A stretch of DNA of 64,000 nt, taken from Acidimicrobiia bacterium (lineage in GTDB: Bacteria > Actinomycetota > Acidimicrobiia > Acidimicrobiales > AC-14). Positions 1-64,000 of the stretch are shown piece by piece. A program made the position numbers and the translations under genes. Each line of letters opens with the position of its first letter. Position 1 is the stretch's first letter. Under the pieces are notes generated by a model. That model was not told the origin of the DNA and did no database searches. It saw only the letters and a list, made by a program, of their open reading frames with translations. The stretch is taken from contig JAHFUR010000004.1 of the NCBI GenBank assembly GCA_023264995.1, positions 1 through 64,000 of the forward strand, in the 5' to 3' direction.

Positions 1-63
1 CTCGTCCAGGTGCCCGGTCATGAACTCGAAGAACCGGCGCAGGCCCTCCTCGTTCAACTCCAC
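1..63 (-). CDS. N-terminal fragment of an unidentified protein, cut by the window edge
   Basis: An open frame runs off the left edge. The first start is GTG at 63-61, with an in-frame TAG at 75-73 upstream. The 21 visible residues begin MELNEEGLRRFFEF and are too few to identify. No clear Shine-Dalgarno sequence precedes the GTG. Codon composition fits a real gene, but the call rests on very little sequence. Confidence 0.3.
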   Translation of the reverse strand, partial: MELNEEGLRRFFEFMTGHLDE

Positions 64-385
64 GCCGTAACACTACCGGCGTGATCAGGCCGACGCGCGG
101 ATAGTTCCTACACGAGCCCTTAGTACAAGTCGGCCGAGAGGCTTCTCATGGCTGCTCCAGTCGACCACAAGGACCCCGAATGGCGTCACAGGGGTACGCG
201 GGGCCAACTCAGCCGTCACCGTTCAGCCGATCCGATCGGTCTCGCTCGTCGGCGGTGAACTCATCGTGGATCGGTGTGGGGAGCGGGGCCGATCTCGCAT
301 CGAACCAGTAACGGTCAGGGTCACAGCATGAACGCTGAGCGTCACCCAGCTCGGGTGGGTCTCGGCACGTGGGCAGACGCGCCGA
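64..385. other. Intergenic stretch with no recognised gene
   Basis: I see no convincing gene, tRNA or repeat here. Open frames in this stretch have no Shine-Dalgarno sequence and no recognisable protein features. It separates the truncated left-edge gene from the hairpin that ends the small membrane-protein gene. Confidence 0.5.
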
Positions 386-419
386 AGAGGAGAGCGGGCC
401 TTGCGGACCGCTCTCCTCT
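386..419 (-). terminator. 12-bp perfect hairpin, probable terminator
   Basis: Arms AGAGGAGAGCGG (386-397) and CCGCTCTCCTCT (408-419) pair perfectly around a 10-base loop. The hairpin lies about 30 bases beyond the stop of the minus-strand gene at 448-708. There is no T-tract, as is common in high-GC actinobacteria. Confidence 0.6.
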
Positions 420-447
420 CGTACTCGCTAGAGATGACCCGAACTTG

Positions 448-708
448 CTAGCGGAAGACGCCCGAGAACACGTTGATGAGGCTCGTGACCAGCGCGATCG
501 TGCTATCGAACAGACTTCCGAGGAAGGGAAACGCCCTTTTCAGGTTCATAAGAAGCGTCAGAAGGCCATCGAAAGGGCCAGCCGCCAGCGCTGGACGCTG
601 GAAAAGAAACAACCAACCGGCCGTTATGACCACCGCGCTGACGAACACCGCGGCGCGAAAGTTAAGCCTCCACCCGGCGTTCCCATCCATTCTGAGCTGG
701 TTTTCCAT
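448..708 (-). CDS. Small single-pass membrane or secreted protein, unknown function
   Basis: This is an 86-residue protein starting MENQLRMDGN. It has one hydrophobic segment at about residues 18-41 that ends in an AxA-like site (PALAAG), followed by a hydrophobic, amphipathic tail. It could be a cleaved secreted peptide or a membrane-anchored one. I chose the ATG at 708 because GGGAG lies upstream of it; an upstream in-frame ATG at 762 would add 18 residues. A strong hairpin follows the stop. It is divergent from the DUF4012 gene. I do not recognise a family. Confidence 0.45.
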   Translation of the reverse strand: MENQLRMDGNAGWRLNFRAAVFVSAVVITAGWLFLFQRPALAAGPFDGLLTLLMNLKRAFPFLGSLFDSTIALVTSLINVFSGVFR

Positions 709-840
709 GTGTGTCGCATCTCCCGTTCCCGCGGGCCGAGCCGCCCGACAACGTGCATTCAAACCCTACCACCACACGAGGGTGCAGCGCCGTTCGCCTT
801 CGGATGTACCGTAACAGACCATGACGGCCGGGAGCAATGA

Positions 841-2670
841 TTGAGTACACACCTCAGCCCCCGCCGCCTCCTGGTCGGCGGGTTCGGATGTCTCCTGGTT
901 GTGGCAGCCGGGTTCAGCCTGTTCCACTTGCGGCGGGCTGTCTCGGCCGGTACCCGGGGCCGATCGGCTCTGTCCCAGGCCGAGTCCAGCCTGTCAGCTC
1001 GGCACATACCCGAAAGCCGCCAGAAGCTGGTGGCCGCCAAACGGGAGTTCACACGGACATCGTCGGAGATCAACGCCCTCGGCCCCTTGGGTGCGGTGGC
1101 AAAGCGCACGCCGCTGTTGGGGAACCAGCTGCGAGCGGCCGAGGTGTTCGCCAGCTCCGGTCGGGCCTTGGCCGAGGCCGGCTTGCAGCTCGTCGGTTCG
1201 GCCGACACCATCCTCAACCCGGGAGAGCAGAGCGTGGCGGTCTCCGACGCCCTGGACGCCCTCCGCCGCACGGACGATTCGCTAACGCCGGCGGTGGCCG
1301 TCCTGCAGGCCACGTCGGCCAAGGTGGCGTCCCTCCGGGGAGCGGTCCTGGTCGGGCCCCTGGCCCGCGCCCGTGACGACCTTGCGGTCCGCCTCCCGAA
1401 GCTCGAGGTCCGAGCCGAGTCGGCGAAGGAGGGCCTGACCGCCCTGCTCGCCTTCGGCGGTGGGTCAGGGCCGAAGCGGTACCTCTTCCTGTCCCAGAAC
1501 CCCGACGAATTGCGGCCCACAGGCGGGTTCATCGGCAGCTACGGCGTGCTCACCGCCGAAGCGGGCAAGATGGAGATGCAGCGCTACGACGGGATCGAAG
1601 GCTGGGCCTTGGACCACCCCGGGGCCGTTGTGCCGACGGACAAGATCGGGTCACCCCTCCGCCTCTTCAACCCGCCCCTACCCCAGTCGCTGGCCAACGT
1701 CAACAACCGGCCCGACTGGCCCGAGACGGCCCGGCTGGCCATCGACCTGTGGCGGGCCGGCGGCGAGGCACCGGTGGACGGCGTGATCTCGTTCATGCCC
1801 GGGTTCCTGAGCCGGATCCTCGCCGTCGTCGGGCCCGTCTCGGTCCCCTCTTACGGCGAGACTGTCACCGCGGCCAACGTAGTCGAGCGGCTCGATTTCC
1901 AGACCCACAAGCTGGCGCCGGTCGCGGGCACCGACCGCAAGGACTTCCTCGGCGTGCTGGCCGAGGCGGTCATGCGCCGCCTTTTCGACGCCCCCTCGTC
2001 GCAATGGGAGCCCCTGGGCAAGGCCATCGGCCAGGCCTTCGACGCCCACCAGATCCTGGTCTGGTCCACCGACCCCCAAGTGCAGTCGACCCTGAGCCGG
2101 CGGGCCTGGGACGGCGCCTTTCCCCAGGTCCAGGGCGACTTTTTCTACAACGCGGAGTTCGCCTACGCATCCAAGAGCGGGCGGGGCATCCGGCGCACCG
2201 TGGACCATCGCGTGCGGCTCCGGCCCGACGGTTCGGCCCGGATCACCAGCACCATCACAATCACCAACACCGATCCCCCGGACCCGGTCAACAACCCCGG
2301 CGGCCTGGGCTACATCACCCTCTACGGCCCCGCGGGCGCCGTTCTCGACCCCCTCGCGTCCGACCCGTTTAGCCGGACGGAGCCCGCGCTGGCCGGCCAT
2401 CCCGCCGCTGGGTGGTTCCGCGACGCTGCGGCGTCCGGCGGGCAGACCACCCTCACCGTGGTGTGGGACGCCCCCGCCGTCGCCCGCCCGCTCAAGGACG
2501 GCTCGCGCATGTACGACCTGCGGTGGCTGCACCTGCCCGACCACATGGGGGACAAGGTCAACCTGAGCGTGGAGCTCCCACCGGGCTGGCGCTGGGAAGG
2601 CGCCGAGCCGCCGGCTCAGTTCAGCCTGGACCAGGACTTCACCGGTTCTTGGCACCTCACGGCCGGATAG
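841..2670 (+). CDS. DUF4012 domain protein, membrane-anchored, probably extracytoplasmic
   Basis: A 609-residue protein with an N-terminal transmembrane segment (about 8-28) and a short helical stalk. The large domain carries the DUF4012 signature around residues 205-225 (KRYLFLSQNPDELRPTGGFI). The family is common beside exopolysaccharide genes in Actinobacteria and Chloroflexi, but its biochemistry is unknown. The start is TTG at 841, preceded by GGGAG with suitable spacing. The convergent neighbour is a lipoprotein gene and an NDP-sugar enzyme gene follows, which suggests an envelope or polysaccharide role. Function is inferred from context only. Confidence 0.8.
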   Translation: MSTHLSPRRLLVGGFGCLLVVAAGFSLFHLRRAVSAGTRGRSALSQAESSLSARHIPESRQKLVAAKREFTRTSSEINALGPLGAVAKRTPLLGNQLRAAEVFASSGRALAEAGLQLVGSADTILNPGEQSVAVSDALDALRRTDDSLTPAVAVLQATSAKVASLRGAVLVGPLARARDDLAVRLPKLEVRAESAKEGLTALLAFGGGSGPKRYLFLSQNPDELRPTGGFIGSYGVLTAEAGKMEMQRYDGIEGWALDHPGAVVPTDKIGSPLRLFNPPLPQSLANVNNRPDWPETARLAIDLWRAGGEAPVDGVISFMPGFLSRILAVVGPVSVPSYGETVTAANVVERLDFQTHKLAPVAGTDRKDFLGVLAEAVMRRLFDAPSSQWEPLGKAIGQAFDAHQILVWSTDPQVQSTLSRRAWDGAFPQVQGDFFYNAEFAYASKSGRGIRRTVDHRVRLRPDGSARITSTITITNTDPPDPVNNPGGLGYITLYGPAGAVLDPLASDPFSRTEPALAGHPAAGWFRDAAASGGQTTLTVVWDAPAVARPLKDGSRMYDLRWLHLPDHMGDKVNLSVELPPGWRWEGAEPPAQFSLDQDFTGSWHLTAG

Positions 2671-2711
2671 GTAGCCCAGGCCCGGTTGGGGTTGGCGGGG
2701 AGCTCGCCGCG

Positions 2712-3242
2712 TCAGCCGGTGGCGCCGCAGACGGAGCGGAGGTAGGTATCGAGCCGAACAGCAGCGTCCTGCACCTCGCGCGTCTGGAGGGGAGCGAAGG
2801 CGGCGGGGGACACCTTGGCGGCCTCGAAGTTGACCTTCTCCAGTTCGACGAACAGCGCCCCGAAGGCGTTGGATATGACCTGCACGTCTGGCTTGATCTC
2901 GGCCGGCGCCGCGTTCACGGCCTGGCTGATGGCGGTCCGGCCCTCTTGCGTGGACGTGCGGAGCTGCGCCGGCGTGGCCCCCGAACCGACGGTGGCGAGA
3001 CGGTCGTTGTACGTCTTAGCCAGAGCGCAGAACTGAGCGCTGTTCTGGCCGGTGAAGGGCCGGGCGCTGGTCGTGGGGGTGGATGCGGCCGGGGCCGACG
3101 TGGGCGACGCCTGGGAGCCGCTGCTACTCGGTTTGCTGCTCCCGCTGCAGCCCGCCAATGCCACCACTGCGACCGCACCCCAAGCGCCGATTGCCAGATT
3201 TCTCCATAGACGGGCCACGCACTTCTCTAGCACGTCGATCAT
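2712..3242 (-). CDS. Secreted lipoprotein, unknown function
   Basis: About 176 residues. A basic N-terminus is followed by a hydrophobic stretch and a lipobox VALAGC, so the cysteine should be lipidated. A Ser/Pro/Thr-rich linker leads to a helical C-terminal domain that contains FCALAKTYNDRL. The start is uncertain: ATG at 3242 keeps a normal-length signal peptide, GTG at 3266 adds eight residues, and a later GTG would also give a working signal. It lies 3' of the NDP-sugar gene on the same strand and may be co-transcribed. No domain family was recognised. Confidence 0.65.
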   Translation of the reverse strand: MIDVLEKCVARLWRNLAIGAWGAVAVVALAGCSGSSKPSSSGSQASPTSAPAASTPTTSARPFTGQNSAQFCALAKTYNDRLATVGSGATPAQLRTSTQEGRTAISQAVNAAPAEIKPDVQVISNAFGALFVELEKVNFEAAKVSPAAFAPLQTREVQDAAVRLDTYLRSVCGATG

Positions 3243-3289
3243 GACCGACAGCGTGCGGTCAACCACACGAGGGCCGGCGCAGGGCCGGC

Positions 3290-5194
3290 TCAGCCGAGTG
3301 ATCCCCGACCCTCACGGGATGCGTCGGCCACGTCGGACGGGGTGACGGCGGCCAGCGCGGCCAGATCTCTGATGAGGCAGTCCGGGCGCTGGCCTGCGTC
3401 GATCGAGCGGGCCAATCTGGGATCCAGAGCGGGGACGAGAACCTGGGAGATGAGATGGTGGGAGGGCCGAAGGTCTACCTCGCCGTCGGCCAGGAGCACC
3501 TCGTGCAGCTTCTCCCCCGGGCGCAGCCCGGTGAACTCAATGGCAATGCGCCGCTTGGCGTGGGCGGCCATCAGGCGGGCGACCTCGGCGATCACCACCG
3601 GCTTGCCCATGTCGAGCACCAGGGCCTCGCCGTCGTTGCCGATGGCGCCGGCCTGGATGACGAGCTGCACGGCTTCCTCGATCGTCATGAAGAAGCGGGT
3701 GACCTCAGGGTCGGTGACCGTGAGCGGGCCGCCCCGCTCGATCTGGCTCTGGAACGTGGTGAGCATCGATCCCCGGCTTCCCAGCACATTGCCGAAGCGC
3801 ACGCTGAGGTAGGTGCCGGGAGCGGTGGCCGCGAAGTGGCTGGTGAGCCGCTCGGTGATGCGCTTGGAGTAACCCAGCACGCTGCATGGGTCGGCGGCCT
3901 TGTCGGTGGAGATGTTGACGAACCGGGTGACGCCGGCCTTGGCCGTGATCTCCAGCAGGTCGAGCGTGGCCCACACGTTGGTCTTTACCGCCTCGTCGGG
4001 GTGCTGTTCGAGGAGGGTGAGGTGCTTGAGTGCGGCAGCATGGAACACGACATCGGGCCGCAGCCGGGTGAAGGCCTGCTGCACCGCCGGGCGGTCACGC
4101 AGGTCGCACAGGACCAGATCGGGCGACGTGAGCAGGGCCCGGCCCTCGATGGCCAACTGGACGCCGTGGAGGGCCGACTCGTCACGGTCGAGCATGAAGA
4201 GCCGCTCCGGGGCGAACCGGTAGATCTGCTTGCACAGCTCCGAACCGATCGACCCGCCGGCGCCCGTGACCAGCACCCGCTTGCCGGTGAGGTAGCCGGC
4301 GATGGCCGCCAGGTCGGTGTCGATCTCGTGGCGGCCAAGCAGGTCGGCGGTGGTGACATCGCGAATGTCGCCGGCATCGACCCGGCCCTCGAAGAGGTCC
4401 CAGACCGGGGGCAGGACCTTCACCGTCAGGCCCGCCACCCGGGCCAGCTCACTGAGCTCGGTGACCAGCTCGGCGCTGGCGCTGGGCATGGCGATGAGCA
4501 GGCTGTCGGCCCGGCTCTCCTTGGCCGCACGGCTGAGCTCGGTCCGGGTGCCGAGCACGGCGATGCCCATGATGCGGAGCTTGCGCTTGGCCGGGTCGTC
4601 GTCGATCAGGCCGACAGGCATGTAGGCGCTGTTGGGGTCGCGCAGCAGGGCGGGGATGACCTGGGCCGCGCCGTCGCCAGCTCCGAAGATCAGGATGCGG
4701 TGACACTCCTCAGCGTTCGGGCGGCGCCGGCGCTCGAGAGCTAGGCGCCAGCAGTAGCGGATGCCGGCCAGGAGACCCAGGGCCATGACCCCGCCGACCA
4801 CCGGGACACTGGCAGGAACGAGGCGGGGATGGGCCAGCGGGTTGACGGCGAAGAGCACCAGCGCGGTGATGGCGACCGAGCGGACCATAGAGACGACCTC
4901 GTCGAAACTCCCGAAGCGCGAGCGCCCGGTGTACAAGCCGCACGCGATGCCGGCCAGGGCGTGCACGACCACGGCAAGGGGGATCAGGAGCAGCAGGCCG
5001 TTGAACTCCCGAATGGTTGCCCGGAAGTCGTAGCGGAACAGCGTGGCTGCGTAGAGGGCCAGCGCCCAGGCCACGCCATCGACCACGATCTGGCCGGCGC
5101 TCCGATAGCGCTGCCGGCCGAGCACCCTCACGAGCACGTTCTCTCCCGAACGGTGGTTGTCTTCGCCGGCCCTTGCTTCGACCCTATCCGCCAT
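3290..5194 (-). CDS. CapD/FlaA1-type NDP-sugar 4,6-dehydratase/epimerase, membrane-anchored
   Basis: The 634-residue length is typical of membrane-bound CapD, WbpM and PglF proteins. Four or five N-terminal transmembrane helices (about 30-140) precede a CoA-binding-like Rossmann domain (IFGAGDGAAQVI). The extended-SDR catalytic domain has VTGAGGSIGSELCKQI near residue 310. The family acts on UDP-GlcNAc-type substrates at the inner membrane for capsule, O-antigen or glycan synthesis. At the catalytic MxxxK position of family members such as WbpM the sequence reads VLGYSK, so Leu replaces Met. The ATG at 5194 has GGGAG five bases upstream. Confidence 0.85.
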   Translation of the reverse strand: MADRVEARAGEDNHRSGENVLVRVLGRQRYRSAGQIVVDGVAWALALYAATLFRYDFRATIREFNGLLLLIPLAVVVHALAGIACGLYTGRSRFGSFDEVVSMVRSVAITALVLFAVNPLAHPRLVPASVPVVGGVMALGLLAGIRYCWRLALERRRRPNAEECHRILIFGAGDGAAQVIPALLRDPNSAYMPVGLIDDDPAKRKLRIMGIAVLGTRTELSRAAKESRADSLLIAMPSASAELVTELSELARVAGLTVKVLPPVWDLFEGRVDAGDIRDVTTADLLGRHEIDTDLAAIAGYLTGKRVLVTGAGGSIGSELCKQIYRFAPERLFMLDRDESALHGVQLAIEGRALLTSPDLVLCDLRDRPAVQQAFTRLRPDVVFHAAALKHLTLLEQHPDEAVKTNVWATLDLLEITAKAGVTRFVNISTDKAADPCSVLGYSKRITERLTSHFAATAPGTYLSVRFGNVLGSRGSMLTTFQSQIERGGPLTVTDPEVTRFFMTIEEAVQLVIQAGAIGNDGEALVLDMGKPVVIAEVARLMAAHAKRRIAIEFTGLRPGEKLHEVLLADGEVDLRPSHHLISQVLVPALDPRLARSIDAGQRPDCLIRDLAALAAVTPSDVADASREGRGSLG

Positions 5195-5401
5195 GTTCTC
5201 CCGCCTGTTTTCGTGTCTAGGTCCCGGGACTTCCGCTGCTCGATGTTCCTCGCCACCTCGGATGCGACCGAGGGACCACCTTTACGAACCCGCGACCCGA
5301 CCCGGTCTCATGTTCAGTTGAGGACACTACTACGCGTGCGCGGCGGGACACCAGGTTGCGGCGTGGCTCCCTATTGGCGAGCTTTACCGCCCTCGCGTCC
5401 G

Positions 5402-5407
5402 TAGTAT
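5402..5407 (+). promoter_or_regulatory. Possible -10 element of the tRNA gene
   Basis: TAGTAT lies 10 bases before the first base of the tRNA, a normal position for a -10 hexamer with a short 5' leader. No convincing -35 was found. Confidence 0.4.
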
Positions 5408-5417
5408 CTCCGGAGCC

Positions 5418-5491
5418 GCCGGCGTAGCCCAACAGGCAGAGGCACGACGTTTAGGGCGTCGTCAGTGAGAGTTCGAATCTCTCCGTCGGCA
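5418..5491 (+). tRNA. tRNA with anticodon UAG (CUA codon, nominally Leu) and a short class I variable arm
   Basis: The cloverleaf folds cleanly. The acceptor GCCGGCG (5418-5424) pairs with CGTCGGC (5484-5490), with one G-T pair. The anticodon stem CGACG/CGTCG encloses loop TTTAGGG, giving anticodon TAG at 5452-5454. The T stem GAGAG/CTCTC encloses TTCGAAT, and the discriminator is A5491. The variable region is five bases (5462-5466), whereas bacterial tRNA-Leu normally has a long variable arm. The D stem has only three clear pairs. CC follows the discriminator but then G, so CCA is not fully encoded. G36-G37 fits TrmD methylation. Which synthetase charges it cannot be told from sequence. Confidence 0.85.
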
Positions 5492-5502
5492 CCGCAAGCG
5501 AG

Positions 5503-5841
5503 TCAGGCCAGGGCAGCGCTGATGGGCGGGACGGCGGCAACCACCGGGTGGTGCCCGTCCGGCGTGGCCTGGCGGTGGGCCCGGTCCTCGACGGCAAGAC
5601 GGATGGCCGTGCGGCTCTGCCCGTCGATCTCGATGTCGGCGAAAGTCGGGATGCACACCAAGTCGATGTTCGACGGGGCGACGAAACCCCGGGCAATGGC
5701 GATGGCCTTGACCGCTTGGTTCAGCGCGCCGGCCCCCACCACCTGCACCTCGACTGCACCGGCCTGGCGCAGGACGCCAGCCAGAGCGCCGGCGACCGAG
5801 TTGGGGTTGGACTTGCTCGAGACTTTCAGGACTTCGACCAC
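5503..5841 (-). CDS. spoVS: Stage V sporulation protein S (SpoVS)
   Basis: A 112-residue protein whose first 85 residues match SpoVS closely (VLKVSSKSNPNSVAGALAG, then QVVGAGALNQAVKAIAIARG). The family has an Alba-like fold and is linked to sporulation and septation in Bacillus, but it also occurs in non-sporulating bacteria. The C-terminal tail of about 27 residues, rich in Ala and Pro, is an extension. The start is GTG at 5841, and no Shine-Dalgarno sequence is evident. It lies 3' of recA and two other minus-strand genes, which recalls the recA-rny-ymdB-spoVS order in Bacillus. No rny is present here. Confidence 0.92.
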   Translation of the reverse strand: MVEVLKVSSKSNPNSVAGALAGVLRQAGAVEVQVVGAGALNQAVKAIAIARGFVAPSNIDLVCIPTFADIEIDGQSRTAIRLAVEDRAHRQATPDGHHPVVAAVPPISAALA

Positions 5842-5879
5842 TGCCTATCTGTTCGACGCATACACCGGGAGTTCCTGCC

Positions 5880-7031
5880 TCATCCCCCGGGCGCCGGGTC
5901 GTAGATGTAGAGGAGTTTCGTGCCGTCGGGCGACCAGGCCGGGGTGTAGCTGCGGGCCTTGTTGGTGAGCCTGACCACATTGGAACCGTCGCGGTTGGCG
6001 ACGTACACCTGGGGGCTGCCTTCCCGATCGCTGGCAAAGGCGATCCGGCCGCCATCGGGCGACCAGGCCGGTTCGCCGTCGAGGCTGGGGCCGGTGATGA
6101 CCCGCTGCACCGTCGTGGCCACGGCCGGTGCCGCGGTCGTGGCCACATAGATGTCGAGGTTGCCGTCCCGGTCACTGGCGAAGGCGATGGACCGCCCGTC
6201 GGGCGACCATGACGGGCGGGCGCCGGCCACGGCCGGGCCGGGCACCAGGCGGGCCGGCGCCGACCCGTCGGCGGCCATGGCCCAGACGCCGGCCTGGCCC
6301 CCGTCGCGGTCGCTGATGAAGGCGATGCGCGACCCGTCGGGCGACCAGGCCGGGCTGGAATCGGTGGCCGGGTTGTCGGTGAGACGCTTGACGCCCGATC
6401 CGTCGGCGCCCACCACGTAGATCTCCGAGTTGCCGTCACGCTCGCTGGCGAAGGCGATGCGGTCGCCCGTCGGCGACCACGACGGGCTGGAGTCGCCCGC
6501 CGTGCCGCCGGCGTCGGTCAGGCGCCGGAGGCCCTGACCGTCGGCCTGCATGACGAAGATCGACCGCTTGCCGTCGGCCGTGCTCTCGAAGGCGATGCGG
6601 TTGCCGTCGGGCGACCACGCCGGCCGGGCGTCGAAGGCCAGCGGGCGGTTGGTCAGGGTGTGGGGCGACGACCCGTTGGCGTCGACCACGTAGACCGAGG
6701 CGGGCACGATCTTGCTGTTGCCGTTCGGCTCGCCCGACGCCGCCGGCGCCGGCGTGTTGTCGGTGCCCGGGCCCGGTTTGGAGCTCTGGCGGAAGACGGC
6801 CAGTGACAGCACCACCACAGCGAAGGCGACGGCGACGATGGCGCCCAGGGCCAGCGGCGTCGTCCGGCGGTCGAACCGGGCGGCGACAGCCTGGGCGTGC
6901 TCCTCGCACTTGAGGCCGACGGCCGTCTTGACCAGGCACCTCGGGCAGATGGGCCGGCCGCAGCCCTCCTCGGCGCAGCGCAGCCGGGTGGGCGTGCCGT
7001 GCGCCTCGCATTCGAGCAGCTCCTGGGCCAT
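5880..7031 (-). CDS. B-box-type zinc finger, transmembrane and TolB-like PD40 propeller protein
   Basis: This is a 383-residue mosaic. Residues 1-45 form a B-box-like zinc site with Cys and His pairs (CEAHGTPTRLRCAEEGCG, then CPRCLVK and CEEH). One transmembrane helix follows at about 58-80, then a Pro/Gly linker. Six to seven repeats of about 42 residues carry the core SPDGxRIAFxSDRDG, as in the WD40-like PD40 repeats of TolB. The propeller is probably extracytoplasmic and the zinc finger cytoplasmic. TAGTCT ends six bases before the ATG, so the mRNA is probably leaderless. Ligands are unknown. Confidence 0.8.
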   Translation of the reverse strand: MAQELLECEAHGTPTRLRCAEEGCGRPICPRCLVKTAVGLKCEEHAQAVAARFDRRTTPLALGAIVAVAFAVVVLSLAVFRQSSKPGPGTDNTPAPAASGEPNGNSKIVPASVYVVDANGSSPHTLTNRPLAFDARPAWSPDGNRIAFESTADGKRSIFVMQADGQGLRRLTDAGGTAGDSSPSWSPTGDRIAFASERDGNSEIYVVGADGSGVKRLTDNPATDSSPAWSPDGSRIAFISDRDGGQAGVWAMAADGSAPARLVPGPAVAGARPSWSPDGRSIAFASDRDGNLDIYVATTAAPAVATTVQRVITGPSLDGEPAWSPDGGRIAFASDREGSPQVYVANRDGSNVVRLTNKARSYTPAWSPDGTKLLYIYDPAPGG

Positions 7032-7037
7032 CGGCTC

Positions 7038-7043
7038 AGACTA
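7038..7043 (-). promoter_or_regulatory. -10 hexamer TAGTCT for a leaderless transcript
   Basis: On the minus strand TAGTCT is followed by six bases and then the ATG at 7031. There is no Shine-Dalgarno sequence, so transcription should begin at or next to the start codon. Confidence 0.55.
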
Positions 7044-7087
7044 TGGGCGTGGGGTCGGCCGCGGGCGGCGGCCGACGGCGAGTGGCG

Positions 7088-7837
7088 TCAGCTGGTGGCG
7101 TGCTGGCGCGACCAGCGACGGGCCCGCTCGCCCTCACCACGGCCGTTGGCTTCCTCGGACGGGACGGCGAGGAGCCGCTCCGGGCTCGGCCCGCTCTCCG
7201 ACGAGCTGTCGCTGCCGGGCGAGTTGTCGCCGGCAGCGCGCTGGACCTGCGCGGCCATCGCTTCGAACGAAGCCTCGATCTTGGCGCGAAGTTCCTCCCC
7301 GGACGACCTCATGGAGAAGGTCAAGACGTCGGCCCGCCGATCTGCGGCATCCGCCCGGGCCACGGCGACAGCCAGTTGCGCGGCGAGGTCGTCGAGGCGC
7401 TGAGTAAGGCGCGCCTCGGTGGCCGGCATCACCTGGGCCGGCTCGGGGCAGAGCGGGTCCGGGCCCGGTGCCCGGGCCACGACAACGGCGTCAACCCGTG
7501 CCGCCAGCTGGGAGAGCTGGTCCTGCAGCCGGCCCTCGATCACCCTCATATGGCCGTCGACCTGGGCGACCAGCTGGGCACGGAGCTCCTCTAGCTGGTC
7601 CGGCCCGACCGCGGTGACCCGGCTGGCTTCGACCGCATCGGCCAGCCGGAGCAGCTCGGCGCGCAGGGTGCCCGCTCCGTCGTCGGGCCGATGGCCGTTC
7701 CCGGCTCCATTGCTGGGGGCCGTCGGCGCCAGCGGGCGCAGTCTGGTCGTCGCAACGGGAGCCAGGCTCCGGTCGCCCCAGTCGCCGGGCCCCCACAACG
7801 CCGAGATGTCGTCGCCGAGATGCACTTGATCGGCCAT
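7088..7837 (-). CDS. Coiled-coil protein, unknown function
   Basis: About 249 residues beginning MADQVHLGDDISALWG. The first 60 residues look disordered and acidic. Residues about 65-200 are strongly helical with heptad-like Leu/Ala spacing, consistent with a long coiled coil. The tail is Ser/Gly-rich. I placed the start at ATG 7837 because GGGAG lies about 10 bases upstream; an upstream start at 7882 is possible. It follows recA on the same strand after a hairpin. No homologous family is recognised; by position it replaces the recX or rny genes seen elsewhere. Confidence 0.6.
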   Translation of the reverse strand: MADQVHLGDDISALWGPGDWGDRSLAPVATTRLRPLAPTAPSNGAGNGHRPDDGAGTLRAELLRLADAVEASRVTAVGPDQLEELRAQLVAQVDGHMRVIEGRLQDQLSQLAARVDAVVVARAPGPDPLCPEPAQVMPATEARLTQRLDDLAAQLAVAVARADAADRRADVLTFSMRSSGEELRAKIEASFEAMAAQVQRAAGDNSPGSDSSSESGPSPERLLAVPSEEANGRGEGERARRWSRQHATS

Positions 7838-7884
7838 CCGCGCCACTCCCGCCTGTCCACCGGTTCGCCCGTGCTTGTCCACAG

Positions 7885-7920
7885 ACTACCGCCGGCACAC
7901 GTCGTGTGCCGGCGGGTAGT
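7885..7920 (-). terminator. recA: 16-bp imperfect hairpin downstream of recA
   Basis: Arms GCCGGCACAC (7891-7900) and GTGTGCCGGC (7904-7913) pair perfectly around a 3-base loop. They extend to ACTACC/GGTAGT with one bulged G. The hairpin begins eight bases after the recA stop and lacks a T-tract. Confidence 0.65.
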
Positions 7921-7928
7921 TGCCGGGG

Positions 7929-10052
7929 CTACTCCAGCGTGATCGGGGCGTCGTCGTCGGCCGCCGCCTTCGGCGGGGCCGGCGCCGGCGCCACCTGCTG
8001 GCGGATGCGCTCGGAGACCTCCACCATGATCTCCGGGTTCTCGACCAGGAAGGCCTTGGCGTTCTCCCGGCCCTGGCCGAGCTGCTCGCCGTCGTAGGTG
8101 TACCAGGCGCCCGACTTCTTGATGAGGCCGAGGTCGACCCCCACGTCGAGCAGAGAGCCCTCGCGGCTGATGCCCTTGCCGAACATGATGTCGAACTCGG
8201 CCTGGCGGAACGGGCTGCTGACCTTGTTCTTGACCACCTTGACCCGGGTGCGGTTGCCGATGACCTCAGCCCCGTCCTTGATGGCCTCGATGCGGCGGAT
8301 GTCGAGCCGGACGGAGGAATAGAACTTCAGCGCTCGCCCGCCAGGGGTCACCTCTGGTGAGTTGTGGACCATGACCCCGTCGACGAAGTAGTTGTGACTG
8401 CCTTCGACCTCGATGTCGAAACGGTGCATCGACCGGGTCGGCGGCTTCACCGCGATAGCGGTGATGGGCATGGGCACCAGCCGGTGCTGGGCCGGCACGA
8501 ACACCGGCTCGACGGCGAACCGGCCCTGGTACCTCGCCAGCAGTTTGTACTGCATGGACGGGTGCACGAACGGGGCAATGAGGGCGTGGAGCTTGGCCGT
8601 CTCGTCCTTGGAGAAGACCAGCAGCGCCTTCCTGGCCGCCCCCGAGCTGACCAGCTTGGCGCTGATACCCCACGTGTCGGCCAGGTAGGCGACCAGCCGG
8701 GCCCGGGTGGTGGGCTCCATGGCCTCGACACAGATCGTCGAGCGCCCGCTCCCCTCCCGGGTGCGCTCCTGGAGACCCTTCGACCGGTTGGAGAACGAGC
8801 CGTCGTCCATGTACCAGATGGCCAGCGAGAGGGGTGTGAGCTGCTTGAGGTAGTCATCGCTGAGGACCTTCTTGCCGTCCAGGTAGACGGCCCGGCGCAG
8901 TTCGGCCAGCTCGGGCAGAGGCTTCAGGTCGAAGGCCACCGCGCCGTCAGTCGGCCGGACCGAGCGGCTCCCGCCGATGTTGGCGAAGTGGGAGCCCTTC
9001 CAGTCGCAGTACTCGGCCTGCGTGGCGCTGTGGTCGAAGCGGTAGCGGGCGCCGTGGCCGCTGCGGGTGGGTGACAGCGCACCATCGCCCATCAGGCCGC
9101 CCAGGATGACCTCCCACTGGAAGCCCGACAGGTGGTGGGGCACGGCCTGCAGCACCCGGTCACCGACGGAAAGCTCCTGGGCTTCCCGCCAGCCCCCCGG
9201 GGTGCGGACCTGGTGGTTGACGGTACAGGCGAACTGAGACCGGCCGTTGCCGGCGCCGCGGGCCACGGTGAACTGGAGGAACCGGTCAGTGCGACCGTTG
9301 TCGAACCAGCTGACGACCTTCTTGGGCACGACCGCATCGAGCTCGGGGTCGTAGGACAGCACCTCGACGGGCCGGCGCTGGTTGACGATCTTGCCGATCT
9401 TCTCCTGGGTGCCGTCGGCCAGGGTGACCCGGGTGCCATAGGCCTGGCAGCCGTACATCACGCCGATTTTTTCCCGGAGCTGGTTGATGAAGATGGCGAT
9501 GGTGTTGGTCTTGTTCAGCGTGGCGGTGAGCTTGCGCAGGGCCTGGGACATGAGCCGGGCCTGGAGGCCGACGTGGCTGTCGCCCATCTCGCCCTCGATC
9601 TCGGCCCGGGGCGTGAGGGCGGCCACCGAGTCGATGACCAGCACGTCGATGGCGCCGGAGCGGATCAGCATGTCGGCGATCTCGAGCGCCTGCTCCCCCG
9701 TGTCGGGCTGGGAGATGAGCAGCTCGTCGACGTTGACCCCGATGGCTCGGGCGTAGACCGGGTCCATGGCGTGCTCGGCATCGATGTACGCGGCCACGCC
9801 CCCGTTGCGCTGGGCCTCGGCCACGACGTGCATGGCCAGCGTGGACTTGCCCGAGGACTCCGGGCCGTAGATCTCGACGATGCGGCCACGGGGCAAGCCG
9901 CCGATCCCCAGGGCGAGGTCGAGGGCGAGGGCGCCGGTGGGGATGGACTCGATATCCATCTGGCCCTTCTCCCCCATGCGCATGACGGAGCCCTTGCCGA
10001 AGTGCTTGTCGATCTGGCTCATGGCCATCTCGAGCGCCTTGTCTCGTTCCAC
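7929..10052 (-). CDS. recA: RecA recombinase precursor containing an intein
   Basis: RecA forms ATP-dependent filaments on ssDNA for recombination and for LexA cleavage. The precursor from GTG 10052 is 707 residues. Removing the intein (residues 202-564) leaves a 344-residue RecA, the usual size. Visible motifs are Walker A (GPESSGKST), the L2 region split after KIGVMYG and resuming at SPEVTPGG, and an acidic C-terminus. I chose GTG 10052 because AAGGGA lies eight bases upstream; an upstream GTG at 10082 has no such signal. A LexA box lies at 10161-10174. recX does not follow. The next gene encodes a coiled-coil protein. Confidence 0.97.
8361..9449 (-). other. RecA intein with LAGLIDADG homing-endonuclease domain
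   Basis: The intein is 363 residues, from Cys1 (codon 9449-9447) to terminal Asn (codon 8363-8361), with Ser as +1 extein residue. Splicing blocks are complete: [13 protein letters not shown] at the N-terminus, [11 protein letters not shown] (TxxH), [16 protein letters not shown] and final VHN. Endonuclease blocks LGGLMGDG and [11 protein letters not shown] keep their acidic residues, so cleavage activity is plausible. The insertion point after KIGVMYG and the sequence resemble the M. leprae RecA intein (recA-b site), not the M. tuberculosis site. Base composition matches the host. Confidence 0.95.
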
Positions 10053-10160
10053 CGCGGAATCCCTTCTTGTGGCGACCGGCACGGCCGGGTTTGGTTGAGG
10101 AGCCTCACCCTACGAAGGGGGTGCGACAGTTACACCGCTGGAGTTCCACGACGGTAGTTC

Positions 10161-10174
10161 CGAACGGACGTTCG
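10161..10174. promoter_or_regulatory. LexA (SOS) operator upstream of recA
   Basis: CGAACGGACGTTCG matches the Gram-positive and actinobacterial LexA consensus GAACnnnnGTTC exactly. The dyad extends one further pair on each side (10160/10175). It lies about 110 bases before the recA start and 45 bases before the divergent ankyrin gene, so LexA could affect either. Confidence 0.85.
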
Positions 10175-10218
10175 GTCAAGGACCGACCGGTTGACAGCAC
10201 GGCTTAGGCTTGGGGCCG

Positions 10219-10782
10219 ATGGCGACCATCTTCGACACCATCCAGGCCGGCGACGTCGATGCGGTCCGATCCGCTGTCCGTGACGACCCGGCGGCCGCCG
10301 GCGCCCGGGACGAGAAGGGCCTGTCCGCGGTGCGGGCCGCCCTCTACGTCCAGAAGCAGGACGTGGCCGAGGTGCTCCTCGAGGCCTCGCCCGAGCTCGA
10401 CGTGTTCGACGCCGCCGCCGTCGGCGACGTCGGCCGGCTGGCCGAGCTGCTCGACGCCGACGCCGGCCTGGCCGGCGCCTGGTCCGAGGACGGCTTCAAC
10501 CCCCTCCACCTGGCGGCGTACTTCGACCAGGGCCAGGCCGTGCGCCTGCTGCTCGACCGGGGCGCCGCGGTCGGCGCCGTGGCCCGGAACGGGATGAAGG
10601 TCCAGCCTCTGCACTCGGCCGTTGCCGCTCGCAACATCGCCATCGTGGCCGCCCTGCTGGTCGCCGGCGCCGACCCGAACGCCCGCCAGGAGGGCGACTA
10701 CACGCCGTTCATGGCCGCGGCCCAGCACGACGACGTGGCCATGATGCGCCTGCTCATGGACCACGGGGCCGAGGCCGGCTAG
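10219..10782 (+). CDS. Ankyrin-repeat protein
   Basis: 187 residues from ATG 10219, almost entirely ankyrin-type helical repeats. Three or four units are visible with hallmarks such as GFNPLHLAAYFDQGQAVRLLL and later YTPFMAAAQHDDVAMMRLLM. There is no signal peptide, so it should be cytosolic and act in protein-protein contact. TAGGCT ends eight bases before the ATG, and there is no Shine-Dalgarno sequence. It is divergent from recA and shares the region containing the LexA box. The partner protein is unknown. Confidence 0.8.
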   Translation: MATIFDTIQAGDVDAVRSAVRDDPAAAGARDEKGLSAVRAALYVQKQDVAEVLLEASPELDVFDAAAVGDVGRLAELLDADAGLAGAWSEDGFNPLHLAAYFDQGQAVRLLLDRGAAVGAVARNGMKVQPLHSAVAARNIAIVAALLVAGADPNARQEGDYTPFMAAAQHDDVAMMRLLMDHGAEAG

Positions 10783-10794
10783 CGCCCCTCAAGC

Positions 10795-10846
10795 CGAACT
10801 GGTGACGGGTTTGGGGGCTCTGCCCGTCGAATGCGTCACCAGTTCG
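10795..10846. repeat. Nested palindrome, copy A of the AACTGGTGACG family
   Basis: Perfect 13-bp outer arms CGAACTGGTGACG (10795-10807) and CGTCACCAGTTCG (10834-10846) enclose a small inner hairpin GGGC-TCT-GCCC. It begins 13 bases after the ankyrin gene stop, which suggests a terminator or RNA-processing element. Confidence 0.8.
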
Positions 10847-10879
10847 TCGTTGTCTTACCCGGTCGGCATCATGTGCAGC

Positions 10880-11797
10880 ATGGACCGAAAGATAGCTGGC
10901 ATAGCCGAAAAGCAGCATGGAGCATTCAGCGCCGACCAGGCCCGCACGGCCGGGTTCACCCGGGAGGCCATCCGCCACCGGCTGGCCGCCGGCCGATGGG
11001 AGAGGGCCGCCGAGTGCGTCTTCCGGGTCGCCGGGAGCCCGCGGACCTGGGAACAGGGCCTCATGGTGGCCACGCTGGCCTGTGGGCCGGCGGCCGCGGC
11101 GTCCCATAGGTCGGCGGCCGCGCTCCTGGGCATCCCCGGGTTCGACCGCTGCGGCGTTCCCGAGCTGACCACGCACCGCTCCCGCCGGCCGCGGTCGGCG
11201 TCGGCCGTCGTCCACCGATGGCGCCCGTTCCCCGACGACCACCTCACCGTCATCGACGGGATCGTCACGACCCGCGTGGCCAGGACCCTGGTCGACCTGG
11301 CCGGCGTCGTACCCGCGGCGCGTACCGCTCGGGCCGTAGACAACTGTCTCGCGGCCGAGATCGTGTCGCTCGCAGCGCTCCACGACACTTTCGTCACACT
11401 GGCCGGGCGGGGCCGGGCCGGCGTTTCGGTCATGCGTGAGATCCTCGCCGAGCGGCTTCTCGACTACGTGGCGCCGGCGAGCGAGCTGGAAGCGCGGTAC
11501 CTCGCACTGTCGCGGTCCGCCGGCCTCCCCGAACCGGTCCGCCAGCTCGACGCCGGCGACGACGAGGGGTGGGTCGGCCGGGTCGACTTCGCCTACCCGG
11601 AGCTCCGGCTGCTCATCGAGCTCGACGGCCGGCGCCACCACAGCACCCTGCTCGATCGGGAGGCCGACCGCCGGCGCGATGAGCGGCTGCGGGCCGCCGG
11701 GTGGCGCATCGTCCGGTTGACCTGGGCCGACGTCGTCCAGCGCCCGGCGGAGACGGTGGCCCGGCTGCGGCTGCTGCTGGCCGGCGCCGCGGCATGA
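10880..11797 (+). CDS. DUF559 endonuclease-like protein with AbiEi-like N-terminal region
   Basis: 305 residues from ATG 10880 (MDRKIAGIAEKQHG). The N-terminal part resembles the winged-helix AbiEi antitoxin type (QARTAGFTREAIRHRLAAGR; later ITTRVARTLVDLAGV-like VTTRVARTLVDLAGVV). The C-terminal 110 residues carry the DUF559/Vsr-like PD-(D/E)XK pattern (LIELDGRRHHSTLLDREADR, then GWRIVRLTWADV). Many actinobacterial genomes carry several such genes; their function is unproven. No toxin partner is adjacent. It is flanked by palindromic repeats on both sides. Confidence 0.8.
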   Translation: MDRKIAGIAEKQHGAFSADQARTAGFTREAIRHRLAAGRWERAAECVFRVAGSPRTWEQGLMVATLACGPAAAASHRSAAALLGIPGFDRCGVPELTTHRSRRPRSASAVVHRWRPFPDDHLTVIDGIVTTRVARTLVDLAGVVPAARTARAVDNCLAAEIVSLAALHDTFVTLAGRGRAGVSVMREILAERLLDYVAPASELEARYLALSRSAGLPEPVRQLDAGDDEGWVGRVDFAYPELRLLIELDGRRHHSTLLDREADRRRDERLRAAGWRIVRLTWADVVQRPAETVARLRLLLAGAAA

Positions 11798-11812
11798 GCC
11801 CTCAGACCGGCC

Positions 11813-11859
11813 AACCGGTGACGCCGGCGGCGGGCACAACCCCCAGATCCGTCACGGTT
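11813..11859. repeat. Nested palindrome, copy B1
   Basis: Left arm AACCGGTGACG (11813-11823) pairs with CGTCACGGTT (11850-11859) with one bulged base. The inner sequence GGCGGCGGGCACAACCCCCA is shared exactly with copy B2, so the two are a tandem duplication. Confidence 0.75.
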
Positions 11860-11878
11860 CGCGGGGGGCCGCCCGGCG

Positions 11879-11925
11879 AACTGGTGACGCCGGCGGCGGG
11901 CACAACCCCCAGAACCGTCACCGGT
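11879..11925. repeat. Nested palindrome, copy B2
   Basis: AACTGGTGACG (11879-11889) pairs with CGTCACCGGT (11916-11925), including one G-T pair. The right arm contains the TGA stop (11918-11920) of the minus-strand nucleotidyltransferase gene, so the element overlaps coding sequence. Confidence 0.75.
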
Positions 11926-12871
11926 CCGGCGGGGTGGGCCGCCGGCTGCGTCTCCACGTCCGGACCACGGCGGCCACGGCCGCCGGCGCGTGCAGTACCA
12001 GGTGGAACGGGCGCCACAGGTAGGCCAGGACCATGCCGGCCCGGCCCCGGCGGGCCAGCGGGGACCAGTAGCGCAGGCCGCTGGGCGTGGGGACGAGACG
12101 GCGAGCCAGGAAGGCGGCCCGGGCCCGGAGGCCCGGCGTGGTGACCAGCCGATGGAAGCCGACGGCCAGCGGGGGCGGGGACACGGCGCGCAGCGTCACG
12201 CCGACGGGCACCCGCACGTCGAGCCCCAACGATCGGCGTAGGCCCTCGGCCTCGGGCACGAGGTCGAACGCCCCCGCCAGCGACGCCACCGCCCCGAGCG
12301 CCTCAGCCCGGGCCACCACCTCCCGCCACGTCGCCTCCGGCAGCCGCTCGACGGCCCGCCGGAGGTCGTCGCGAGAGCGGGCCTTGCCGTCGGAGACGGC
12401 GTTGAGGGCCACGTGGAGGCACCGGCCGGCGTCGTCAAGCGTCTCAACGGGGCGCCGGCTCAGCGCCATCGCCGTCGTTCTCGCCGACAGCACCGCCCAC
12501 GCCTCAGCGTCCGGCACGGTCACGCCCGGGAGCGACCGGTGGAGGTCAATGGCGGCCCGGGGGCCGCGGAACTCGGTGGCGAACGGGCTGGTCTCGCTGG
12601 GCGCGGCGCCGGCGAAGGTGTCGACGAAGCCCAGCCCCTCGAGCACGACCGCGGCGTCGGCCTGCGCGGCCGGCGAGATCAGCAGGTCGACGTCGGCGTA
12701 CCGGCGCAGCTCGCCGGCGTCGAAGAGGAGGTCTCGGAACGAGGCGCCCTTCAGGAGGATGGCCCGCACCCCGGCGCCGGCCAGCGCCCCGACCACAGTG
12801 GCAGCCAGGTCGTCGAGGTACAGCGTCGTGGCCATGTCGAACACGGGGTCGGGCCGCGGCGCCGGGCGCAC
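11918..12871 (-). CDS. Nucleotidyltransferase-fold protein (PF14907-like)
   Basis: 317 residues with the NTP_transf_5 pattern: ILLKGASFRDLLFD, then YADVDLLISP supplying the acidic metal-binding pair. The C-terminus is basic and helical. Proteins of this family often accompany lasso-peptide clusters (for example in the pseudomycoidin cluster), where they may modify the peptide; others have unknown roles. A complete lasso cluster lies 3.6 kb upstream on the same strand, but this gene has its own TAGCGT hexamer seven bases before its GTG start, so membership is uncertain. Confidence 0.75.
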   Translation of the reverse strand: MRPAPRPDPVFDMATTLYLDDLAATVVGALAGAGVRAILLKGASFRDLLFDAGELRRYADVDLLISPAAQADAAVVLEGLGFVDTFAGAAPSETSPFATEFRGPRAAIDLHRSLPGVTVPDAEAWAVLSARTTAMALSRRPVETLDDAGRCLHVALNAVSDGKARSRDDLRRAVERLPEATWREVVARAEALGAVASLAGAFDLVPEAEGLRRSLGLDVRVPVGVTLRAVSPPPLAVGFHRLVTTPGLRARAAFLARRLVPTPSGLRYWSPLARRGRAGMVLAYLWRPFHLVLHAPAAVAAVVRTWRRSRRPTPPDR

Positions 12872-12878
12872 GCTGCCG

Positions 12879-12884
12879 ACGCTA
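12879..12884 (-). promoter_or_regulatory. -10 hexamer TAGCGT for the nucleotidyltransferase gene
   Basis: TAGCGT on the minus strand is followed by seven bases and the GTG at 12871. No Shine-Dalgarno sequence is present, so a leaderless transcript independent of thpR is likely. Confidence 0.45.
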
Positions 12885-12893
12885 CCGGACAGG

Positions 12894-13382
12894 TCACAGC
12901 GGGAACGTCGCCAGCACCGAGTAGCGGGCGCCGCCAGCCTCCAGCCGGCTCTCGATCAGGGTGATCTCGCCCACCGTCCACCGGAACGCCAAGGGGGCGC
13001 CGGCCAGCCGGCGCAGGTCCGCCGTCGAGCCGCGACCGGCCCGGGCCAGGGTGAGGTGGCCGTGGAACGGGCGGTCGTCGGGCGGCTCCCCGAGATGCCC
13101 GGTCGCCGCCACCACCGCTCCGGCCAGCGCATCCAGGCCAGACACCGGCACCTGCACGACCCGCTGGCCGAACCGGCCGACCGCCGGCCCCAGCTCCGCA
13201 TCGGCCGGCGCCGCGTCGACTCCGGCCAGTGCGGCCACCACTTCGTCCGGGTCGGCCACCTCCCCAAGGAACCGCAGCGTGACGTGCCACTGGTCCCGCG
13301 TCGTCCACCGCAGCCCGGCTACCGCCGGGCGAGCCAGGCCCTCGACGGCGTCGAGCACGTCGGCCGGCGGCCAGGCGGCCAC
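12894..13382 (-). CDS. thpR: RNA 2',3'-cyclic phosphodiesterase (2H family, LigT/ThpR)
   Basis: 162 residues from GTG 13382. Both HxTx catalytic motifs are present (HVTLRF near residue 33 and HLTLAR near 109), which defines the 2H phosphoesterase fold. The family hydrolyses 2',3'-cyclic phosphate ends or ligates RNA. The frame is open back to the cinA TGA at 13403-13401, so the two genes are in the same frame with six codons between. A CTG at about 13394 would restore the usual LFVA N-terminus (LARLFVAAWPP). cinA-ligT pairing is also known in Deinococcus. Confidence 0.85.
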   Translation of the reverse strand: MAAWPPADVLDAVEGLARPAVAGLRWTTRDQWHVTLRFLGEVADPDEVVAALAGVDAAPADAELGPAVGRFGQRVVQVPVSGLDALAGAVVAATGHLGEPPDDRPFHGHLTLARAGRGSTADLRRLAGAPLAFRWTVGEITLIESRLEAGGARYSVLATFPL

Positions 13383-13400
13383 GAACAGGCGGGCCAGGGA

Positions 13401-14645
13401 TCAGGCCTCGCCGGCCAGCAACCGCCGGCGCAGCAGGTCGAGCAGGGAGATGGTGGCGAACTGGCGGACGTGCTGGCGGTCGCCCGGCAGATGGGACTCG
13501 ACCGGCTCGACCACTCCGCCCAACGAGACGGCCATGAAGACGGTGCCGACCGGCTGGTCGTCCTGGGTGGTGGGGCCGGCGACGCCGGTGACACTGATGC
13601 CGACGTCGGCGCCGAGCGCCCGGCAGGCGCCCCGGGCCATGGCCTCGGCGGCGCCGGCGCTGACGACGGGGCCCTCCGGCACGCCGAGCAGGTCGAACTT
13701 CACCTGGCTGTCGTAGGCCACGATCGAGCCCCGGAACCACCGGCTGGCGCCGTCGATCTCGGCCAGGCGGGCACCCACCAGTCCACCGGTGAGCGATTCG
13801 GCGACGCCCAACGTGAGGCCCCTGGCCAACAACAGGTCGGCGACCACCCGCTCCATGGACTGGTCGTCGACGCCGAAGACCAGGTCACCGAGCAGGGAGC
13901 GCAGCTCGGCCTCCTCGGCGTCGAGCAGGGCCGAGGCCTCGGCCGACGTCGCGCCCTTGGCCGTCACCCGCACCTTGAGGCCCTCCATGCCCGAGGCCAG
14001 GAAGGCGATGGTGGGGTTGCCCTGGGCCTCGAGCGCGTCGACCCGGCCGGCCACCAGCTCGCCGAGGGTCGACTCGGCGATCCCCCAGGTGCGCACCATC
14101 CGGCTCAGGATCACCGCCGGCGAGCCCGACCGGCGCTTCAGGTCGGGGATGACGGCCCGGTCGACCATCTCCCGCATCTCGTGCGGCACGCCGGGGACGG
14201 CGTAGACCACCCGGCCGGCGTCGGCTGGGCAGATCAGACCGGGTGCCGTGCCCCGCACCTGAGGGATGAAGGTGGCCCCCTCCACCAGGTCGGCCTGGCG
14301 GACGTTGGAGGGCGACATCTGGCGCCGGCGGGCGTCGAAGAACGCCTGGATGCGCTCCACCATGGCCGGGTCCCGCACCAGCCCGACGCCGAGGGTCTCG
14401 GCGATGGCCTCCCGGGTGATGTCGTCCGACGTCGGGCCCAGGCCGCCGCACACGATGACGGCATCGGACCGCTCCAGCGCCAGCCGCATGACCGACACGA
14501 TCCGGGCCTGGTTGTCGCCGACCTTGGTGTGGAAGTGGCAGTCGATCCCCGCCAGGGCCAGCTGGTCGCCTATGTAGGCCGCGTTGGTGTCGACGACCTG
14601 GCCCAGGAGCAGCTCGGTCCCGACGGCCACGACCTCACAGCGCAC
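13401..14645 (-). CDS. cinA: CinA family protein (MoCF-like domain plus NMN amidohydrolase domain)
   Basis: 414 residues, the full length for CinA. The N-terminal MoCF/COG1058 domain starts MRCEVVAVGTELLLGQVVDT. The C-terminal PncC-like domain carries LGVAESLTGGLVGARLAEI near residue 260 and later ISVTGVAGP. The family hydrolyses nicotinamide mononucleotide and/or ADP-ribose in pyridine nucleotide recycling. Its link to competence is specific to streptococci. The start overlaps the end of pgsA by 11 bases, so translation is probably coupled. Confidence 0.93.
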   Translation of the reverse strand: MRCEVVAVGTELLLGQVVDTNAAYIGDQLALAGIDCHFHTKVGDNQARIVSVMRLALERSDAVIVCGGLGPTSDDITREAIAETLGVGLVRDPAMVERIQAFFDARRRQMSPSNVRQADLVEGATFIPQVRGTAPGLICPADAGRVVYAVPGVPHEMREMVDRAVIPDLKRRSGSPAVILSRMVRTWGIAESTLGELVAGRVDALEAQGNPTIAFLASGMEGLKVRVTAKGATSAEASALLDAEEAELRSLLGDLVFGVDDQSMERVVADLLLARGLTLGVAESLTGGLVGARLAEIDGASRWFRGSIVAYDSQVKFDLLGVPEGPVVSAGAAEAMARGACRALGADVGISVTGVAGPTTQDDQPVGTVFMAVSLGGVVEPVESHLPGDRQHVRQFATISLLDLLRRRLLAGEA

Positions 14646-15192
14646 GGATGACGTTCCGCCCGTCCCAGAGGTACTGGGCGCCGGTGACCAGGGTGAGGGC
14701 GACGGCCACCCACAGGACGGCGACCAGCACGCCGTGGTAGGCGTCGCCCGAGATGGGGGCGATGGCCATGCCGACGGCCACCGCCTGTACCCACGTCTTC
14801 ACCTTGGCCTGCATGCGGGCGGGCACCGAGACCCCCCGCCGGCCGACGTAGGACCGGTAGACGCTCAGCGCCACCTCCCGCACCGCGATCAGGGCCACGG
14901 GCACCCACCACAGCGCCCCCTTGGCCACGAGGGCCACCATGGCCCCGAGGACCAGGAACTTGTCGGCCAGGGGGTCGAGGAAGGCGCCGGAGCGGGTGGC
15001 GCCGTGGCGGCGGGCCAGCCACCCGTCGACACAGTCGCTCCCGGCCAGCACGACCCACAGGGCCAGCGCCGGCCACTCCGAACCCTGGTCGAGGATGAGC
15101 ACGACCAGCACCGGCAGGGCCAGGATGCGCACGAGGGTGACCGCGTTGGCCGGTGTGGCCAGGGCCGTAGGCCCGAAGGTGTTGGTGGCCAT
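14635..15192 (-). CDS. pgsA: CDP-diacylglycerol--glycerol-3-phosphate 3-phosphatidyltransferase
   Basis: A 185-residue integral membrane enzyme with four to six helices. It carries the complete CDP-alcohol phosphotransferase motif, DGWLARRHGATRSGAFLDPL followed by ADK (pattern DGxxARx8GxxxDxxxD). It makes phosphatidylglycerophosphate from CDP-diacylglycerol for PG and cardiolipin. A PgsA2/Pis-type specificity cannot be excluded from sequence, but the position before cinA is the usual place of pgsA. The gap to rimO is 18 bases. Confidence 0.9.
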   Translation of the reverse strand: MATNTFGPTALATPANAVTLVRILALPVLVVLILDQGSEWPALALWVVLAGSDCVDGWLARRHGATRSGAFLDPLADKFLVLGAMVALVAKGALWWVPVALIAVREVALSVYRSYVGRRGVSVPARMQAKVKTWVQAVAVGMAIAPISGDAYHGVLVAVLWVAVALTLVTGAQYLWDGRNVIRAL

Positions 15193-15210
15193 CGGCGTGG
15201 GCGGGCGGCC

Positions 15211-16461
15211 CTACGCCGCTTCCAGGTCGGGGCCCGCCGCCCCCGTGATGGTGACTTTGGCGAACGTGCCCGGGGCCAGGTCCTCGGGCACGGCGATGAT
15301 GCCGTCGATCTCAGGGGCCTCCCGATGGCTGCGGCCGACGCCCGCCTCGTCGACCAGCACCTCGACCAGCTCGCCGATCAGGTCGCTCCGGCGCGCGGCG
15401 GTGATGCGGTCCTGCAGCTCCGACAGCTCGCCCAGCCGCTCGGCCACCAGGCCCGGGTCGACGGCGCCGTCGAGGCCGGCGGCGTAGGTACCGTCCTCGC
15501 GGGAGTAGGAGAAGAAGCCGGCCCAGTCGAGCTGGGCCTCCTCCACGAAGCGCAGCATGAGGTCGTGGTCGTCCTCGGTCTCGCCCGGGTAGCCCACGAT
15601 GAACGACGAGCGGAAGGCGGCGGAGGGGTCGAGCCGGCGGATGGCCTCGATCCGGGCCAGGAAGCGGGGGCCGTCGCCCCAGCGCCGCATGCGCCGCAGC
15701 AGGGGCTTGGAGGCGTGCTGCAGGGAGAGGTCGAAGTAGGGAACGCCCGTGGCCAGAATGGTCTCGACCAGCCGGTCGTCGAGCTCGGAGGGGTACAGGT
15801 AGAGCAGCCGGGTGCGGGCCACCCGGGCCGCCACCGCCTCGACCAGGGCCACGATGGCCCCCTTGCGGCCGACGTCGCGCCCGTAGGAGGCCAGGTCCTG
15901 GGCCACCAGGACGATCTCGGCCGCCTCGAGGGCCTCGACCTCGGCCAAGATCGACGCCTCGGTGCGTGACCGCTGCGGGCCCCGGAACGACGGGATGGCG
16001 CAGAACCCGCAGGTGCGGTCGCAGCCCTCGGCCACCTTCACGTAGGCCCACGGGGCGTCGGACTTCGGCCGGGGCAGGTTGAGCAGGTCGAAGCTCGGCA
16101 CGGCCGCCGGCCCGCCAGGCTTTGACCCGAGGGTGACCGAGACACCGAAGCCGGCCACCTGGTCGACCTCGGGCATGGCCTCGGCCAGCTCGGCGCCGGC
16201 CCGCTCGGCCAGGCAGCCGGTGACGACCAGGCGGGCGCCCGGCCGGCGGGCGCCGGACAGGGCCAGGATGGTCTCGATCGACTCCTCGCGCGCCGCCTCG
16301 ATGAAGGCACAGGTATTGACGACGACCAGGTCGGCGTCCTCCGGGCGGTCGGCGGGCACCATGCCCTCGGCGCCAAGGGTGCCGGCGAGCTTGTCCGAGT
16401 CGACCTGGTTCTTCGGGCACCCAAGGGTCTCCAACCAGTAACGCTCGGGCACGACCCCCAC
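15211..16461 (-). CDS. rimO: Ribosomal protein uS12 methylthiotransferase RimO
   Basis: 416 residues. The UPF0004 domain starts with YWLETLGCPKNQVDSDKLAG; the LGCPKN motif separates RimO from MiaB. The radical-SAM cluster site is CDRTCGFC, and a C-terminal TRAM-like domain follows. RimO methylthiolates Asp in ribosomal protein uS12 using two [4Fe-4S] clusters. The start is GTG 16461, 14 bases after the stop of the lasso kinase gene, so read-through from the lasso operon is possible. Confidence 0.93.
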   Translation of the reverse strand: MGVVPERYWLETLGCPKNQVDSDKLAGTLGAEGMVPADRPEDADLVVVNTCAFIEAAREESIETILALSGARRPGARLVVTGCLAERAGAELAEAMPEVDQVAGFGVSVTLGSKPGGPAAVPSFDLLNLPRPKSDAPWAYVKVAEGCDRTCGFCAIPSFRGPQRSRTEASILAEVEALEAAEIVLVAQDLASYGRDVGRKGAIVALVEAVAARVARTRLLYLYPSELDDRLVETILATGVPYFDLSLQHASKPLLRRMRRWGDGPRFLARIEAIRRLDPSAAFRSSFIVGYPGETEDDHDLMLRFVEEAQLDWAGFFSYSREDGTYAAGLDGAVDPGLVAERLGELSELQDRITAARRSDLIGELVEVLVDEAGVGRSHREAPEIDGIIAVPEDLAPGTFAKVTITGAAGPDLEAA

Positions 16462-16475
16462 GATAGGCCCCAGCG

Positions 16476-17399
16476 CTACGGCAGGTTGCCGATGACCTCG
16501 AGGATCGCGGCCCGCACCGCCGGGAGTGCCGTGTAGTCGCGGGGGTAGCCAGCCCGCAGGAGGGCCGTGGAGGTCACGAGGCGGGTGAACCGGTCGAGCT
16601 CGGCCACCTGGCGCTCCCGGCCCGAGCGCTCCACCCGGAAGGCCTGGGGGTACAGGGCCATCATCGCGTCGCGGGCGGGGACAGGGCGGACAGAGACCTC
16701 CTCGGCCGGATCACCCAGGAGGACGATGGCCCGCAGCGGCACCGCCGGGCCGGGGGCCAGGGTGCCGGCCACGACGCGGCGCTTGGCGTTCGTCTCCGAC
16801 ACCGGCCTGGCTGTCGCTCCGTCGCCGGCGAACGCAGCCGCCGAGTCCGGCCAGAGGCGCACGCCCGGGTACGTCGGCACGGCCGCGAACCCTCTGCCGG
16901 CCTCCACGAGCCGGATGAAGTCATCGCTCACCAACGTGGCGCCGCCGGCGACGAAGCCGGCAGCCAGGCTCGACTTGCCCGCCCCCGAGGGCCCGACGAA
17001 GGCGACGGCGCCGGCGCCGGCGACGACGGCGCTGGCGTGGAGGACGAGCGACCCGTCGAGGGCGAGGATGTGGGGTACGACGTGATCGAGCAGCAGGTGG
17101 CGCACGGTCGCGGGGCCCGTCTCGGGGCCCGGCGTACAGGTGATGGCGCGCTCGGCGGGGGTGACGACGAAGTCGGCGACGCCGGCGAAGCGCAGCAGGT
17201 AGCGCTGGCCGTCACCCTCGATACGCAGCCCCACCGTGCCCTCGGCGGTGACGGCCTGGTGAACCAAGGGCAGGTCGCCCACGGGAGGTGAGGTAGCCAG
17301 GTCGAACCGCCACGCGGCACCGCCGGCGACAGTTCCGGACATCTCCGGAAGAGGCACGCTCGTGACGAGCGTGAGCCCGGCCACCACGTACGCCGACAT
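16476..17399 (-). CDS. HPr-kinase-like lasso-peptide kinase
   Basis: 307 residues from ATG 17399. The N-terminus MSAYVVAGLTLVTSVPLPEM has the form of HprK-related proteins in lasso clusters. The P-loop GPSGAGKSSLAAG lies near residue 145, followed by an acidic VSDDFIRL segment typical of HprK catalysis. Homologues such as the paeninodin kinase phosphorylate the C-terminal Ser of the precursor. Here the precursor ends in Thr. The gene starts about 66 bases after the precursor stop on the same strand. The open frame extends upstream, but the earlier part overlaps the precursor and is not conserved-looking. Confidence 0.85.
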   Translation of the reverse strand: MSAYVVAGLTLVTSVPLPEMSGTVAGGAAWRFDLATSPPVGDLPLVHQAVTAEGTVGLRIEGDGQRYLLRFAGVADFVVTPAERAITCTPGPETGPATVRHLLLDHVVPHILALDGSLVLHASAVVAGAGAVAFVGPSGAGKSSLAAGFVAGGATLVSDDFIRLVEAGRGFAAVPTYPGVRLWPDSAAAFAGDGATARPVSETNAKRRVVAGTLAPGPAVPLRAIVLLGDPAEEVSVRPVPARDAMMALYPQAFRVERSGRERQVAELDRFTRLVTSTALLRAGYPRDYTALPAVRAAILEVIGNLP

Positions 17400-17464
17400 G
17401 ACCGCGCGTACCCCCAAGGCCAGTGTGGTCGGCGGCGCCACGCCGATCGCGGGCCTCCCGTTGA

Positions 17465-17617
17465 CTAGGTCGGGCGGGTCATTCCGGGGATGAGCCCCCC
17501 GTCGATGCCACTTCCGACCCCGTTCTGGGTGAGCGCGGTGATGGACCCGTAGATGACAAGCGTGGGCGTGGTGTAGGCCCTCTTGCCATTGTCTGTGGGC
17601 CCGCTCGCTGCCATCAT
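17465..17617 (-). CDS. Lasso-peptide precursor (leader plus core)
   Basis: 50 residues. The leader contains Y15-x-x-P18-x-L20-xxx-G24-xxxxx-T30, the RRE-binding pattern of lasso precursors. If T30 is position -2, the core is NGVGSGIDGGLIPGMTRPT (residues 32-50) with Asp at core position 8, giving an eight-residue macrolactam. If cleavage is after N32, the ring would have seven residues (Gly1-Asp7). Two ATG codons at 17617 and 17614 follow AAGGGGAG with good spacing. It lies between the cyclase and the kinase genes, 23 bases after the cyclase stop. Confidence 0.85.
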   Translation of the reverse strand: MMAASGPTDNGKRAYTTPTLVIYGSITALTQNGVGSGIDGGLIPGMTRPT

Positions 17618-17640
17618 CCCGCTCCCCTTCGTCTGCCGAA

Positions 17641-19542
17641 TCAGCCGCCAATACCACCGTGCGTTCCCGCCGACGTGATGGTAGCACCGAGCCAGCGCTC
17701 GACTGAGGCAACCATCCACAGGTACCACAGGTGACGGTGGAAGGCCTGGCCGGCCCGGTAGTTGCGCTCCGTCTCCGCGTACATGGCCTGCACCCGAGAC
17801 CCGTCAACCCATCCCCTCCGGTCGACGTCCAGATCGGCGAAGAGCGCCGCTCCATCCTGGCTCTCCAGTTCAGCCGCGAACACGTACGCGTAGTTGGCCT
17901 TGTCCCGCCGGGCCCGGACCGGCTCGGGGACCAGCCCGACCATGGCCTGGCGGAGCATGTACTTGGTGACGCTGTCCCGTCGCCGCTGATCCTCCGGGAC
18001 GGCCAGGGCGAACTCGACGACGCGACGGTCGTCGAAGGGGTCCCGCAGCTCGAGCCCGGCCCAGGCGTTGGCCCGTTCGGCCATCTCGTAGGCGTGGGCG
18101 TGCCAGCCGCTCACCAGCCGCCCGGCGAGATCGGCGACGGCAAAGCTGGGCCGGCGGCCGAAGGACTCCTCCACCTGGGCGTCGAGGCCGACCGAGGTCG
18201 CCCACGCCGGCCGGATGTGGTCAGGGATCGTCCGGCGACCGGTGGCCGAGCGCAGGGCACGCCTGGCCGGAGCCGGCACGAGGGGCTTGACGCCATAGCG
18301 CCACAGGTGCCGCGCCATGCCGCGGGGCGTGGGCGTTCCTATCTCGGCCTGGAGCCGGGCACCGACCTCCCGGACGTGACCGCGACGCAGCGCGTCAGCG
18401 AGCAGGTAGCTCCCAGCCAGCCACTCGTCGGGGCCGGCGCCCGTGAACACACTCCGGCACCCGCGCTGGCGGGCCTCGGCCCAGTACCCCGTGTGGGCCA
18501 TGGTCGACGGGTAGTCAGGGAGGTCGAGGTACCGGTGCACCTGGGCGTCGTAGGGCGCCGGCCCGAACGGGCCGGGCTGGAAGCGGCGCACATCCAGCTG
18601 GTGATGCTCGGCAACCGCGTCGACATACCGGGTCTCGTCGCACGACCGGCCCGGGAACACCATGGAGTACACGTCGATGTCGCCGCCGGTGAGCGCGCCG
18701 GTTCCCAAGGAGGCAATGACGCCGACGACCGACGACGAGTCGACGCCCCCGCTCAACGAGACGGCCTGTCGCCACGGACCGCCGATGCGGGCCCGGACCG
18801 CCTGGGCGCACAGGTCGAGGAGGTGCTCGGCGTACTCCTCGTCGCTGCTGTGGCGGACCTCGAGGCCCGGGTCCCACTCCCAGTACCTCAGCAGCCGGGC
18901 CCCACGGGCCGACACGACCAGGTAGTGCGCCGGAGGAAGCCGCGCCATCGAGCGGTACATCGTCGCGTCGCTGTTCGACAACCGCATGCTGAGGAACTCG
19001 GCGATCATGGCCTCGTTCGGCTCGCGCGGCACCGACGGGTCGACGAGGACGGCCTGGGGCTCGGACGCAAACCGGAACGTGGACTTGGTCGAGGCGTAGT
19101 AGAAGGGCCGCTTGCCCAGGAAGTCGCGGGCGCACACCAGCTCCTGGCGGGCACCGTCCCAGAGGGCGAAGGCGAAGTCGCCGACGATGCGGGTGATGCC
19201 GGCGAGGCCCCACCGCTGGTAGCAGCGCAGGACGAGCTCGGGGTCGCTGCCGTCGCGCAGGTCGTCGCGGGCCGGGCCGAGGGCGGCGACCAGGTCGTCG
19301 CGGTTGTCGACCCGGCCGTCCATGACCAGGCCCAGCTCGGGCGCCTCCGACCGCACGGGTTGGGCCTCTGCGAGCGACTGCTCGGTCGTCCGGAACAGGC
19401 AGTGGCCCAGACCGACCGGCCCCGCGGCCCACTGGTGGATGCCATCAGGGCCTCGGTGGGCCATGGCGGCAGTCATAGCCGCCACGTCATCGAAGGCCGC
19501 AGGCCGGCCGTCGACGTGGAAGATGCCGGCGATCCCGCTCAC
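17641..19542 (-). CDS. Lasso-peptide cyclase (asparagine-synthetase-like, protein C)
   Basis: 633 residues from GTG 19542. An N-terminal class II glutamine-amidotransferase-like domain (MSGIAGIFHVDGRP) lacks the catalytic Cys2 of true asparagine synthetases. The C-terminal ATP-pyrophosphatase domain has the PP-loop SLSGGVDSSSVVG near residue 255. Lasso cyclases adenylate the core Asp or Glu side chain and close the macrolactam. The GTG start overlaps the B2 stop (GTGA), which indicates translational coupling. Genuine asparagine synthetase is unlikely given the missing Cys2 and the B1/B2 neighbours. Confidence 0.92.
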   Translation of the reverse strand: MSGIAGIFHVDGRPAAFDDVAAMTAAMAHRGPDGIHQWAAGPVGLGHCLFRTTEQSLAEAQPVRSEAPELGLVMDGRVDNRDDLVAALGPARDDLRDGSDPELVLRCYQRWGLAGITRIVGDFAFALWDGARQELVCARDFLGKRPFYYASTKSTFRFASEPQAVLVDPSVPREPNEAMIAEFLSMRLSNSDATMYRSMARLPPAHYLVVSARGARLLRYWEWDPGLEVRHSSDEEYAEHLLDLCAQAVRARIGGPWRQAVSLSGGVDSSSVVGVIASLGTGALTGGDIDVYSMVFPGRSCDETRYVDAVAEHHQLDVRRFQPGPFGPAPYDAQVHRYLDLPDYPSTMAHTGYWAEARQRGCRSVFTGAGPDEWLAGSYLLADALRRGHVREVGARLQAEIGTPTPRGMARHLWRYGVKPLVPAPARRALRSATGRRTIPDHIRPAWATSVGLDAQVEESFGRRPSFAVADLAGRLVSGWHAHAYEMAERANAWAGLELRDPFDDRRVVEFALAVPEDQRRRDSVTKYMLRQAMVGLVPEPVRARRDKANYAYVFAAELESQDGAALFADLDVDRRGWVDGSRVQAMYAETERNYRAGQAFHRHLWYLWMVASVERWLGATITSAGTHGGIGG

Positions 19543-19991
19543 GCCGGCGGGAGGGGCAGGGGGCCGTAGCGCTCGGCGACGTCGGCGGTGTCGTTCAGGG
19601 GCCGGCCGGCGTGCTCGACCCAGGCGTGGGCGCTGAGGTCGCGAGCCGCCAGGCGGACGCCGATGCGGAGTTGGCTGTCGACGCCCTGGGCGCGTAACAG
19701 CGTCCGTAGGACGATGGACTGCGCCAGGCACCGTGACGGCACCGGCAGGCGCCCGGCGGCGATCCTCACTACCCGGGCGGTCGTGGCCGCGGTGCCGGCC
19801 TCGCCGGCCTTCGGCCGGCGCAGTGGCACGGCCTGCCGGCTCCATCGTTCGACCCGCCCGTACCCGAACACCTTGAGGGCGGCCGTGGTGGCTGGCAGCA
19901 GGATGGCGGCAGCGCCGAGAAGGGCCCACTCGCGCCGGCTCAGCGCCAGCAGCGCCCGGCGGTCAGGCGTCGTGGAGCTCGGCGAGGCCAT
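19539..19991 (-). CDS. Lasso-peptide leader peptidase (transglutaminase-like, B2)
   Basis: 150 residues from ATG 19991. A hydrophobic helix lies at about 18-38. The papain-like core has the catalytic Cys in VPSRCLAQSIVLRTLLRAQG, His in SAHAWVEHAG, and an Asp in PLNDTAD. B2 proteins cut the leader from the precursor with B1 as recognition partner. The first 29 bases overlap the end of B1, and the stop overlaps the cyclase start. The exact start is uncertain because no Shine-Dalgarno sequence is clear. Confidence 0.88.
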   Translation of the reverse strand: MASPSSTTPDRRALLALSRREWALLGAAAILLPATTAALKVFGYGRVERWSRQAVPLRRPKAGEAGTAATTARVVRIAAGRLPVPSRCLAQSIVLRTLLRAQGVDSQLRIGVRLAARDLSAHAWVEHAGRPLNDTADVAERYGPLPLPPA

Positions 19992-20250
19992 GGTCGACCA
20001 ACTGGCCGAGCAACGCCTCGAGGTCTTTGCGGAGGGTCGGGGCGTCGATGTCGTACTCGGAGGCGAGCTGCTCGAAGGCCGCCTCGATCGACGGCGACGA
20101 CGACAGGACGTCCCACATCCGGGCGCCAACCTCGTCGAGGCCGAAATAGGTCTCGGTGCCCAGGTTGAGGAGCACCAGCTCGCCGTCGAGCGGGCGAGTC
20201 ACAACCTGGGCCGGCGTCGACACCCGCATGGCGAAGGAGAGTGAGGTCAT
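19963..20250 (-). CDS. Lasso-peptide recognition protein (PqqD-like RRE, B1)
   Basis: 95 residues from ATG 20250 (GTG 20256 is an alternative). It has the PqqD fold pattern: LDGELVLLNLGTETYFGLDE, then GARMWDVL and a helical C-terminus with LLGQLVDHGLAEL. B1 proteins bind the leader and deliver it to B2. It is the first gene of the minus-strand lasso operon. A TACGCT hexamer lies just upstream, in a short region shared with the divergent exporter gene. Confidence 0.9.
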   Translation of the reverse strand: MTSLSFAMRVSTPAQVVTRPLDGELVLLNLGTETYFGLDEVGARMWDVLSSSPSIEAAFEQLASEYDIDAPTLRKDLEALLGQLVDHGLAELHDA

Positions 20251-20256
20251 GGCCAC

Positions 20257-20280
20257 GCAAAGCGTACAGAATCGAGCCCA
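20257..20280. promoter_or_regulatory. Divergent promoter region of the lasso operon and exporter
   Basis: The minus strand carries TACGCT (20266-20261), four bases before GTG 20256 and ten before ATG 20250. The plus strand carries TACAGAAT (20265-20272), eight bases before the exporter GTG. The two -10-like hexamers share the central TA, so the two transcription units probably fire from one compact site. Confidence 0.45.
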
Positions 20281-22116
20281 GTGACCGGAACAGACGAGGC
20301 TGGCCCGCCGGCCCGGCGCCCGAGCCTGCGCCGGCTCCCCGACCTGGCCCTACGGGCCGTCCGGCTGGTCTGGAAGGCGGCCCGAGGCGAGCTGCTGGCC
20401 TACGTGGCCCTTCAGACGTCGTCGGCCGCCGGCATCGGCGTCCAGCTCCTCCTCGGCCGGCGGGTCCTGGCCGTGGTCGTGGCCGGCTCGACGGCCCACC
20501 GCAGCCTGGGCGACGTGGCCCCCGAGCTGCTCGGGCTGGCGGCGGTCACCGCCGCCCTCGGCTTTGCCGGCGCGGCGCTGGCCGAACGCCGCCAGATCCT
20601 GTCCGAGCTGGTCGAGCGCCACGTCCAGGGCCAGATCATCGATGCCGTCTCCGACGTCGACCTGGCCGCCTTCGAGGACGCCACCTTCCACGACCGCCTC
20701 CGCCGGGCACGGGTCAACGCCGCCACCCGGAGCTGGGAGGTCACCTACGCCCTCGTCACCCTTTCCAGCGGGCTCACCGGCCTGGTCGCCCTAGGCGCCG
20801 TCCTCACCGGCATCGAGCCCCTGGTCCTCCCCCTCGTGCTGGTCTCCTATGTGCCCCTGGCCCTGGCCACCGGGCGCAACAGCCGGGCGTCCTACGAGTT
20901 CGCCTACGAGATGACCGCGGCCGACCGCGAGCGGACCTACCTGAGCGAGGTGCTGACGGGGAAGGCCGAGGCCAAGGAGATCCGGCTCTTCGACCTGTCC
21001 GCCTTCCTCCGCCGGCGCTACGACGACCTCTACGCCCGCCGTATCGCCGAGCTGCGCCGGGTGGTCCGCCGGCGCCTCCGCCGGGCCCTCCTGGCCACCG
21101 GCGGGAACTCCATCGTGACCATCGTGGCCCTGGGGGCCCTCCTGCAGCTCACCCTCAGCGGGCGGATCTCCCCGGCCGACGCCGGCGTGGCGGCCGTCGC
21201 CCTCCAGCAGCTGGCCTACCGGCTGCGGGCCATCAACTCGAGCACCGCCTCCCTGCACGAGTGCAGCCTGTTCCTCGACGACCTGATCTCCTTCCTCGAC
21301 CTCCGCACCACCATCCAGGCCGAGCGGCCCACCGGGCCGGCGCCGGCGTCCTTCCGCCGGCTGGCCCTCGACGACGTCTCCTTCGTCTACCCGGGCACCA
21401 CCCGCGCCGTCCTGTCGGGCGTCTCCCTCGAGATCGGCGGCGGCGACATCGTCGCCCTCGTCGGCCGCAACGGCTCGGGCAAGACCACGCTGGCCAAGAT
21501 CCTCTGCGGCCTCTACCAGCCGACGTCGGGCCGGATCCTGTGGGACGGCACCGATGTCGCCGGCGCCGACCCGGCCGAGCTCCGGCGGGGCATCACCGCC
21601 ATCTTCCAGGACTTCGTGCACTACGACCTTCCGGCGCGCGACAACATCGCCCTCGGCGACCACCGCCGGGCCGACGACATGGCCGCGGTCCACCGCGCCG
21701 CCGCCCTGGCCGGCGTCGACCGGCTCCTGTCCGGGCTCCCCGACGGCTATGGCACCCGGCTCAGCCGGTCCTACGCCGGCGGGACCGAGCTGTCGATCGG
21801 CCAGTGGCAGCGGGTGGCCCTGGCCCGGGCCTTCTTCCGGGACGCGCCGTTCCTCGTGCTCGACGAGCCGACGGCGGCGCTCGACGCCGAGGCGGAGTAC
21901 GAGCTGTTCGAGCGCATCCGGGCCCTCCAGCAGGGCCGGGCCGTCCTGCTCATCTCCCACCGGTTCTCGAGCGTCCGCTCGGCCGACCGGATCTACGTGC
22001 TGGAGAAGGGCGCCGTGGCCGAGTCAGGGTCCCACGCCGAGCTGATGGCCCGGCAGGGCCGGTACGCCGAGATGTTCACGCTCCAGGCGTCGGCCTACCT
22101 CGACGAGGTCGAGTAG
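20281..22116 (+). CDS. ABC exporter, fused membrane and ATPase domains (lasso protein D)
   Basis: 611 residues from GTG 20281. An ABC type I membrane domain of about six helices (residues 30-320) is followed by the ATPase: Walker A VGRNGSGKTTLAK near 400, signature LSIGQWQRVALARA, Walker B FLVLDEPTAALD and the H-loop ISHRF. In lasso clusters the D protein exports the mature peptide and gives self-immunity. Divergent pairing with B1 across 30 bases supports that role. By sequence alone it could be any multidrug-type exporter. Confidence 0.88.
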   Translation: MTGTDEAGPPARRPSLRRLPDLALRAVRLVWKAARGELLAYVALQTSSAAGIGVQLLLGRRVLAVVVAGSTAHRSLGDVAPELLGLAAVTAALGFAGAALAERRQILSELVERHVQGQIIDAVSDVDLAAFEDATFHDRLRRARVNAATRSWEVTYALVTLSSGLTGLVALGAVLTGIEPLVLPLVLVSYVPLALATGRNSRASYEFAYEMTAADRERTYLSEVLTGKAEAKEIRLFDLSAFLRRRYDDLYARRIAELRRVVRRRLRRALLATGGNSIVTIVALGALLQLTLSGRISPADAGVAAVALQQLAYRLRAINSSTASLHECSLFLDDLISFLDLRTTIQAERPTGPAPASFRRLALDDVSFVYPGTTRAVLSGVSLEIGGGDIVALVGRNGSGKTTLAKILCGLYQPTSGRILWDGTDVAGADPAELRRGITAIFQDFVHYDLPARDNIALGDHRRADDMAAVHRAAALAGVDRLLSGLPDGYGTRLSRSYAGGTELSIGQWQRVALARAFFRDAPFLVLDEPTAALDAEAEYELFERIRALQQGRAVLLISHRFSSVRSADRIYVLEKGAVAESGSHAELMARQGRYAEMFTLQASAYLDEVE

Positions 22117-22140
22117 GCGCCGCCCGCCGCCGGCCCCGGG

Positions 22141-22293
22141 CTACTTCTGCTTGCCGAGCATGCGGTTCATCTTGGTGCCGCAGGTCGGGCACGCACCCTG
22201 GGCCGCCCGCCGACCGTTGGCGAGCTCCACCTCGTTGCCCTCGAACTCCCGCTTCTCGCGGCACTTGACGCAGTAACCCTCGTAGTTGGCCAT
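22141..22293 (-). CDS. DUF5679 zinc-ribbon protein
   Basis: A complete 50-residue gene starting MANYEGYCVKCREKREF. Two CxxC pairs (C8/C11 and C35/C38: CVKC and CPTC) should bind one zinc, and a basic end reads MNRMLGKQK. The length and order match DUF5679, a small actinobacterial zinc-ribbon family of unknown function. It is convergent with the lasso exporter gene, 24 bases from its stop, and looks unrelated to the cluster. Confidence 0.85.
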   Translation of the reverse strand: MANYEGYCVKCREKREFEGNEVELANGRRAAQGACPTCGTKMNRMLGKQK

Positions 22294-22402
22294 GGGGACA
22301 GTCTGGCCCAGATCCGCGGCCGCGGCGCAAGCCGGGTGTCACCTTCTTCACCCATTCATGGTCCGAAGATCGGAAGGTTCAAAAGCTAAAGGAGGCCCTT
22401 CC

Positions 22403-22726
22403 ATGTACGAGTTCGCAACCGTCACATTGCTCGGTCTGGTGGCTCTGAAGGTCACCGACCTCGTCATCGAGAACGTCCCCGGGCTCGACCGGATCCGCAC
22501 GCTCTTCACGTTCGTCCTGGCCATCGTCGTCGCCGTCGCCCTCGACTACTCGGTCTTCGCCGGGTTCGGGATCACGGTGCGCGAAGCGTGGATGGGCACC
22601 GTCGGCACCGGTCTGGTCGTCGGCTCGCTGGCCAGCGCCTGGGCCACCGTACTCGGGTGGCTCGGGACCGGCTCGGCCGCCGGCACCGCCGGAATCCGCA
22701 ACGAACGCCCCCGTATCGCCGCGTAG
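22403..22726 (+). CDS. Small three-helix membrane protein, unknown
   Basis: 107 residues from ATG 22403, with a strong AAAGGAGG Shine-Dalgarno nine bases upstream, one of the best in the window. Hydrophobic segments lie at about 4-22, 35-52 and 65-88. The tail is short and Arg-rich. Size and topology resemble phage-holin-like or DUF1360-like proteins, but I cannot assign a family. A T-tailed terminator follows immediately, so it is a single-gene transcript. Confidence 0.75.
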   Translation: MYEFATVTLLGLVALKVTDLVIENVPGLDRIRTLFTFVLAIVVAVALDYSVFAGFGITVREAWMGTVGTGLVVGSLASAWATVLGWLGTGSAAGTAGIRNERPRIAA

Positions 22727-22745
22727 CGCCCCCGCAATAACCGAC

Positions 22746-22789
22746 GCCGGCAGCACCTCAATGAGGAGGGGCTGCCGGCGGTCTTTTTT
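22746..22789 (+). terminator. Rho-independent terminator
   Basis: GCCGGCAGC (22746-22754) pairs with GCTGCCGGC (22771-22779), with an inner CCTC/GAGG hairpin. A run of six T follows at 22784-22789. It ends the small membrane-protein gene and lies just before the convergent ftsK stop. Confidence 0.9.
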
Positions 22790-22792
22790 CCT

Positions 22793-25174
22793 CTAAGGAC
22801 GGGCCTTCAGCTCGTCGAGCTCCTCGGGCGTCATGAGCACGGCCCGGGCCTTGGATCCCTCCGAGGGGCCGACGACGCCCCGCTGCTCGAGGAGGTCCAT
22901 GATCCGCCCGGCCCGGGCGAAGCCCAGGCGGAGCTTGCGCTGGAGCATCGACGTCGACCCCAGCTGGGAGCGCACGACCAGCTCCATGGCCTGCTCCAGC
23001 ATGCCGTCGTCGTCGTCGTGGGCCCCGCTGCCGGCGCCGTCGTAGCCGGCGCCCGGCTCGTCGCCCTCCACGCCCTCCACGTACTGGGGCTGGGGCGACT
23101 GCCGGCGCCAGTGGGCCACCACCTTGCGGACCTCGTCCTCCCCCACCCACGACCCCTGGACCCGCAGGGGCACGCTGGAGGAGGCGATGGCCAGCAGCAT
23201 GTCGCCCTGGCCGACCAGGCGCTCGGCGCCCACCTGGTCGAGGATGACCCGGCTGTCGGTGGCCGAGCTGACGGCGAAGGCCAGCCGGGACGGCACGTTG
23301 GCCTTGATCACGCCGGTGATGACGTCGACGGAGGGCCGCTGGGTGGCGATCACCAGGTGGATGCCGACGGCCCGGGCCATCTGGGCGATCCGGCAGATCG
23401 ACTCCTCCACGTCGCGGGCGGCCACCATCATCAGGTCGTTCAGCTCGTCCACCACCAGCAGGATGAACGGCAGGCGGTGGTAGGTGGTGTCGCTGCCCGG
23501 GTCGGGCACGAGGTCGCCCCGGTCGTAGGCGGCGTTGTAGCCGCTGATGTCGCGCACGCCCACCTCGGCCAGCAGGTCGTAGCGCCGCTCCATCTCGTGC
23601 ACGGCCCACGACAGGGCGTTGGCCGCCTTCTTGGGGTTGACGACCACCTGGGTGAGCAGGTGGGGCAGGCCGTTGTACTGGCCCATCTCCACCCGCTTGG
23701 GGTCGACGAGGATCAATCTGACCTGGTCAGGGGTCGATCTGACGAGAATTGAGGTTAAGAGCGAATTGAGGCACGAGGACTTGCCGGCGCCGGTGGCGCC
23801 GGCGATGAGCAGGTGGGGCGCCTCGGCCAGGTTGACCAGGATGGGCCGGCCGGCGATGTCGCGGCCCACGGCGACCTCCAGCGGGTGGACGGCCTTGTGG
23901 GCCTCGGGCGACGCCAGGATGTCGCCCACCAGCACGAGCTGGCGCTGCTTGTTGGGCACCTCGACGCCGATGGCGCTGCGCCCGGGGATCGGGGCCAGGA
24001 TGCGGACGTCGGCCGACGCCATGGCGTAGGCGATGTCCTTGTGGAGGTTGGTGACCCGGGACACCTTCACGCCAGGGCCCAGGGCCAGCTCGTAACGGGT
24101 CACGGTCGGGCCGACGGTCATGCCCACCAGGGCGGTGTCGACCCCGTGGGCGGCCAGGGCCCGCTCCAGGGTGCGGCCCTCGGCCTCCACCATGGCGTGG
24201 TCGATCTCCTGGACCTTGCCCCGCTTGAGCAGGGTGAGGGGCGGCAGCTTCCAGTGACTGGGCTCGGCGGCCGGGCCCAGCCCCCCGCTCTGGGGGCCGC
24301 TCGGGCCCAGGTCGATGGCGAGCTGCTGGGGCGGCTCGGCCGGCGGGTCAACGGGCGTCGGCGGCAGGTGGATCTCCACCGAGGGCGCGGGGATGGGCGG
24401 GATCTCCCGAGCCACGGCCGGGTTGCGCAGGGCCGGCGCCGGCACCTCCAGCTCGGCCTCGGGCAGGGGCGGCAGCGCCGGCGGGCGCAGCTCGGTCAGG
24501 GAACGCCCGAGCGACGCCAGTGCCCTCCCGCCCCGCCGGGCCGCGCCCCCGGCCTGGCTGGTGGCGGTCCGGACCGTGGTGCGGGCCAGGACGAGGGCGG
24601 CGACCCCGAGGACGGTGGCCAGGACGGCCCCGGCGCCGGCCGTGGCCAGCACCGACCGCAGGGGGACGGCGGCGAGGGTGCCGACGATGCCCCCCGACGT
24701 GCGCAGCTCGGCGGCGGGGGCGCCCCAGCCGGGCCCGTCGTTGACCAGGTGCACCAGCCCGCAGCCGGCCGCCGCCGCCATCGACAGCCCGACCCCCAGC
24801 CGGGCGGGCTCGGCCGGCGTCTCCCACCACAGGAGCATCCCGCCGGCGGCGGCGAACAGGAACGGGAGGGCCCACCGGCCGTAGCCCAGGACCACGCCGG
24901 CGCCGTCGGCGATGGCCCGCCCCGCCGGGCCGGCCAGGTCGGCGTACACCGACAGGGCGGTGACGAGGGCCAGCAGCAGGAGGAGGAGGCCGGCAACGTC
25001 GTAGCCGTGGCCCCCGAGCCGGGGCCGCTTCTCCTTGGGCGGGGCCGCCGCCTTGGCCGCCGGCGCCTTCCTAGCCGGCGCCTTTCGGGCCGGCGCCTTC
25101 CGGGCCGCCGGCGCCTTCTTCACCGGCGTCTTCTTGGCTGGCGTCGGCCGCTTGGTGGTCGGTCTGGTGGCCAC
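22793..25174 (-). CDS. ftsK: DNA translocase FtsK
   Basis: 793 residues from GTG 25174. A Lys/Ala/Pro-rich N-terminal tail with KAPARKAPARKAP repeats precedes four transmembrane helices (about 55-210) and a Pro-rich linker. The RecA-like motor has Walker A IAGATGAGKSSCLNSL near residue 455. The gamma winged helix (STSMLQRKLRLGFARAGRIM) at the C-terminus reads polar DNA sequences. FtsK moves chromosome termini through the septum. The neighbours rnj and dapA upstream keep an order also seen in Bacillus (dapA-rnjB-...-spoIIIE). Confidence 0.95.
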   Translation of the reverse strand: MATRPTTKRPTPAKKTPVKKAPAARKAPARKAPARKAPAAKAAAPPKEKRPRLGGHGYDVAGLLLLLLALVTALSVYADLAGPAGRAIADGAGVVLGYGRWALPFLFAAAGGMLLWWETPAEPARLGVGLSMAAAAGCGLVHLVNDGPGWGAPAAELRTSGGIVGTLAAVPLRSVLATAGAGAVLATVLGVAALVLARTTVRTATSQAGGAARRGGRALASLGRSLTELRPPALPPLPEAELEVPAPALRNPAVAREIPPIPAPSVEIHLPPTPVDPPAEPPQQLAIDLGPSGPQSGGLGPAAEPSHWKLPPLTLLKRGKVQEIDHAMVEAEGRTLERALAAHGVDTALVGMTVGPTVTRYELALGPGVKVSRVTNLHKDIAYAMASADVRILAPIPGRSAIGVEVPNKQRQLVLVGDILASPEAHKAVHPLEVAVGRDIAGRPILVNLAEAPHLLIAGATGAGKSSCLNSLLTSILVRSTPDQVRLILVDPKRVEMGQYNGLPHLLTQVVVNPKKAANALSWAVHEMERRYDLLAEVGVRDISGYNAAYDRGDLVPDPGSDTTYHRLPFILLVVDELNDLMMVAARDVEESICRIAQMARAVGIHLVIATQRPSVDVITGVIKANVPSRLAFAVSSATDSRVILDQVGAERLVGQGDMLLAIASSSVPLRVQGSWVGEDEVRKVVAHWRRQSPQPQYVEGVEGDEPGAGYDGAGSGAHDDDDGMLEQAMELVVRSQLGSTSMLQRKLRLGFARAGRIMDLLEQRGVVGPSEGSKARAVLMTPEELDELKARP

Positions 25175-25220
25175 AGTGACAACAACGCTAACAGGAGCAA
25201 CACCAGCAACAGGCCATCCG

Positions 25221-25268
25221 AACTGGTGACGATCGGACAGGCCCCAGCCTGTCGAACTGTCACCAGTT
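25221..25268. repeat. Nested palindrome, copy C
   Basis: Outer arms AACTGGTGAC (25221-25230) and GTCACCAGTT (25259-25268) are perfect. The inner hairpin GACAGGC-CCCA-GCCTGTC (25236-25253) is also perfect. It begins six bases after the rnj stop on the minus strand. It shares GCCTGTCGAACTGTCACC with copy E. Confidence 0.85.
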
Positions 25269-25274
25269 GGTGGT

Positions 25275-26966
25275 CTAGGCCTCCATGACCACGGGGACGA
25301 TCATGGGCCGGCGCTTGGTCTTCTCGTTGACGAAGCGGCCGAGGGCCTGGCGGATCTGGCGCTTCAGGGTGTCGAAGTCCAGGTTGCCGGCGCCGGTAGA
25401 GCTCTGCAGCGCCTCGGTGACCCGCTGGCGGGCCTCCTCGAGTAGGTCCTCGGCCTCGGGGGCGTGGACCCAGCCCCGGGTGATGATCTCGGGGCCGGTG
25501 AGGATCTCGCCCGAGGTGGCGTCGACGGCGACGACCACCACGATGACGCCCTCCTCGGCCAGCACCTTGCGGTCGCGGAGCACGCCGTGGCCGACGTCGC
25601 CCACGATGCCGTCGACGTAGAGGTAGCCCGACGGCACGGTGTCGACGAAGTCGAGGCCCTTGGAGGTCAGCTCGACCACGTCGCCATCCTCGGCCAGGAG
25701 CACGTTGGCGACCGGCACGCCCATCTCCATGGCCAGGCGGGCGTGGTGGGTGAGGTGGCGGAACTCGCCGTGGACGGGGATGAAGTGCTCGGGCTTGGCG
25801 ATCGAGAGCAGGGTCTTCAGCTCGCCCTGCATGGCGTGGCCGGTGACGTGCACGTCGGCCTTGCCCGAGTGGATGACCTCGGCGCCCAGGCGGTAGAGCC
25901 CGTCGATCACCTTGTTGACGCTGTACTCGTTGCCGGGGATGGCGTGGGCGCTGAGGATGACCACGTCGTCCTCGGTGAGCTTGATCCACTTGTTCTCGCC
26001 GGCGGCCATGAGCGACAGCGCCGACATGGGCTCGCCCTGGGAGCCGGTGGAGATGATGCAGACCTTGCCGGCGGGCAGGCTGTCGATCTTCTCGATGTCG
26101 ATCAGCGAGGCGTCGGGGATGTGGAGCAGGTCCATGTCCCGGGCCAGGGCCACGTTCTTCATCATCGACCGGCCCAGGGTGGCCACGGTGCGCCCGTTGG
26201 CGATGGCCGCGTCGGCGATCTGCTGGATGCGGTGGATGTGGCTGGCGAAGCAGGCGGTGATGATGCGCTTGCCCGGGTTGGCCCCGAAGATCTCCCGCAG
26301 CACCTTGCCCACGCTGCGCTCGCTGACCGTGTGGCCCGGCTCCTCGGCATTGGTGGAGTCGGCCAGCAGGAGGCGGATGCCCGACTCCTTGGCGATGGCG
26401 CCGATGCGGGCCAGATCGGTGACCCGCCCGTCGACCGGGGTCAGGTCGAGCTTGAAGTCGCCTGAGTGCAGGATCACGCCCTGCGGCGTGTGGAAGGCGG
26501 TGGCGAACCCGTGCGGCACCGAGTGGGTGACCGGAATGAACTCGCAGTCGAAGGGGCCGATGCGCCGGCGCTCACCGTCGGCGACGGGGATGAGCTTGGT
26601 CCGGCCCAGCATGCCGGCCTCGTCGATGCGGTTCTTGGCCAGGCCCAGGGTGAGGGCCGAGCCGTAGATCGGGAACGACAGGTCGCGGAGCAGGAAGCCC
26701 AGGGCGCCGATGTGGTCCTCGTGGCCGTGGGTGAGGATGCAGCCCTCGACCCGGGAGGCGTTCTGGCGCAGCCAGGTGAAGTCGGGGAGGACCAGGTCCA
26801 CGCCTGGCATCTCGGCGTCGGGGAACATCAGCCCGCAGTCCAGGATCATGATGCGGCCGTCCTGCTCGATGCAGGCGCAGTTGCGCCCGATCTCGCCCAA
26901 GCCGCCCAGGAAGGTGATGCGTACAGAGCCGTTCAGAGACACAGTGCCGTTGGTGGCTTTAGCCAT
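25275..26966 (-). CDS. rnj: Ribonuclease J
   Basis: 563 residues from ATG 26966 (MAKATNGTVSL). The metallo-beta-lactamase core has the zinc motif HGHEDH in CILTHGHEDHIGALGF near residue 77. The beta-CASP domain and the C-terminal RNase J domain are complete (LVPGNEYSV-like IPGNEYSVNKVIDGLYRLGA; later VHVTGHA). RNase J has 5'-3' exo- and endonuclease activity in mRNA decay and rRNA maturation. The ATG lies inside the end of dapA (overlap 8 bases), indicating translational coupling. Confidence 0.95.
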   Translation of the reverse strand: MAKATNGTVSLNGSVRITFLGGLGEIGRNCACIEQDGRIMILDCGLMFPDAEMPGVDLVLPDFTWLRQNASRVEGCILTHGHEDHIGALGFLLRDLSFPIYGSALTLGLAKNRIDEAGMLGRTKLIPVADGERRRIGPFDCEFIPVTHSVPHGFATAFHTPQGVILHSGDFKLDLTPVDGRVTDLARIGAIAKESGIRLLLADSTNAEEPGHTVSERSVGKVLREIFGANPGKRIITACFASHIHRIQQIADAAIANGRTVATLGRSMMKNVALARDMDLLHIPDASLIDIEKIDSLPAGKVCIISTGSQGEPMSALSLMAAGENKWIKLTEDDVVILSAHAIPGNEYSVNKVIDGLYRLGAEVIHSGKADVHVTGHAMQGELKTLLSIAKPEHFIPVHGEFRHLTHHARLAMEMGVPVANVLLAEDGDVVELTSKGLDFVDTVPSGYLYVDGIVGDVGHGVLRDRKVLAEEGVIVVVVAVDATSGEILTGPEIITRGWVHAPEAEDLLEEARQRVTEALQSSTGAGNLDFDTLKRQIRQALGRFVNEKTKRRPMIVPVVMEA

Positions 26967-27840
26967 GCAGGTTCGCGTAGACCTCTCTTGCCCGGTCTTC
27001 AAGGCCAGCAGGCGCGGGGCCCATGGGCAGGCGGCATTCGCCGACGGCCAAGCCCAGGGTGCGCATCATGGCCTTGGCCGGGATGGGGTTTGGGGCGGCG
27101 TCGCTTGACTCGAAGACGTAGGACTCGAGCAGGCGGCCGTTGATCTCTCGTGCGGTGGTCAGGTCGCCCTTGCCGGCAGCGGCGACCAGTTCGGCCATTT
27201 CCAGGCCGATCCAGTGGGTGGCCACACCGACCACGCCGACCGCGCCCAGGGCCAGCAGCGCCAAGGTGTGGTCGTCGTTGCCGCTGTAGACCTCGAAACG
27301 GTCGGGTACGCCAGCGATGAGGCGGGCAGTGGCGGCCACATCGGCCGCCGCGTCCTTGACCGAGGTGATGTTGGCCACGTCATGGGCCAGCCGGACCATG
27401 ACGTCGTGGCTGATCTTCCGCCCGCTGCGGACGGGGATGTCGTAGAGCATGACCGGCAGGTCGGTGGCCTCGGCCACGGCCCGGAAGTGGGCTTCGAGGC
27501 CGGCCTGCGACGGCCGGTTGTAGTACGGGGTGACGGCCAGCACGCCGGCGGCGCCACACCCCGCGGCCTGGCGGGTGAGATGGACGGAGTGGGCGGTGTC
27601 ATTGCTGCCGGTGTTGGCGATGACAGGGACCGTGACCGCCTCGGTGACGGCCCGGAACAGGTCGAGCCGCTCGTCGTCGGTGAGGGTGGAGCCCTCCCCT
27701 GTCGTGCCGGCGACGACCAGGCCGTCGCTGCCGTGGTCGGCCAGCCAGCGGGCCAGCCGCGCGGCCATGGCGAGGTCGAGGGCGCCCTCGGCATCGAAGG
27801 GCGTGACCATCGCCGTGATGACCGCGCCCAATCTCGCCAC
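26959..27840 (-). CDS. dapA: 4-hydroxy-tetrahydrodipicolinate synthase
   Basis: 293 residues from GTG 27840 (MARLGAVITAMVTPFDAEG). It is a TIM barrel with the Schiff-base Lys in ITSVKDAAAD and the catalytic Tyr in MLYDIPVRSG, plus TGEGSTLT for pyruvate binding. It condenses pyruvate and aspartate semialdehyde in lysine and diaminopimelate synthesis, needed for peptidoglycan. TACGCT lies exactly six bases before the GTG, with no Shine-Dalgarno sequence. The longer open frame upstream is not part of the protein. Confidence 0.95.
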   Translation of the reverse strand: MARLGAVITAMVTPFDAEGALDLAMAARLARWLADHGSDGLVVAGTTGEGSTLTDDERLDLFRAVTEAVTVPVIANTGSNDTAHSVHLTRQAAGCGAAGVLAVTPYYNRPSQAGLEAHFRAVAEATDLPVMLYDIPVRSGRKISHDVMVRLAHDVANITSVKDAAADVAATARLIAGVPDRFEVYSGNDDHTLALLALGAVGVVGVATHWIGLEMAELVAAAGKGDLTTAREINGRLLESYVFESSDAAPNPIPAKAMMRTLGLAVGECRLPMGPAPAGLEDRAREVYANLHG

Positions 27841-27846
27841 GGTCCC

Positions 27847-27852
27847 AGCGTA
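27847..27852 (-). promoter_or_regulatory. dapA: -10 hexamer TACGCT for leaderless dapA
   Basis: TACGCTgggaccGTG: the hexamer ends six bases before the start codon. The same arrangement, TACGCTgggcccGTG, precedes the CPBP gene at 56587. Confidence 0.6.
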
Positions 27853-27889
27853 CCGCCCCCGCTGGCCGCCCTCCGCCGGCCCCCGCTGC

Positions 27890-30452
<2,563 letters not shown>

Positions 30453-30462
30453 CCCCCCACCC

Positions 30463-30510
30463 AACCGGTGACGCGGGCCGGGGCCATAGCCCCCGGATCC
30501 GTCACCAGTT
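30463..30510. repeat. Nested palindrome, copy D
   Basis: AACCGGTGACG (30463-30473) pairs with CGTCACCAGTT (30500-30510) with one mismatch. The inner hairpin is GGGGC-CATA-GCCCC. It starts 11 bases after the eno stop and separates eno from ftsB. Confidence 0.8.
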
Positions 30511-30528
30511 CGCCGTGGGCACCGCTCG

Positions 30529-30885
30529 ATGAAGGGCCGGGCCGGCGTGGTGGTGGCCGCCCTGGCCCTCGCCGGCGTACTGGCCCTGTCCGTGTTCCCG
30601 GCCCAGGCCTGGCTCGACCAGCGCCGGGACCACCGCGCCCTGGTGGCCCAGGACGCGGCGCTGCGGGCGGAGAACCAGGCGCTCCAGCAGCGGACCGACC
30701 TGCTGCGCTCGGACGCGGAGATCGAGCGCCTGGCCCGCCAGTACAACCTGGTCAAGCCGGGCGAGGAGCAGTACTTCATCCGGCCGCAGGCCGGGGCGCC
30801 CCCGACGACGGCGGCGCCGGCGCCGGCGGGGCCCGCCCCCAAGAGCGCCCCGTCGCTCTGGTCCCGCATCACCTCGATCTTCTGA
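30529..30885 (+). CDS. ftsB: Septum formation initiator FtsB/DivIC
   Basis: 118 residues: a short cytoplasmic start, one transmembrane helix (about 5-24), then a coiled coil (LVAQDAALRAENQALQQRTD) and the conserved LARQYNLVKPGEEQYFI segment. The tail is Pro/Ala-rich. In the divisome it works with FtsL and FtsQ to activate septal peptidoglycan synthesis. The position after eno is standard for Actinobacteria. Confidence 0.9.
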   Translation: MKGRAGVVVAALALAGVLALSVFPAQAWLDQRRDHRALVAQDAALRAENQALQQRTDLLRSDAEIERLARQYNLVKPGEEQYFIRPQAGAPPTTAAPAPAGPAPKSAPSLWSRITSIF

Positions 30886-30892
30886 CGTCCCC

Positions 30893-30898
30893 TACCCT
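30893..30898 (+). promoter_or_regulatory. -10 hexamer TACCCT for the DUF72 gene
   Basis: TACCCT ends seven bases before the GTG at 30906, without a Shine-Dalgarno sequence. Leaderless transcription is likely. Confidence 0.5.
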
Positions 30899-30905
30899 GG
30901 GCCGG

Positions 30906-31601
30906 GTGGGGGTCGTGCGCGTCGGGACGAGCGGGTGGTCGTACCCGGCGTGGGTCGGCCCGTTCTACCCGGCCGGCACCTCGGCGGCCCGCATGCTCGG
31001 CGTCTACAGCGCGGCCTTCGGGACGGTCGAGGCCCACGCCACCTACCGCCGGCTGCCCTCCGCCACCGCCCTCGAACGCTGGGCCGCCACCGTCCCGTCC
31101 GGCTTCCGGTTCGCGCCCAAGGCCCACATGGGGATCAGCCACCGGCGCGACCTCGAGGGCGTCGAGGACAGGGTCACCACCTTTCTCGACGCCGTGGCCC
31201 CGCTCGGGCCGGCCCGGGGGCCGGTGCTCGTCGCCCTCCCCCACCTGGAGCCCGACCTCGACCGGCTGGGCCGCATCCTCGCCGCCTTCACCGCCACGGC
31301 GGCGCTGGAGGCCGGGCCGGCGTGGGAGCGGGCCGACGTGCTCGACCGCCTCGACGCCGCCGGCGCCACCCTGGTCGTGAGCGACACCCCGGAGCGACCG
31401 GCGACGGCCATCCCGAGCGTCGGCCCGGTGGCCTACGTCCGCCTGCGCCGGCCCGCCTACACGCCGGCCGACCTCGACGGGTGGGCCGCCCGCCTGGCGG
31501 CCGTGGCCGCCGGGGGGCGCGACGCCTACGTCTTCCTCAAGCACGACGACGCGGCCACCGGCCCCCGCCTGGCCCGTGAGCTGGCCGAGCGCCTGGCGTG
31601 A
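30906..31601 (+). CDS. DUF72 family TIM-barrel protein
   Basis: 231 residues from GTG 30906. It begins MGVVRVGTSGWSYPAWVGPF, the DUF72 hallmark (GTSGWxYxxW...FYP), and retains VEAHATYRRLPS and FAPKAHMGISH. The canonical Asn of NSTFYR is replaced (HATYRR). The family is a UvrD/TatD-adjacent TIM barrel of unknown activity. The stop overlaps the start of the DUF501 gene (GTGA). The longer open frame upstream overlaps ftsB and is not real. Confidence 0.88.
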   Translation: MGVVRVGTSGWSYPAWVGPFYPAGTSAARMLGVYSAAFGTVEAHATYRRLPSATALERWAATVPSGFRFAPKAHMGISHRRDLEGVEDRVTTFLDAVAPLGPARGPVLVALPHLEPDLDRLGRILAAFTATAALEAGPAWERADVLDRLDAAGATLVVSDTPERPATAIPSVGPVAYVRLRRPAYTPADLDGWAARLAAVAAGGRDAYVFLKHDDAATGPRLARELAERLA

Positions 31602-32029
31602 CCACCGATCTGGAAGCGGTCACCGAGCTGCTCGGCCGGGAACCCCAGGGCGACTTCGACGTCGTCGTCCGCCGGCCCGACGGGGCGCCCGTCGTCATCC
31701 GCAACGCCCCCCTCCTGGGCGACGGTACCCCGATGCCCACCCGGTACTGGCTGGTCGACGACGAGCTCCGGCGCCGGGTCAGCACCCTGGAAGCCGGCGG
31801 CGGCGTGCGGGCGGCCGAGGCGGCCATCGACGGCGCGGCCGTGGCCGCCGCCCATGCCCGCTACGCCGCCGAGCGCGACGCCGCCCTCCCCGCCGGCCAC
31901 ACCGGGCCCCGGCCTTCCGGCGGCGTGGCCGGCACCCGCACCGGCGTCAAGTGCCTCCACGCCCACTACGCCTGGCACCTGGCCGGCGGCGACGACCCCA
32001 TCGGCCGGTGGGTCGCCGAGCGGCTGTGA
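31598..32029 (+). CDS. DUF501 domain protein
   Basis: 143 residues from GTG 31598. It contains the DUF501 segments VVIRNAPLLGDGTPMPTRYW and GVKCLHAHYAWHLAGGDDPI, including conserved Cys and His residues that suggest a metal or redox site. The function is unknown. It is found next to ftsB and ppx in almost all Actinobacteria. It overlaps the preceding gene by four bases and is followed by ppx after 16 bases. Confidence 0.92.
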   Translation: MTTDLEAVTELLGREPQGDFDVVVRRPDGAPVVIRNAPLLGDGTPMPTRYWLVDDELRRRVSTLEAGGGVRAAEAAIDGAAVAAAHARYAAERDAALPAGHTGPRPSGGVAGTRTGVKCLHAHYAWHLAGGDDPIGRWVAERL

Positions 32030-32045
32030 TGACCGACCGGCCGAG

Positions 32046-32960
32046 ATGACCATGTACGCAGGTATCGATTGCGGGACCAACTCCACCCGGTTGCTGGTGG
32101 CCGACGCCGACGGGCGCACCGTGGAACGGCTCATGACCATCACCCGCCTCGGCCAGGGCGTCGACGCCACGGGCCGGCTGGCCCCGGAGGCCATCGCCCG
32201 CACGGTCGGCGTCCTGGCCGGCTACCGGGAGGTCCTCGACCGCCACGGCGTGGGCCAGGTGCGGATGACGGCCACGTCCGCGGCGCGTGACGCGTCGAAC
32301 CGGGACGACTTCTTCGCCGCCGCCACCGAGGCCGTCGGCGTCGCGCCGGAGCTGCTTGGCGGCGACGAGGAGGCCCGCCTGTCCTTCCTGGGCGCCACCG
32401 CCGAGCTCGACCCCGACGGCGGCCCGTACCTGGTCGCCGACATCGGCGGCGGCTCGACCGAGTTCGCCGTCGGCGCCGGCGGGGCCGACCCCGACGGCGT
32501 GCTGTCCACCGACATCGGCTGCGTCCGCCTGACCGAGAAGTTCGTCCGCTCCGACCCGCCGGCGCCCGAGGAGCTGAGCCAGATGTTCGACGTGGTCCGC
32601 GGCCACCTCGACGACGTGGCCCGGGTCATCCCCTCGGCCGCCGAGGCCCGGCGGTTCGTCGGCTTGGCCGGCACGGTGAGCGCCATGGCCGCGGTCGAGC
32701 TGGGCCTGGCCACCTACGACCGCGACCGCATCCACCACTTCGTCCTCACCCGCACCGCCGCCGAGGACGTCTTCCGCACCCTCGCCACCGAGCCCCGCCG
32801 CCAGCGCCTCCACAACCCCGGGCTGGAGGAGGCCCGGGCCGATGTGATCGTGGCCGGGGCGGTGATCGTGGTAGCGATTATGCGCTACTTCGAGCTGGGC
32901 GAGTGCCTGGTCAGCGAGGCCGACATCCTCGACGGCCTCGTTCGCTCGTTGCGTAAGTAG
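32046..32960 (+). CDS. ppx: Ppx/GppA exopolyphosphatase family protein
   Basis: 304 residues from ATG 32046 (ATG 32052 is an alternative). The ASKHA-fold motifs are present: IDCGTNSTRLLVAD at the N-terminus, SAARDASNRDDF, the second phosphate loop VADIGGGSTEFAVG and FVGLAGTVSAMA. It removes terminal phosphate from polyphosphate or converts pppGpp to ppGpp. Its short length (single-domain form) is usual in Actinobacteria. The TAG stop forms part of the -10 hexamer of the next gene. Confidence 0.93.
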   Translation: MTMYAGIDCGTNSTRLLVADADGRTVERLMTITRLGQGVDATGRLAPEAIARTVGVLAGYREVLDRHGVGQVRMTATSAARDASNRDDFFAAATEAVGVAPELLGGDEEARLSFLGATAELDPDGGPYLVADIGGGSTEFAVGAGGADPDGVLSTDIGCVRLTEKFVRSDPPAPEELSQMFDVVRGHLDDVARVIPSAAEARRFVGLAGTVSAMAAVELGLATYDRDRIHHFVLTRTAAEDVFRTLATEPRRQRLHNPGLEEARADVIVAGAVIVVAIMRYFELGECLVSEADILDGLVRSLRK

Positions 32961-32963
32961 AGT
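32958..32963 (+). promoter_or_regulatory. -10 hexamer TAGAGT overlapping the ppx stop
   Basis: TAGAGT ends six bases before the GTG at 32970. Its first three bases are the ppx stop codon. No Shine-Dalgarno sequence is present. Confidence 0.5.
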
Positions 32964-32969
32964 CCCTTC

Positions 32970-33617
32970 GTGGCCCCCGGCCCTCTCCCGACCCAGTTGC
33001 GCGGCAGGCGGGTCCTCCTGCGCCCCCTCGTCCTCGGCGACTTCGAGGCCTGGCGCGAGGTGCGCCAGCGCAACCGGGCCTGGTTGATGAAGTGGGAGCC
33101 GAAGCCCCCGCCCGGCCAGCCCGACGACACCGAGAGCAAACCGGCGTTCAACGCCCGCTGCGGGGCACGCGAGCGGGAGTGGCAGCTGGGCACCGGCTAC
33201 GGGTTCGGCATCTTCGTCGACGGGGCCATGGCCGGCGAGATCAACCTCTCGGGCGTGCAGCGGGGGCCGTTCCAGAACACCTACGTCGGCTACTGGATGG
33301 ACGAGGCCCGAGCCGGCAACGGGTACGTGCCCGAGTCGCTCGTGGCCGTGTCCCGCTTCGCCTTCGAGGACTTGCACCTCCACCGCCTCCAGGTCGCCAT
33401 CATCCCCCGCAACCGGGCCAGCCGGCGGGTGGTCGAGAAGCTGGCCCTGCGGGAGGAGGGCGTCGCCGTGCGCTACCTGGCCATCAACGGGAGGTGGGAG
33501 GACCACATCCGCTACGCCCTCACCTCCGAGGAATGGGCCGAGCGGGGCCAGGAGCTGCTCGAGACCTGGATCGGCCCCCCGCCGGCACCCGTCCTGCGCC
33601 TCCGCCAGCGGGGCTGA
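32970..33617 (+). CDS. GNAT N-acetyltransferase, RimJ/RimL type
   Basis: 215 residues from GTG 32970. The start TQLRGRRVLLRPLVLGDFEAWREVR, the acetyl-CoA loop region DEARAGNGYVPESLVAVSRFAF and HRLQVAIIPRNRASRRVVEK are typical of RimJ/RimL acetyltransferases, which modify protein N-termini or antibiotics. The substrate cannot be told. The stop abuts the stop of the M23 gene on the opposite strand with no gap. Confidence 0.88.
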   Translation: MAPGPLPTQLRGRRVLLRPLVLGDFEAWREVRQRNRAWLMKWEPKPPPGQPDDTESKPAFNARCGAREREWQLGTGYGFGIFVDGAMAGEINLSGVQRGPFQNTYVGYWMDEARAGNGYVPESLVAVSRFAFEDLHLHRLQVAIIPRNRASRRVVEKLALREEGVAVRYLAINGRWEDHIRYALTSEEWAERGQELLETWIGPPPAPVLRLRQRG

Positions 33618-34889
33618 CTACAGGTAGGCCTCGGGGTTCACCGGGTCGCCGTTCACCCGGACCTCGAAGTGGACGTGGGGCCCGGTGCAGTCGCCCGTAC
33701 ACCCGACCCGGCCGATGGTCTGGCCCTGGGTGACCTTCTGGCCGGCGGACACGTTGATCACCGACTGGTGGCCGTACAGGGTGGCGATGCCACCGCCGTG
33801 GTCGATGATGGTGGCGTTGCCGTAGCCCCCGTACCAGCCGGCGCTCACCACGACCCCGTCGGCGGCGGCCCGGATGGGCGTGCCCTCGTCGGCGCCGTAG
33901 TCGATGCCGGTGTGCAACCGGGCCGTGCCGTAGATGGGGTGGATCCGGTAGCCGAACGGTGAGGTGATCGGCGCGCCGGGCACGGGCACGATCAGCCGTC
34001 CGGGGGCCTTGGTCAGCGCCGCCGGCGCCCCCGACGGGTTGGCGGCTGCGGCCCGGGCCGCGGCCTCGGCCGCCAGCTGGCGCTGGCGGAGGGTCTCGGC
34101 GATCGCCGCCGACTCCTTCTCCAGGCTGCCGACCTGGGCCTCGAACTCGTCCTTGCGGGCCAGCACCTCGGCCCGGAGCTTGGACGTCTGGTTGATCTCG
34201 GCCTGCACCTGGGCCCGAGCCGCGGCCTGGGCGTCACGGCTCACCTGCAGGGTTGCCCGCTGGCCGGCCACCAGGTCGCGCGCCCCCTGGGCCTCGGCGC
34301 GCGATGCGTCGAGCTGCTTGCCCAGGTCACCGACCTCGTCGCGAAGGCGCTCGGTGGCGGAGATGGCATCGGCCTGCGACCCGACGACGGCCCGCAGGTA
34401 TGACCGCTTCGACGCCAGGTCGCCCAGGTTGGACGACTTGAGGAGCATCGAGGCGTAGTTGGCCGCCTCGGACTGGCCCGTGTAGGCGGCGATGGCCTGG
34501 CGGCCAAGCTCGTCCTTGGCGTCGGCCAGGGCCTGGCGGGCATCGGCCAGCCGGCCTTCCACCACCCGCTGCTGGCCCTCGAGGGCCGTCACTTTGGCCT
34601 GGGCCGCGTCGAGCTGGCGCTGCACGGCGGCGATCTGCCCGTCGAAACCGGCCACCTTGGCATCGAGCACGGCCTTGCGGGCGTTCGAGTCGCCGATGAG
34701 GCCGAGCAGGCGCTGCTCCTCGGCCGACGCGGTGTCCACCTGCTTCTTGGTGGCCTCGATCTGCTGGTCGACTTTGGTCTTGTCCGCCGCCGTCTGGGCG
34801 CCGGCCGAGCCCGAGAGGAGGGGCGCGGCCAGGGACAGGGCGGCCAGCACCGCCATGAGCCCCCGGCGCCGGACTTTCACATTGGCCAC
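33618..34889 (-). CDS. M23 (LytM) peptidoglycan hydrolase with coiled-coil domain, FtsEX-associated
   Basis: 423 residues from GTG 34889. A signal peptide (LAALSLAAPLLSGSAGAQ) is followed by a long coiled coil (about residues 40-290) and a C-terminal M23 domain with zinc ligands in LHTGIDYGADEG and GPHVHFEVRVNG. It is an EnvC/PcsB/RipC-type layout. The gene directly follows ftsX on the same strand, so ATP-driven FtsEX probably switches it on at the septum. Upstream starts are possible, but GTG 34889 gives a normal signal peptide. Confidence 0.88.
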   Translation of the reverse strand: MANVKVRRRGLMAVLAALSLAAPLLSGSAGAQTAADKTKVDQQIEATKKQVDTASAEEQRLLGLIGDSNARKAVLDAKVAGFDGQIAAVQRQLDAAQAKVTALEGQQRVVEGRLADARQALADAKDELGRQAIAAYTGQSEAANYASMLLKSSNLGDLASKRSYLRAVVGSQADAISATERLRDEVGDLGKQLDASRAEAQGARDLVAGQRATLQVSRDAQAAARAQVQAEINQTSKLRAEVLARKDEFEAQVGSLEKESAAIAETLRQRQLAAEAAARAAAANPSGAPAALTKAPGRLIVPVPGAPITSPFGYRIHPIYGTARLHTGIDYGADEGTPIRAAADGVVVSAGWYGGYGNATIIDHGGGIATLYGHQSVINVSAGQKVTQGQTIGRVGCTGDCTGPHVHFEVRVNGDPVNPEAYL

Positions 34890-34956
34890 GTTCGCCCCAC
34901 CACTCACTCCAGCAACAACGGACTGTGCGCGTTCCCGCCGGGGTACTACGCCGTGC

Positions 34957-35850
34957 TCAAACGTCGAGGAACCGGCTGACGGCCAGGGCCGACCCGACGG
35001 TGCCCACCACGACACCGACGATCAACAACAGGATGCCCGTGCCCGTGACGTCGGAACTGGTCACCAGGAACTGCTTGAAGAGCTGGATGTCGTTGCGGGC
35101 GCCGGCGATGCGGTTCTGGATCAGGTCGCGGCCGACCCACACCACCCCGAAGGCCAGCGCGGCCCCGGCCAGGCCCTGCAGCAGGCCTTCGAGCATGAAC
35201 GGCACCCGGATGAACCAGTTGGTGGCCCCCACCAGCTTCATGACCGCCACCTCCCGCCGGCGGGCGAAGATGGCCATGCGGATGGTGTTCAGGATCAGCA
35301 GCGACGCGGCGGAGAGCAGGACGATGGCGATGGCCCACAGCATGATCTGCAGGAAGTTGGTGACCGACACCAGGGCGTCGACCTCCTCCTTGGCGTAGCT
35401 CACCCGGAACACGCCGGCGGTGTCCTCGAAGCGCTGGCCGATGATCTTGGTCTGCTCGGCCGCCCGGGGGACGACCCGGTACGACGGCGGGATCTGGTCG
35501 ACGGTGAGGCTGTCGCGCACGTCGGGTTCGTTGGCGAAGATCTTCTTGAACTCCTCGAACGCCTCGGGCTTGGAGACGTACCGGTAGTTCTTCACCTCGG
35601 GCATGCTCTTGAGCTGGCGGTCGATGGCGTCGGACTCAGGTTGGGACGCGTCGGCCTTCATGAAGATCGACAGCTCGACGTTGCCCTTCCACTGCACCGT
35701 GGCCCGGTCGACGCCCCGCTTCACCAGCAACGCGCCGCCGACCAGCGTGAGCGACACGGCCACGGTGAGCAGCGCCGCCGACGCCATCGAGACGTTGCGC
35801 TTCAGGTTGGACACCGTCTCGCGAAAGACGTACTCGAGGTTGACAGCCAA
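34957..35850 (-). CDS. ftsX: Cell-division protein FtsX
   Basis: 297 residues, four transmembrane helices and a large extracytoplasmic loop (about 50-160) between the first two. Conserved ARRREVAVMKLVGATNWFIR lies before the third helix. The start is TTG 35850, with GGAGGGAAGG just upstream. FtsX is the membrane partner of FtsE and passes ATP-driven movement to a peptidoglycan hydrolase, here probably the adjacent M23 protein. Confidence 0.93.
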   Translation of the reverse strand: MAVNLEYVFRETVSNLKRNVSMASAALLTVAVSLTLVGGALLVKRGVDRATVQWKGNVELSIFMKADASQPESDAIDRQLKSMPEVKNYRYVSKPEAFEEFKKIFANEPDVRDSLTVDQIPPSYRVVPRAAEQTKIIGQRFEDTAGVFRVSYAKEEVDALVSVTNFLQIMLWAIAIVLLSAASLLILNTIRMAIFARRREVAVMKLVGATNWFIRVPFMLEGLLQGLAGAALAFGVVWVGRDLIQNRIAGARNDIQLFKQFLVTSSDVTGTGILLLIVGVVVGTVGSALAVSRFLDV

Positions 35851-35882
35851 CTATGCCTTCCCTCCGGGGGCCCGGAGCGGGA

Positions 35883-36569
35883 TCAGGTGAACGCCCCGTA
35901 GACGCCGCGGGCCTGGTCGCGCACGATCACGCCGCGGTCGAGCTCGATGACCCGCCGGCGCATGGTGTCGACGATGCTCGAGTCGTGGGTGGACATGACC
36001 ACCGTGGTGCCCGTGCGGTTGATGCGGTCGAGCAGGCGCATGATGCCCACCGACGTGCTCGGGTCGAGGTTGCCGGTGGGCTCGTCGGCCAGCAGGATCA
36101 GGGGCCGGTTCACGAAGGCCCGGGCGATCGAGACCCGCTGCTGCTCACCACCCGACATCTCGTTGGGGAAGTGGTCACGCTTCTTGGTCAGGCCGACCAG
36201 GTCGAGGACCTGCGGCACCTGCTGCTTGATGACGTGCGGGGGCCGGCCGATCACCTCGAGGGCGAAGGCCACGTTCTCGTACGCCGTCTTGCTGGGCAGC
36301 AGCTTGAAGTCCTGGAATACGCAGCCGATGTTGCGCCGCAGCAGCGGCACCTTCCACGAGCTGAGCTGGCCGATGTCCTTGCCCGCCACCCAGATGCGGC
36401 CCGAGTCGGGCTTCTCCTCCTTGATGAGGAGGCGGATCATCGTCGACTTGCCCGACCCGGTCGGGCCGACGATGAAGACGAACTCCTGCTTGGCGATGTC
36501 GAGAGACACGTCCCGCAGGGCGACGACGTTCCCCTTGTACGTTTTGTTGACGTCACGCAGCCGTATCAC
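35883..36569 (-). CDS. ftsE: Cell-division ATP-binding protein FtsE
   Basis: 228 residues from GTG 36569 ([20 protein letters not shown]). Walker A is [15 protein letters not shown], the signature is [17 protein letters not shown], and Walker B is [11 protein letters not shown]. It drives FtsX during septal wall hydrolysis. The frame is open further upstream to 36647, but 228 residues is the normal FtsE length. No clear Shine-Dalgarno sequence precedes the GTG, so the start is less sure than the product. Confidence 0.92.
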
Positions 36570-36837
36570 GAGAGCGGTCGGATCATGGTGTCCGTGCGAC
36601 TCCCCCCCCGGGGCCCCACGCCACTGCTGGCAGGAAGCACGGGCCAATGGTAACGACGCTGCCTGTTCAATGCCAGTACCCCCAGCACTTATGAGCAGGC
36701 TGTGAGGAGCCGGACGTGACGGCAGGACGGCGTTGGCGGCCCGTCGGGTGGCGGTTGGCGACGGGAAAGACGTCGACGCGCAACCGTCATCGCAGACCGC
36801 TGGGGTCGCGCAGGCAACAAAGAACGGCGGGCGGGCC

Positions 36838-37941
36838 CTACGCCGGCCGCTTCCGCCAGCGCAGGTAGGCCTCCATGTAGCCGTCGAGGTCGCCGTCGAG
36901 CACTGCGGTCACGTTGCCGGACTCATGGCCGGTACGCAGGTCCTTGACCATCTGGTAGGGCTGGAGGACGTAGGAGCGGATCTGGCTCCCCCACGTCACC
37001 TCCCGCTGCTCGCCGGCGATGGCATCGAGCTCGGCCCGACGTTCCTGGCGGGCCCGTTCGGCCAGCTTGGCGGCCAGGATCTTCATGGCCACGTCCTTGT
37101 TCTGGTGCTGGCTGCGCTGGTTCTGGCACGACACCACGATGTTGGTCGGCAGGTGGGTGATGCGCACCGCCGAGTCGGTGACGTTGACGTGCTGGCCGCC
37201 GGCGCCCGACGAGCGGTACGTGTCGATCCGGAGGTCCTTCTCGTCGATCACGACCTCCTCGGACGCCTCTTCGAGGTAGGGCACAGCCTCGAAGGACGCG
37301 AAGGCGGTGTGGCGGCGGGCCTGGGCGTCGAACGGGGAGATACGCACCAGCCGGTGCACGCCCTTCTCCCCGACCAGCAGCCCATAGGCGAACCGGCCCC
37401 GCACGATCAGGGTGGCCGACGTGATCCCCGCCTCCTGGCCCGAGGTCACCTCCTCCAGCTCCACGCTGAAGCCCCGGCGCTCGGCCCAGCGCAGGTACAT
37501 GCGCAGCAACATCTCGGCCCAGTCCTGGGCGTCGGTGCCGCCGGCGCCGGAGTGCACCTCGCACACCGCGTCGCGCTCGTCGTGCTCGCCGGAATAGAGC
37601 GACCGCAGCTCCAGCGCGTCGAACTCCTTGGTGAGGGCGGCCAGCCCGGCCTCCACCTCGGCCTCCACCGAGTCGTCGTCCTCCTCCCGGCCCAGCTCGA
37701 AGAGCACCTCCACGTCGGACAGCCGGGCCTCGAGCCCGTCGAGCATGTCGATGTCGTCCTTCACCATGGCCAGCTCGCCGGTGACCTTCCGGGCCTCGTT
37801 GGGGTCGTCCCAGAGCGACGGGTCGGAGGCGCGCTTCTCCAGCTCGCCCAGCCGGGCGCGCTTGGCGTCGAGGCCCAGGTCCTTGGACGACTCAGACAGC
37901 CGGCGGTGCAACTCGACCAGATCAGCCGACAGGTCGCGCAT
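36838..37941 (-). CDS. prfB: Peptide chain release factor 2
   Basis: 367 residues. The stop-codon recognition tripeptide SPF is present in [13 protein letters not shown], which marks RF2 (UGA/UAA). The catalytic GGQ lies in [18 protein letters not shown]. The frame is continuous from ATG 37941, so the programmed +1 frameshift of many prfB genes is absent. It lies between secA and ftsE on the same strand, the common actinobacterial order. Confidence 0.95.
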
Positions 37942-38004
37942 CAGCCCGCCTCCGATCCGGCTGCACCTGCCTGCCGATTGGCGGGCAACTGCTGCCAGAT
38001 CGGG

Positions 38005-40740
<2,736 letters not shown>

Positions 40741-40747
40741 GGCGTCG

Positions 40748-40753
40748 AGTCTA
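40748..40753 (-). promoter_or_regulatory. secA: -10 hexamer TAGACT for secA
   Basis: TAGACT on the minus strand ends seven bases before the secA ATG. There is no Shine-Dalgarno sequence between them. Confidence 0.5.
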
Positions 40754-40807
40754 CCGGTGGGGGACACCTGCCACGCTGGCGGTTCGGCACTCGGCCAGAA
40801 TGTCGCC

Positions 40808-42328
40808 GTGGTCCTCCCCACCCCGGTCCGGACCCCGCCGCCGGCGCCGGCTGCGGACCAGGTTGACCTTGACCGGCTCGTCCAATGGGCCAAGCGGAGG
40901 GACCCCGTGCGCTGGGCGCTGGGCGCCATGGTCCTCGTCTGGTCCCTGACGTTCATCCGCCTCGGGTTCCAGCGCCACGACCGGTTCGGCACGTTCGGCT
41001 TCGACCTGGGGATCTACGACCAGGCCATCTGGCTGCTCTCACGGTTCCGCGACCCGTTCATCACCATCCGGGGCCTGGAGTTCTTCGGCCACCACGTCAA
41101 CCCGGCCCTGCTGCTCCTCGTGCCCTTCTACTGGCTGGGCGCCGGGCCCAAGTTCCTCCTCGTCGTCCAGGTCGCCTCGCAGGCCTCCGGCGCCATCGCC
41201 GTCTTCCTGCTGGCCCGCGACCGGTTGGCGGCGCGGTGGCCGGCGGTGACCCTGGCCGGCGTGCTCCTCCTGCACCCCACCTACCAGTATCTGGCCTGGG
41301 AGTACTTCCACCCCGACGCCCTCGCCGTCGGCCCCCTCCTGTTCGCCTACTGGGCGGCGCGGGCCCGGCGCTGGCGGTGGTTCGCCCTCGCCGCCGTCCT
41401 GGCCATGGCCTGCAAGGAGGACGTCGCCCTGGCCATGGTGGTGATAGGCCTGCTCATCGCCGTCCGGGGCGACCGGCGCATCGGCGCGCTGGTGGCCGTG
41501 CTCGCCGCGGCCTGGTTCGCCGTCGCCACCCGGGTGATCATCCCGGCGGCGAACGGGATCGGGCCTTTCTACGACTCCTTCTTCGGCGAGTTCGGCTCCT
41601 CGGCCGGCCAGGTGGCCGGCAACGTCCTCACCCATCCCGGCAAGGCCTTCGACGTCGCCACCCGCCCGGACCGCCTGAGCTACTACCGGATGATGTTCGC
41701 GCCGGTGGCCCTGGTCCCGCTGTTCGCGGTGCCGACGCTGCTCATCGGCGCGCCCATGCTCGGCATCAACGCCCTCTCCTCCTTCCCCTACCAGCACGAG
41801 ATCCGCTACCACTACGCCGCGCTCGTCCTGGTCGGCATCATCCTGGCCACCGTGGAGGCCATCGCCCTCCTGGGCCGCACCCCGGCGGCCCGCGCCTTCC
41901 TCGTCGGCCTGGTGGCGGCCACGTCGCTGGCGGGCACCGTGGCCTGGGGCCCTTCGCCGATCAGTGTGAAGTTCCGGTCGGGCCTCTGGGCCCTGAACCC
42001 CACCACCCAGCAGGCGGCCCGGGAGCGGGCCGTCGCCCGTATCCCTCCGGGCGCGTCGGCCACCGTGCATTACCAGTACTCCCCGCACCTCACCCACCGG
42101 GCCAAGATCTACGAGTGGCCGGCGCCGTGGGAGCCGGCCAACTGGGGGGTGCGGGGCGAGAACCTGGACGACCCCGCCGGCGTGCAGTGGCTCCTACTGG
42201 ACGAGGCGCTCCTGCAGGACCACGACCGGGCCCTCTACAACCGCCTGACCAGCCCCGGCGGGGAGTTCGTCGTGCGGTCGTCGGAGATGGGGATCATCGT
42301 CGCCGAGCGGGCCCGCCCGCCCGGCTAA
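40808..42328 (+). CDS. DUF2079 multi-pass membrane protein
   Basis: 506 residues from GTG 40808. About ten transmembrane helices are visible. Conserved DUF2079 segments include RFGTFGFDLGIYDQAIWLLS, FFGHHVNPALLLLVPFYW and YLAWEYFHPDALAVGPLLF; the Asp and His residues resemble GT-C glycosyltransferase loops. Function is unproven, probably lipid-linked sugar transfer. CAGAAT lies six bases before the GTG. Its 3' end overlaps the stop of the convergent GT2 gene by four bases. Confidence 0.85.
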   Translation: MVLPTPVRTPPPAPAADQVDLDRLVQWAKRRDPVRWALGAMVLVWSLTFIRLGFQRHDRFGTFGFDLGIYDQAIWLLSRFRDPFITIRGLEFFGHHVNPALLLLVPFYWLGAGPKFLLVVQVASQASGAIAVFLLARDRLAARWPAVTLAGVLLLHPTYQYLAWEYFHPDALAVGPLLFAYWAARARRWRWFALAAVLAMACKEDVALAMVVIGLLIAVRGDRRIGALVAVLAAAWFAVATRVIIPAANGIGPFYDSFFGEFGSSAGQVAGNVLTHPGKAFDVATRPDRLSYYRMMFAPVALVPLFAVPTLLIGAPMLGINALSSFPYQHEIRYHYAALVLVGIILATVEAIALLGRTPAARAFLVGLVAATSLAGTVAWGPSPISVKFRSGLWALNPTTQQAARERAVARIPPGASATVHYQYSPHLTHRAKIYEWPAPWEPANWGVRGENLDDPAGVQWLLLDEALLQDHDRALYNRLTSPGGEFVVRSSEMGIIVAERARPPG

Positions 42329-43071
42329 CCGCCGGCGAAGGTCTTCACGCGGCGGGCGACGCGGGAGTAGCGGGCGATGCAGTAGAGCGCCCGCCAGCCA
42401 TCGCGCCAGCCGATCTTCTTGCCCTCGGCATACGTGCGGCCGGAGTAGGAGATGCCGACCTCGTAGATCCGCCAGCCACCGCCGGCCACCTTCGCCGTCA
42501 GCTCAGGCTCGATGCCGAACCGGTCTTCCTGCAGCTCCATGCTCCGGAGGACCTCCTGGCGGAACATCTTGTAACAGGTCTCCATGTCGGTGAGGTTCAG
42601 GTCGGTGGCCATGTTCGACAGCATCGTGAGCAGCCGGTTGCCGACGCTGTGCCAGAAGTACAGCACCCGGTGTGGGCGCGACGAGTGGAAGCGCGACCCG
42701 AAGACCACGTCGGCCCGCCCGTCGAGAAGGGGGGCGAGCATGGCCCCATAGTCGTCCGGGTCGTACTCGTCGTCGGCATCCTGGACGACGACGTACGGCA
42801 AAGTTGTCTCGGCGAACCCGCGGCGCAGGGCCGCGCCCTTGCCCTGGTTCCGCGGTTGGAGCAGGACCCGCAGGCGGGGATCGGCGAGCTCGGCGAGGAC
42901 CGGGCGGGTGGCATCGGTGGACCCGTCGTCGACGACCACCAGCTCGCCCACGAACGGTGACGCCAGCACCCGACGGACCACGCCGGCGACGGTGGGCGCC
43001 TCGTTGTAGCAGGGCATGACCACCGAGAGGCAGCGTTGGCTCGGCGGCCCCGCCTCGCCGGCGTCGCTCAC
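42325..43071 (-). CDS. Family 2 glycosyltransferase (polyprenol-phosphate sugar synthase type)
   Basis: 248 residues from GTG 43071. GT-A fold with CLSVVMPCYNEAPTVAGVV, VVVDDGSTDATRPV, NQGKGAALRRGFAE and the DxD-type VVQDADDEYDPDDY. It resembles DPM1 and DolP-glucose synthases that load a sugar from its nucleotide onto polyprenyl phosphate; it has no added membrane helices. The neighbouring DUF2079 protein could use the lipid-linked sugar as donor. Confidence 0.88.
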   Translation of the reverse strand: MSDAGEAGPPSQRCLSVVMPCYNEAPTVAGVVRRVLASPFVGELVVVDDGSTDATRPVLAELADPRLRVLLQPRNQGKGAALRRGFAETTLPYVVVQDADDEYDPDDYGAMLAPLLDGRADVVFGSRFHSSRPHRVLYFWHSVGNRLLTMLSNMATDLNLTDMETCYKMFRQEVLRSMELQEDRFGIEPELTAKVAGGGWRIYEVGISYSGRTYAEGKKIGWRDGWRALYCIARYSRVARRVKTFAGG

Positions 43072-43114
43072 CGCCGGGACCGGCCTCCCGGACCGGACCG
43101 GCCGCCGCCGGCGC

Positions 43115-43834
43115 TCATCCCGGCATGCCCATCTGGTGGCGTACCCCGCCGGCCAGGGCCTCGATGTGCGACGTCTCGCACGTACCTTCGCTGAGGTGGC
43201 TGTGGGAACCGGCCGGCTTGGCCTCCCCGTCGTTGGCGGTCGGCGTGCCGAACACCACGCTGGAGTAGGCCAGGTCGCTGCACGCGTTGAGCGGGGGGCC
43301 GTAGTACTCGGTCCACATGACCGACCAGGAGTCCAGGTTGCGCCAGTGCCCCGGCACCCGGATGCCGCCGATCTCGCTGATCACGCCGGTGACCTCGTCG
43401 CGCACCTTGGCCGCCCACCACCCCCCGCCGGGGGTCGACACCTTCATGGCATAGGCCCGGCCGGGCTGCCACAGGTAGGGGATGCGGCAGCTCCACCCGG
43501 TGCCCTCGCCACTGAAGCGGGTCGTGCCGGGGCCGGCGGCCTCCTCGGCGTCCCAGATGGAGAAGATGGCCATCTTGCCCAGGCTGCCGTCGGCCCGGTT
43601 GCCCTTGGTCTGGAGGCCGATGTACCCGCCTTCGCCGCCGATGAGGCGGAACTGGTGGGCCCAGAAGTACGTGGAGTCGGGGCCGGGGTCGGTCTCGGGG
43701 AGCAGGGTGTGCTCGAAGCTCGTGTACCCGGCCAGCAGGGTCCGGGCGAACGACGTCGAGGGTGGCCATCGCCACTCGGTATAGGTGCCGCACGGGGTGG
43801 GACGGGGCCGGCGCAGGCCCTTGAACGTGGCCAC
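43115..43834 (-). CDS. DUF3472-like protein, probable carbohydrate-related beta-sandwich
   Basis: 239 residues from GTG 43834. Segments such as GGYIGLQTKGNRADG and KMAIFSIWDAEEA, with aromatic-rich WSCRIPYLWQPGRAY, resemble the DUF3472 family seen in secreted carbohydrate-active proteins. No signal peptide is clear in this frame. The gene starts two bases after the stop of the response regulator, so the two are likely co-translated. The family call is tentative. Confidence 0.6.
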   Translation of the reverse strand: MATFKGLRRPRPTPCGTYTEWRWPPSTSFARTLLAGYTSFEHTLLPETDPGPDSTYFWAHQFRLIGGEGGYIGLQTKGNRADGSLGKMAIFSIWDAEEAAGPGTTRFSGEGTGWSCRIPYLWQPGRAYAMKVSTPGGGWWAAKVRDEVTGVISEIGGIRVPGHWRNLDSWSVMWTEYYGPPLNACSDLAYSSVVFGTPTANDGEAKPAGSHSHLSEGTCETSHIEALAGGVRHQMGMPG

Positions 43835-43836
43835 CG

Positions 43837-44487
43837 TCAGGTGGCCGGTTCGATCTGGGAGCGGAGCTGCAGCTTGGTGAGGATGTTGGCCACGTGGTTG
43901 CGGACCATGCTCTCGGCGACGGCCAGCTCGGTGGCGATCCGGGTGTTGTCGTGGCCCAGGGCCACCAGCTTCAGCACGGCCACCTCTCGCTCGGTCAGGC
44001 GTGACGAACCCGAGCCTGGCTCGTCTGCGCCCGTGGTCGGGGCGGAGAACTCGGCGAGCAGCTTGGCGGCCAATGGGGCCGAGATCAGGCTCTCGCCGGC
44101 GTCCACCTTCCGGACGGCATCGGCCACCTCTTCGATGGAGACCTCCTTGAGGAGGTAGCCGTTGGCGCCGGCCTTCACCGCGCCATAGAGGTCGTCCTCC
44201 TCGTCGCTGACGCTGAGCACGATGATCCGTGTGGTCGGGAAGAGCTGGCGGATCAGCCTGGTGGCCTCGATCCCGCCCATCCGGGGCATCCGGACGTCCA
44301 TCAGGACCACGTCGGGCGCCAGCTCCTCGACCCGCGCCACCGCTTCCTGCCCGTCGGCCGCCTCGGCGACAACCTCGATGTCCTCCTCGGCCTCGAGCAC
44401 CATCCTCAGCCCGCGACGGAACAGGTCGTGATCGTCGGCGATGACGACCCGGATGGGCTCTTCGCCGCTCGGCCCGACCTGAGGCAC
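43837..44487 (-). CDS. NarL/LuxR-type response regulator
   Basis: 216 residues from GTG 44487. The receiver domain has VVIADDHDLFRRGL, the phosphoacceptor Asp in DVVLMDVRMPRMGG and the Lys in YLLKEVS. The C-terminal LuxR helix-turn-helix reads LTEREVAVLKLVALGHDN. No histidine kinase gene is adjacent. The GTG shares a base with the hpf stop (TAGTG), so it is coupled to the ribosome hibernation gene. Target genes are unknown. Confidence 0.92.
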   Translation of the reverse strand: MPQVGPSGEEPIRVVIADDHDLFRRGLRMVLEAEEDIEVVAEAADGQEAVARVEELAPDVVLMDVRMPRMGGIEATRLIRQLFPTTRIIVLSVSDEEDDLYGAVKAGANGYLLKEVSIEEVADAVRKVDAGESLISAPLAAKLLAEFSAPTTGADEPGSGSSRLTEREVAVLKLVALGHDNTRIATELAVAESMVRNHVANILTKLQLRSQIEPAT

Positions 44488-45044
44488 TAGCTGGCTTCGA
44501 TGAGGCCGATGTCGCCGTCGTTGCGACGGTAGACGACGGCGGCCACACCGTCGGTGGTGTTGAAGAGAAAGAAGTCGTGCCCGAGCACGTCCATCTGCAA
44601 GGCCGCCTCCTCCGCTGTCATCGGCTTCATGTCGAACTGCTTGGTCTTCACGATCCGAGGCGGGCCCTGCTCGCCGGCACCGTCGTCGTCATCGGCGGGC
44701 CCCGCGACCTCTACCGAGTCTAACTGGTGGTGCTTCGGGTGCGTCCGGCTGATCGACCGGCTCTTCAGCTTGCCGATCTGGTGCTCGAGCTTGTCGACCA
44801 CCTTGTCGAGCGAGGTCAGCGAGTCGGCCGAGGCAGCCTTGGCCCGGATGATCCGGCCCCGGCCCCGGAGGGTGGCTTCGCAGACCTCCTTGGCCGAGAT
44901 GCGGGGGTTGCGCTCCTCGATGAAGTGGACCTCGGCCTGCTCCCAGCCCTCGTGATGGCGGGAAAGCCGGGACACCTTCTCCTCTGCCGCGAGACGGAGA
45001 CGGTCGGTGACTTCGACATTGCGACCCCGGATCGTCACTTCCAC
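44487..45044 (-). CDS. hpf: Ribosome hibernation promoting factor, long form
   Basis: 185 residues from GTG 45044, with GAGGAGG six bases upstream. The N-terminal S30AE domain runs VTIRGRNVEVTDRLRLAAEE through VHFIEERNPRISAKEVCEA. A linker leads to the C-terminal dimerisation domain (MKPMTAEEAALQMDVLGHDF, then VVYRRNDGDIGLIEAS). The long form dimerises 70S ribosomes into inactive 100S particles in stationary phase. The start overlaps comF by 10 bases. The longer open frame upstream is a shadow of comF. Confidence 0.94.
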   Translation of the reverse strand: MEVTIRGRNVEVTDRLRLAAEEKVSRLSRHHEGWEQAEVHFIEERNPRISAKEVCEATLRGRGRIIRAKAASADSLTSLDKVVDKLEHQIGKLKSRSISRTHPKHHQLDSVEVAGPADDDDGAGEQGPPRIVKTKQFDMKPMTAEEAALQMDVLGHDFFLFNTTDGVAAVVYRRNDGDIGLIEAS

Positions 45045-45667
45045 AACTGCCTCCTCGTTGCCGACAAGACCGAGTGTACGTTGCGCCGGCTGGGAGGCGT
45101 CCGGGCGGCGGCGGCGACGTGCACCTCGGCCGCCCCCGCTTCGCGGAGGGCCCGGGCGGCGGCCGCAACCGTCGCCCCGGTGGTCACGACGTCGTCGACC
45201 AGCAGCACCCGCCAGCCGTCGGCGCGGCGGCGGGCATGGAAGATCGGGCCGGCGTAGCGCGCCTCGGCACCCCGCCCGGTCTGAGCCGGCCCGGCCGCCC
45301 GGCGGAGCATCGGCCGGCACGGGACGCCGAGCCGGCGGGCCACGGCCCGGGCCAGGACCTGGGCCTGGTCGAACCCCCGGGCCCGCCGGCGGGCCGGCGT
45401 GGTCGGTGCCCAGGTCACCACGTCGACGCCGGGCGGGGCGACGCTCGCCATCCCACGGGCCAGGAAGGGCACCGCGCTGCGGGCGTTGCGGTACTTGAGC
45501 CGGGCCACCAGCTCCCGCCCGGCCCCGTCGTAGGCGAGCAGCGCCCCGCAGCTGTCGACGCCCGGGGGCGCCGGCAGCGGCGGGGCGCGCCGCAGGTCGG
45601 CGGCGCAGCCGGCGCACGGTGCCGGCCCGCGTGCCCCGCAGACGGGGCAGCTCGTGGGGAGGAACAC
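45035..45667 (-). CDS. comF: ComF family phosphoribosyltransferase-like protein
   Basis: 210 residues. An N-terminal zinc finger (CPVCGARGPAPCAGC) precedes the PRTase domain with the phosphoribosyl-pyrophosphate loop WRVLLVDDVVTTGATVAAAA. The family name comes from competence, but in most lineages the role is unclear (DNA uptake or purine-like salvage). The hpf start lies within the last codons. It is separated from ahcY by a large nested hairpin. Confidence 0.9.
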   Translation of the reverse strand: MFLPTSCPVCGARGPAPCAGCAADLRRAPPLPAPPGVDSCGALLAYDGAGRELVARLKYRNARSAVPFLARGMASVAPPGVDVVTWAPTTPARRRARGFDQAQVLARAVARRLGVPCRPMLRRAAGPAQTGRGAEARYAGPIFHARRRADGWRVLLVDDVVTTGATVAAAARALREAGAAEVHVAAAARTPPSRRNVHSVLSATRRQLWK

Positions 45668-45701
45668 AGCCCGAGACTACGGACCGGGTGTGACAGTTTC
45701 T

Positions 45702-45748
45702 TTCATTGTCCGCTGATGTACCTCAGAGGTACTCAAGCGGACAATGAA
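45702..45748. terminator. Large nested hairpin after ahcY, probable terminator
   Basis: Outer arms TTCATTGTCCGCT (45702-45714) and AGCGGACAATGAA (45736-45748) are perfect over 13 bp. The inner hairpin GTACCTC-A-GAGGTAC (45718-45732) is also perfect, with 3-base linkers on each side. It begins five bases after the ahcY stop. It has the same shape as the AACTGGTGACG family but an unrelated sequence. Confidence 0.75.
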
Positions 45749-45752
45749 CGGC

Positions 45753-48096
<2,344 letters not shown>

Positions 48097-48100
<4 letters not shown>

Positions 48101-48336
48101 CCGGCCTCGAAGGTCGGGTGCAACCCCTCGGCCTCGGCCTTGGCCGTCAGCCGGTCGTGCTCGGCGTCGGCCACCGTCTCGGCCTCGTCGATCAACATCA
48201 CGGGGATCCCGTCACGGATCGCGTAGCGCCGGCGTAGCCGGGGGTTGTAGAGGGACTCTTCGTCGGCGAAGTACAGCAGCGGGCCCTTGTCCTCCGGGCA
48301 CGCCAGTATCTCCAACAGCATGGGGTCGAGCGCCAT
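48097..48336 (-). CDS. Trm112/UPF0434-like small protein
   Basis: 79 residues from ATG 48336, with GAGGAGA upstream. It begins LDPMLLEILACPEDKGPLLY and contains YAIRDGIPVMLIDEAETV, the Trm112-like fold pattern. Of the four zinc cysteines only one is left (ACPEDKG), as in many bacterial UPF0434 proteins. It is embedded in the manB-PGI/PMI-ahcY operon, where it is conserved. The function is unknown, possibly a partner for a methyltransferase. Confidence 0.88.
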
Positions 48337-48338
48337 CG

Positions 48339-49682
48339 CTACTTCTCCTCTTTGATCATCGCCAGCACCTCGGACAGGTGCTCCGAACACGAACCGTCGT
48401 CCGGGGCTTCGAGGTTGAGCCGCAGCAGGGGCTCGGTGTTCGACGGGCGCAGGTTGAACCACCAGTCACCGAGGTCCACGGTGAGCCCGTCGACCCGCTC
48501 CTGGCTGGCCCCAGCGTAGGCGGCCGCCACCCGGTCGACGGTGCCGGGCGGGTCAGCCACCTCCACGTTGACCTCGCCGGAGGCCGAGTAGCGCTCCAGG
48601 GGCCGGCGCAGCTCCGAGAGCGGCTGGTCGACGCGGGACATCTCCTCGAGGACGACCATGGCCGCGATGATCCCCGAGTCGGCCCGGTAGTTGTCACGGA
48701 AGTAGTAGTGGCCCGAGTGCTCGCCGCCGAAGACGGCGTCGGTCTCGGCCATGACGGACTTGATGAACGAGTGCCCGACCCGGGTCCGGACCGGGCGGCC
48801 GCCGTTCTCGAGGATGATCTCCGGCACCGACTTGGAGCAGATCAGGTTGTAGATCACCGCCGACCCGGGCCGCTTGGCCAGGATCGACTTGGCGACGAAC
48901 GCGGTGGTCGTCGAGCCCGACATGGGCCGGGCCTTCTCGTCGATGAGGAACACGCGGTCGGCGTCGCCGTCGAAGGCCAGGCCCACGTCGGCGCCCACCT
49001 CGAGCACCCGGGCCTGGAGGGCTTTGAGGTTGTCGGGGTTGATCGGGTCGGGCGGGTGGTTGGGGAACGTCCCGTCGAGCTCGCCGTACATGACTTCGAG
49101 CTCGTAGGGCAGGCCATCGAACACCACGGGAGCGATGAGGCCGCCCATGCCGTTGGCGGTGTCGGCCACCACCTTGAGGGGACGGAGGGCGCCCACGTCG
49201 ACGAAGGACCGCACATGGGAGGCGAACTTCTCCAGCAGGTCGAGCTGGGAAACGGTGCCCTTGGTCGGGGCGTCGGGCATGGTCCCCCCGGCCACGGCCG
49301 CCTTGATGTCGGCCAGGCCGGTGTCCTGGCCCACGGGCTTGGCCCCGGCCAGGCACAGCTTGATCCCGTTGTACTTCGCCGGGTTGTGGGAGGCGGTGAA
49401 CATGGCCGCCGGGGCATCCAGGGAACCGGCTGCGTAGTAGGCAAGGTCGGTCGAGATGAGGCCGAGGTCGACCACGTCGACCCCCTGCGAGGTGACCCCG
49501 TCGGCGAACGCCGCGGTCAGGTCGACGCCGGAGGGCCGCATGTCGCGGCCCATGAGGACCCGGCCGGCGCCGGTGAACCGGGCGAACGCCGCGCCGACGG
49601 AACGGGCGATGCCGGCGTCGAGCTCGTCGGGCACAACCCCCCGGATGTCGTACGCCTTGAAGATGGAATCGAGCCTGGACAC
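48339..49682 (-). CDS. manB: Phosphomannomutase/phosphoglucomutase
   Basis: 447 residues from GTG 49682 (MSRLDSIFKAYDIRGVVPDE). The phosphoserine loop is FTASHNPAKYNGIKL, the metal loop is LAFDGDADRVFLID, and a sugar-binding GEHSGHYYFRD follows. It converts mannose-6-phosphate to mannose-1-phosphate for GDP-mannose. TAGGGT lies seven bases before the GTG. The divergent gene is a GT2 glycosyltransferase 24 bases away, sharing promoter bases. Confidence 0.94.
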   Translation of the reverse strand: MSRLDSIFKAYDIRGVVPDELDAGIARSVGAAFARFTGAGRVLMGRDMRPSGVDLTAAFADGVTSQGVDVVDLGLISTDLAYYAAGSLDAPAAMFTASHNPAKYNGIKLCLAGAKPVGQDTGLADIKAAVAGGTMPDAPTKGTVSQLDLLEKFASHVRSFVDVGALRPLKVVADTANGMGGLIAPVVFDGLPYELEVMYGELDGTFPNHPPDPINPDNLKALQARVLEVGADVGLAFDGDADRVFLIDEKARPMSGSTTTAFVAKSILAKRPGSAVIYNLICSKSVPEIILENGGRPVRTRVGHSFIKSVMAETDAVFGGEHSGHYYFRDNYRADSGIIAAMVVLEEMSRVDQPLSELRRPLERYSASGEVNVEVADPPGTVDRVAAAYAGASQERVDGLTVDLGDWWFNLRPSNTEPLLRLNLEAPDDGSCSEHLSEVLAMIKEEK

Positions 49683-49689
49683 CCCGATG

Positions 49690-49699
49690 ACCCTAGTTG
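49690..49699. promoter_or_regulatory. Overlapping divergent -10 elements of manB and the GT2 gene
   Basis: The minus-strand hexamer TAGGGT (49695-49690) ends seven bases before the manB GTG. The plus-strand hexamer TAGTTG (49694-49699) ends seven bases before the GT2 ATG. They share two bases, so the polymerases cannot bind both at once. Confidence 0.5.
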
Positions 49700-49706
49700 G
49701 GCCAGG

Positions 49707-50420
49707 ATGTCGGACGTGATCTCGGTTGTCATGCCCGCCCACGACGAGGAGGCCTTCCTGGCGTCGGCCGTACGCGACGTCGCCGCGGGCATGCGGACGA
49801 GGGGGGAGTTCGAAGTGGTGGTCGTCGAGAACGGCTCCACCGACGCCACCGCCGACGTGGCCAAGAAGCTGGCCGAGGAGATCCCCGAGCTGCGGGTCCT
49901 GTCCCTGGGCAGCGCCGACTACGGGAAGGCGTTGCGGATGGGCTTCCTGGCCGCCCGGGGCGAGGTCGCCGCCTTCTTCGACGTCGACTACTACGACCTG
50001 GGCTTCCTCGACCGCGCCGTCGCCCTGATCGAGGCGCCCGACGGCCCCGCCGTCGTGGTCGGCTCGAAGCGGGGCGAGGGGGCGCTCGATACCCGACCGT
50101 GGCCCCGCCGGATGGTGACCCTGGTGTTCTCGACGATCCTCCGGGCCGGGTTCGGCTTGAGCGTGTCCGACACCCACGGCATGAAAGTGCTCCGCTGCGA
50201 ACCGCTGGTCCCCCTCGCCAAGGCGTGCCGGTTCGGTACCGACCTGTTCGACACCGAGCTCATCCTGCGGGCCGAGCGGGCGGGGCTGCGCTCCGGCGAG
50301 GTCCCGGTGGTCGTCCAGGAGCTACGGCCGTCGCGGAGCTCCATCGCCCGCCGCATCCCCCGCACGATGGCCAACCTGGTGCGCCTGCGGATGGCGTTGT
50401 GGCAGGAGGCCAGGGCCTGA
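49707..50420 (+). CDS. Family 2 glycosyltransferase
   Basis: 237 residues from ATG 49707. GT-A motifs are VISVVMPAHDEEAFLASAV, VVVVENGSTDATADV and the DxD-like AAFFDVDYYDLGF. It has no membrane helices. The substrate is probably a nucleotide-sugar with a polyprenyl phosphate or glycan acceptor, suggested by the sharing of a promoter with manB (mannose supply). A nested hairpin follows the stop. Confidence 0.86.
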   Translation: MSDVISVVMPAHDEEAFLASAVRDVAAGMRTRGEFEVVVVENGSTDATADVAKKLAEEIPELRVLSLGSADYGKALRMGFLAARGEVAAFFDVDYYDLGFLDRAVALIEAPDGPAVVVGSKRGEGALDTRPWPRRMVTLVFSTILRAGFGLSVSDTHGMKVLRCEPLVPLAKACRFGTDLFDTELILRAERAGLRSGEVPVVVQELRPSRSSIARRIPRTMANLVRLRMALWQEARA

Positions 50421-50431
50421 CCAGCCGTTCG

Positions 50432-50470
50432 TTGTGAGCTGAGCGACCGCTGCGGTTGTCCAGCTCACAA
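50432..50470. terminator. Nested hairpin between convergent genes
   Basis: Outer arms TTGTGAGCTG (50432-50441) and CAGCTCACAA (50461-50470) are perfect. The inner hairpin is ACCGC-T-GCGGT (50446-50456). It lies between the stops of the GT2 and GT39-like genes and may end both transcripts. Confidence 0.7.
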
Positions 50471-50482
50471 AGATGGGGCCGA

Positions 50483-52066
50483 TCACTGCGGCGGGAAGCG
50501 GATCAGCGCCGGCTTCTCGAAGTTCTTGGGCAGCTTCACCGGCCGGGTGTTCGTGCGGCGGGCCAGGTCGAGATTGGCCAGCAGGCCCTGGCACTTGTCC
50601 TTGAACGTCTTGTAGCCCGGGGCCCACACGACCCAGACGGTGTGGGTGGGCCCGGCCCGGCCCAGGAGCATCTGGGCGAAGGCGGCCGGGTCGCCGGCCT
50701 TGTTCACCGTGGCGTAGTCGACCCAGTCGACCAGCCCGGGGGCCGTGGCCCGCGGGAAGGTCAGCTGTGACGCGCCCAGCCCGTCGGGGAGCAGGCGGCT
50801 GACCGAAGGCCCGAGCTGGTCGGGGCAGTAGGCCACCACGTCGCCTGGCGCCACCCCGTCCGCCAGCGCCGCCGCCACCCGGGCCGCCGACGTACGGTCG
50901 CCGAAGACGTTGGGCGCCGCGGCCCAGAGCCCCGACACGACGGCGACGGCCAGCACCGCAGTGCGGAGGCGGCGGTCGAGGAGCAGGCCGGTGCCGTACG
51001 CGGCCAGGAGCAGGACGACCGGGAAGAGCACCGACGCGTACCGGACGGCGAACGCCGAACGGCCGACGATGGTCGCCACGATGGCGACGGCCAGAGTGCC
51101 GAACCCGACAACGGCCAGGTGGCGGGCGCCGGGCCGGGTGCGGAGGTCGAGCTCGATGCGCCGGCCGTCGACGGCCCGGCCGAAGAGGGCCAGGGCGATG
51201 AGGGCATAGGTGGTCATGCCCAACAGCAGGCCGGGGTCCCAGTACCCGCCGGAGAAGTGGAACACCGTGTCCACCATCGACCGCAGCCGGCCGGCGCCCC
51301 CCCACGGGGTGCCGGTGTGCGCGGCCTGGTAGAGGAACGACGGGATCCACGGCACAAAGGCCAGCGACCCCACGGCCATGGCCACCAGGCCGCGGCGGGC
51401 GCCGTCGCGGGCCGGCGCCGGCGCCCGGCGCGCCAGCACGACGAGCGTCACGCCGACGACGAAGAGCAGGTAGAGCGACCAGTAGTGGGTGAGCAACAGG
51501 GCGCCGGTCACCAGCCCGGCGCCGGCCGTCGCCCGCACCGAGGTCGGGTCCTTGAGCAGCTCGGTGAGGGCCAGGTACCCCACCAGCACCAGCAGGACCA
51601 CGAGGGAGTACATGCGGGCCTCGGTGGCGTAGCGGGCGGCGAACGGCGAGGCGGCCAGGAGGAGGAGCGCCGACCACCCCACGGACGGGCCGCCGAGCCG
51701 GCGCCCGGCCACCCACATCAGGGGCAGGGCGGCCACCCCGAAGAGGCCGGGCAGGAACCGGACCGAGAGGTCGCCGTCGCCGAAGATCCGCATCCACACG
51801 TGGAGGAGGGCGTAGAAGAGCGGCGGGGCACCGTCATGGCGCAGGGCGCCGGCCAGGCCCGACAACGGGGCACGGGCGATGGCCACGGTCTGGGCCTCGT
51901 CGAGCCACAGGGGCGACACGGTGGCGAAGCGGATAACGACGCCCACCGCCAGGACGGCGACGGTGGCCACGGCCAGCCACGGCACGCGGTCGGTCGGGGC
52001 GACGGTCGTGGGCTCGGCGCGCCGGGTGCCGGCACGAGGAGAGGCGACGGCCTCAGTGATATCCAT
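50483..52066 (-). CDS. PMT-like (GT39/ArnT family) membrane glycosyltransferase
   Basis: 527 residues, about ten to twelve transmembrane helices. The first extracytoplasmic loop has PLWLDEAQTVAIARAPLSG, with the catalytic-type Asp-Glu pair, and HDGAPPLFYALLHVW, the typical signature of the GT-C dolichyl-mannosyltransferase superfamily. It would transfer a sugar from a polyprenyl-phosphate donor to a protein or glycan outside the membrane. Convergent with the GT2 gene that may make the donor. Confidence 0.85.
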   Translation of the reverse strand: MDITEAVASPRAGTRRAEPTTVAPTDRVPWLAVATVAVLAVGVVIRFATVSPLWLDEAQTVAIARAPLSGLAGALRHDGAPPLFYALLHVWMRIFGDGDLSVRFLPGLFGVAALPLMWVAGRRLGGPSVGWSALLLLAASPFAARYATEARMYSLVVLLVLVGYLALTELLKDPTSVRATAGAGLVTGALLLTHYWSLYLLFVVGVTLVVLARRAPAPARDGARRGLVAMAVGSLAFVPWIPSFLYQAAHTGTPWGGAGRLRSMVDTVFHFSGGYWDPGLLLGMTTYALIALALFGRAVDGRRIELDLRTRPGARHLAVVGFGTLAVAIVATIVGRSAFAVRYASVLFPVVLLLAAYGTGLLLDRRLRTAVLAVAVVSGLWAAAPNVFGDRTSAARVAAALADGVAPGDVVAYCPDQLGPSVSRLLPDGLGASQLTFPRATAPGLVDWVDYATVNKAGDPAAFAQMLLGRAGPTHTVWVVWAPGYKTFKDKCQGLLANLDLARRTNTRPVKLPKNFEKPALIRFPPQ

Positions 52067-52089
52067 GAACGCGTCTGTCTTTCGGTGGC

Positions 52090-54456
52090 TCAGCTACCCC
52101 GGTCGGGGACGGTCACCGGCGGGCGGGACGGGGGCGGGGGCGATGCGCCCAGCTCGCCCAGGGAAACGGCCGGCTCGGTGTCGAGCCGGGGGTCGCCGAA
52201 CTCCACCGGGCCCTGCCGGAAGAACGCGATGGCCAGGGCCACGCCGCCGATGGTGAGGAGGTACCCGAGGCCGTCGACCGGCGTGAAGCCGTAGTGCAGC
52301 GTGACGTGGGTCGAGGTGGGGATGACGACCATCAGGTTCGGCGTGACCCGGTAGGGCCCCTTGGCGCCGGAGACCTTCCAGTTGGGGAAGTACGACGCCT
52401 TGACCAGCACGGGCGAACCGACCCGGTCGACGTCGAAGCGGATGTCGTTGTCGTCCGAGGAGATGTTGGTGACCACCGCCGGCGTGACCGGGCGCCGTTC
52501 GGCCTCGTCGACGGTGACGTTGGAGCCCTTCGTCTTAACGTCGGACGGGACCGTGTGGGCCTTGACCCGCTCCCACTCCTTCGGGCCCGCTGCGGCGAAG
52601 AAGACGTCCTGGCCGCTGAAGTTGGTGTACCAGTCGACGCTCATGTTGAGCCACGGCACCTCGCCCTTGACCGGGCCGGTGACGACGGCCGGCTGGAACT
52701 TCAGGGGCGACACCAGCTCCGAGCCCTTTACCTCGTAGACGACCCAGCGCCCGGTGGTGGCAACTTGGCGCAGGTCGGGGTTGCTGTTGGCCGCGGCGAT
52801 CGTCTCGGGCGAGAAGGCCATGTAGTAGCGGGCACCGAGAAGCTGCAGGTGGCGGACACCGTTGGCCACGTCCATCGTCGGGTAGGGCAGGTCCCGCATG
52901 GGGTTCGACGGGGCCTTCGACAGCTCGGCGGCCGAGATGAAATGGTACGGGACGGTGGCCGATGACTCGAAGTACAGGCCCTCCATGGACCCGATGCAGC
53001 CATCGGTCCAGTACGGGAGGAGCATGAGGGCCATCGGTGTGCCGAAGCGGTCAAGGCCCGATTCGTACTCCCAGTGGGCCCGGCCACAGCCGTCCTTCCG
53101 GCCGACGTCGGCCATGGTGTCGACGATGGCCTTGTACTCGGGGTAGGCGGCCTTGCGTTCGTAGCCCGAGTAGTTCCACTTGGCCCACGACGGGATGAAG
53201 CTGACATCGGTCGTGGACGGCTTGGGCAACCAGCTCGGGAGGACGCCGAGCGGCAGGCCGACGACGATCCACACGGCCAGCGCCGCGCCGATCGGCGTGA
53301 GCAGCCGGCCGAGCGCCGAAGGCTGCTCGGGGTCCTTGGCCAACCACCGGCCGATGGCGGGGCCGACCTCGGTGACGGCGACGCCGGCCAGCATGTAGAG
53401 GCAGAGGTACCAGAACGGCAGGATGCGGGCGTTCCAGAGCCGGCTCTGGGGGGCGGTGATGAACAGGGCACCGGAGAGGGTGGCCATGCCGATGAAGAAC
53501 AGCCCGGAGCGCCGGCGGTTGACCACGCTGAGCACGGCGCCGAGCAGGGCGAGGCCCACCACCCAGCGGATGTTGTGGGGGAAAAGGTTCTTGCTGTACT
53601 CGGTGAGCTTCTCCCAGCCCATGTTGTTGGCGTAGGGCAGCCGGAACGCGAACGGGACGGACCAGAAGGCGGCGAGCAGCGCCCCCACGCCGAGCACCGC
53701 GGCGACGAAGCCCAGCCGCCGGCGACCGGGCCGGAGAAGGTAGAGGACGAGGGCGCCCACCACGGCGAAGACCGTCGGGAGCAGATGGCAGAGCCCGGTC
53801 ATGGCCAGGAGGGCGCCCGCGAGGGCCCGGTGGCGGCCGTTGTCCAGGCCGCGCGCCACGACACCGAGGAAGAGGATGGCCAACGACAGGCTGATCGAGA
53901 AGGCGAACTCCCCGGCCAACGTCGAGGGGATGTTCCCGCCGTAGATGGTGAAGCCGCGATCGAACAGGAACGGCACTGTGGCGACGGCCAGCACGGCCGG
54001 CCCGGGGAACCGCATGCCCGAGAGCCGCCCGAAGGCCCACGCCGCGACCGGCAGGGTGAGCAGACCGGTGATGGTGATGAGCTTGAACGCGACGCCGTAG
54101 GGCAGCACGAAGCTCAATAGGGCGATGGCCAGGGCCGGCAGCGGGAAATAGAACTGGTAGGCCGGGAAACCCGAGTACCAGTCGGGTGCCCACCCGGTGA
54201 GGCGGCCCTTGGGCAGGAGGTGGTCGCGCATGAAGGCCGGGCCCCACACGTGGGACCCGGTGTCGCCGCCGGCCGGCGTGGTGTGGGCGAAGATCAGGCC
54301 CGGTTGGAGCTGGGCGAACGTGAAGATGACCGCGGCGGCGACCACCCCAAAGGTGATGACGGACTCCACCGAGGGCTTGGTCGTGAGCCGGGCCCTCGTC
54401 GAGTCGACGATCCTCCGCCGGGCGGCATCGACCGCCGGCCACCGGGAACCTGGCAT
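52090..54456 (-). CDS. Large YfhO/PF10131-like membrane protein
   Basis: 788 residues from ATG 54456. About twelve membrane helices (residues 30-470) and a C-terminal extracytoplasmic domain of roughly 300 residues. Signature-like segments are GGDTGSHVWGPAFMRDHLLP, GWAPDWYSGFPAYQFYFPLP and NIPSTLAGEFAFS, which match the 6-pyruvoyl-tetrahydropterin-synthase-related and YfhO membrane families. The first loop is acidic as in GT-C enzymes. It ends 23 bases before the GT39-like start and is probably part of the same glycosylation unit. Substrate unknown. Confidence 0.8.
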   Translation of the reverse strand: MPGSRWPAVDAARRRIVDSTRARLTTKPSVESVITFGVVAAAVIFTFAQLQPGLIFAHTTPAGGDTGSHVWGPAFMRDHLLPKGRLTGWAPDWYSGFPAYQFYFPLPALAIALLSFVLPYGVAFKLITITGLLTLPVAAWAFGRLSGMRFPGPAVLAVATVPFLFDRGFTIYGGNIPSTLAGEFAFSISLSLAILFLGVVARGLDNGRHRALAGALLAMTGLCHLLPTVFAVVGALVLYLLRPGRRRLGFVAAVLGVGALLAAFWSVPFAFRLPYANNMGWEKLTEYSKNLFPHNIRWVVGLALLGAVLSVVNRRRSGLFFIGMATLSGALFITAPQSRLWNARILPFWYLCLYMLAGVAVTEVGPAIGRWLAKDPEQPSALGRLLTPIGAALAVWIVVGLPLGVLPSWLPKPSTTDVSFIPSWAKWNYSGYERKAAYPEYKAIVDTMADVGRKDGCGRAHWEYESGLDRFGTPMALMLLPYWTDGCIGSMEGLYFESSATVPYHFISAAELSKAPSNPMRDLPYPTMDVANGVRHLQLLGARYYMAFSPETIAAANSNPDLRQVATTGRWVVYEVKGSELVSPLKFQPAVVTGPVKGEVPWLNMSVDWYTNFSGQDVFFAAAGPKEWERVKAHTVPSDVKTKGSNVTVDEAERRPVTPAVVTNISSDDNDIRFDVDRVGSPVLVKASYFPNWKVSGAKGPYRVTPNLMVVIPTSTHVTLHYGFTPVDGLGYLLTIGGVALAIAFFRQGPVEFGDPRLDTEPAVSLGELGASPPPPSRPPVTVPDRGS

Positions 54457-54524
54457 GGCCCCTATCTTGTCACCCAGACCCGGAGTGCTGGTTTCAGGCC
54501 GCCGCCGAGCCCGGCGAGCCGGCG

Positions 54525-54692
54525 CTACTTGGCGCCGACGAGTTGCAGCACCGACGGCAGGGTGACCTGCACGCCGGCCCGGTCCCACCAGCGGTTCTCG
54601 CACGACGAGCACGAGTGCATGGTGACCAGCTCATCGTGGACATGCAGACCGATCTCTACGAGATTGGTCGAGCGGCAGGACGGACACGTCAT
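54525..54692 (-). CDS. Small zinc-ribbon protein
   Basis: 55 residues from ATG 54692, with GAGGGGG six bases upstream. Two CxxC pairs (CPSC at 3-6, CSSC at 28-31) and an aromatic CENRWWDRAG give a TFIIS-like ribbon. It should bind one zinc. No function is known. It lies between the YfhO-like gene and the divergent L,D-transpeptidase. Confidence 0.75.
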   Translation of the reverse strand: MTCPSCRSTNLVEIGLHVHDELVTMHSCSSCENRWWDRAGVQVTLPSVLQLVGAK

Positions 54693-54838
54693 GGCGAACC
54701 CCCTCAGTTTTCGAGCCTCCCAAGGCAGGACAAGTATCGGCATGCGGGGCCTCCGACTTGAGCGGCCGGTTTGGCCGGTGGAAAAAATGTGGAACGATTG
54801 ACACCCGGGAAGAGTCAAAAGCAGTTGTGAGGAACGAA

Positions 54839-55819
54839 ATGCGGTTGCGGAGCATAGGGACCACGGCGGCGCTGGCCTTGACGCTGGCGGCGTGCTCCTC
54901 CGCCGGCGCGGGCAGCGGGCCGGAGAAGTCACAGGCTGCGTCGGCCACCACCCTGGCCCCGCTCCCCACGCTCGCGCCGGCCACCAGCACGAGCACGTCG
55001 ACCACCGAGGCGCCCACCACCTCCACCACCGCCCCTGTGGCGTCGGCCGACGCGTCGATCCCCGCGGTGCGGGCCCTCCAGGAGCGCCTCACCGAGCTGG
55101 GTTACGACGTCGGGCCGATCGACGGCAAATGGGGCTCGCGGACCACGTACTCCGTGATGGCCTTCCAGAAGGTCGAGGGCCTCAGCCGGGACGGCCAGGA
55201 CGGCCCCCAGACCCAGGCCGCACTGGCCACAGCCACCAAGCCCGGGCCGATGCTCCCGGGCGGTTCCCCCACGCGCATCGAGATCGACGTGGCCCGCCAG
55301 GTGCTCTTCTACTGGGTGAACGGGTCCCTGGCCCGTATCCTCCCGGTGTCCACCGGCAACAACGAGGCGTACTGCGTCGAGGGCGAGTGCTCGGTGGCCG
55401 TGACCCCCGGTGGCAGTTTCCGGATCGGCCGCAAGGCCGCCGGCCTCGAGATCGCCCCGCTTGGCGAGCTCTGGTGGCCGATGTACTTCAACGGCGGCAT
55501 CGCCATCCATGGTTCGCCCTCGGTGCCCGGCTACCCGGCGTCGCACGGGTGCATCCGCATCCCCATGTACGCCGCCCCCACCTTCTTCGACCAGGTCGCC
55601 GGCGGCACCCGGGTCCACGTGCTGAACAGCCCCGAGGCCGTGGCCCCGCCCGACGAGGGCAAGGCGGTACCGAACGCGGTGGCCCCGCCCGACACCACCC
55701 CGACCACCGTCGCGCCGGCGCCCTCCACAACCACCACCTCGGTCCCGGCCACGACGACGTCCACCGCAGTCCCCGTCACCCTGCCCCCGACCGTGACCAC
55801 CACCACCGTCGTCCCGTAG
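54839..55819 (+). CDS. L,D-transpeptidase lipoprotein with peptidoglycan-binding domain
   Basis: 326 residues from ATG 54839, with GAGG six bases upstream. The signal peptide ends in lipobox LAAC. A Thr/Pro/Ala-rich linker precedes a PG_binding_1 domain (VRALQERLTELGYDVGPIDG) and a YkuD domain with the catalytic SHGCIRIPM. The C-terminus is a Thr/Pro/Val-rich tail. It cross-links peptide stems (3-3) or attaches proteins to the wall. A paralogue lies at 61294-62253. Confidence 0.9.
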   Translation: MRLRSIGTTAALALTLAACSSAGAGSGPEKSQAASATTLAPLPTLAPATSTSTSTTEAPTTSTTAPVASADASIPAVRALQERLTELGYDVGPIDGKWGSRTTYSVMAFQKVEGLSRDGQDGPQTQAALATATKPGPMLPGGSPTRIEIDVARQVLFYWVNGSLARILPVSTGNNEAYCVEGECSVAVTPGGSFRIGRKAAGLEIAPLGELWWPMYFNGGIAIHGSPSVPGYPASHGCIRIPMYAAPTFFDQVAGGTRVHVLNSPEAVAPPDEGKAVPNAVAPPDTTPTTVAPAPSTTTTSVPATTTSTAVPVTLPPTVTTTTVVP

Positions 55820-55837
55820 CCACGGGCTCGCCCGGGG

Positions 55838-56587
55838 TCAGTGGGTGAAGGTCAGGTACAGCAGGGTGAAGAGGTTGAAGATGGCATGGGCCACCATGCC
55901 GGGCCCGAGGCGGCCGGTGCGGACGGCGAGGGTGGCCAGGATGGCCCCGAAGACGGTGAGGCTGGTGATGACCAGCACCACGGCGTCGGCCGGGAGCGCG
56001 CTGCCGTGGGCCAGGCCGAAGGCGACGGCCGAGAGGGCGATGGCCGCCCAGTCCGGCACCCGCCGCTGCAGCGATCGGAGCAGCAGGCCCCGGAAGAACA
56101 GCTCCTCGACGATCGGGGCGCCGACGGCCACGGAGAGGACCAGGCCCAGGAACGCCGGCCCGTGCGCCTTGTCCAGCAGGTCCTGGACCGGGCCGGAGAC
56201 CTCGGGCTTCCCGACCAGCGGCCGCATCAGGTAGGCGATGGCCGGCAACACCAGGAGCTGCACCGACAGGGCCACGCCGGCCCCGATGCCCAGGTCAGGC
56301 CATCGGGCGCGGAAGCCGAAGTCCTCAGCCAGGCGGCCGGCGCCCTTGCGGTGGCTGGCCACCCACGCCGAACCGACCATCCCGGTCCACAGGCCGACCT
56401 GGCTGGCGGCCTGGCCCAGGAGGCTCAGCTCCGCGTCGCCCGAGGCCGCGAACCACACCGCCGCGACCAGGCTGGCCAAGGCGTAGCCGCCGACCAGCCC
56501 GACCAGGAAGTCGCCCAGGCCCCACCGCGGGGCCGGCGTCGCACCCGGGCCAAGCTCGGTGGGCGGTGACGGTGACGTGGGCTCCAC
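55838..56587 (-). CDS. CPBP-family intramembrane metalloprotease
   Basis: 249 residues from GTG 56587, with seven or eight transmembrane helices. The Abi/CPBP motifs are present: EELFFRGLLLRSLQ (EExxxR), a His in FGLAHGSALP and the last-helix MVAHAIFNLFT. The family includes CAAX-type proteases and bacteriocin immunity proteins. The substrate is unknown. The leaderless TACGCT lies six bases before the GTG. Lies convergent with the transpeptidase gene. Confidence 0.88.
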   Translation of the reverse strand: MEPTSPSPPTELGPGATPAPRWGLGDFLVGLVGGYALASLVAAVWFAASGDAELSLLGQAASQVGLWTGMVGSAWVASHRKGAGRLAEDFGFRARWPDLGIGAGVALSVQLLVLPAIAYLMRPLVGKPEVSGPVQDLLDKAHGPAFLGLVLSVAVGAPIVEELFFRGLLLRSLQRRVPDWAAIALSAVAFGLAHGSALPADAVVLVITSLTVFGAILATLAVRTGRLGPGMVAHAIFNLFTLLYLTFTH

Positions 56588-56593
56588 GGGCCC

Positions 56594-56599
56594 AGCGTA
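56594..56599 (-). promoter_or_regulatory. -10 hexamer TACGCT for the CPBP gene
   Basis: TACGCT ends six bases before GTG 56587. The arrangement is nearly identical to that of dapA (TACGCTgggNccGTG). Confidence 0.6.
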
Positions 56600-56642
56600 C
56601 GGCCAGGCCCGAGCGGCCCCAGTGCGGATGCGGGGTGAAGAG

Positions 56643-56873
56643 TTAGGAGGCCACCGACGTCGACATGCCGGCCGCCGTGGCCCGCCGGTCGTGGCCGGTC
56701 CAGCCCCGGGGCGGGGAGAGCCGGTCGGCGTGGCGGGTGCACAGGTCGATGGCCGCCGGATCCGGGTCGCCCTGGTCGAGGAGCCACACCGTGCGGGTGG
56801 CGTACTGGAAGGTGAGCACCGCGGTGGCGGGCGCGCCGCAGCCCGGACGGGCGCAAAGGCGCGGGCGGAACAT
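56643..56873 (-). CDS. DUF3499 zinc-finger protein
   Basis: 76 residues from ATG 56873 (MFRPRLCARPGCGAPATAVL). CxxxxC near the start and IDLCTRHADRLSPPRGWTGH supply Cys and His ligands, matching DUF3499, a small actinobacterial family usually adjacent to manB. Here it is adjacent to ftsH instead. TACGTT ends six bases before the ATG. The function is unknown. Confidence 0.88.
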   Translation of the reverse strand: MFRPRLCARPGCGAPATAVLTFQYATRTVWLLDQGDPDPAAIDLCTRHADRLSPPRGWTGHDRRATAAGMSTSVAS

Positions 56874-56879
56874 GTGGGC

Positions 56880-56885
56880 AACGTA
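56880..56885 (-). promoter_or_regulatory. -10 hexamer TACGTT for the DUF3499 gene
   Basis: TACGTT ends six bases before ATG 56873, without a Shine-Dalgarno sequence. Confidence 0.55.
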
Positions 56886-56950
56886 CCCGCCGGCCCCGCT
56901 CTCGACGCGGATGCCTCGGCCCACGGCGCCGGTAAAGAGCCGGTGCGGCC

Positions 56951-56956
56951 TACCAT
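56951..56956 (+). promoter_or_regulatory. ftsH: -10 hexamer TACCAT for ftsH
   Basis: TACCAT ends eight bases before the ftsH ATG at 56965. No Shine-Dalgarno sequence lies between. Confidence 0.45.
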
Positions 56957-56964
56957 GGTCGACA

Positions 56965-58896
56965 ATGACTCCCCCGCCTCCCGACCCGCGCGGCGCGCGC
57001 AAGGACCGGCCGCCGGGCACACCGAACCTGCCGGGCACGGGCACCAGCTGGCCCCGCCCCGTGGTGTGGGTCCTCATCGGCGTCGCCCTCCTGGCCCTGC
57101 TGGCCGCACCGGCCATGACCCGCTCAGGCACCAAGAAGATCGACTACACCACCTTCCTCGACCGTGTCCGCGCCGGCGAGGTGATCAGTGTCGACGTCGA
57201 CAACGCCACCTCGCACATCACCGGGGAGCTGAAGGACAAGACCAAGTTCACCACCACCGCCCCGGCCAAGATCCCCGACCAGGACATCTCGCTCCTCCGC
57301 GAGAAGGGCGTGAAAGAGGACTACCACCCGCCCAGCTCCAACCTCATCGGCTCGATCCTGGTCTGGGTCCTGCCCATCGGCCTGCTGGTGCTCTTCTGGT
57401 GGTGGATGGGCCGGCGGGCCCAGGGCCAGATGGCCGGGATCATGTCGATCGGGCGGTCGAAGGCCAAGGTGTACACGACCGAGAAGCCCAAGACCACCTT
57501 CGCCGACGTGGCCGGCTACGAGGGCGTGAAGCAGGAGATCCGCGAGGTCGTCGACTTCCTCAAGACGCCCGGTAAGTTCCGCGACATCGGGGCCCGCATC
57601 CCCAAGGGTGTGCTCCTCGTCGGCCCCCCTGGCACCGGGAAGACCCTCATCGCCCGGGCCGTCGCCGGCGAGGCCGGCGTGCCGTTCATGTCGATCACCG
57701 GCTCCGACTTCATGGAGATGTTCGTCGGTGTCGGCGCGGCGCGGGTCCGCGACCTGTTCCAGACGGCGCGCAAACAGGCCCCGTGCATCATCTTCGTCGA
57801 CGAGCTCGACTCCATCGGGCGCAAGCGCGGCGCCGGCATGGGCGGCGGCCACGACGAGCGGGAGCAGACGCTCAACCAGATGCTCTCGGAGATGGACGGC
57901 TTCGAGTCCACCGAGGGCGTCGTGATGATGGCCGCCACCAACCGGCCCGACATCTTGGACCCCGCCCTGCTCCGCCCCGGGCGGTTCGACCGCCAGATCG
58001 TCGTCCCCCTCCCCGACTTGGAGGAGCGCCTCCCGATCCTCCAGGTCCACGCCAAGGGCAAGCGGATGGCCGACGACGTCGACCTCTCGGTCGTGGCCCG
58101 GGGCACGCCCGGCATGAGCGGTGCCGACTTGGCCAACCTGGTCAACGAGGCCGCCCTCCACGCCGTGCGCCGGGAGTCCAAGGACGTCCACATGGACGAC
58201 TTCGAGGCCGCCCGCGACCGGGTGCTGATGGGCCAGCGCCGTGACTCCATGGCCCTCTCCGGTGCCGAGAAAGAGGTCATCGCCTACCACGAGGGCGGTC
58301 ACGCCGTGCTCGCGTACGCCCTGGAGCACGCCGACCCCGTGCACAAGGTCACGATCCTGCCGTCGGGCATGGCGCTCGGCGTCACCCAGCAGCTCCCCAT
58401 CGAGGAGCGCCACATCTACACCCAGCCCTACATCGAAGACTCCCTCGTCGTCCGCCTGGGCGGGCGCATCGCCGAGGAGCTGGTCTTCGGCAACCGCTCC
58501 ACCGGCGCCAACAACGACCTGGTGGGCTGCACCGAACTGGCCCGCAAGATGGTCCGCGAGTGGGGCATGAGCGACCGGGTCGGCCCGATGGCGTGGGGCT
58601 CCCAGGGCATGGTGTTCCTCGGCGAGGACCTCATGCACAGCCGTGACTACAGCGACGACACGGCACGGGTCGTCGACGAGGAGGTCGAGGCCATCCTCCG
58701 CCGCCAGGAGGACCGGGCGCGCGAGGTCCTCAGCTCCCTGCGGGGTGGCCTCGACCTCGTCGCTCGGGCGCTGCTGGAGAAGGAGACCATCGATGGCGCC
58801 GAGGTGGGCCGCCTCGTCGACCAGGCCGCCGGCCGGGTCGTGCGGCCGGCCCGGGCCCCCCAGTCCCCCGAGGCGCTCACGCCCGGCAAGGGCTGA
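56965..58896 (+). CDS. ftsH: ATP-dependent zinc metalloprotease FtsH
   Basis: 643 residues from ATG 56965. A Pro-rich N-terminus, then two transmembrane helices (about 34-52 and 130-150) around a small extracytoplasmic domain. The AAA domain has Walker [18 protein letters not shown], Walker [13 protein letters not shown] and second region of homology [18 protein letters not shown]. The zinc protease motif is HEGGH. FtsH degrades misfolded membrane and regulatory proteins. The open frame begins further upstream, but 56965 is the only start with a promoter-like hexamer and a normal N-terminus. Confidence 0.95.
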
Positions 58897-58966
58897 CCGA
58901 CCAGGCGATCTAGACTCCGGAAACGACCGAGCCGACGGTCCAGAAGTTCGCGACGAAGGGCACTCT

Positions 58967-60244
58967 CTGAGCACGTTCACCCCTGATGCCGCCGCCACCC
59001 TGGGCGGGCCGGACTGGCTCCGGGCCCGCCGGCTGGCCGCAGCCGAACGGTTCTCGGCCGGGTCGCTCCCGCACCCCTCCGAGGAGATCTGGCGGTACAG
59101 CCGCATCGACGAGCTCGACCTCGACGCCTACCGGCCGGCGCTGGTCGGGCCCACCGACGCGGCCGACCCCGCCCTGCCCGAGGGCACGGGCCAGCATGCC
59201 GCGCTCGTGGTGGTCCGCAACGGCCGCCCGGCCCGGATCGAGGTCGACCCCGCTCTGGCCGCCAGGGGCCTGGTCGTGGCCGATGCCGCCGACCTCCCCG
59301 ACGGCGACGACCTCCTGAGCCGCCTGCACGTCGCCGACGCCTTCACCGACCTCAACACGGCGTTCCTGCCCGGCGCCACCGTGGTGCGGATCCCCCGCGG
59401 CATGGTCGTGGAGCGGCCGATCGTCATCGTCCACCACCTCGACGGTGACGGGATCGCCTCCTTCGCCCGGACCCTGGTGCTGGCCGGCGAGAGCTCCGAC
59501 GCCACCGTCATCGAGCACCAGTCGTCCTCCGACGTGGCCGCGTTCTCCGACCCCATCGTGGAGCTGGAGGTCGGCGACGCGGCCCAGCTCAGGTACCTCA
59601 ACGTGCAGGACCTCGGCTCGCGGGTGTTCCAGGTGGGCTACCAAGCCAGCCGGGTGGGCCGCGACGCCACCCTGCGGTCGTCGGTGGTGGCCCTCGGGGG
59701 CGACTACGCCCGGGTGCGCACCGACTCCCGCCTCGAAGGCAAGGGGGGCACGAGCTACCTCACCGCCGTCTACTTCGCCGACGGCGGCCGCATGCACGAC
59801 TTCCGCACCATCCAGGACCACATCGCCCCCAAGACCACCAGCGACCTGCTGTTCAAGGGCGCCGTGTCCGACAACGCCCGCTCGGTGTACTCAGGCCTGA
59901 TCCGGGTGGGCAAAGAGGCCCGGGGCACCAACGCCTTCCAGACGAACCGCAATCTGGTCCTCTCCGAGGGCGCCGGCGCCGAGTCCGTGCCCAACCTGGA
60001 GATCGAGACCAACGACGTCATCTGCAGCCACGCCTCCGCGGTCGGGCCCATCGACGACGAGCAGCGCTACTACCTGGAGAGCCGGGGCATCCCGCCCGAG
60101 GTGGCCGAGCGCCTCATCGTCCTGGGCTTCTTCGGCGAGGTCCTCGACCGGCTGCCCCTGTCGGAGGCCGTCGCCGGCCTCCGGGCCACGCTGGTCCGCC
60201 GGCTGGCCGAGCGGGCCGGCTCCGTGCAGGACGGCTCGTCATGA
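58967..60244 (+). CDS. sufD: Fe-S cluster assembly scaffold SufD
   Basis: 425 residues. It has the SufB/SufD beta-helix core (FVARTLVLAGESSDATVIEH-like SFARTLVLAGESSDATVIEH, then LLFKGAVSDNARSVYSGLIR) and the SufD-type C-terminus GIPPEVAERLIVLGFFGEVL. With SufB and SufC it forms the cluster-building scaffold. No ATG, GTG or TTG fits the N-terminus; a CTG at 58967 lies six bases after GAAGGG, so a CTG start is likely. TAGACT at 58911 may be its -10. sufB is not adjacent. Confidence 0.88.
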   Translation: MSTFTPDAAATLGGPDWLRARRLAAAERFSAGSLPHPSEEIWRYSRIDELDLDAYRPALVGPTDAADPALPEGTGQHAALVVVRNGRPARIEVDPALAARGLVVADAADLPDGDDLLSRLHVADAFTDLNTAFLPGATVVRIPRGMVVERPIVIVHHLDGDGIASFARTLVLAGESSDATVIEHQSSSDVAAFSDPIVELEVGDAAQLRYLNVQDLGSRVFQVGYQASRVGRDATLRSSVVALGGDYARVRTDSRLEGKGGTSYLTAVYFADGGRMHDFRTIQDHIAPKTTSDLLFKGAVSDNARSVYSGLIRVGKEARGTNAFQTNRNLVLSEGAGAESVPNLEIETNDVICSHASAVGPIDDEQRYYLESRGIPPEVAERLIVLGFFGEVLDRLPLSEAVAGLRATLVRRLAERAGSVQDGSS

Positions 60245-60564
60245 CGGTGATGACCGAGCGGTTGTGCAAGGTCGCCGACGTGGCCCCGGGAACGGCGAAG
60301 CGGTTCGACATCGGCAAGGCCCGCATCTGCCTGGTCCGCATCGGCGACGACTTCTACGCCATCGGCGACCGGTGCAGCCACGCCGACTTCTCCCTGGCCG
60401 AGGGCGAGGTCTGGCCCGACGAGAAGGAGATCGAGTGCTGGAAGCACGGCAGCACCTTCTCCCTCGTCACCGGCGAACCCCAGTCCTTCCCCGCCACCGT
60501 GGCGGTGCCGGTCTACGACGTACGGGTGGAGGGTGACGACGTGTTCGTCCGGGTGAGCGAATGA
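60241..60564 (+). CDS. Rieske [2Fe-2S] ferredoxin-like protein
   Basis: 107 residues from ATG 60241, overlapping the sufD stop by four bases. The Rieske pair is present: CSHADFSLAEGEVW (CxH) and CWKHGSTFSLVTG (CxxH). It has no oxygenase partner nearby, so it probably serves as an electron carrier for Fe-S assembly. The stop overlaps the sufC start (ATGA), which gives tight coupling of the three genes. Such Rieske genes are common in actinobacterial suf operons. Confidence 0.9.
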   Translation: MTVMTERLCKVADVAPGTAKRFDIGKARICLVRIGDDFYAIGDRCSHADFSLAEGEVWPDEKEIECWKHGSTFSLVTGEPQSFPATVAVPVYDVRVEGDDVFVRVSE

Positions 60565-61289
60565 GCGAGCTTCGGGTTGCCGGCCTGCGGGCCGGCGTCG
60601 ACGGCAAGGAGATCCTGCGCGGCGTCGACCTCGTCGTGACCAGCGGCCAGGTGCACGCGGTCATGGGGCCGAACGGCTCGGGCAAGTCCACGCTGGCCAA
60701 CGTCATCATGGGCGGGCCCGGCTACGAGGTGTACGAAGGCAGCGTCACCCTCGACGGGGTGGAGCTCCTCGGCCTGCCCACGTGGGAACGGGCCCAGGCC
60801 GGCATGTTCCTGGCCATGCAGTACCCCACCGAGGTCCCCGGCGTGTCCCTCGCCGACGCCATGGCCGCGGCCCTGGCCCCCCAGGGGCGGGCGCCGGCGG
60901 AAGTCGCCGAGCTGGTGGCGGCCGAGGCGGTGCGGGTGGGCGTCAGCACGGCCCTGCTGGCCCGACCGCTCAACGTCGACCTCTCCGGGGGCGAGAAGAA
61001 GCGCAACGAGACGCTCCAGCTGGCGGTGCTGGCCCCCAAGATCGCCGTCCTCGACGAGATCGACTCCGGCCTCGACGTCGACGCCCTCAAGGCCGTCTCC
61101 CAGCGGGTCGAGCTCATCACCAACGAGGTCGGCCTCGGCGTGTTGGTCATCACCCACTACAGCCGTCTCCTGCGCGAGCTGCGCCCCGACGTCGTGTCGG
61201 TGATGCGCCAAGGCCGGATCGTCGCCACCGGCGGTCCCGAGCTGGCCGAGGAGCTGGAGTCCACCGGCTACGCCGGCTACTCCGACTAG
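60561..61289 (+). CDS. sufC: Fe-S cluster assembly ATPase SufC
   Basis: 242 residues. Walker A is VMGPNGSGKSTLANVIMG, the signature is VDLSGGEKKRNETLQLAVL and Walker B is IAVLDEIDSGLDVDAL; the DEIDSGLD form is diagnostic of SufC. It powers conformational change in SufB/SufD. The operon ends here, because a convergent gene starts its 3' end four bases on. sufB, sufS and sufU are not in the window. Confidence 0.95.
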   Translation: MSELRVAGLRAGVDGKEILRGVDLVVTSGQVHAVMGPNGSGKSTLANVIMGGPGYEVYEGSVTLDGVELLGLPTWERAQAGMFLAMQYPTEVPGVSLADAMAAALAPQGRAPAEVAELVAAEAVRVGVSTALLARPLNVDLSGGEKKRNETLQLAVLAPKIAVLDEIDSGLDVDALKAVSQRVELITNEVGLGVLVITHYSRLLRELRPDVVSVMRQGRIVATGGPELAEELESTGYAGYSD

Positions 61290-61293
61290 CCCG

Positions 61294-62253
61294 CTAGGGC
61301 ACCAGCGGCTTGAGCAGGCCCCCGAGCAGGTCGGGGACCGTGGTCGTCGGGGCCGGCACGGTGGTGGTCGAGGCCGGCGCGGCCGCCACGCCCGCGCCCG
61401 GCGTCGGCGGCTGGCCGGGGACGCCGACCACGTGGACCGCCATACCGATGTGGACCTGGCCCGGGAACCACTCGGCGGCGGCCATGGGGATGCGGATGCA
61501 ACCGTGCGACGCGGGCGTGGCCGGTACCGACGTGGCCCCGTGGATGGCGATGCCGCCGTTGAAGTACGCCGGGTTGTACAGGCCGCCGAGGGGGCCGTAC
61601 TCCCATCCCCTCCCCTGCCGGTAGATCGCGAACGACCCGCCGGGGGTCACGGCCTGGCGGCAGTACCCCTCCGAGCAGAAGCGCTGGTTGCTGCCACTGG
61701 AGATGGTGAGGATCTTCTGCAGGGCGCCACCCTTGTAGAGGAAGAGGACCTGGCGGGGGATGTCGACCTCCACCCGGTCGGCACCACCGGTCGGGACGAG
61801 GGGCGGGGGCACGGTGGCCGTGGCCAGCGACGCCAGGACGTCGTCAGTGGCCCGGCCGGTGCGGGCAATGCCGTTCACCTTCTGGAAGGCCATGACCCCG
61901 TACGCCGTGTTCTGGTCGTAGACGTCGTCGACCGCCCCCACGTCGTAGTGGAGGGCGTCGAGGCGCTGCTCGAGGGCGGCCACGTCGGGGCCCCGGGCCC
62001 CGGTGCGGAGCCCCGCCAGTGCGGTGGTGGGCGTGGCCACGCCGGCGATGGTGGTCACCACCGAGGTGGTGGTCGACGGCTTCGGTGCCGCGGTGGTGGG
62101 GGCGACGGTGCTGGGGGCGACCGTCGTGGTGGCCGGCACGGCCAGGGCGGCCGCGGCTCGCTCGATGTCGCTCGGGCCCCCGTCGGAGCACGCCGACGCC
62201 ACCAGGCCCACGACGCCGGCGAGCAGCACCCACGCCCGGCCGGTCCGTCTCAT
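61294..62253 (-). CDS. Second L,D-transpeptidase lipoprotein
   Basis: 319 residues from ATG 62253. The signal peptide ends in lipobox VASAC. A long Thr/Val/Pro linker leads to a PG_binding_1 domain (VAALEQRLDALHYDVGAVDD) and a YkuD domain with catalytic SHGCIRIPMAAAEW. The layout parallels the protein at 54839-55819 (FNGGIAIHG is shared by both). The C-terminal tail is again Thr/Pro/Val-rich. The stop is four bases from sufC. Confidence 0.9.
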   Translation of the reverse strand: MRRTGRAWVLLAGVVGLVASACSDGGPSDIERAAAALAVPATTTVAPSTVAPTTAAPKPSTTTSVVTTIAGVATPTTALAGLRTGARGPDVAALEQRLDALHYDVGAVDDVYDQNTAYGVMAFQKVNGIARTGRATDDVLASLATATVPPPLVPTGGADRVEVDIPRQVLFLYKGGALQKILTISSGSNQRFCSEGYCRQAVTPGGSFAIYRQGRGWEYGPLGGLYNPAYFNGGIAIHGATSVPATPASHGCIRIPMAAAEWFPGQVHIGMAVHVVGVPGQPPTPGAGVAAAPASTTTVPAPTTTVPDLLGGLLKPLVP

Positions 62254-62273
62254 CCCATGCAGTGTCGCGCGCG

Positions 62274-63026
62274 TCAGTGGGGGATCTTCTCGGGGCCCTT
62301 GTTCCGGTATGCCGTGACGAACCGTTCGAGCGCGGCACTGTCGGGCCGCTGGCAGAGCAACCGGCGGTGCCACGCCGTCGCCGCGACCGGGACGGCGGTC
62401 ATGGACGCCCGAGGCGCCAGCAGCACATCACGGTCGTAGCGCTGGGCCAGCGACGTCAGGGAGCCGAGCGTGGCGGCGTCGACGTCGGGCCGGTACCAGA
62501 TGGTCACATAGCCGTGCTCGAGAGCATGGACGATCTGGCCGTCAGGTGGCGTGTCGGCGGCGGTGAAGACGCCGGGGGGAGCCGCGGTGGGGTTGTGGTT
62601 CCCGCCGGCGGGCGGGTTGACCTTGTAGGTGAGGTCGCCGCTGATGTGGTTCTTCCCCGGCCCGGCGTCGGAGTCGGACTTGGAGTCGTACTTGCAGTTG
62701 CCGCTGGCCTGAAGGTCGCTGACCACCCGGTCGTTGGAGCGCCGGCTGTTGACGATGGTGACCGTGAGCAGGGCCAGGACGGCCACCAGGCCACCCACCA
62801 CGAGCGCGCGGGTCCGGGACTCCTTGCGCCGGCGGGCCGCCTCGGCCGCGGCCAAGCGCTCCGAGCGCGTGGGGCCCGTGCGCTCGCGAGCCGACTTGGC
62901 CGCCGGCTTGGCCGGCGCGCCGGGCCCGGTGCCCCCCGCCTTTGCCGCCGGCGTGGCCGGCCGCTTGGCCGCCGGCCGGGCGCCGGACTGCGGGCGCGGC
63001 GAGGGCCGCTTCTTCTTGGAGGCCAT
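62274..63026 (-). CDS. DUF3105 protein with basic N-terminal tail and one membrane helix
   Basis: 250 residues from ATG 63026 (MASKKKRPSPRPQ). A Lys/Ala/Pro-rich cytoplasmic segment (1-75), one transmembrane helix (about 78-98), then the DUF3105 domain with PPAGGNHNPTAAPPGVF and VHALEHGYVTIWYRPD. The conserved His residues suggest metal binding. Function is unknown. TAACCT lies eight bases before the ATG. It is followed by the second transpeptidase gene on the same strand. Confidence 0.88.
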   Translation of the reverse strand: MASKKKRPSPRPQSGARPAAKRPATPAAKAGGTGPGAPAKPAAKSARERTGPTRSERLAAAEAARRRKESRTRALVVGGLVAVLALLTVTIVNSRRSNDRVVSDLQASGNCKYDSKSDSDAGPGKNHISGDLTYKVNPPAGGNHNPTAAPPGVFTAADTPPDGQIVHALEHGYVTIWYRPDVDAATLGSLTSLAQRYDRDVLLAPRASMTAVPVAATAWHRRLLCQRPDSAALERFVTAYRNKGPEKIPH

Positions 63027-63034
63027 GGTGGCCG

Positions 63035-63040
63035 AGGTTA
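63035..63040 (-). promoter_or_regulatory. -10 hexamer TAACCT for the DUF3105 gene
   Basis: TAACCT ends eight bases before ATG 63026. It is 14 bases from the divergent TACCAT of the thioredoxin-like gene. Confidence 0.45.
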
Positions 63041-63054
63041 GTGCCGCGTTCACC

Positions 63055-63060
63055 TACCAT
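63055..63060 (+). promoter_or_regulatory. -10 hexamer TACCAT for the thioredoxin-like gene
   Basis: TACCAT ends seven bases before ATG 63068, without a Shine-Dalgarno sequence. Confidence 0.5.
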
Positions 63061-63067
63061 CGCCGTC

Positions 63068-63535
63068 ATGCTGCACATCGGCGACAAGGCCCCCTCCTTC
63101 ACGCTGCCGGCGGTCGACGGCGGCGCTGAGGTCACCGACCCGTGGACGGCTGCGCCCGCCGGCGGCTCCACCATCGTCGCCTTTTTCAAGGTGAGCTGCC
63201 CGGTCTGCAAGATGGTCGCCCCCATGCTGACGACCCTCGCCGAGGGGGGTGCCCGCGTGGTGGCTGTGGGCGAGGACCCACCCGAGGCCATCGCCCGGTA
63301 CAACGAGACCGAGGGCCAGCGGGTGCCCGCGGTGAGCGAGCCGTCGCCCTACCGAGTGTCGGAGGCATACGGGCTTGAGGCCGTCCCCACCGTGTTCCGC
63401 ATCGCCCCCGACGGCGAGATCCTGCAGGCCATCGCCGGCTGGGGACGCGACACGTGGAACGAGCTGGCCGCCAGCGTGGGTGTCGAGCCCCTGTCCACCC
63501 CCGACGACGGCCTCCGCCCCTACCGCCCGGGCTGA
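63068..63535 (+). CDS. Thioredoxin-like (TlpA/AhpC-type) redox protein
   Basis: 155 residues from ATG 63068. The AhpC/TlpA start MLHIGDKAPSFTLPAVDGG is followed by the active site FFKVSCPVCKMVAP (CPVC) and the cis-Pro region EAVPTVFRIAPDGEIL. There is no signal peptide, so it acts in the cytosol as thiol oxidoreductase or peroxidase. Partner unknown. Confidence 0.88.
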   Translation: MLHIGDKAPSFTLPAVDGGAEVTDPWTAAPAGGSTIVAFFKVSCPVCKMVAPMLTTLAEGGARVVAVGEDPPEAIARYNETEGQRVPAVSEPSPYRVSEAYGLEAVPTVFRIAPDGEILQAIAGWGRDTWNELAASVGVEPLSTPDDGLRPYRPG

Positions 63536-63572
63536 GGCAGCCGCAACATGCACTGACCCCGTGCGGGTCAGC

Positions 63573-64000
63573 TCACGAGCTCACATCCTGGTGACGGTCG
63601 GCCACGCCCTGGCCTGTCGAACTGTCACCGGTCGGCATCGGGTCGTCGAGGGCCGCCACGAGGTCGGGCCGGGCCAGCCCGGCGGCCACGACGACGGTCA
63701 GGAAGAGGGCGGCGCAGCCGCCGGTGACGGTGCGCAGGCCGAGACGGTCGCCCAACGCCCCCTGCAGGACCGCTCCGAGCGGATAGACGATGCCCAGCGC
63801 CACCATGTAGAGGCTGAGCACCCGCGCTCGCAGGGCCGCCGGCGCCCGCAGCTGCACGACCGTGCCCAACCCGGACAGGACGCCCACGTAGGCGGCGCCG
63901 ACCGCGACCAGCACGACCGTGGCGACGGCCAGCGTCGGCGCAACAGCGTAGGCCGCCAGCAGGAAGGGCAGCACCAACAGGTCGGCCACCAAGACCCGCC
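63573..64000 (-). CDS. MFS transporter, C-terminal fragment cut by the window edge
   Basis: The frame is open to the right edge (about 142 residues seen). Four membrane helices include VLVADLLVLPFLLAAYAV and a loop RVLSLYMVALGIVYPLGAVL typical of the second half of an MFS permease. The substrate is unknown. Its last roughly 20 codons coincide with repeat copy E, giving a Ser/Gly/His-rich tail (PTGDSSTGQGVADRHQDVSS). Confidence 0.8.
   Translation of the reverse strand, partial: RVLVADLLVLPFLLAAYAVAPTLAVATVVLVAVGAAYVGVLSGLGTVVQLRAPAALRARVLSLYMVALGIVYPLGAVLQGALGDRLGLRTVTGGCAALFLTVVVAAGLARPDLVAALDDPMPTGDSSTGQGVADRHQDVSS
63588..63632. repeat. Nested palindrome, copy E
   Basis: Outer arms GGTGAC (63590-63595) and GTCACC (63624-63629) are shorter than in other copies. 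The inner hairpin is GGCCA-CGCCC-TGGCC. It shares GCCTGTCGAACTGTCACC with copy C and lies within the 3' end of the MFS gene. Confidence 0.7.

Follow-up and report, generated by a model that had tools for sequence, protein, structure and literature searches.

A lasso peptide cluster with an HprK-like kinase in an Acidimicrobiia bacterium, with relatives in Nitrospira and a possible phosphosite inside the ring

Which peptide is made by a six-gene cluster of an Acidimicrobiia bacterium, and which of its hydroxyl groups would be modified by the kinase encoded beside the precursor? The cluster lies in the window, i.e. the whole stretch of 64,000 nucleotides analysed here (contig JAHFUR010000004.1). 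Five genes are located on the minus strand: B1 (19963-20250; 95 aa), a PqqD-like RiPP recognition element (RRE); B2 (19539-19991; 150 aa), a leader peptidase with transglutaminase fold; C (17641-19542; 633 aa), an asparagine-synthase-like lasso cyclase; A (17465-17617; 50 aa), the precursor peptide; and K (16476-17399), an HprK-like peptide kinase of 307 aa when counted from its ATG, with alternative GTG starts possible upstream at 17408 and 17441. The ABC exporter D (20281-22116, plus strand; 611 aa) is divergent from B1. The positions of all six genes agree with those given in the first-pass annotation, and so do the overlaps of 29 bases between B1 and B2 (19963-19991) and of GTGA between B2 and C. 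A Shine-Dalgarno-like AAGGGGA precedes the ATGATG start of A, and a single B2-family match is found in the window's own genome.

The family matches point to a lasso peptide system. B1 matches PqqD (PF05402; 64 bits, Pfam cut-off 23.4), and its nearest solved chain is TbiB1 (5v1u, E = 9.9e-15, PDB comparison). B2 exceeds the cut-offs of Transglut_core3 (PF13471; 83.4 bits against 26, Pfam) and of lasso_biosyn_B2 (NF033537; 80.9 bits against 33, NCBIfam), and its motifs SRCLAQ, AHAWVE and LNDTAD bear out the earlier description of a Cys-His-Asp protease. C contains Asn_synthase (PF00733; 135.7 bits) and GATase_7 (PF13537; 87.6 bits), both over the Pfam cut-offs, and its top NCBIfam match is the lasso cyclase NF033535 (404 bits, E = 1e-120), under the cut-off of 525. 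As previously read, C has an SGGVDS loop and lacks Cys2, since the protein starts with V-S-G-I-A-G. A has no Pfam match and scores 26.5 bits with lasso_cyano (NF033528, NCBIfam), under the cut-off of 33. D carries ABC_tran (PF00005; 109 bits, Pfam), and its best matches in the fetched loci are exporters of loci from the window's own class (44-49% identical). The first-pass annotation's proposal of a complete lasso cluster with a kinase of HprK type is therefore supported as the best reading, with the cluster being of class II type, because the HMMs did not fail as a set and the genes did not match another RiPP class: B1 and B2 exceed their Pfam cut-offs and B2 exceeds the lasso cut-off of NCBIfam as well, whereas C and A fall under the curated NCBIfam cut-offs. 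The phosphosite, the ring register and the Nitrospira link were absent from that annotation and are added here. A plasmid origin of the cluster was also considered and rejected, as the 340 plasmid records matching C are all below 60% identity (the eight listed rows at most 32%) and include no close relative.

It seems scarcely probable that the cluster makes no lasso at all and is instead a linear phosphopeptide system of the LPP type, whose AsnB-like protein would do something other than lasso cyclisation. Such systems, as described in PMC13381572, pair an RRE with a kinase of HprK type that modifies Ser3, an internal residue; they have no cyclase, and their protease is signal-peptidase-like. 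The window shares the RRE and the kinase but possesses B2 and C. Three loci from the window's phylum (L104, L105 and L107) hold B1, B2, A and K with no C in the fetched stretch, and the window's C scores under the lasso cyclase cut-off; however, it is present, overlaps B2, lacks Cys2 and has the lasso cyclase as its top NCBIfam model, and an Asp sits exactly at core position 8 of A.

The precursor itself allows the ring to be placed. A possesses the YxxPxL leader, Thr-2 and an Asp/Glu at core positions 7-9, and its computed register (Tyr-17, Pro-14, Leu-12, Gly-8 and Thr-2) fits the leader positions required in lasso precursors (PMC10368454). Only with Asn as the first core residue do these positions hold, and Asp then falls at position 8. 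The leader would thus comprise 31 aa (17525-17617, minus strand), and the predicted core (17468-17524, minus strand) is NGVGSGIDGGLIPGMTRPT with a ring between Asn1 and Asp8. An alternative register with Gly as residue 1 (seven-residue ring GVGSGID) was rejected because Tyr, Pro, Leu and Thr move to -18, -15, -13 and -3. In the predicted core, Gly4, Ser5, Asp8 and Gly9 are found, Ser5 (codon 17510-17512, minus strand) is the sole ring hydroxyl, and the C-terminal residue is Thr19 (codon 17468-17470, minus strand), not Ser. The computed [M+2H]2+ of the predicted lasso is 890.954 unmodified and 930.937 with one phosphate. Asn as ring residue 1 has one published precedent, metanodin (PMC12670498), where it is likewise placed by Thr-2. 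The metanodin cluster is Steroidobacterales-related and has an E. coli-type ABC architecture according to that source, unlike the window, and the word kinase is absent from the text of the paper while the window's cluster has K.

The gene called a kinase in the first-pass annotation is HprK-like and carries the full motif, but its match to Hpr_kinase_C is partial and weak (20.3 bits, Pfam cut-off 33.3). The motif H-x15-GPSGAGKS...DD shows the reported spacing of the His, P-loop GxxGxGKS and Asp-Asp of HprK-type lasso kinases, as stated in PMC10368454. A weak AF2 model (mean pLDDT 52.5) gives VIA Z scores of 9.4-9.7 against HprK/P entries (1kkl, Z 9.7, 3.4 A over 123 residues; 1jb1, Z 9.7; 1knx, Z 9.6) and up to 10.8 against PEPCK. 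HprK-like proteins of at least 140 bits adjoin B2 in 18 of the 21 genomes of the class sample with an over-cut-off B2; the kinase is hence not special to the window's cluster, and its reading as a rare feature was ruled out. The search profile was built from the class loci themselves, and the hits were for this reason cross-checked by motif and Pfam: the strict motif occurs in 7/18 (window included), a canonical P-loop in 8/18, and Hpr_kinase_C at E up to 0.1 in seven of ten class rows submitted, one of them over the cut-off. The partial Pfam match, and the strict motif missing from 11 of these 18 proteins, would suit a kinase that is inactive or has another target, leaving the 19-residue lasso unmodified. 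We consider this quite improbable, as the window's K has the complete His, P-loop and Asp-Asp motif and the order A-then-K recurs in Nitrospira loci. The peptide product probably carries a phosphate.

The closest relatives of the cluster appear to lie outside its class: A, B1, C and K are each matched best by Nitrospira clusters rather than by those of the window's own class. The resemblance of A to other precursors is more than chance, because a phmmer search with A by itself against the 30,351 frames from the fetched loci gives 27 others at E < 0.01 (best 1.2e-7), 23 of them in Nitrospira loci (three being repeat fetches) and four in the window's phylum. The grouping of the cyclase with Nitrospira is well supported (13 Nitrospira rows plus the window, support 99/97; 19 Nitrospira rows plus the window in a quick tree, SH-aLRT = 98). 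That of the kinase is only moderately supported: a clade of 13 Nitrospira rows and the window is recovered (96/90) and the 21 best BLASTP matches among 63 other kinase rows are all from Nitrospira, but constraining the window's kinase to a nine-row clade with several C-terminal-Ser loci lowers the log-likelihood by 3.0 (p-AU = 0.39). Since this placement survives the AU test, the kinase tree was discarded as decisive proof, and the kinase alone cannot settle the grouping. The strict motif H...GxxGxGK[ST]...DD is shared by all 23 Nitrospira kinase rows and the window. A contig scan with C by six short peptide patterns confirmed 7 of 56 stretches, all from Nitrospira or Nitrospirae; a closer relative in other phyla is possible, because genome sampling kept to the phyla of the window and of Nitrospira.

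The kinase-bearing Nitrospira clusters (L050, L052, L055, L144-L157 and L159) resemble the window in their homologous A, B1, C and K, in the order B1-B2-C-A-K and in a Gly4-Ser5-Asp8 ring. Some differences are also seen. Core position 1 is mostly Gly, but also Lys, Glu, His, Ser or Thr, compared with Asn in the window; in the four loci inspected (L055, L137, L150 and L157), a PRMT-like methyltransferase gene separates A from K, and the majority of the relatives belong to this methyltransferase-bearing version, which the window does not share; and no exporter above 150 bits occurs near the cluster in the Nitrospira flanks except in L052, about 4.5 kb beyond K, in contrast to the divergent D of the window. 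No description of this Nitrospira lasso family was found, at listing level, in the literature on lasso peptides and Nitrospira.

The relatives offer a view of the phosphosite. Among 20 unique Nitrospira cores (21 loci), a ring Ser/Thr is present in 20/20 and a C-terminal Ser/Thr in 0/20. The cores with eight-residue rings (n = 11) share Gly4-Ser5 (10/11), Asp8 (11/11) and Gly9 (10/11) while the remaining ring positions are highly variable; the exception is L154, with Lys5 together with Ser1, Ser3 and Thr6. L157, by way of example, has the ring TGFGSGAD and no hydroxyl residue at its C-terminus. Nine-residue rings have Pro3-Ser/Thr4-Gly5 in all seven distinct first-ten sequences. L160, a Nitrospiraceae locus that has a kinase but falls outside the clade, contains neither Ser nor Thr among its first 18 residues. 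A ring Ser/Thr is not special to the Nitrospira clade, since 21/28 cores of other kinase loci have one. C-terminal Ser, by comparison, is found in 8/28 cores (8/19 loci) of other kinase-type loci against 0/20 in Nitrospira (Fisher p = 0.014), although this contrast group is weak because five of its eight loci (L056, L067, L073, L085 and L129) have kinases without the strict motif. These counts leave out repeat fetches of L050, L055 and L052 (L141-L143), L160 with its kinase outside the clade, L140 and L158, where no precursor was found, L105 as a near copy of L104, L083 with an odd leader and a Ser end, and L117 with two candidates, one ending in Ser and the other in Gly; with the four candidates of L105, L083 and L117 added, C-terminal Ser amounts to 10/32 in the other group.

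On balance, we slightly favour a class II lasso peptide in which K phosphorylates the ring Ser5, and not Thr19. The site is suggested by the conservation of Gly4-Ser5 in the related Nitrospira clusters, a conservation that could instead serve folding or target binding. Internal Ser phosphorylation has precedents in BsfK and LppK, both acting on Ser3 (PMC10368454 and PMC13381572, respectively). If K acted on Thr19, the same cluster would be of paeninodin type with Thr in place of Ser. The kinases of paeninodin, ThcoK, SyanK and pseudomycoidin target a C-terminal Ser (PMC8498205, PMC9266682), and a terminal Thr in the window, the C-terminal Ser of other kinase-type loci and the kinase placement allowed by the AU test agree with such a site. 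We regard it as unlikely, if still plausible, because the window is linked by its cyclase and precursor with Nitrospira, where none of the 20 cores has a terminal Ser or Thr, and because Ser is the residue modified at the published sites; at an internal site, BsfK is reported to tolerate a Ser-to-Thr swap and LppK to reject it (PMC10368454, PMC13381572).

The favoured route with Ser5 would proceed by steps that are proposed because known families perform them. B1 would bind the leader via Tyr-17, Pro-14 and Leu-12, and K would phosphorylate the linear precursor, the form on which paeninodin-type HprK-like kinases act (PMC8498205, PMC9266682), most likely at Ser5 inside the ring rather than at the C-terminal Thr19. 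B2 would then cleave after Gln-1, C would activate Asp8 and link it with the Asn1 amino group, closing the ring about the threaded tail, and the finished product would be exported by D.

Compared with described systems, the gene set is similar to paeninodin-type clusters (PadeK, ThcoK, SyanK and PsmK), which comprise A, split B1/B2, C, an exporter and an HprK-like kinase (PMC8498205, PMC9266682). The C-terminal Ser is modified in these, whereas the window's core ends in Thr and its relatives in neither. In the bsf cluster of Bradymonas sediminis (BsfA/BsfK) a ring residue is phosphorylated and B1 aids the kinase (PMC10368454). BsfK has the motif and spacing of the window's K as far as its description, rather than its sequence, allows comparison. 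Where that system has Ile-2, Gly1 and Ser3, the window has Thr-2, Asn1 and Ser5; bsf also includes a nucleotidyltransferase, and none was found among the annotated cluster genes of the window.

The cluster thus belongs to a known kind, with a suggested Ser5-in-ring site departing from the usual position, as most known lasso phosphates sit at the tail end. More broadly, and as a tentative proposal in which doubt somewhat prevails, the window and Nitrospira clusters may represent one lasso family across two phyla, in which the kinase phosphorylates ring Ser5 or its equivalent before closure and the cyclase tolerates Asn, Lys, Glu, His, Ser or Thr in addition to Gly as the first core residue. Such a phosphosite would be a third kind, after the C-terminal Ser and Ser3 of the ring. 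With several precursors sharing the motif, the family lends itself to testing. If Ser5 is the true site, HprK-like peptide kinases would have moved their target from tail to ring at least once more than the cited literature describes. The phosphate would then be on the collar that encircles the thread, and could there hold the thread in place or alter the target. The unusual first residues (Asn in the window; Lys, Glu and His in its relatives) bear on the tolerance of lasso cyclases and are relevant to engineering.

All six genes that the first-pass annotation had assigned to a lasso-peptide cluster are found as it placed them, five on the minus strand and the sixth divergent. The minus strand carries B1, the RRE protein (19963-20250; PqqD by domain search), the leader peptidase B2 (19539-19991), the cyclase C (17641-19542), the precursor A (17465-17617) and the HprK-like kinase K (16476-17399), while D (20281-22116, plus strand) is an ABC exporter by domain search. 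The overlaps proposed at the same time, 29 bases between B1 and B2 and GTGA between B2 and C, agree as well. B2 matches the lasso leader peptidase model above the curated cut-off; among NCBIfam models the asparagine-synthase-like C scores best with the lasso cyclase, below cut-off. The genes that border the cluster are of housekeeping type, with one for a MiaB/RimO-like radical SAM protein at one end and, at the opposite end, those for FtsK and a small DUF5679 protein. These genes very probably constitute a lasso peptide cluster.

In the precursor, Gly-8, Thr-2 and the required leader positions Tyr-17, Pro-14 and Leu-12 (PMC10368454) are satisfied only with Asn as the first core residue. The predicted core is NGVGSGIDGGLIPGMTRPT, with Asp at position 8, and a ring between Asn1 and Asp8 is likely; the computed mass of such a lasso is 1779.894. 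The first reported case of Asn1 is metanodin, from 2025 (PMC12670498).

Relatives occur in Nitrospira. A genome-contig scan with C confirmed seven loci at 38-41% identity, six of them under the title Nitrospira sp. and the seventh under Nitrospirae bacterium, and each of the seven genomes also gave a kinase match with E no higher than 2.9e-42. Among 175 genomes of the Nitrospira family, 97 gave some kinase match (E up to 0.001) and 24 a match at 1.5e-20 or better; these 24 loci were fetched. The precursor adjoins K in 22 of them, and none was found in the other two (L140 and L158). B1, B2, C, A and K are grouped in 14 distinct loci (L050, L052, L055, L144-L147, L150, L151, L153, L154, L156, L159 and L160). 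Our literature search did not find this lasso family in print.

Several variant arrangements were also observed. A PRMT-like methyltransferase gene lies between A and K in Nitrospira clusters (L055:10228-11388 and L157:4904-6100); its C-terminal part resembles a PqqD/RRE-type domain by eye, which Pfam does not show. In L137, L138, L148 and L149, A and K adjoin, but the roughly 6 kb upstream of A contain none of B1, B2 and C; at least two of these genomes hold B1-B2-C elsewhere (L049, L051), as a split lasso cluster. Seven tandem lasso-type leaders at L060:6918-7658 precede cores of 10-13 residues, insufficient for an ordinary threaded tail and mostly with Gly-Ser or DGS near position 4; they adjoin B1, B2, a C-like gene and the gene for an HprK-like protein that lacks a canonical P-loop. 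Three loci (L104:4124-6019, L105:7335-9230 and L107:7458-9393) combine B1, B2 and K with a precursor whose core exceeds 40 residues and lacks Asp/Glu at 7-9; no cyclase was found in the fetched stretches, and they look like a linear phosphopeptide system employing B2. A C-like gene of 30.5% identity is also present on an archaeal plasmid, from Halopiger (NC_015658.1:23612-25336), where the annotation under this match includes a lasso B2.

When compared by BLASTP with the proteins of the fetched loci, the window kinase has Nitrospira proteins as its top 21 matches and the window cyclase as its top 17. B1 and the precursor are likewise best matched in Nitrospira; the exceptions are B2 and D, best matched in loci of the window's own class. 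The window groups with 13 Nitrospira rows in both the cyclase tree (99/97) and the kinase tree (96/90). Pairing its cyclase with L101 was rejected (p-AU 0.017), and moving its kinase to a nine-row clade of the window's phylum was not (p-AU 0.39). The cluster is possibly a mosaic, within the limits of sampling, of own-class-like B2 and D and Nitrospira-like A, B1, C and K.

Although its HPr-kinase domain match is partial and below cut-off, K retains the motif of His, P-loop and Asp-Asp, spaced as reported for BsfK (PMC10368454). AF2 gave a weak model of K, with a mean pLDDT of 52.5, which nevertheless aligns to PEPCK (Z up to 10.8) and to HprK/P (1kkl and 1jb1, Z 9.7; 1knx, Z 9.6). PEPCK and HprK/P are two families with a common P-loop fold. 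These alignments fit an HprK-type kinase but are no evidence of activity. Of 395 sampled genomes of the window's class, 21 have B2 above cut-off; 18 of these 21 loci encode an HprK-like protein of at least 140 bits, seven with the strict motif (H...GxxGxGK[ST]...DD), which is present in 23/23 Nitrospira kinase rows.

The lasso kinases described so far modify a C-terminal Ser (PMC8498205, PMC9266682) or, with BsfA as substrate, ring Ser3 (PMC10368454); LppK targets Ser3 of a linear peptide (PMC13381572). Twenty unique Nitrospira cores from 21 loci (L160 left out) all have a ring Ser/Thr, and none has a C-terminal one. The 11 with eight-residue rings conserve Gly4 (10/11), Ser5 (10/11), Asp8 (11/11) and Gly9 (10/11) and vary widely at positions 1, 2, 3, 6 and 7; nine-residue rings have Pro3-Ser/Thr4-Gly5 in 7/7 distinct sequences. 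This conservation could also serve folding. Several observations speak against Ser5, namely Lys5 in L154, the L160 ring without a hydroxyl residue, the C-terminal Thr of the window core, and the presence of ring Ser/Thr in 21/28 cores that other kinase-type loci encode. Because the window core agrees at all four conserved positions (4, 5, 8 and 9) and Ser5 is its sole ring hydroxyl, Ser5 is the likeliest site; judged from these comparisons, the balance tilts slightly towards K phosphorylating it.
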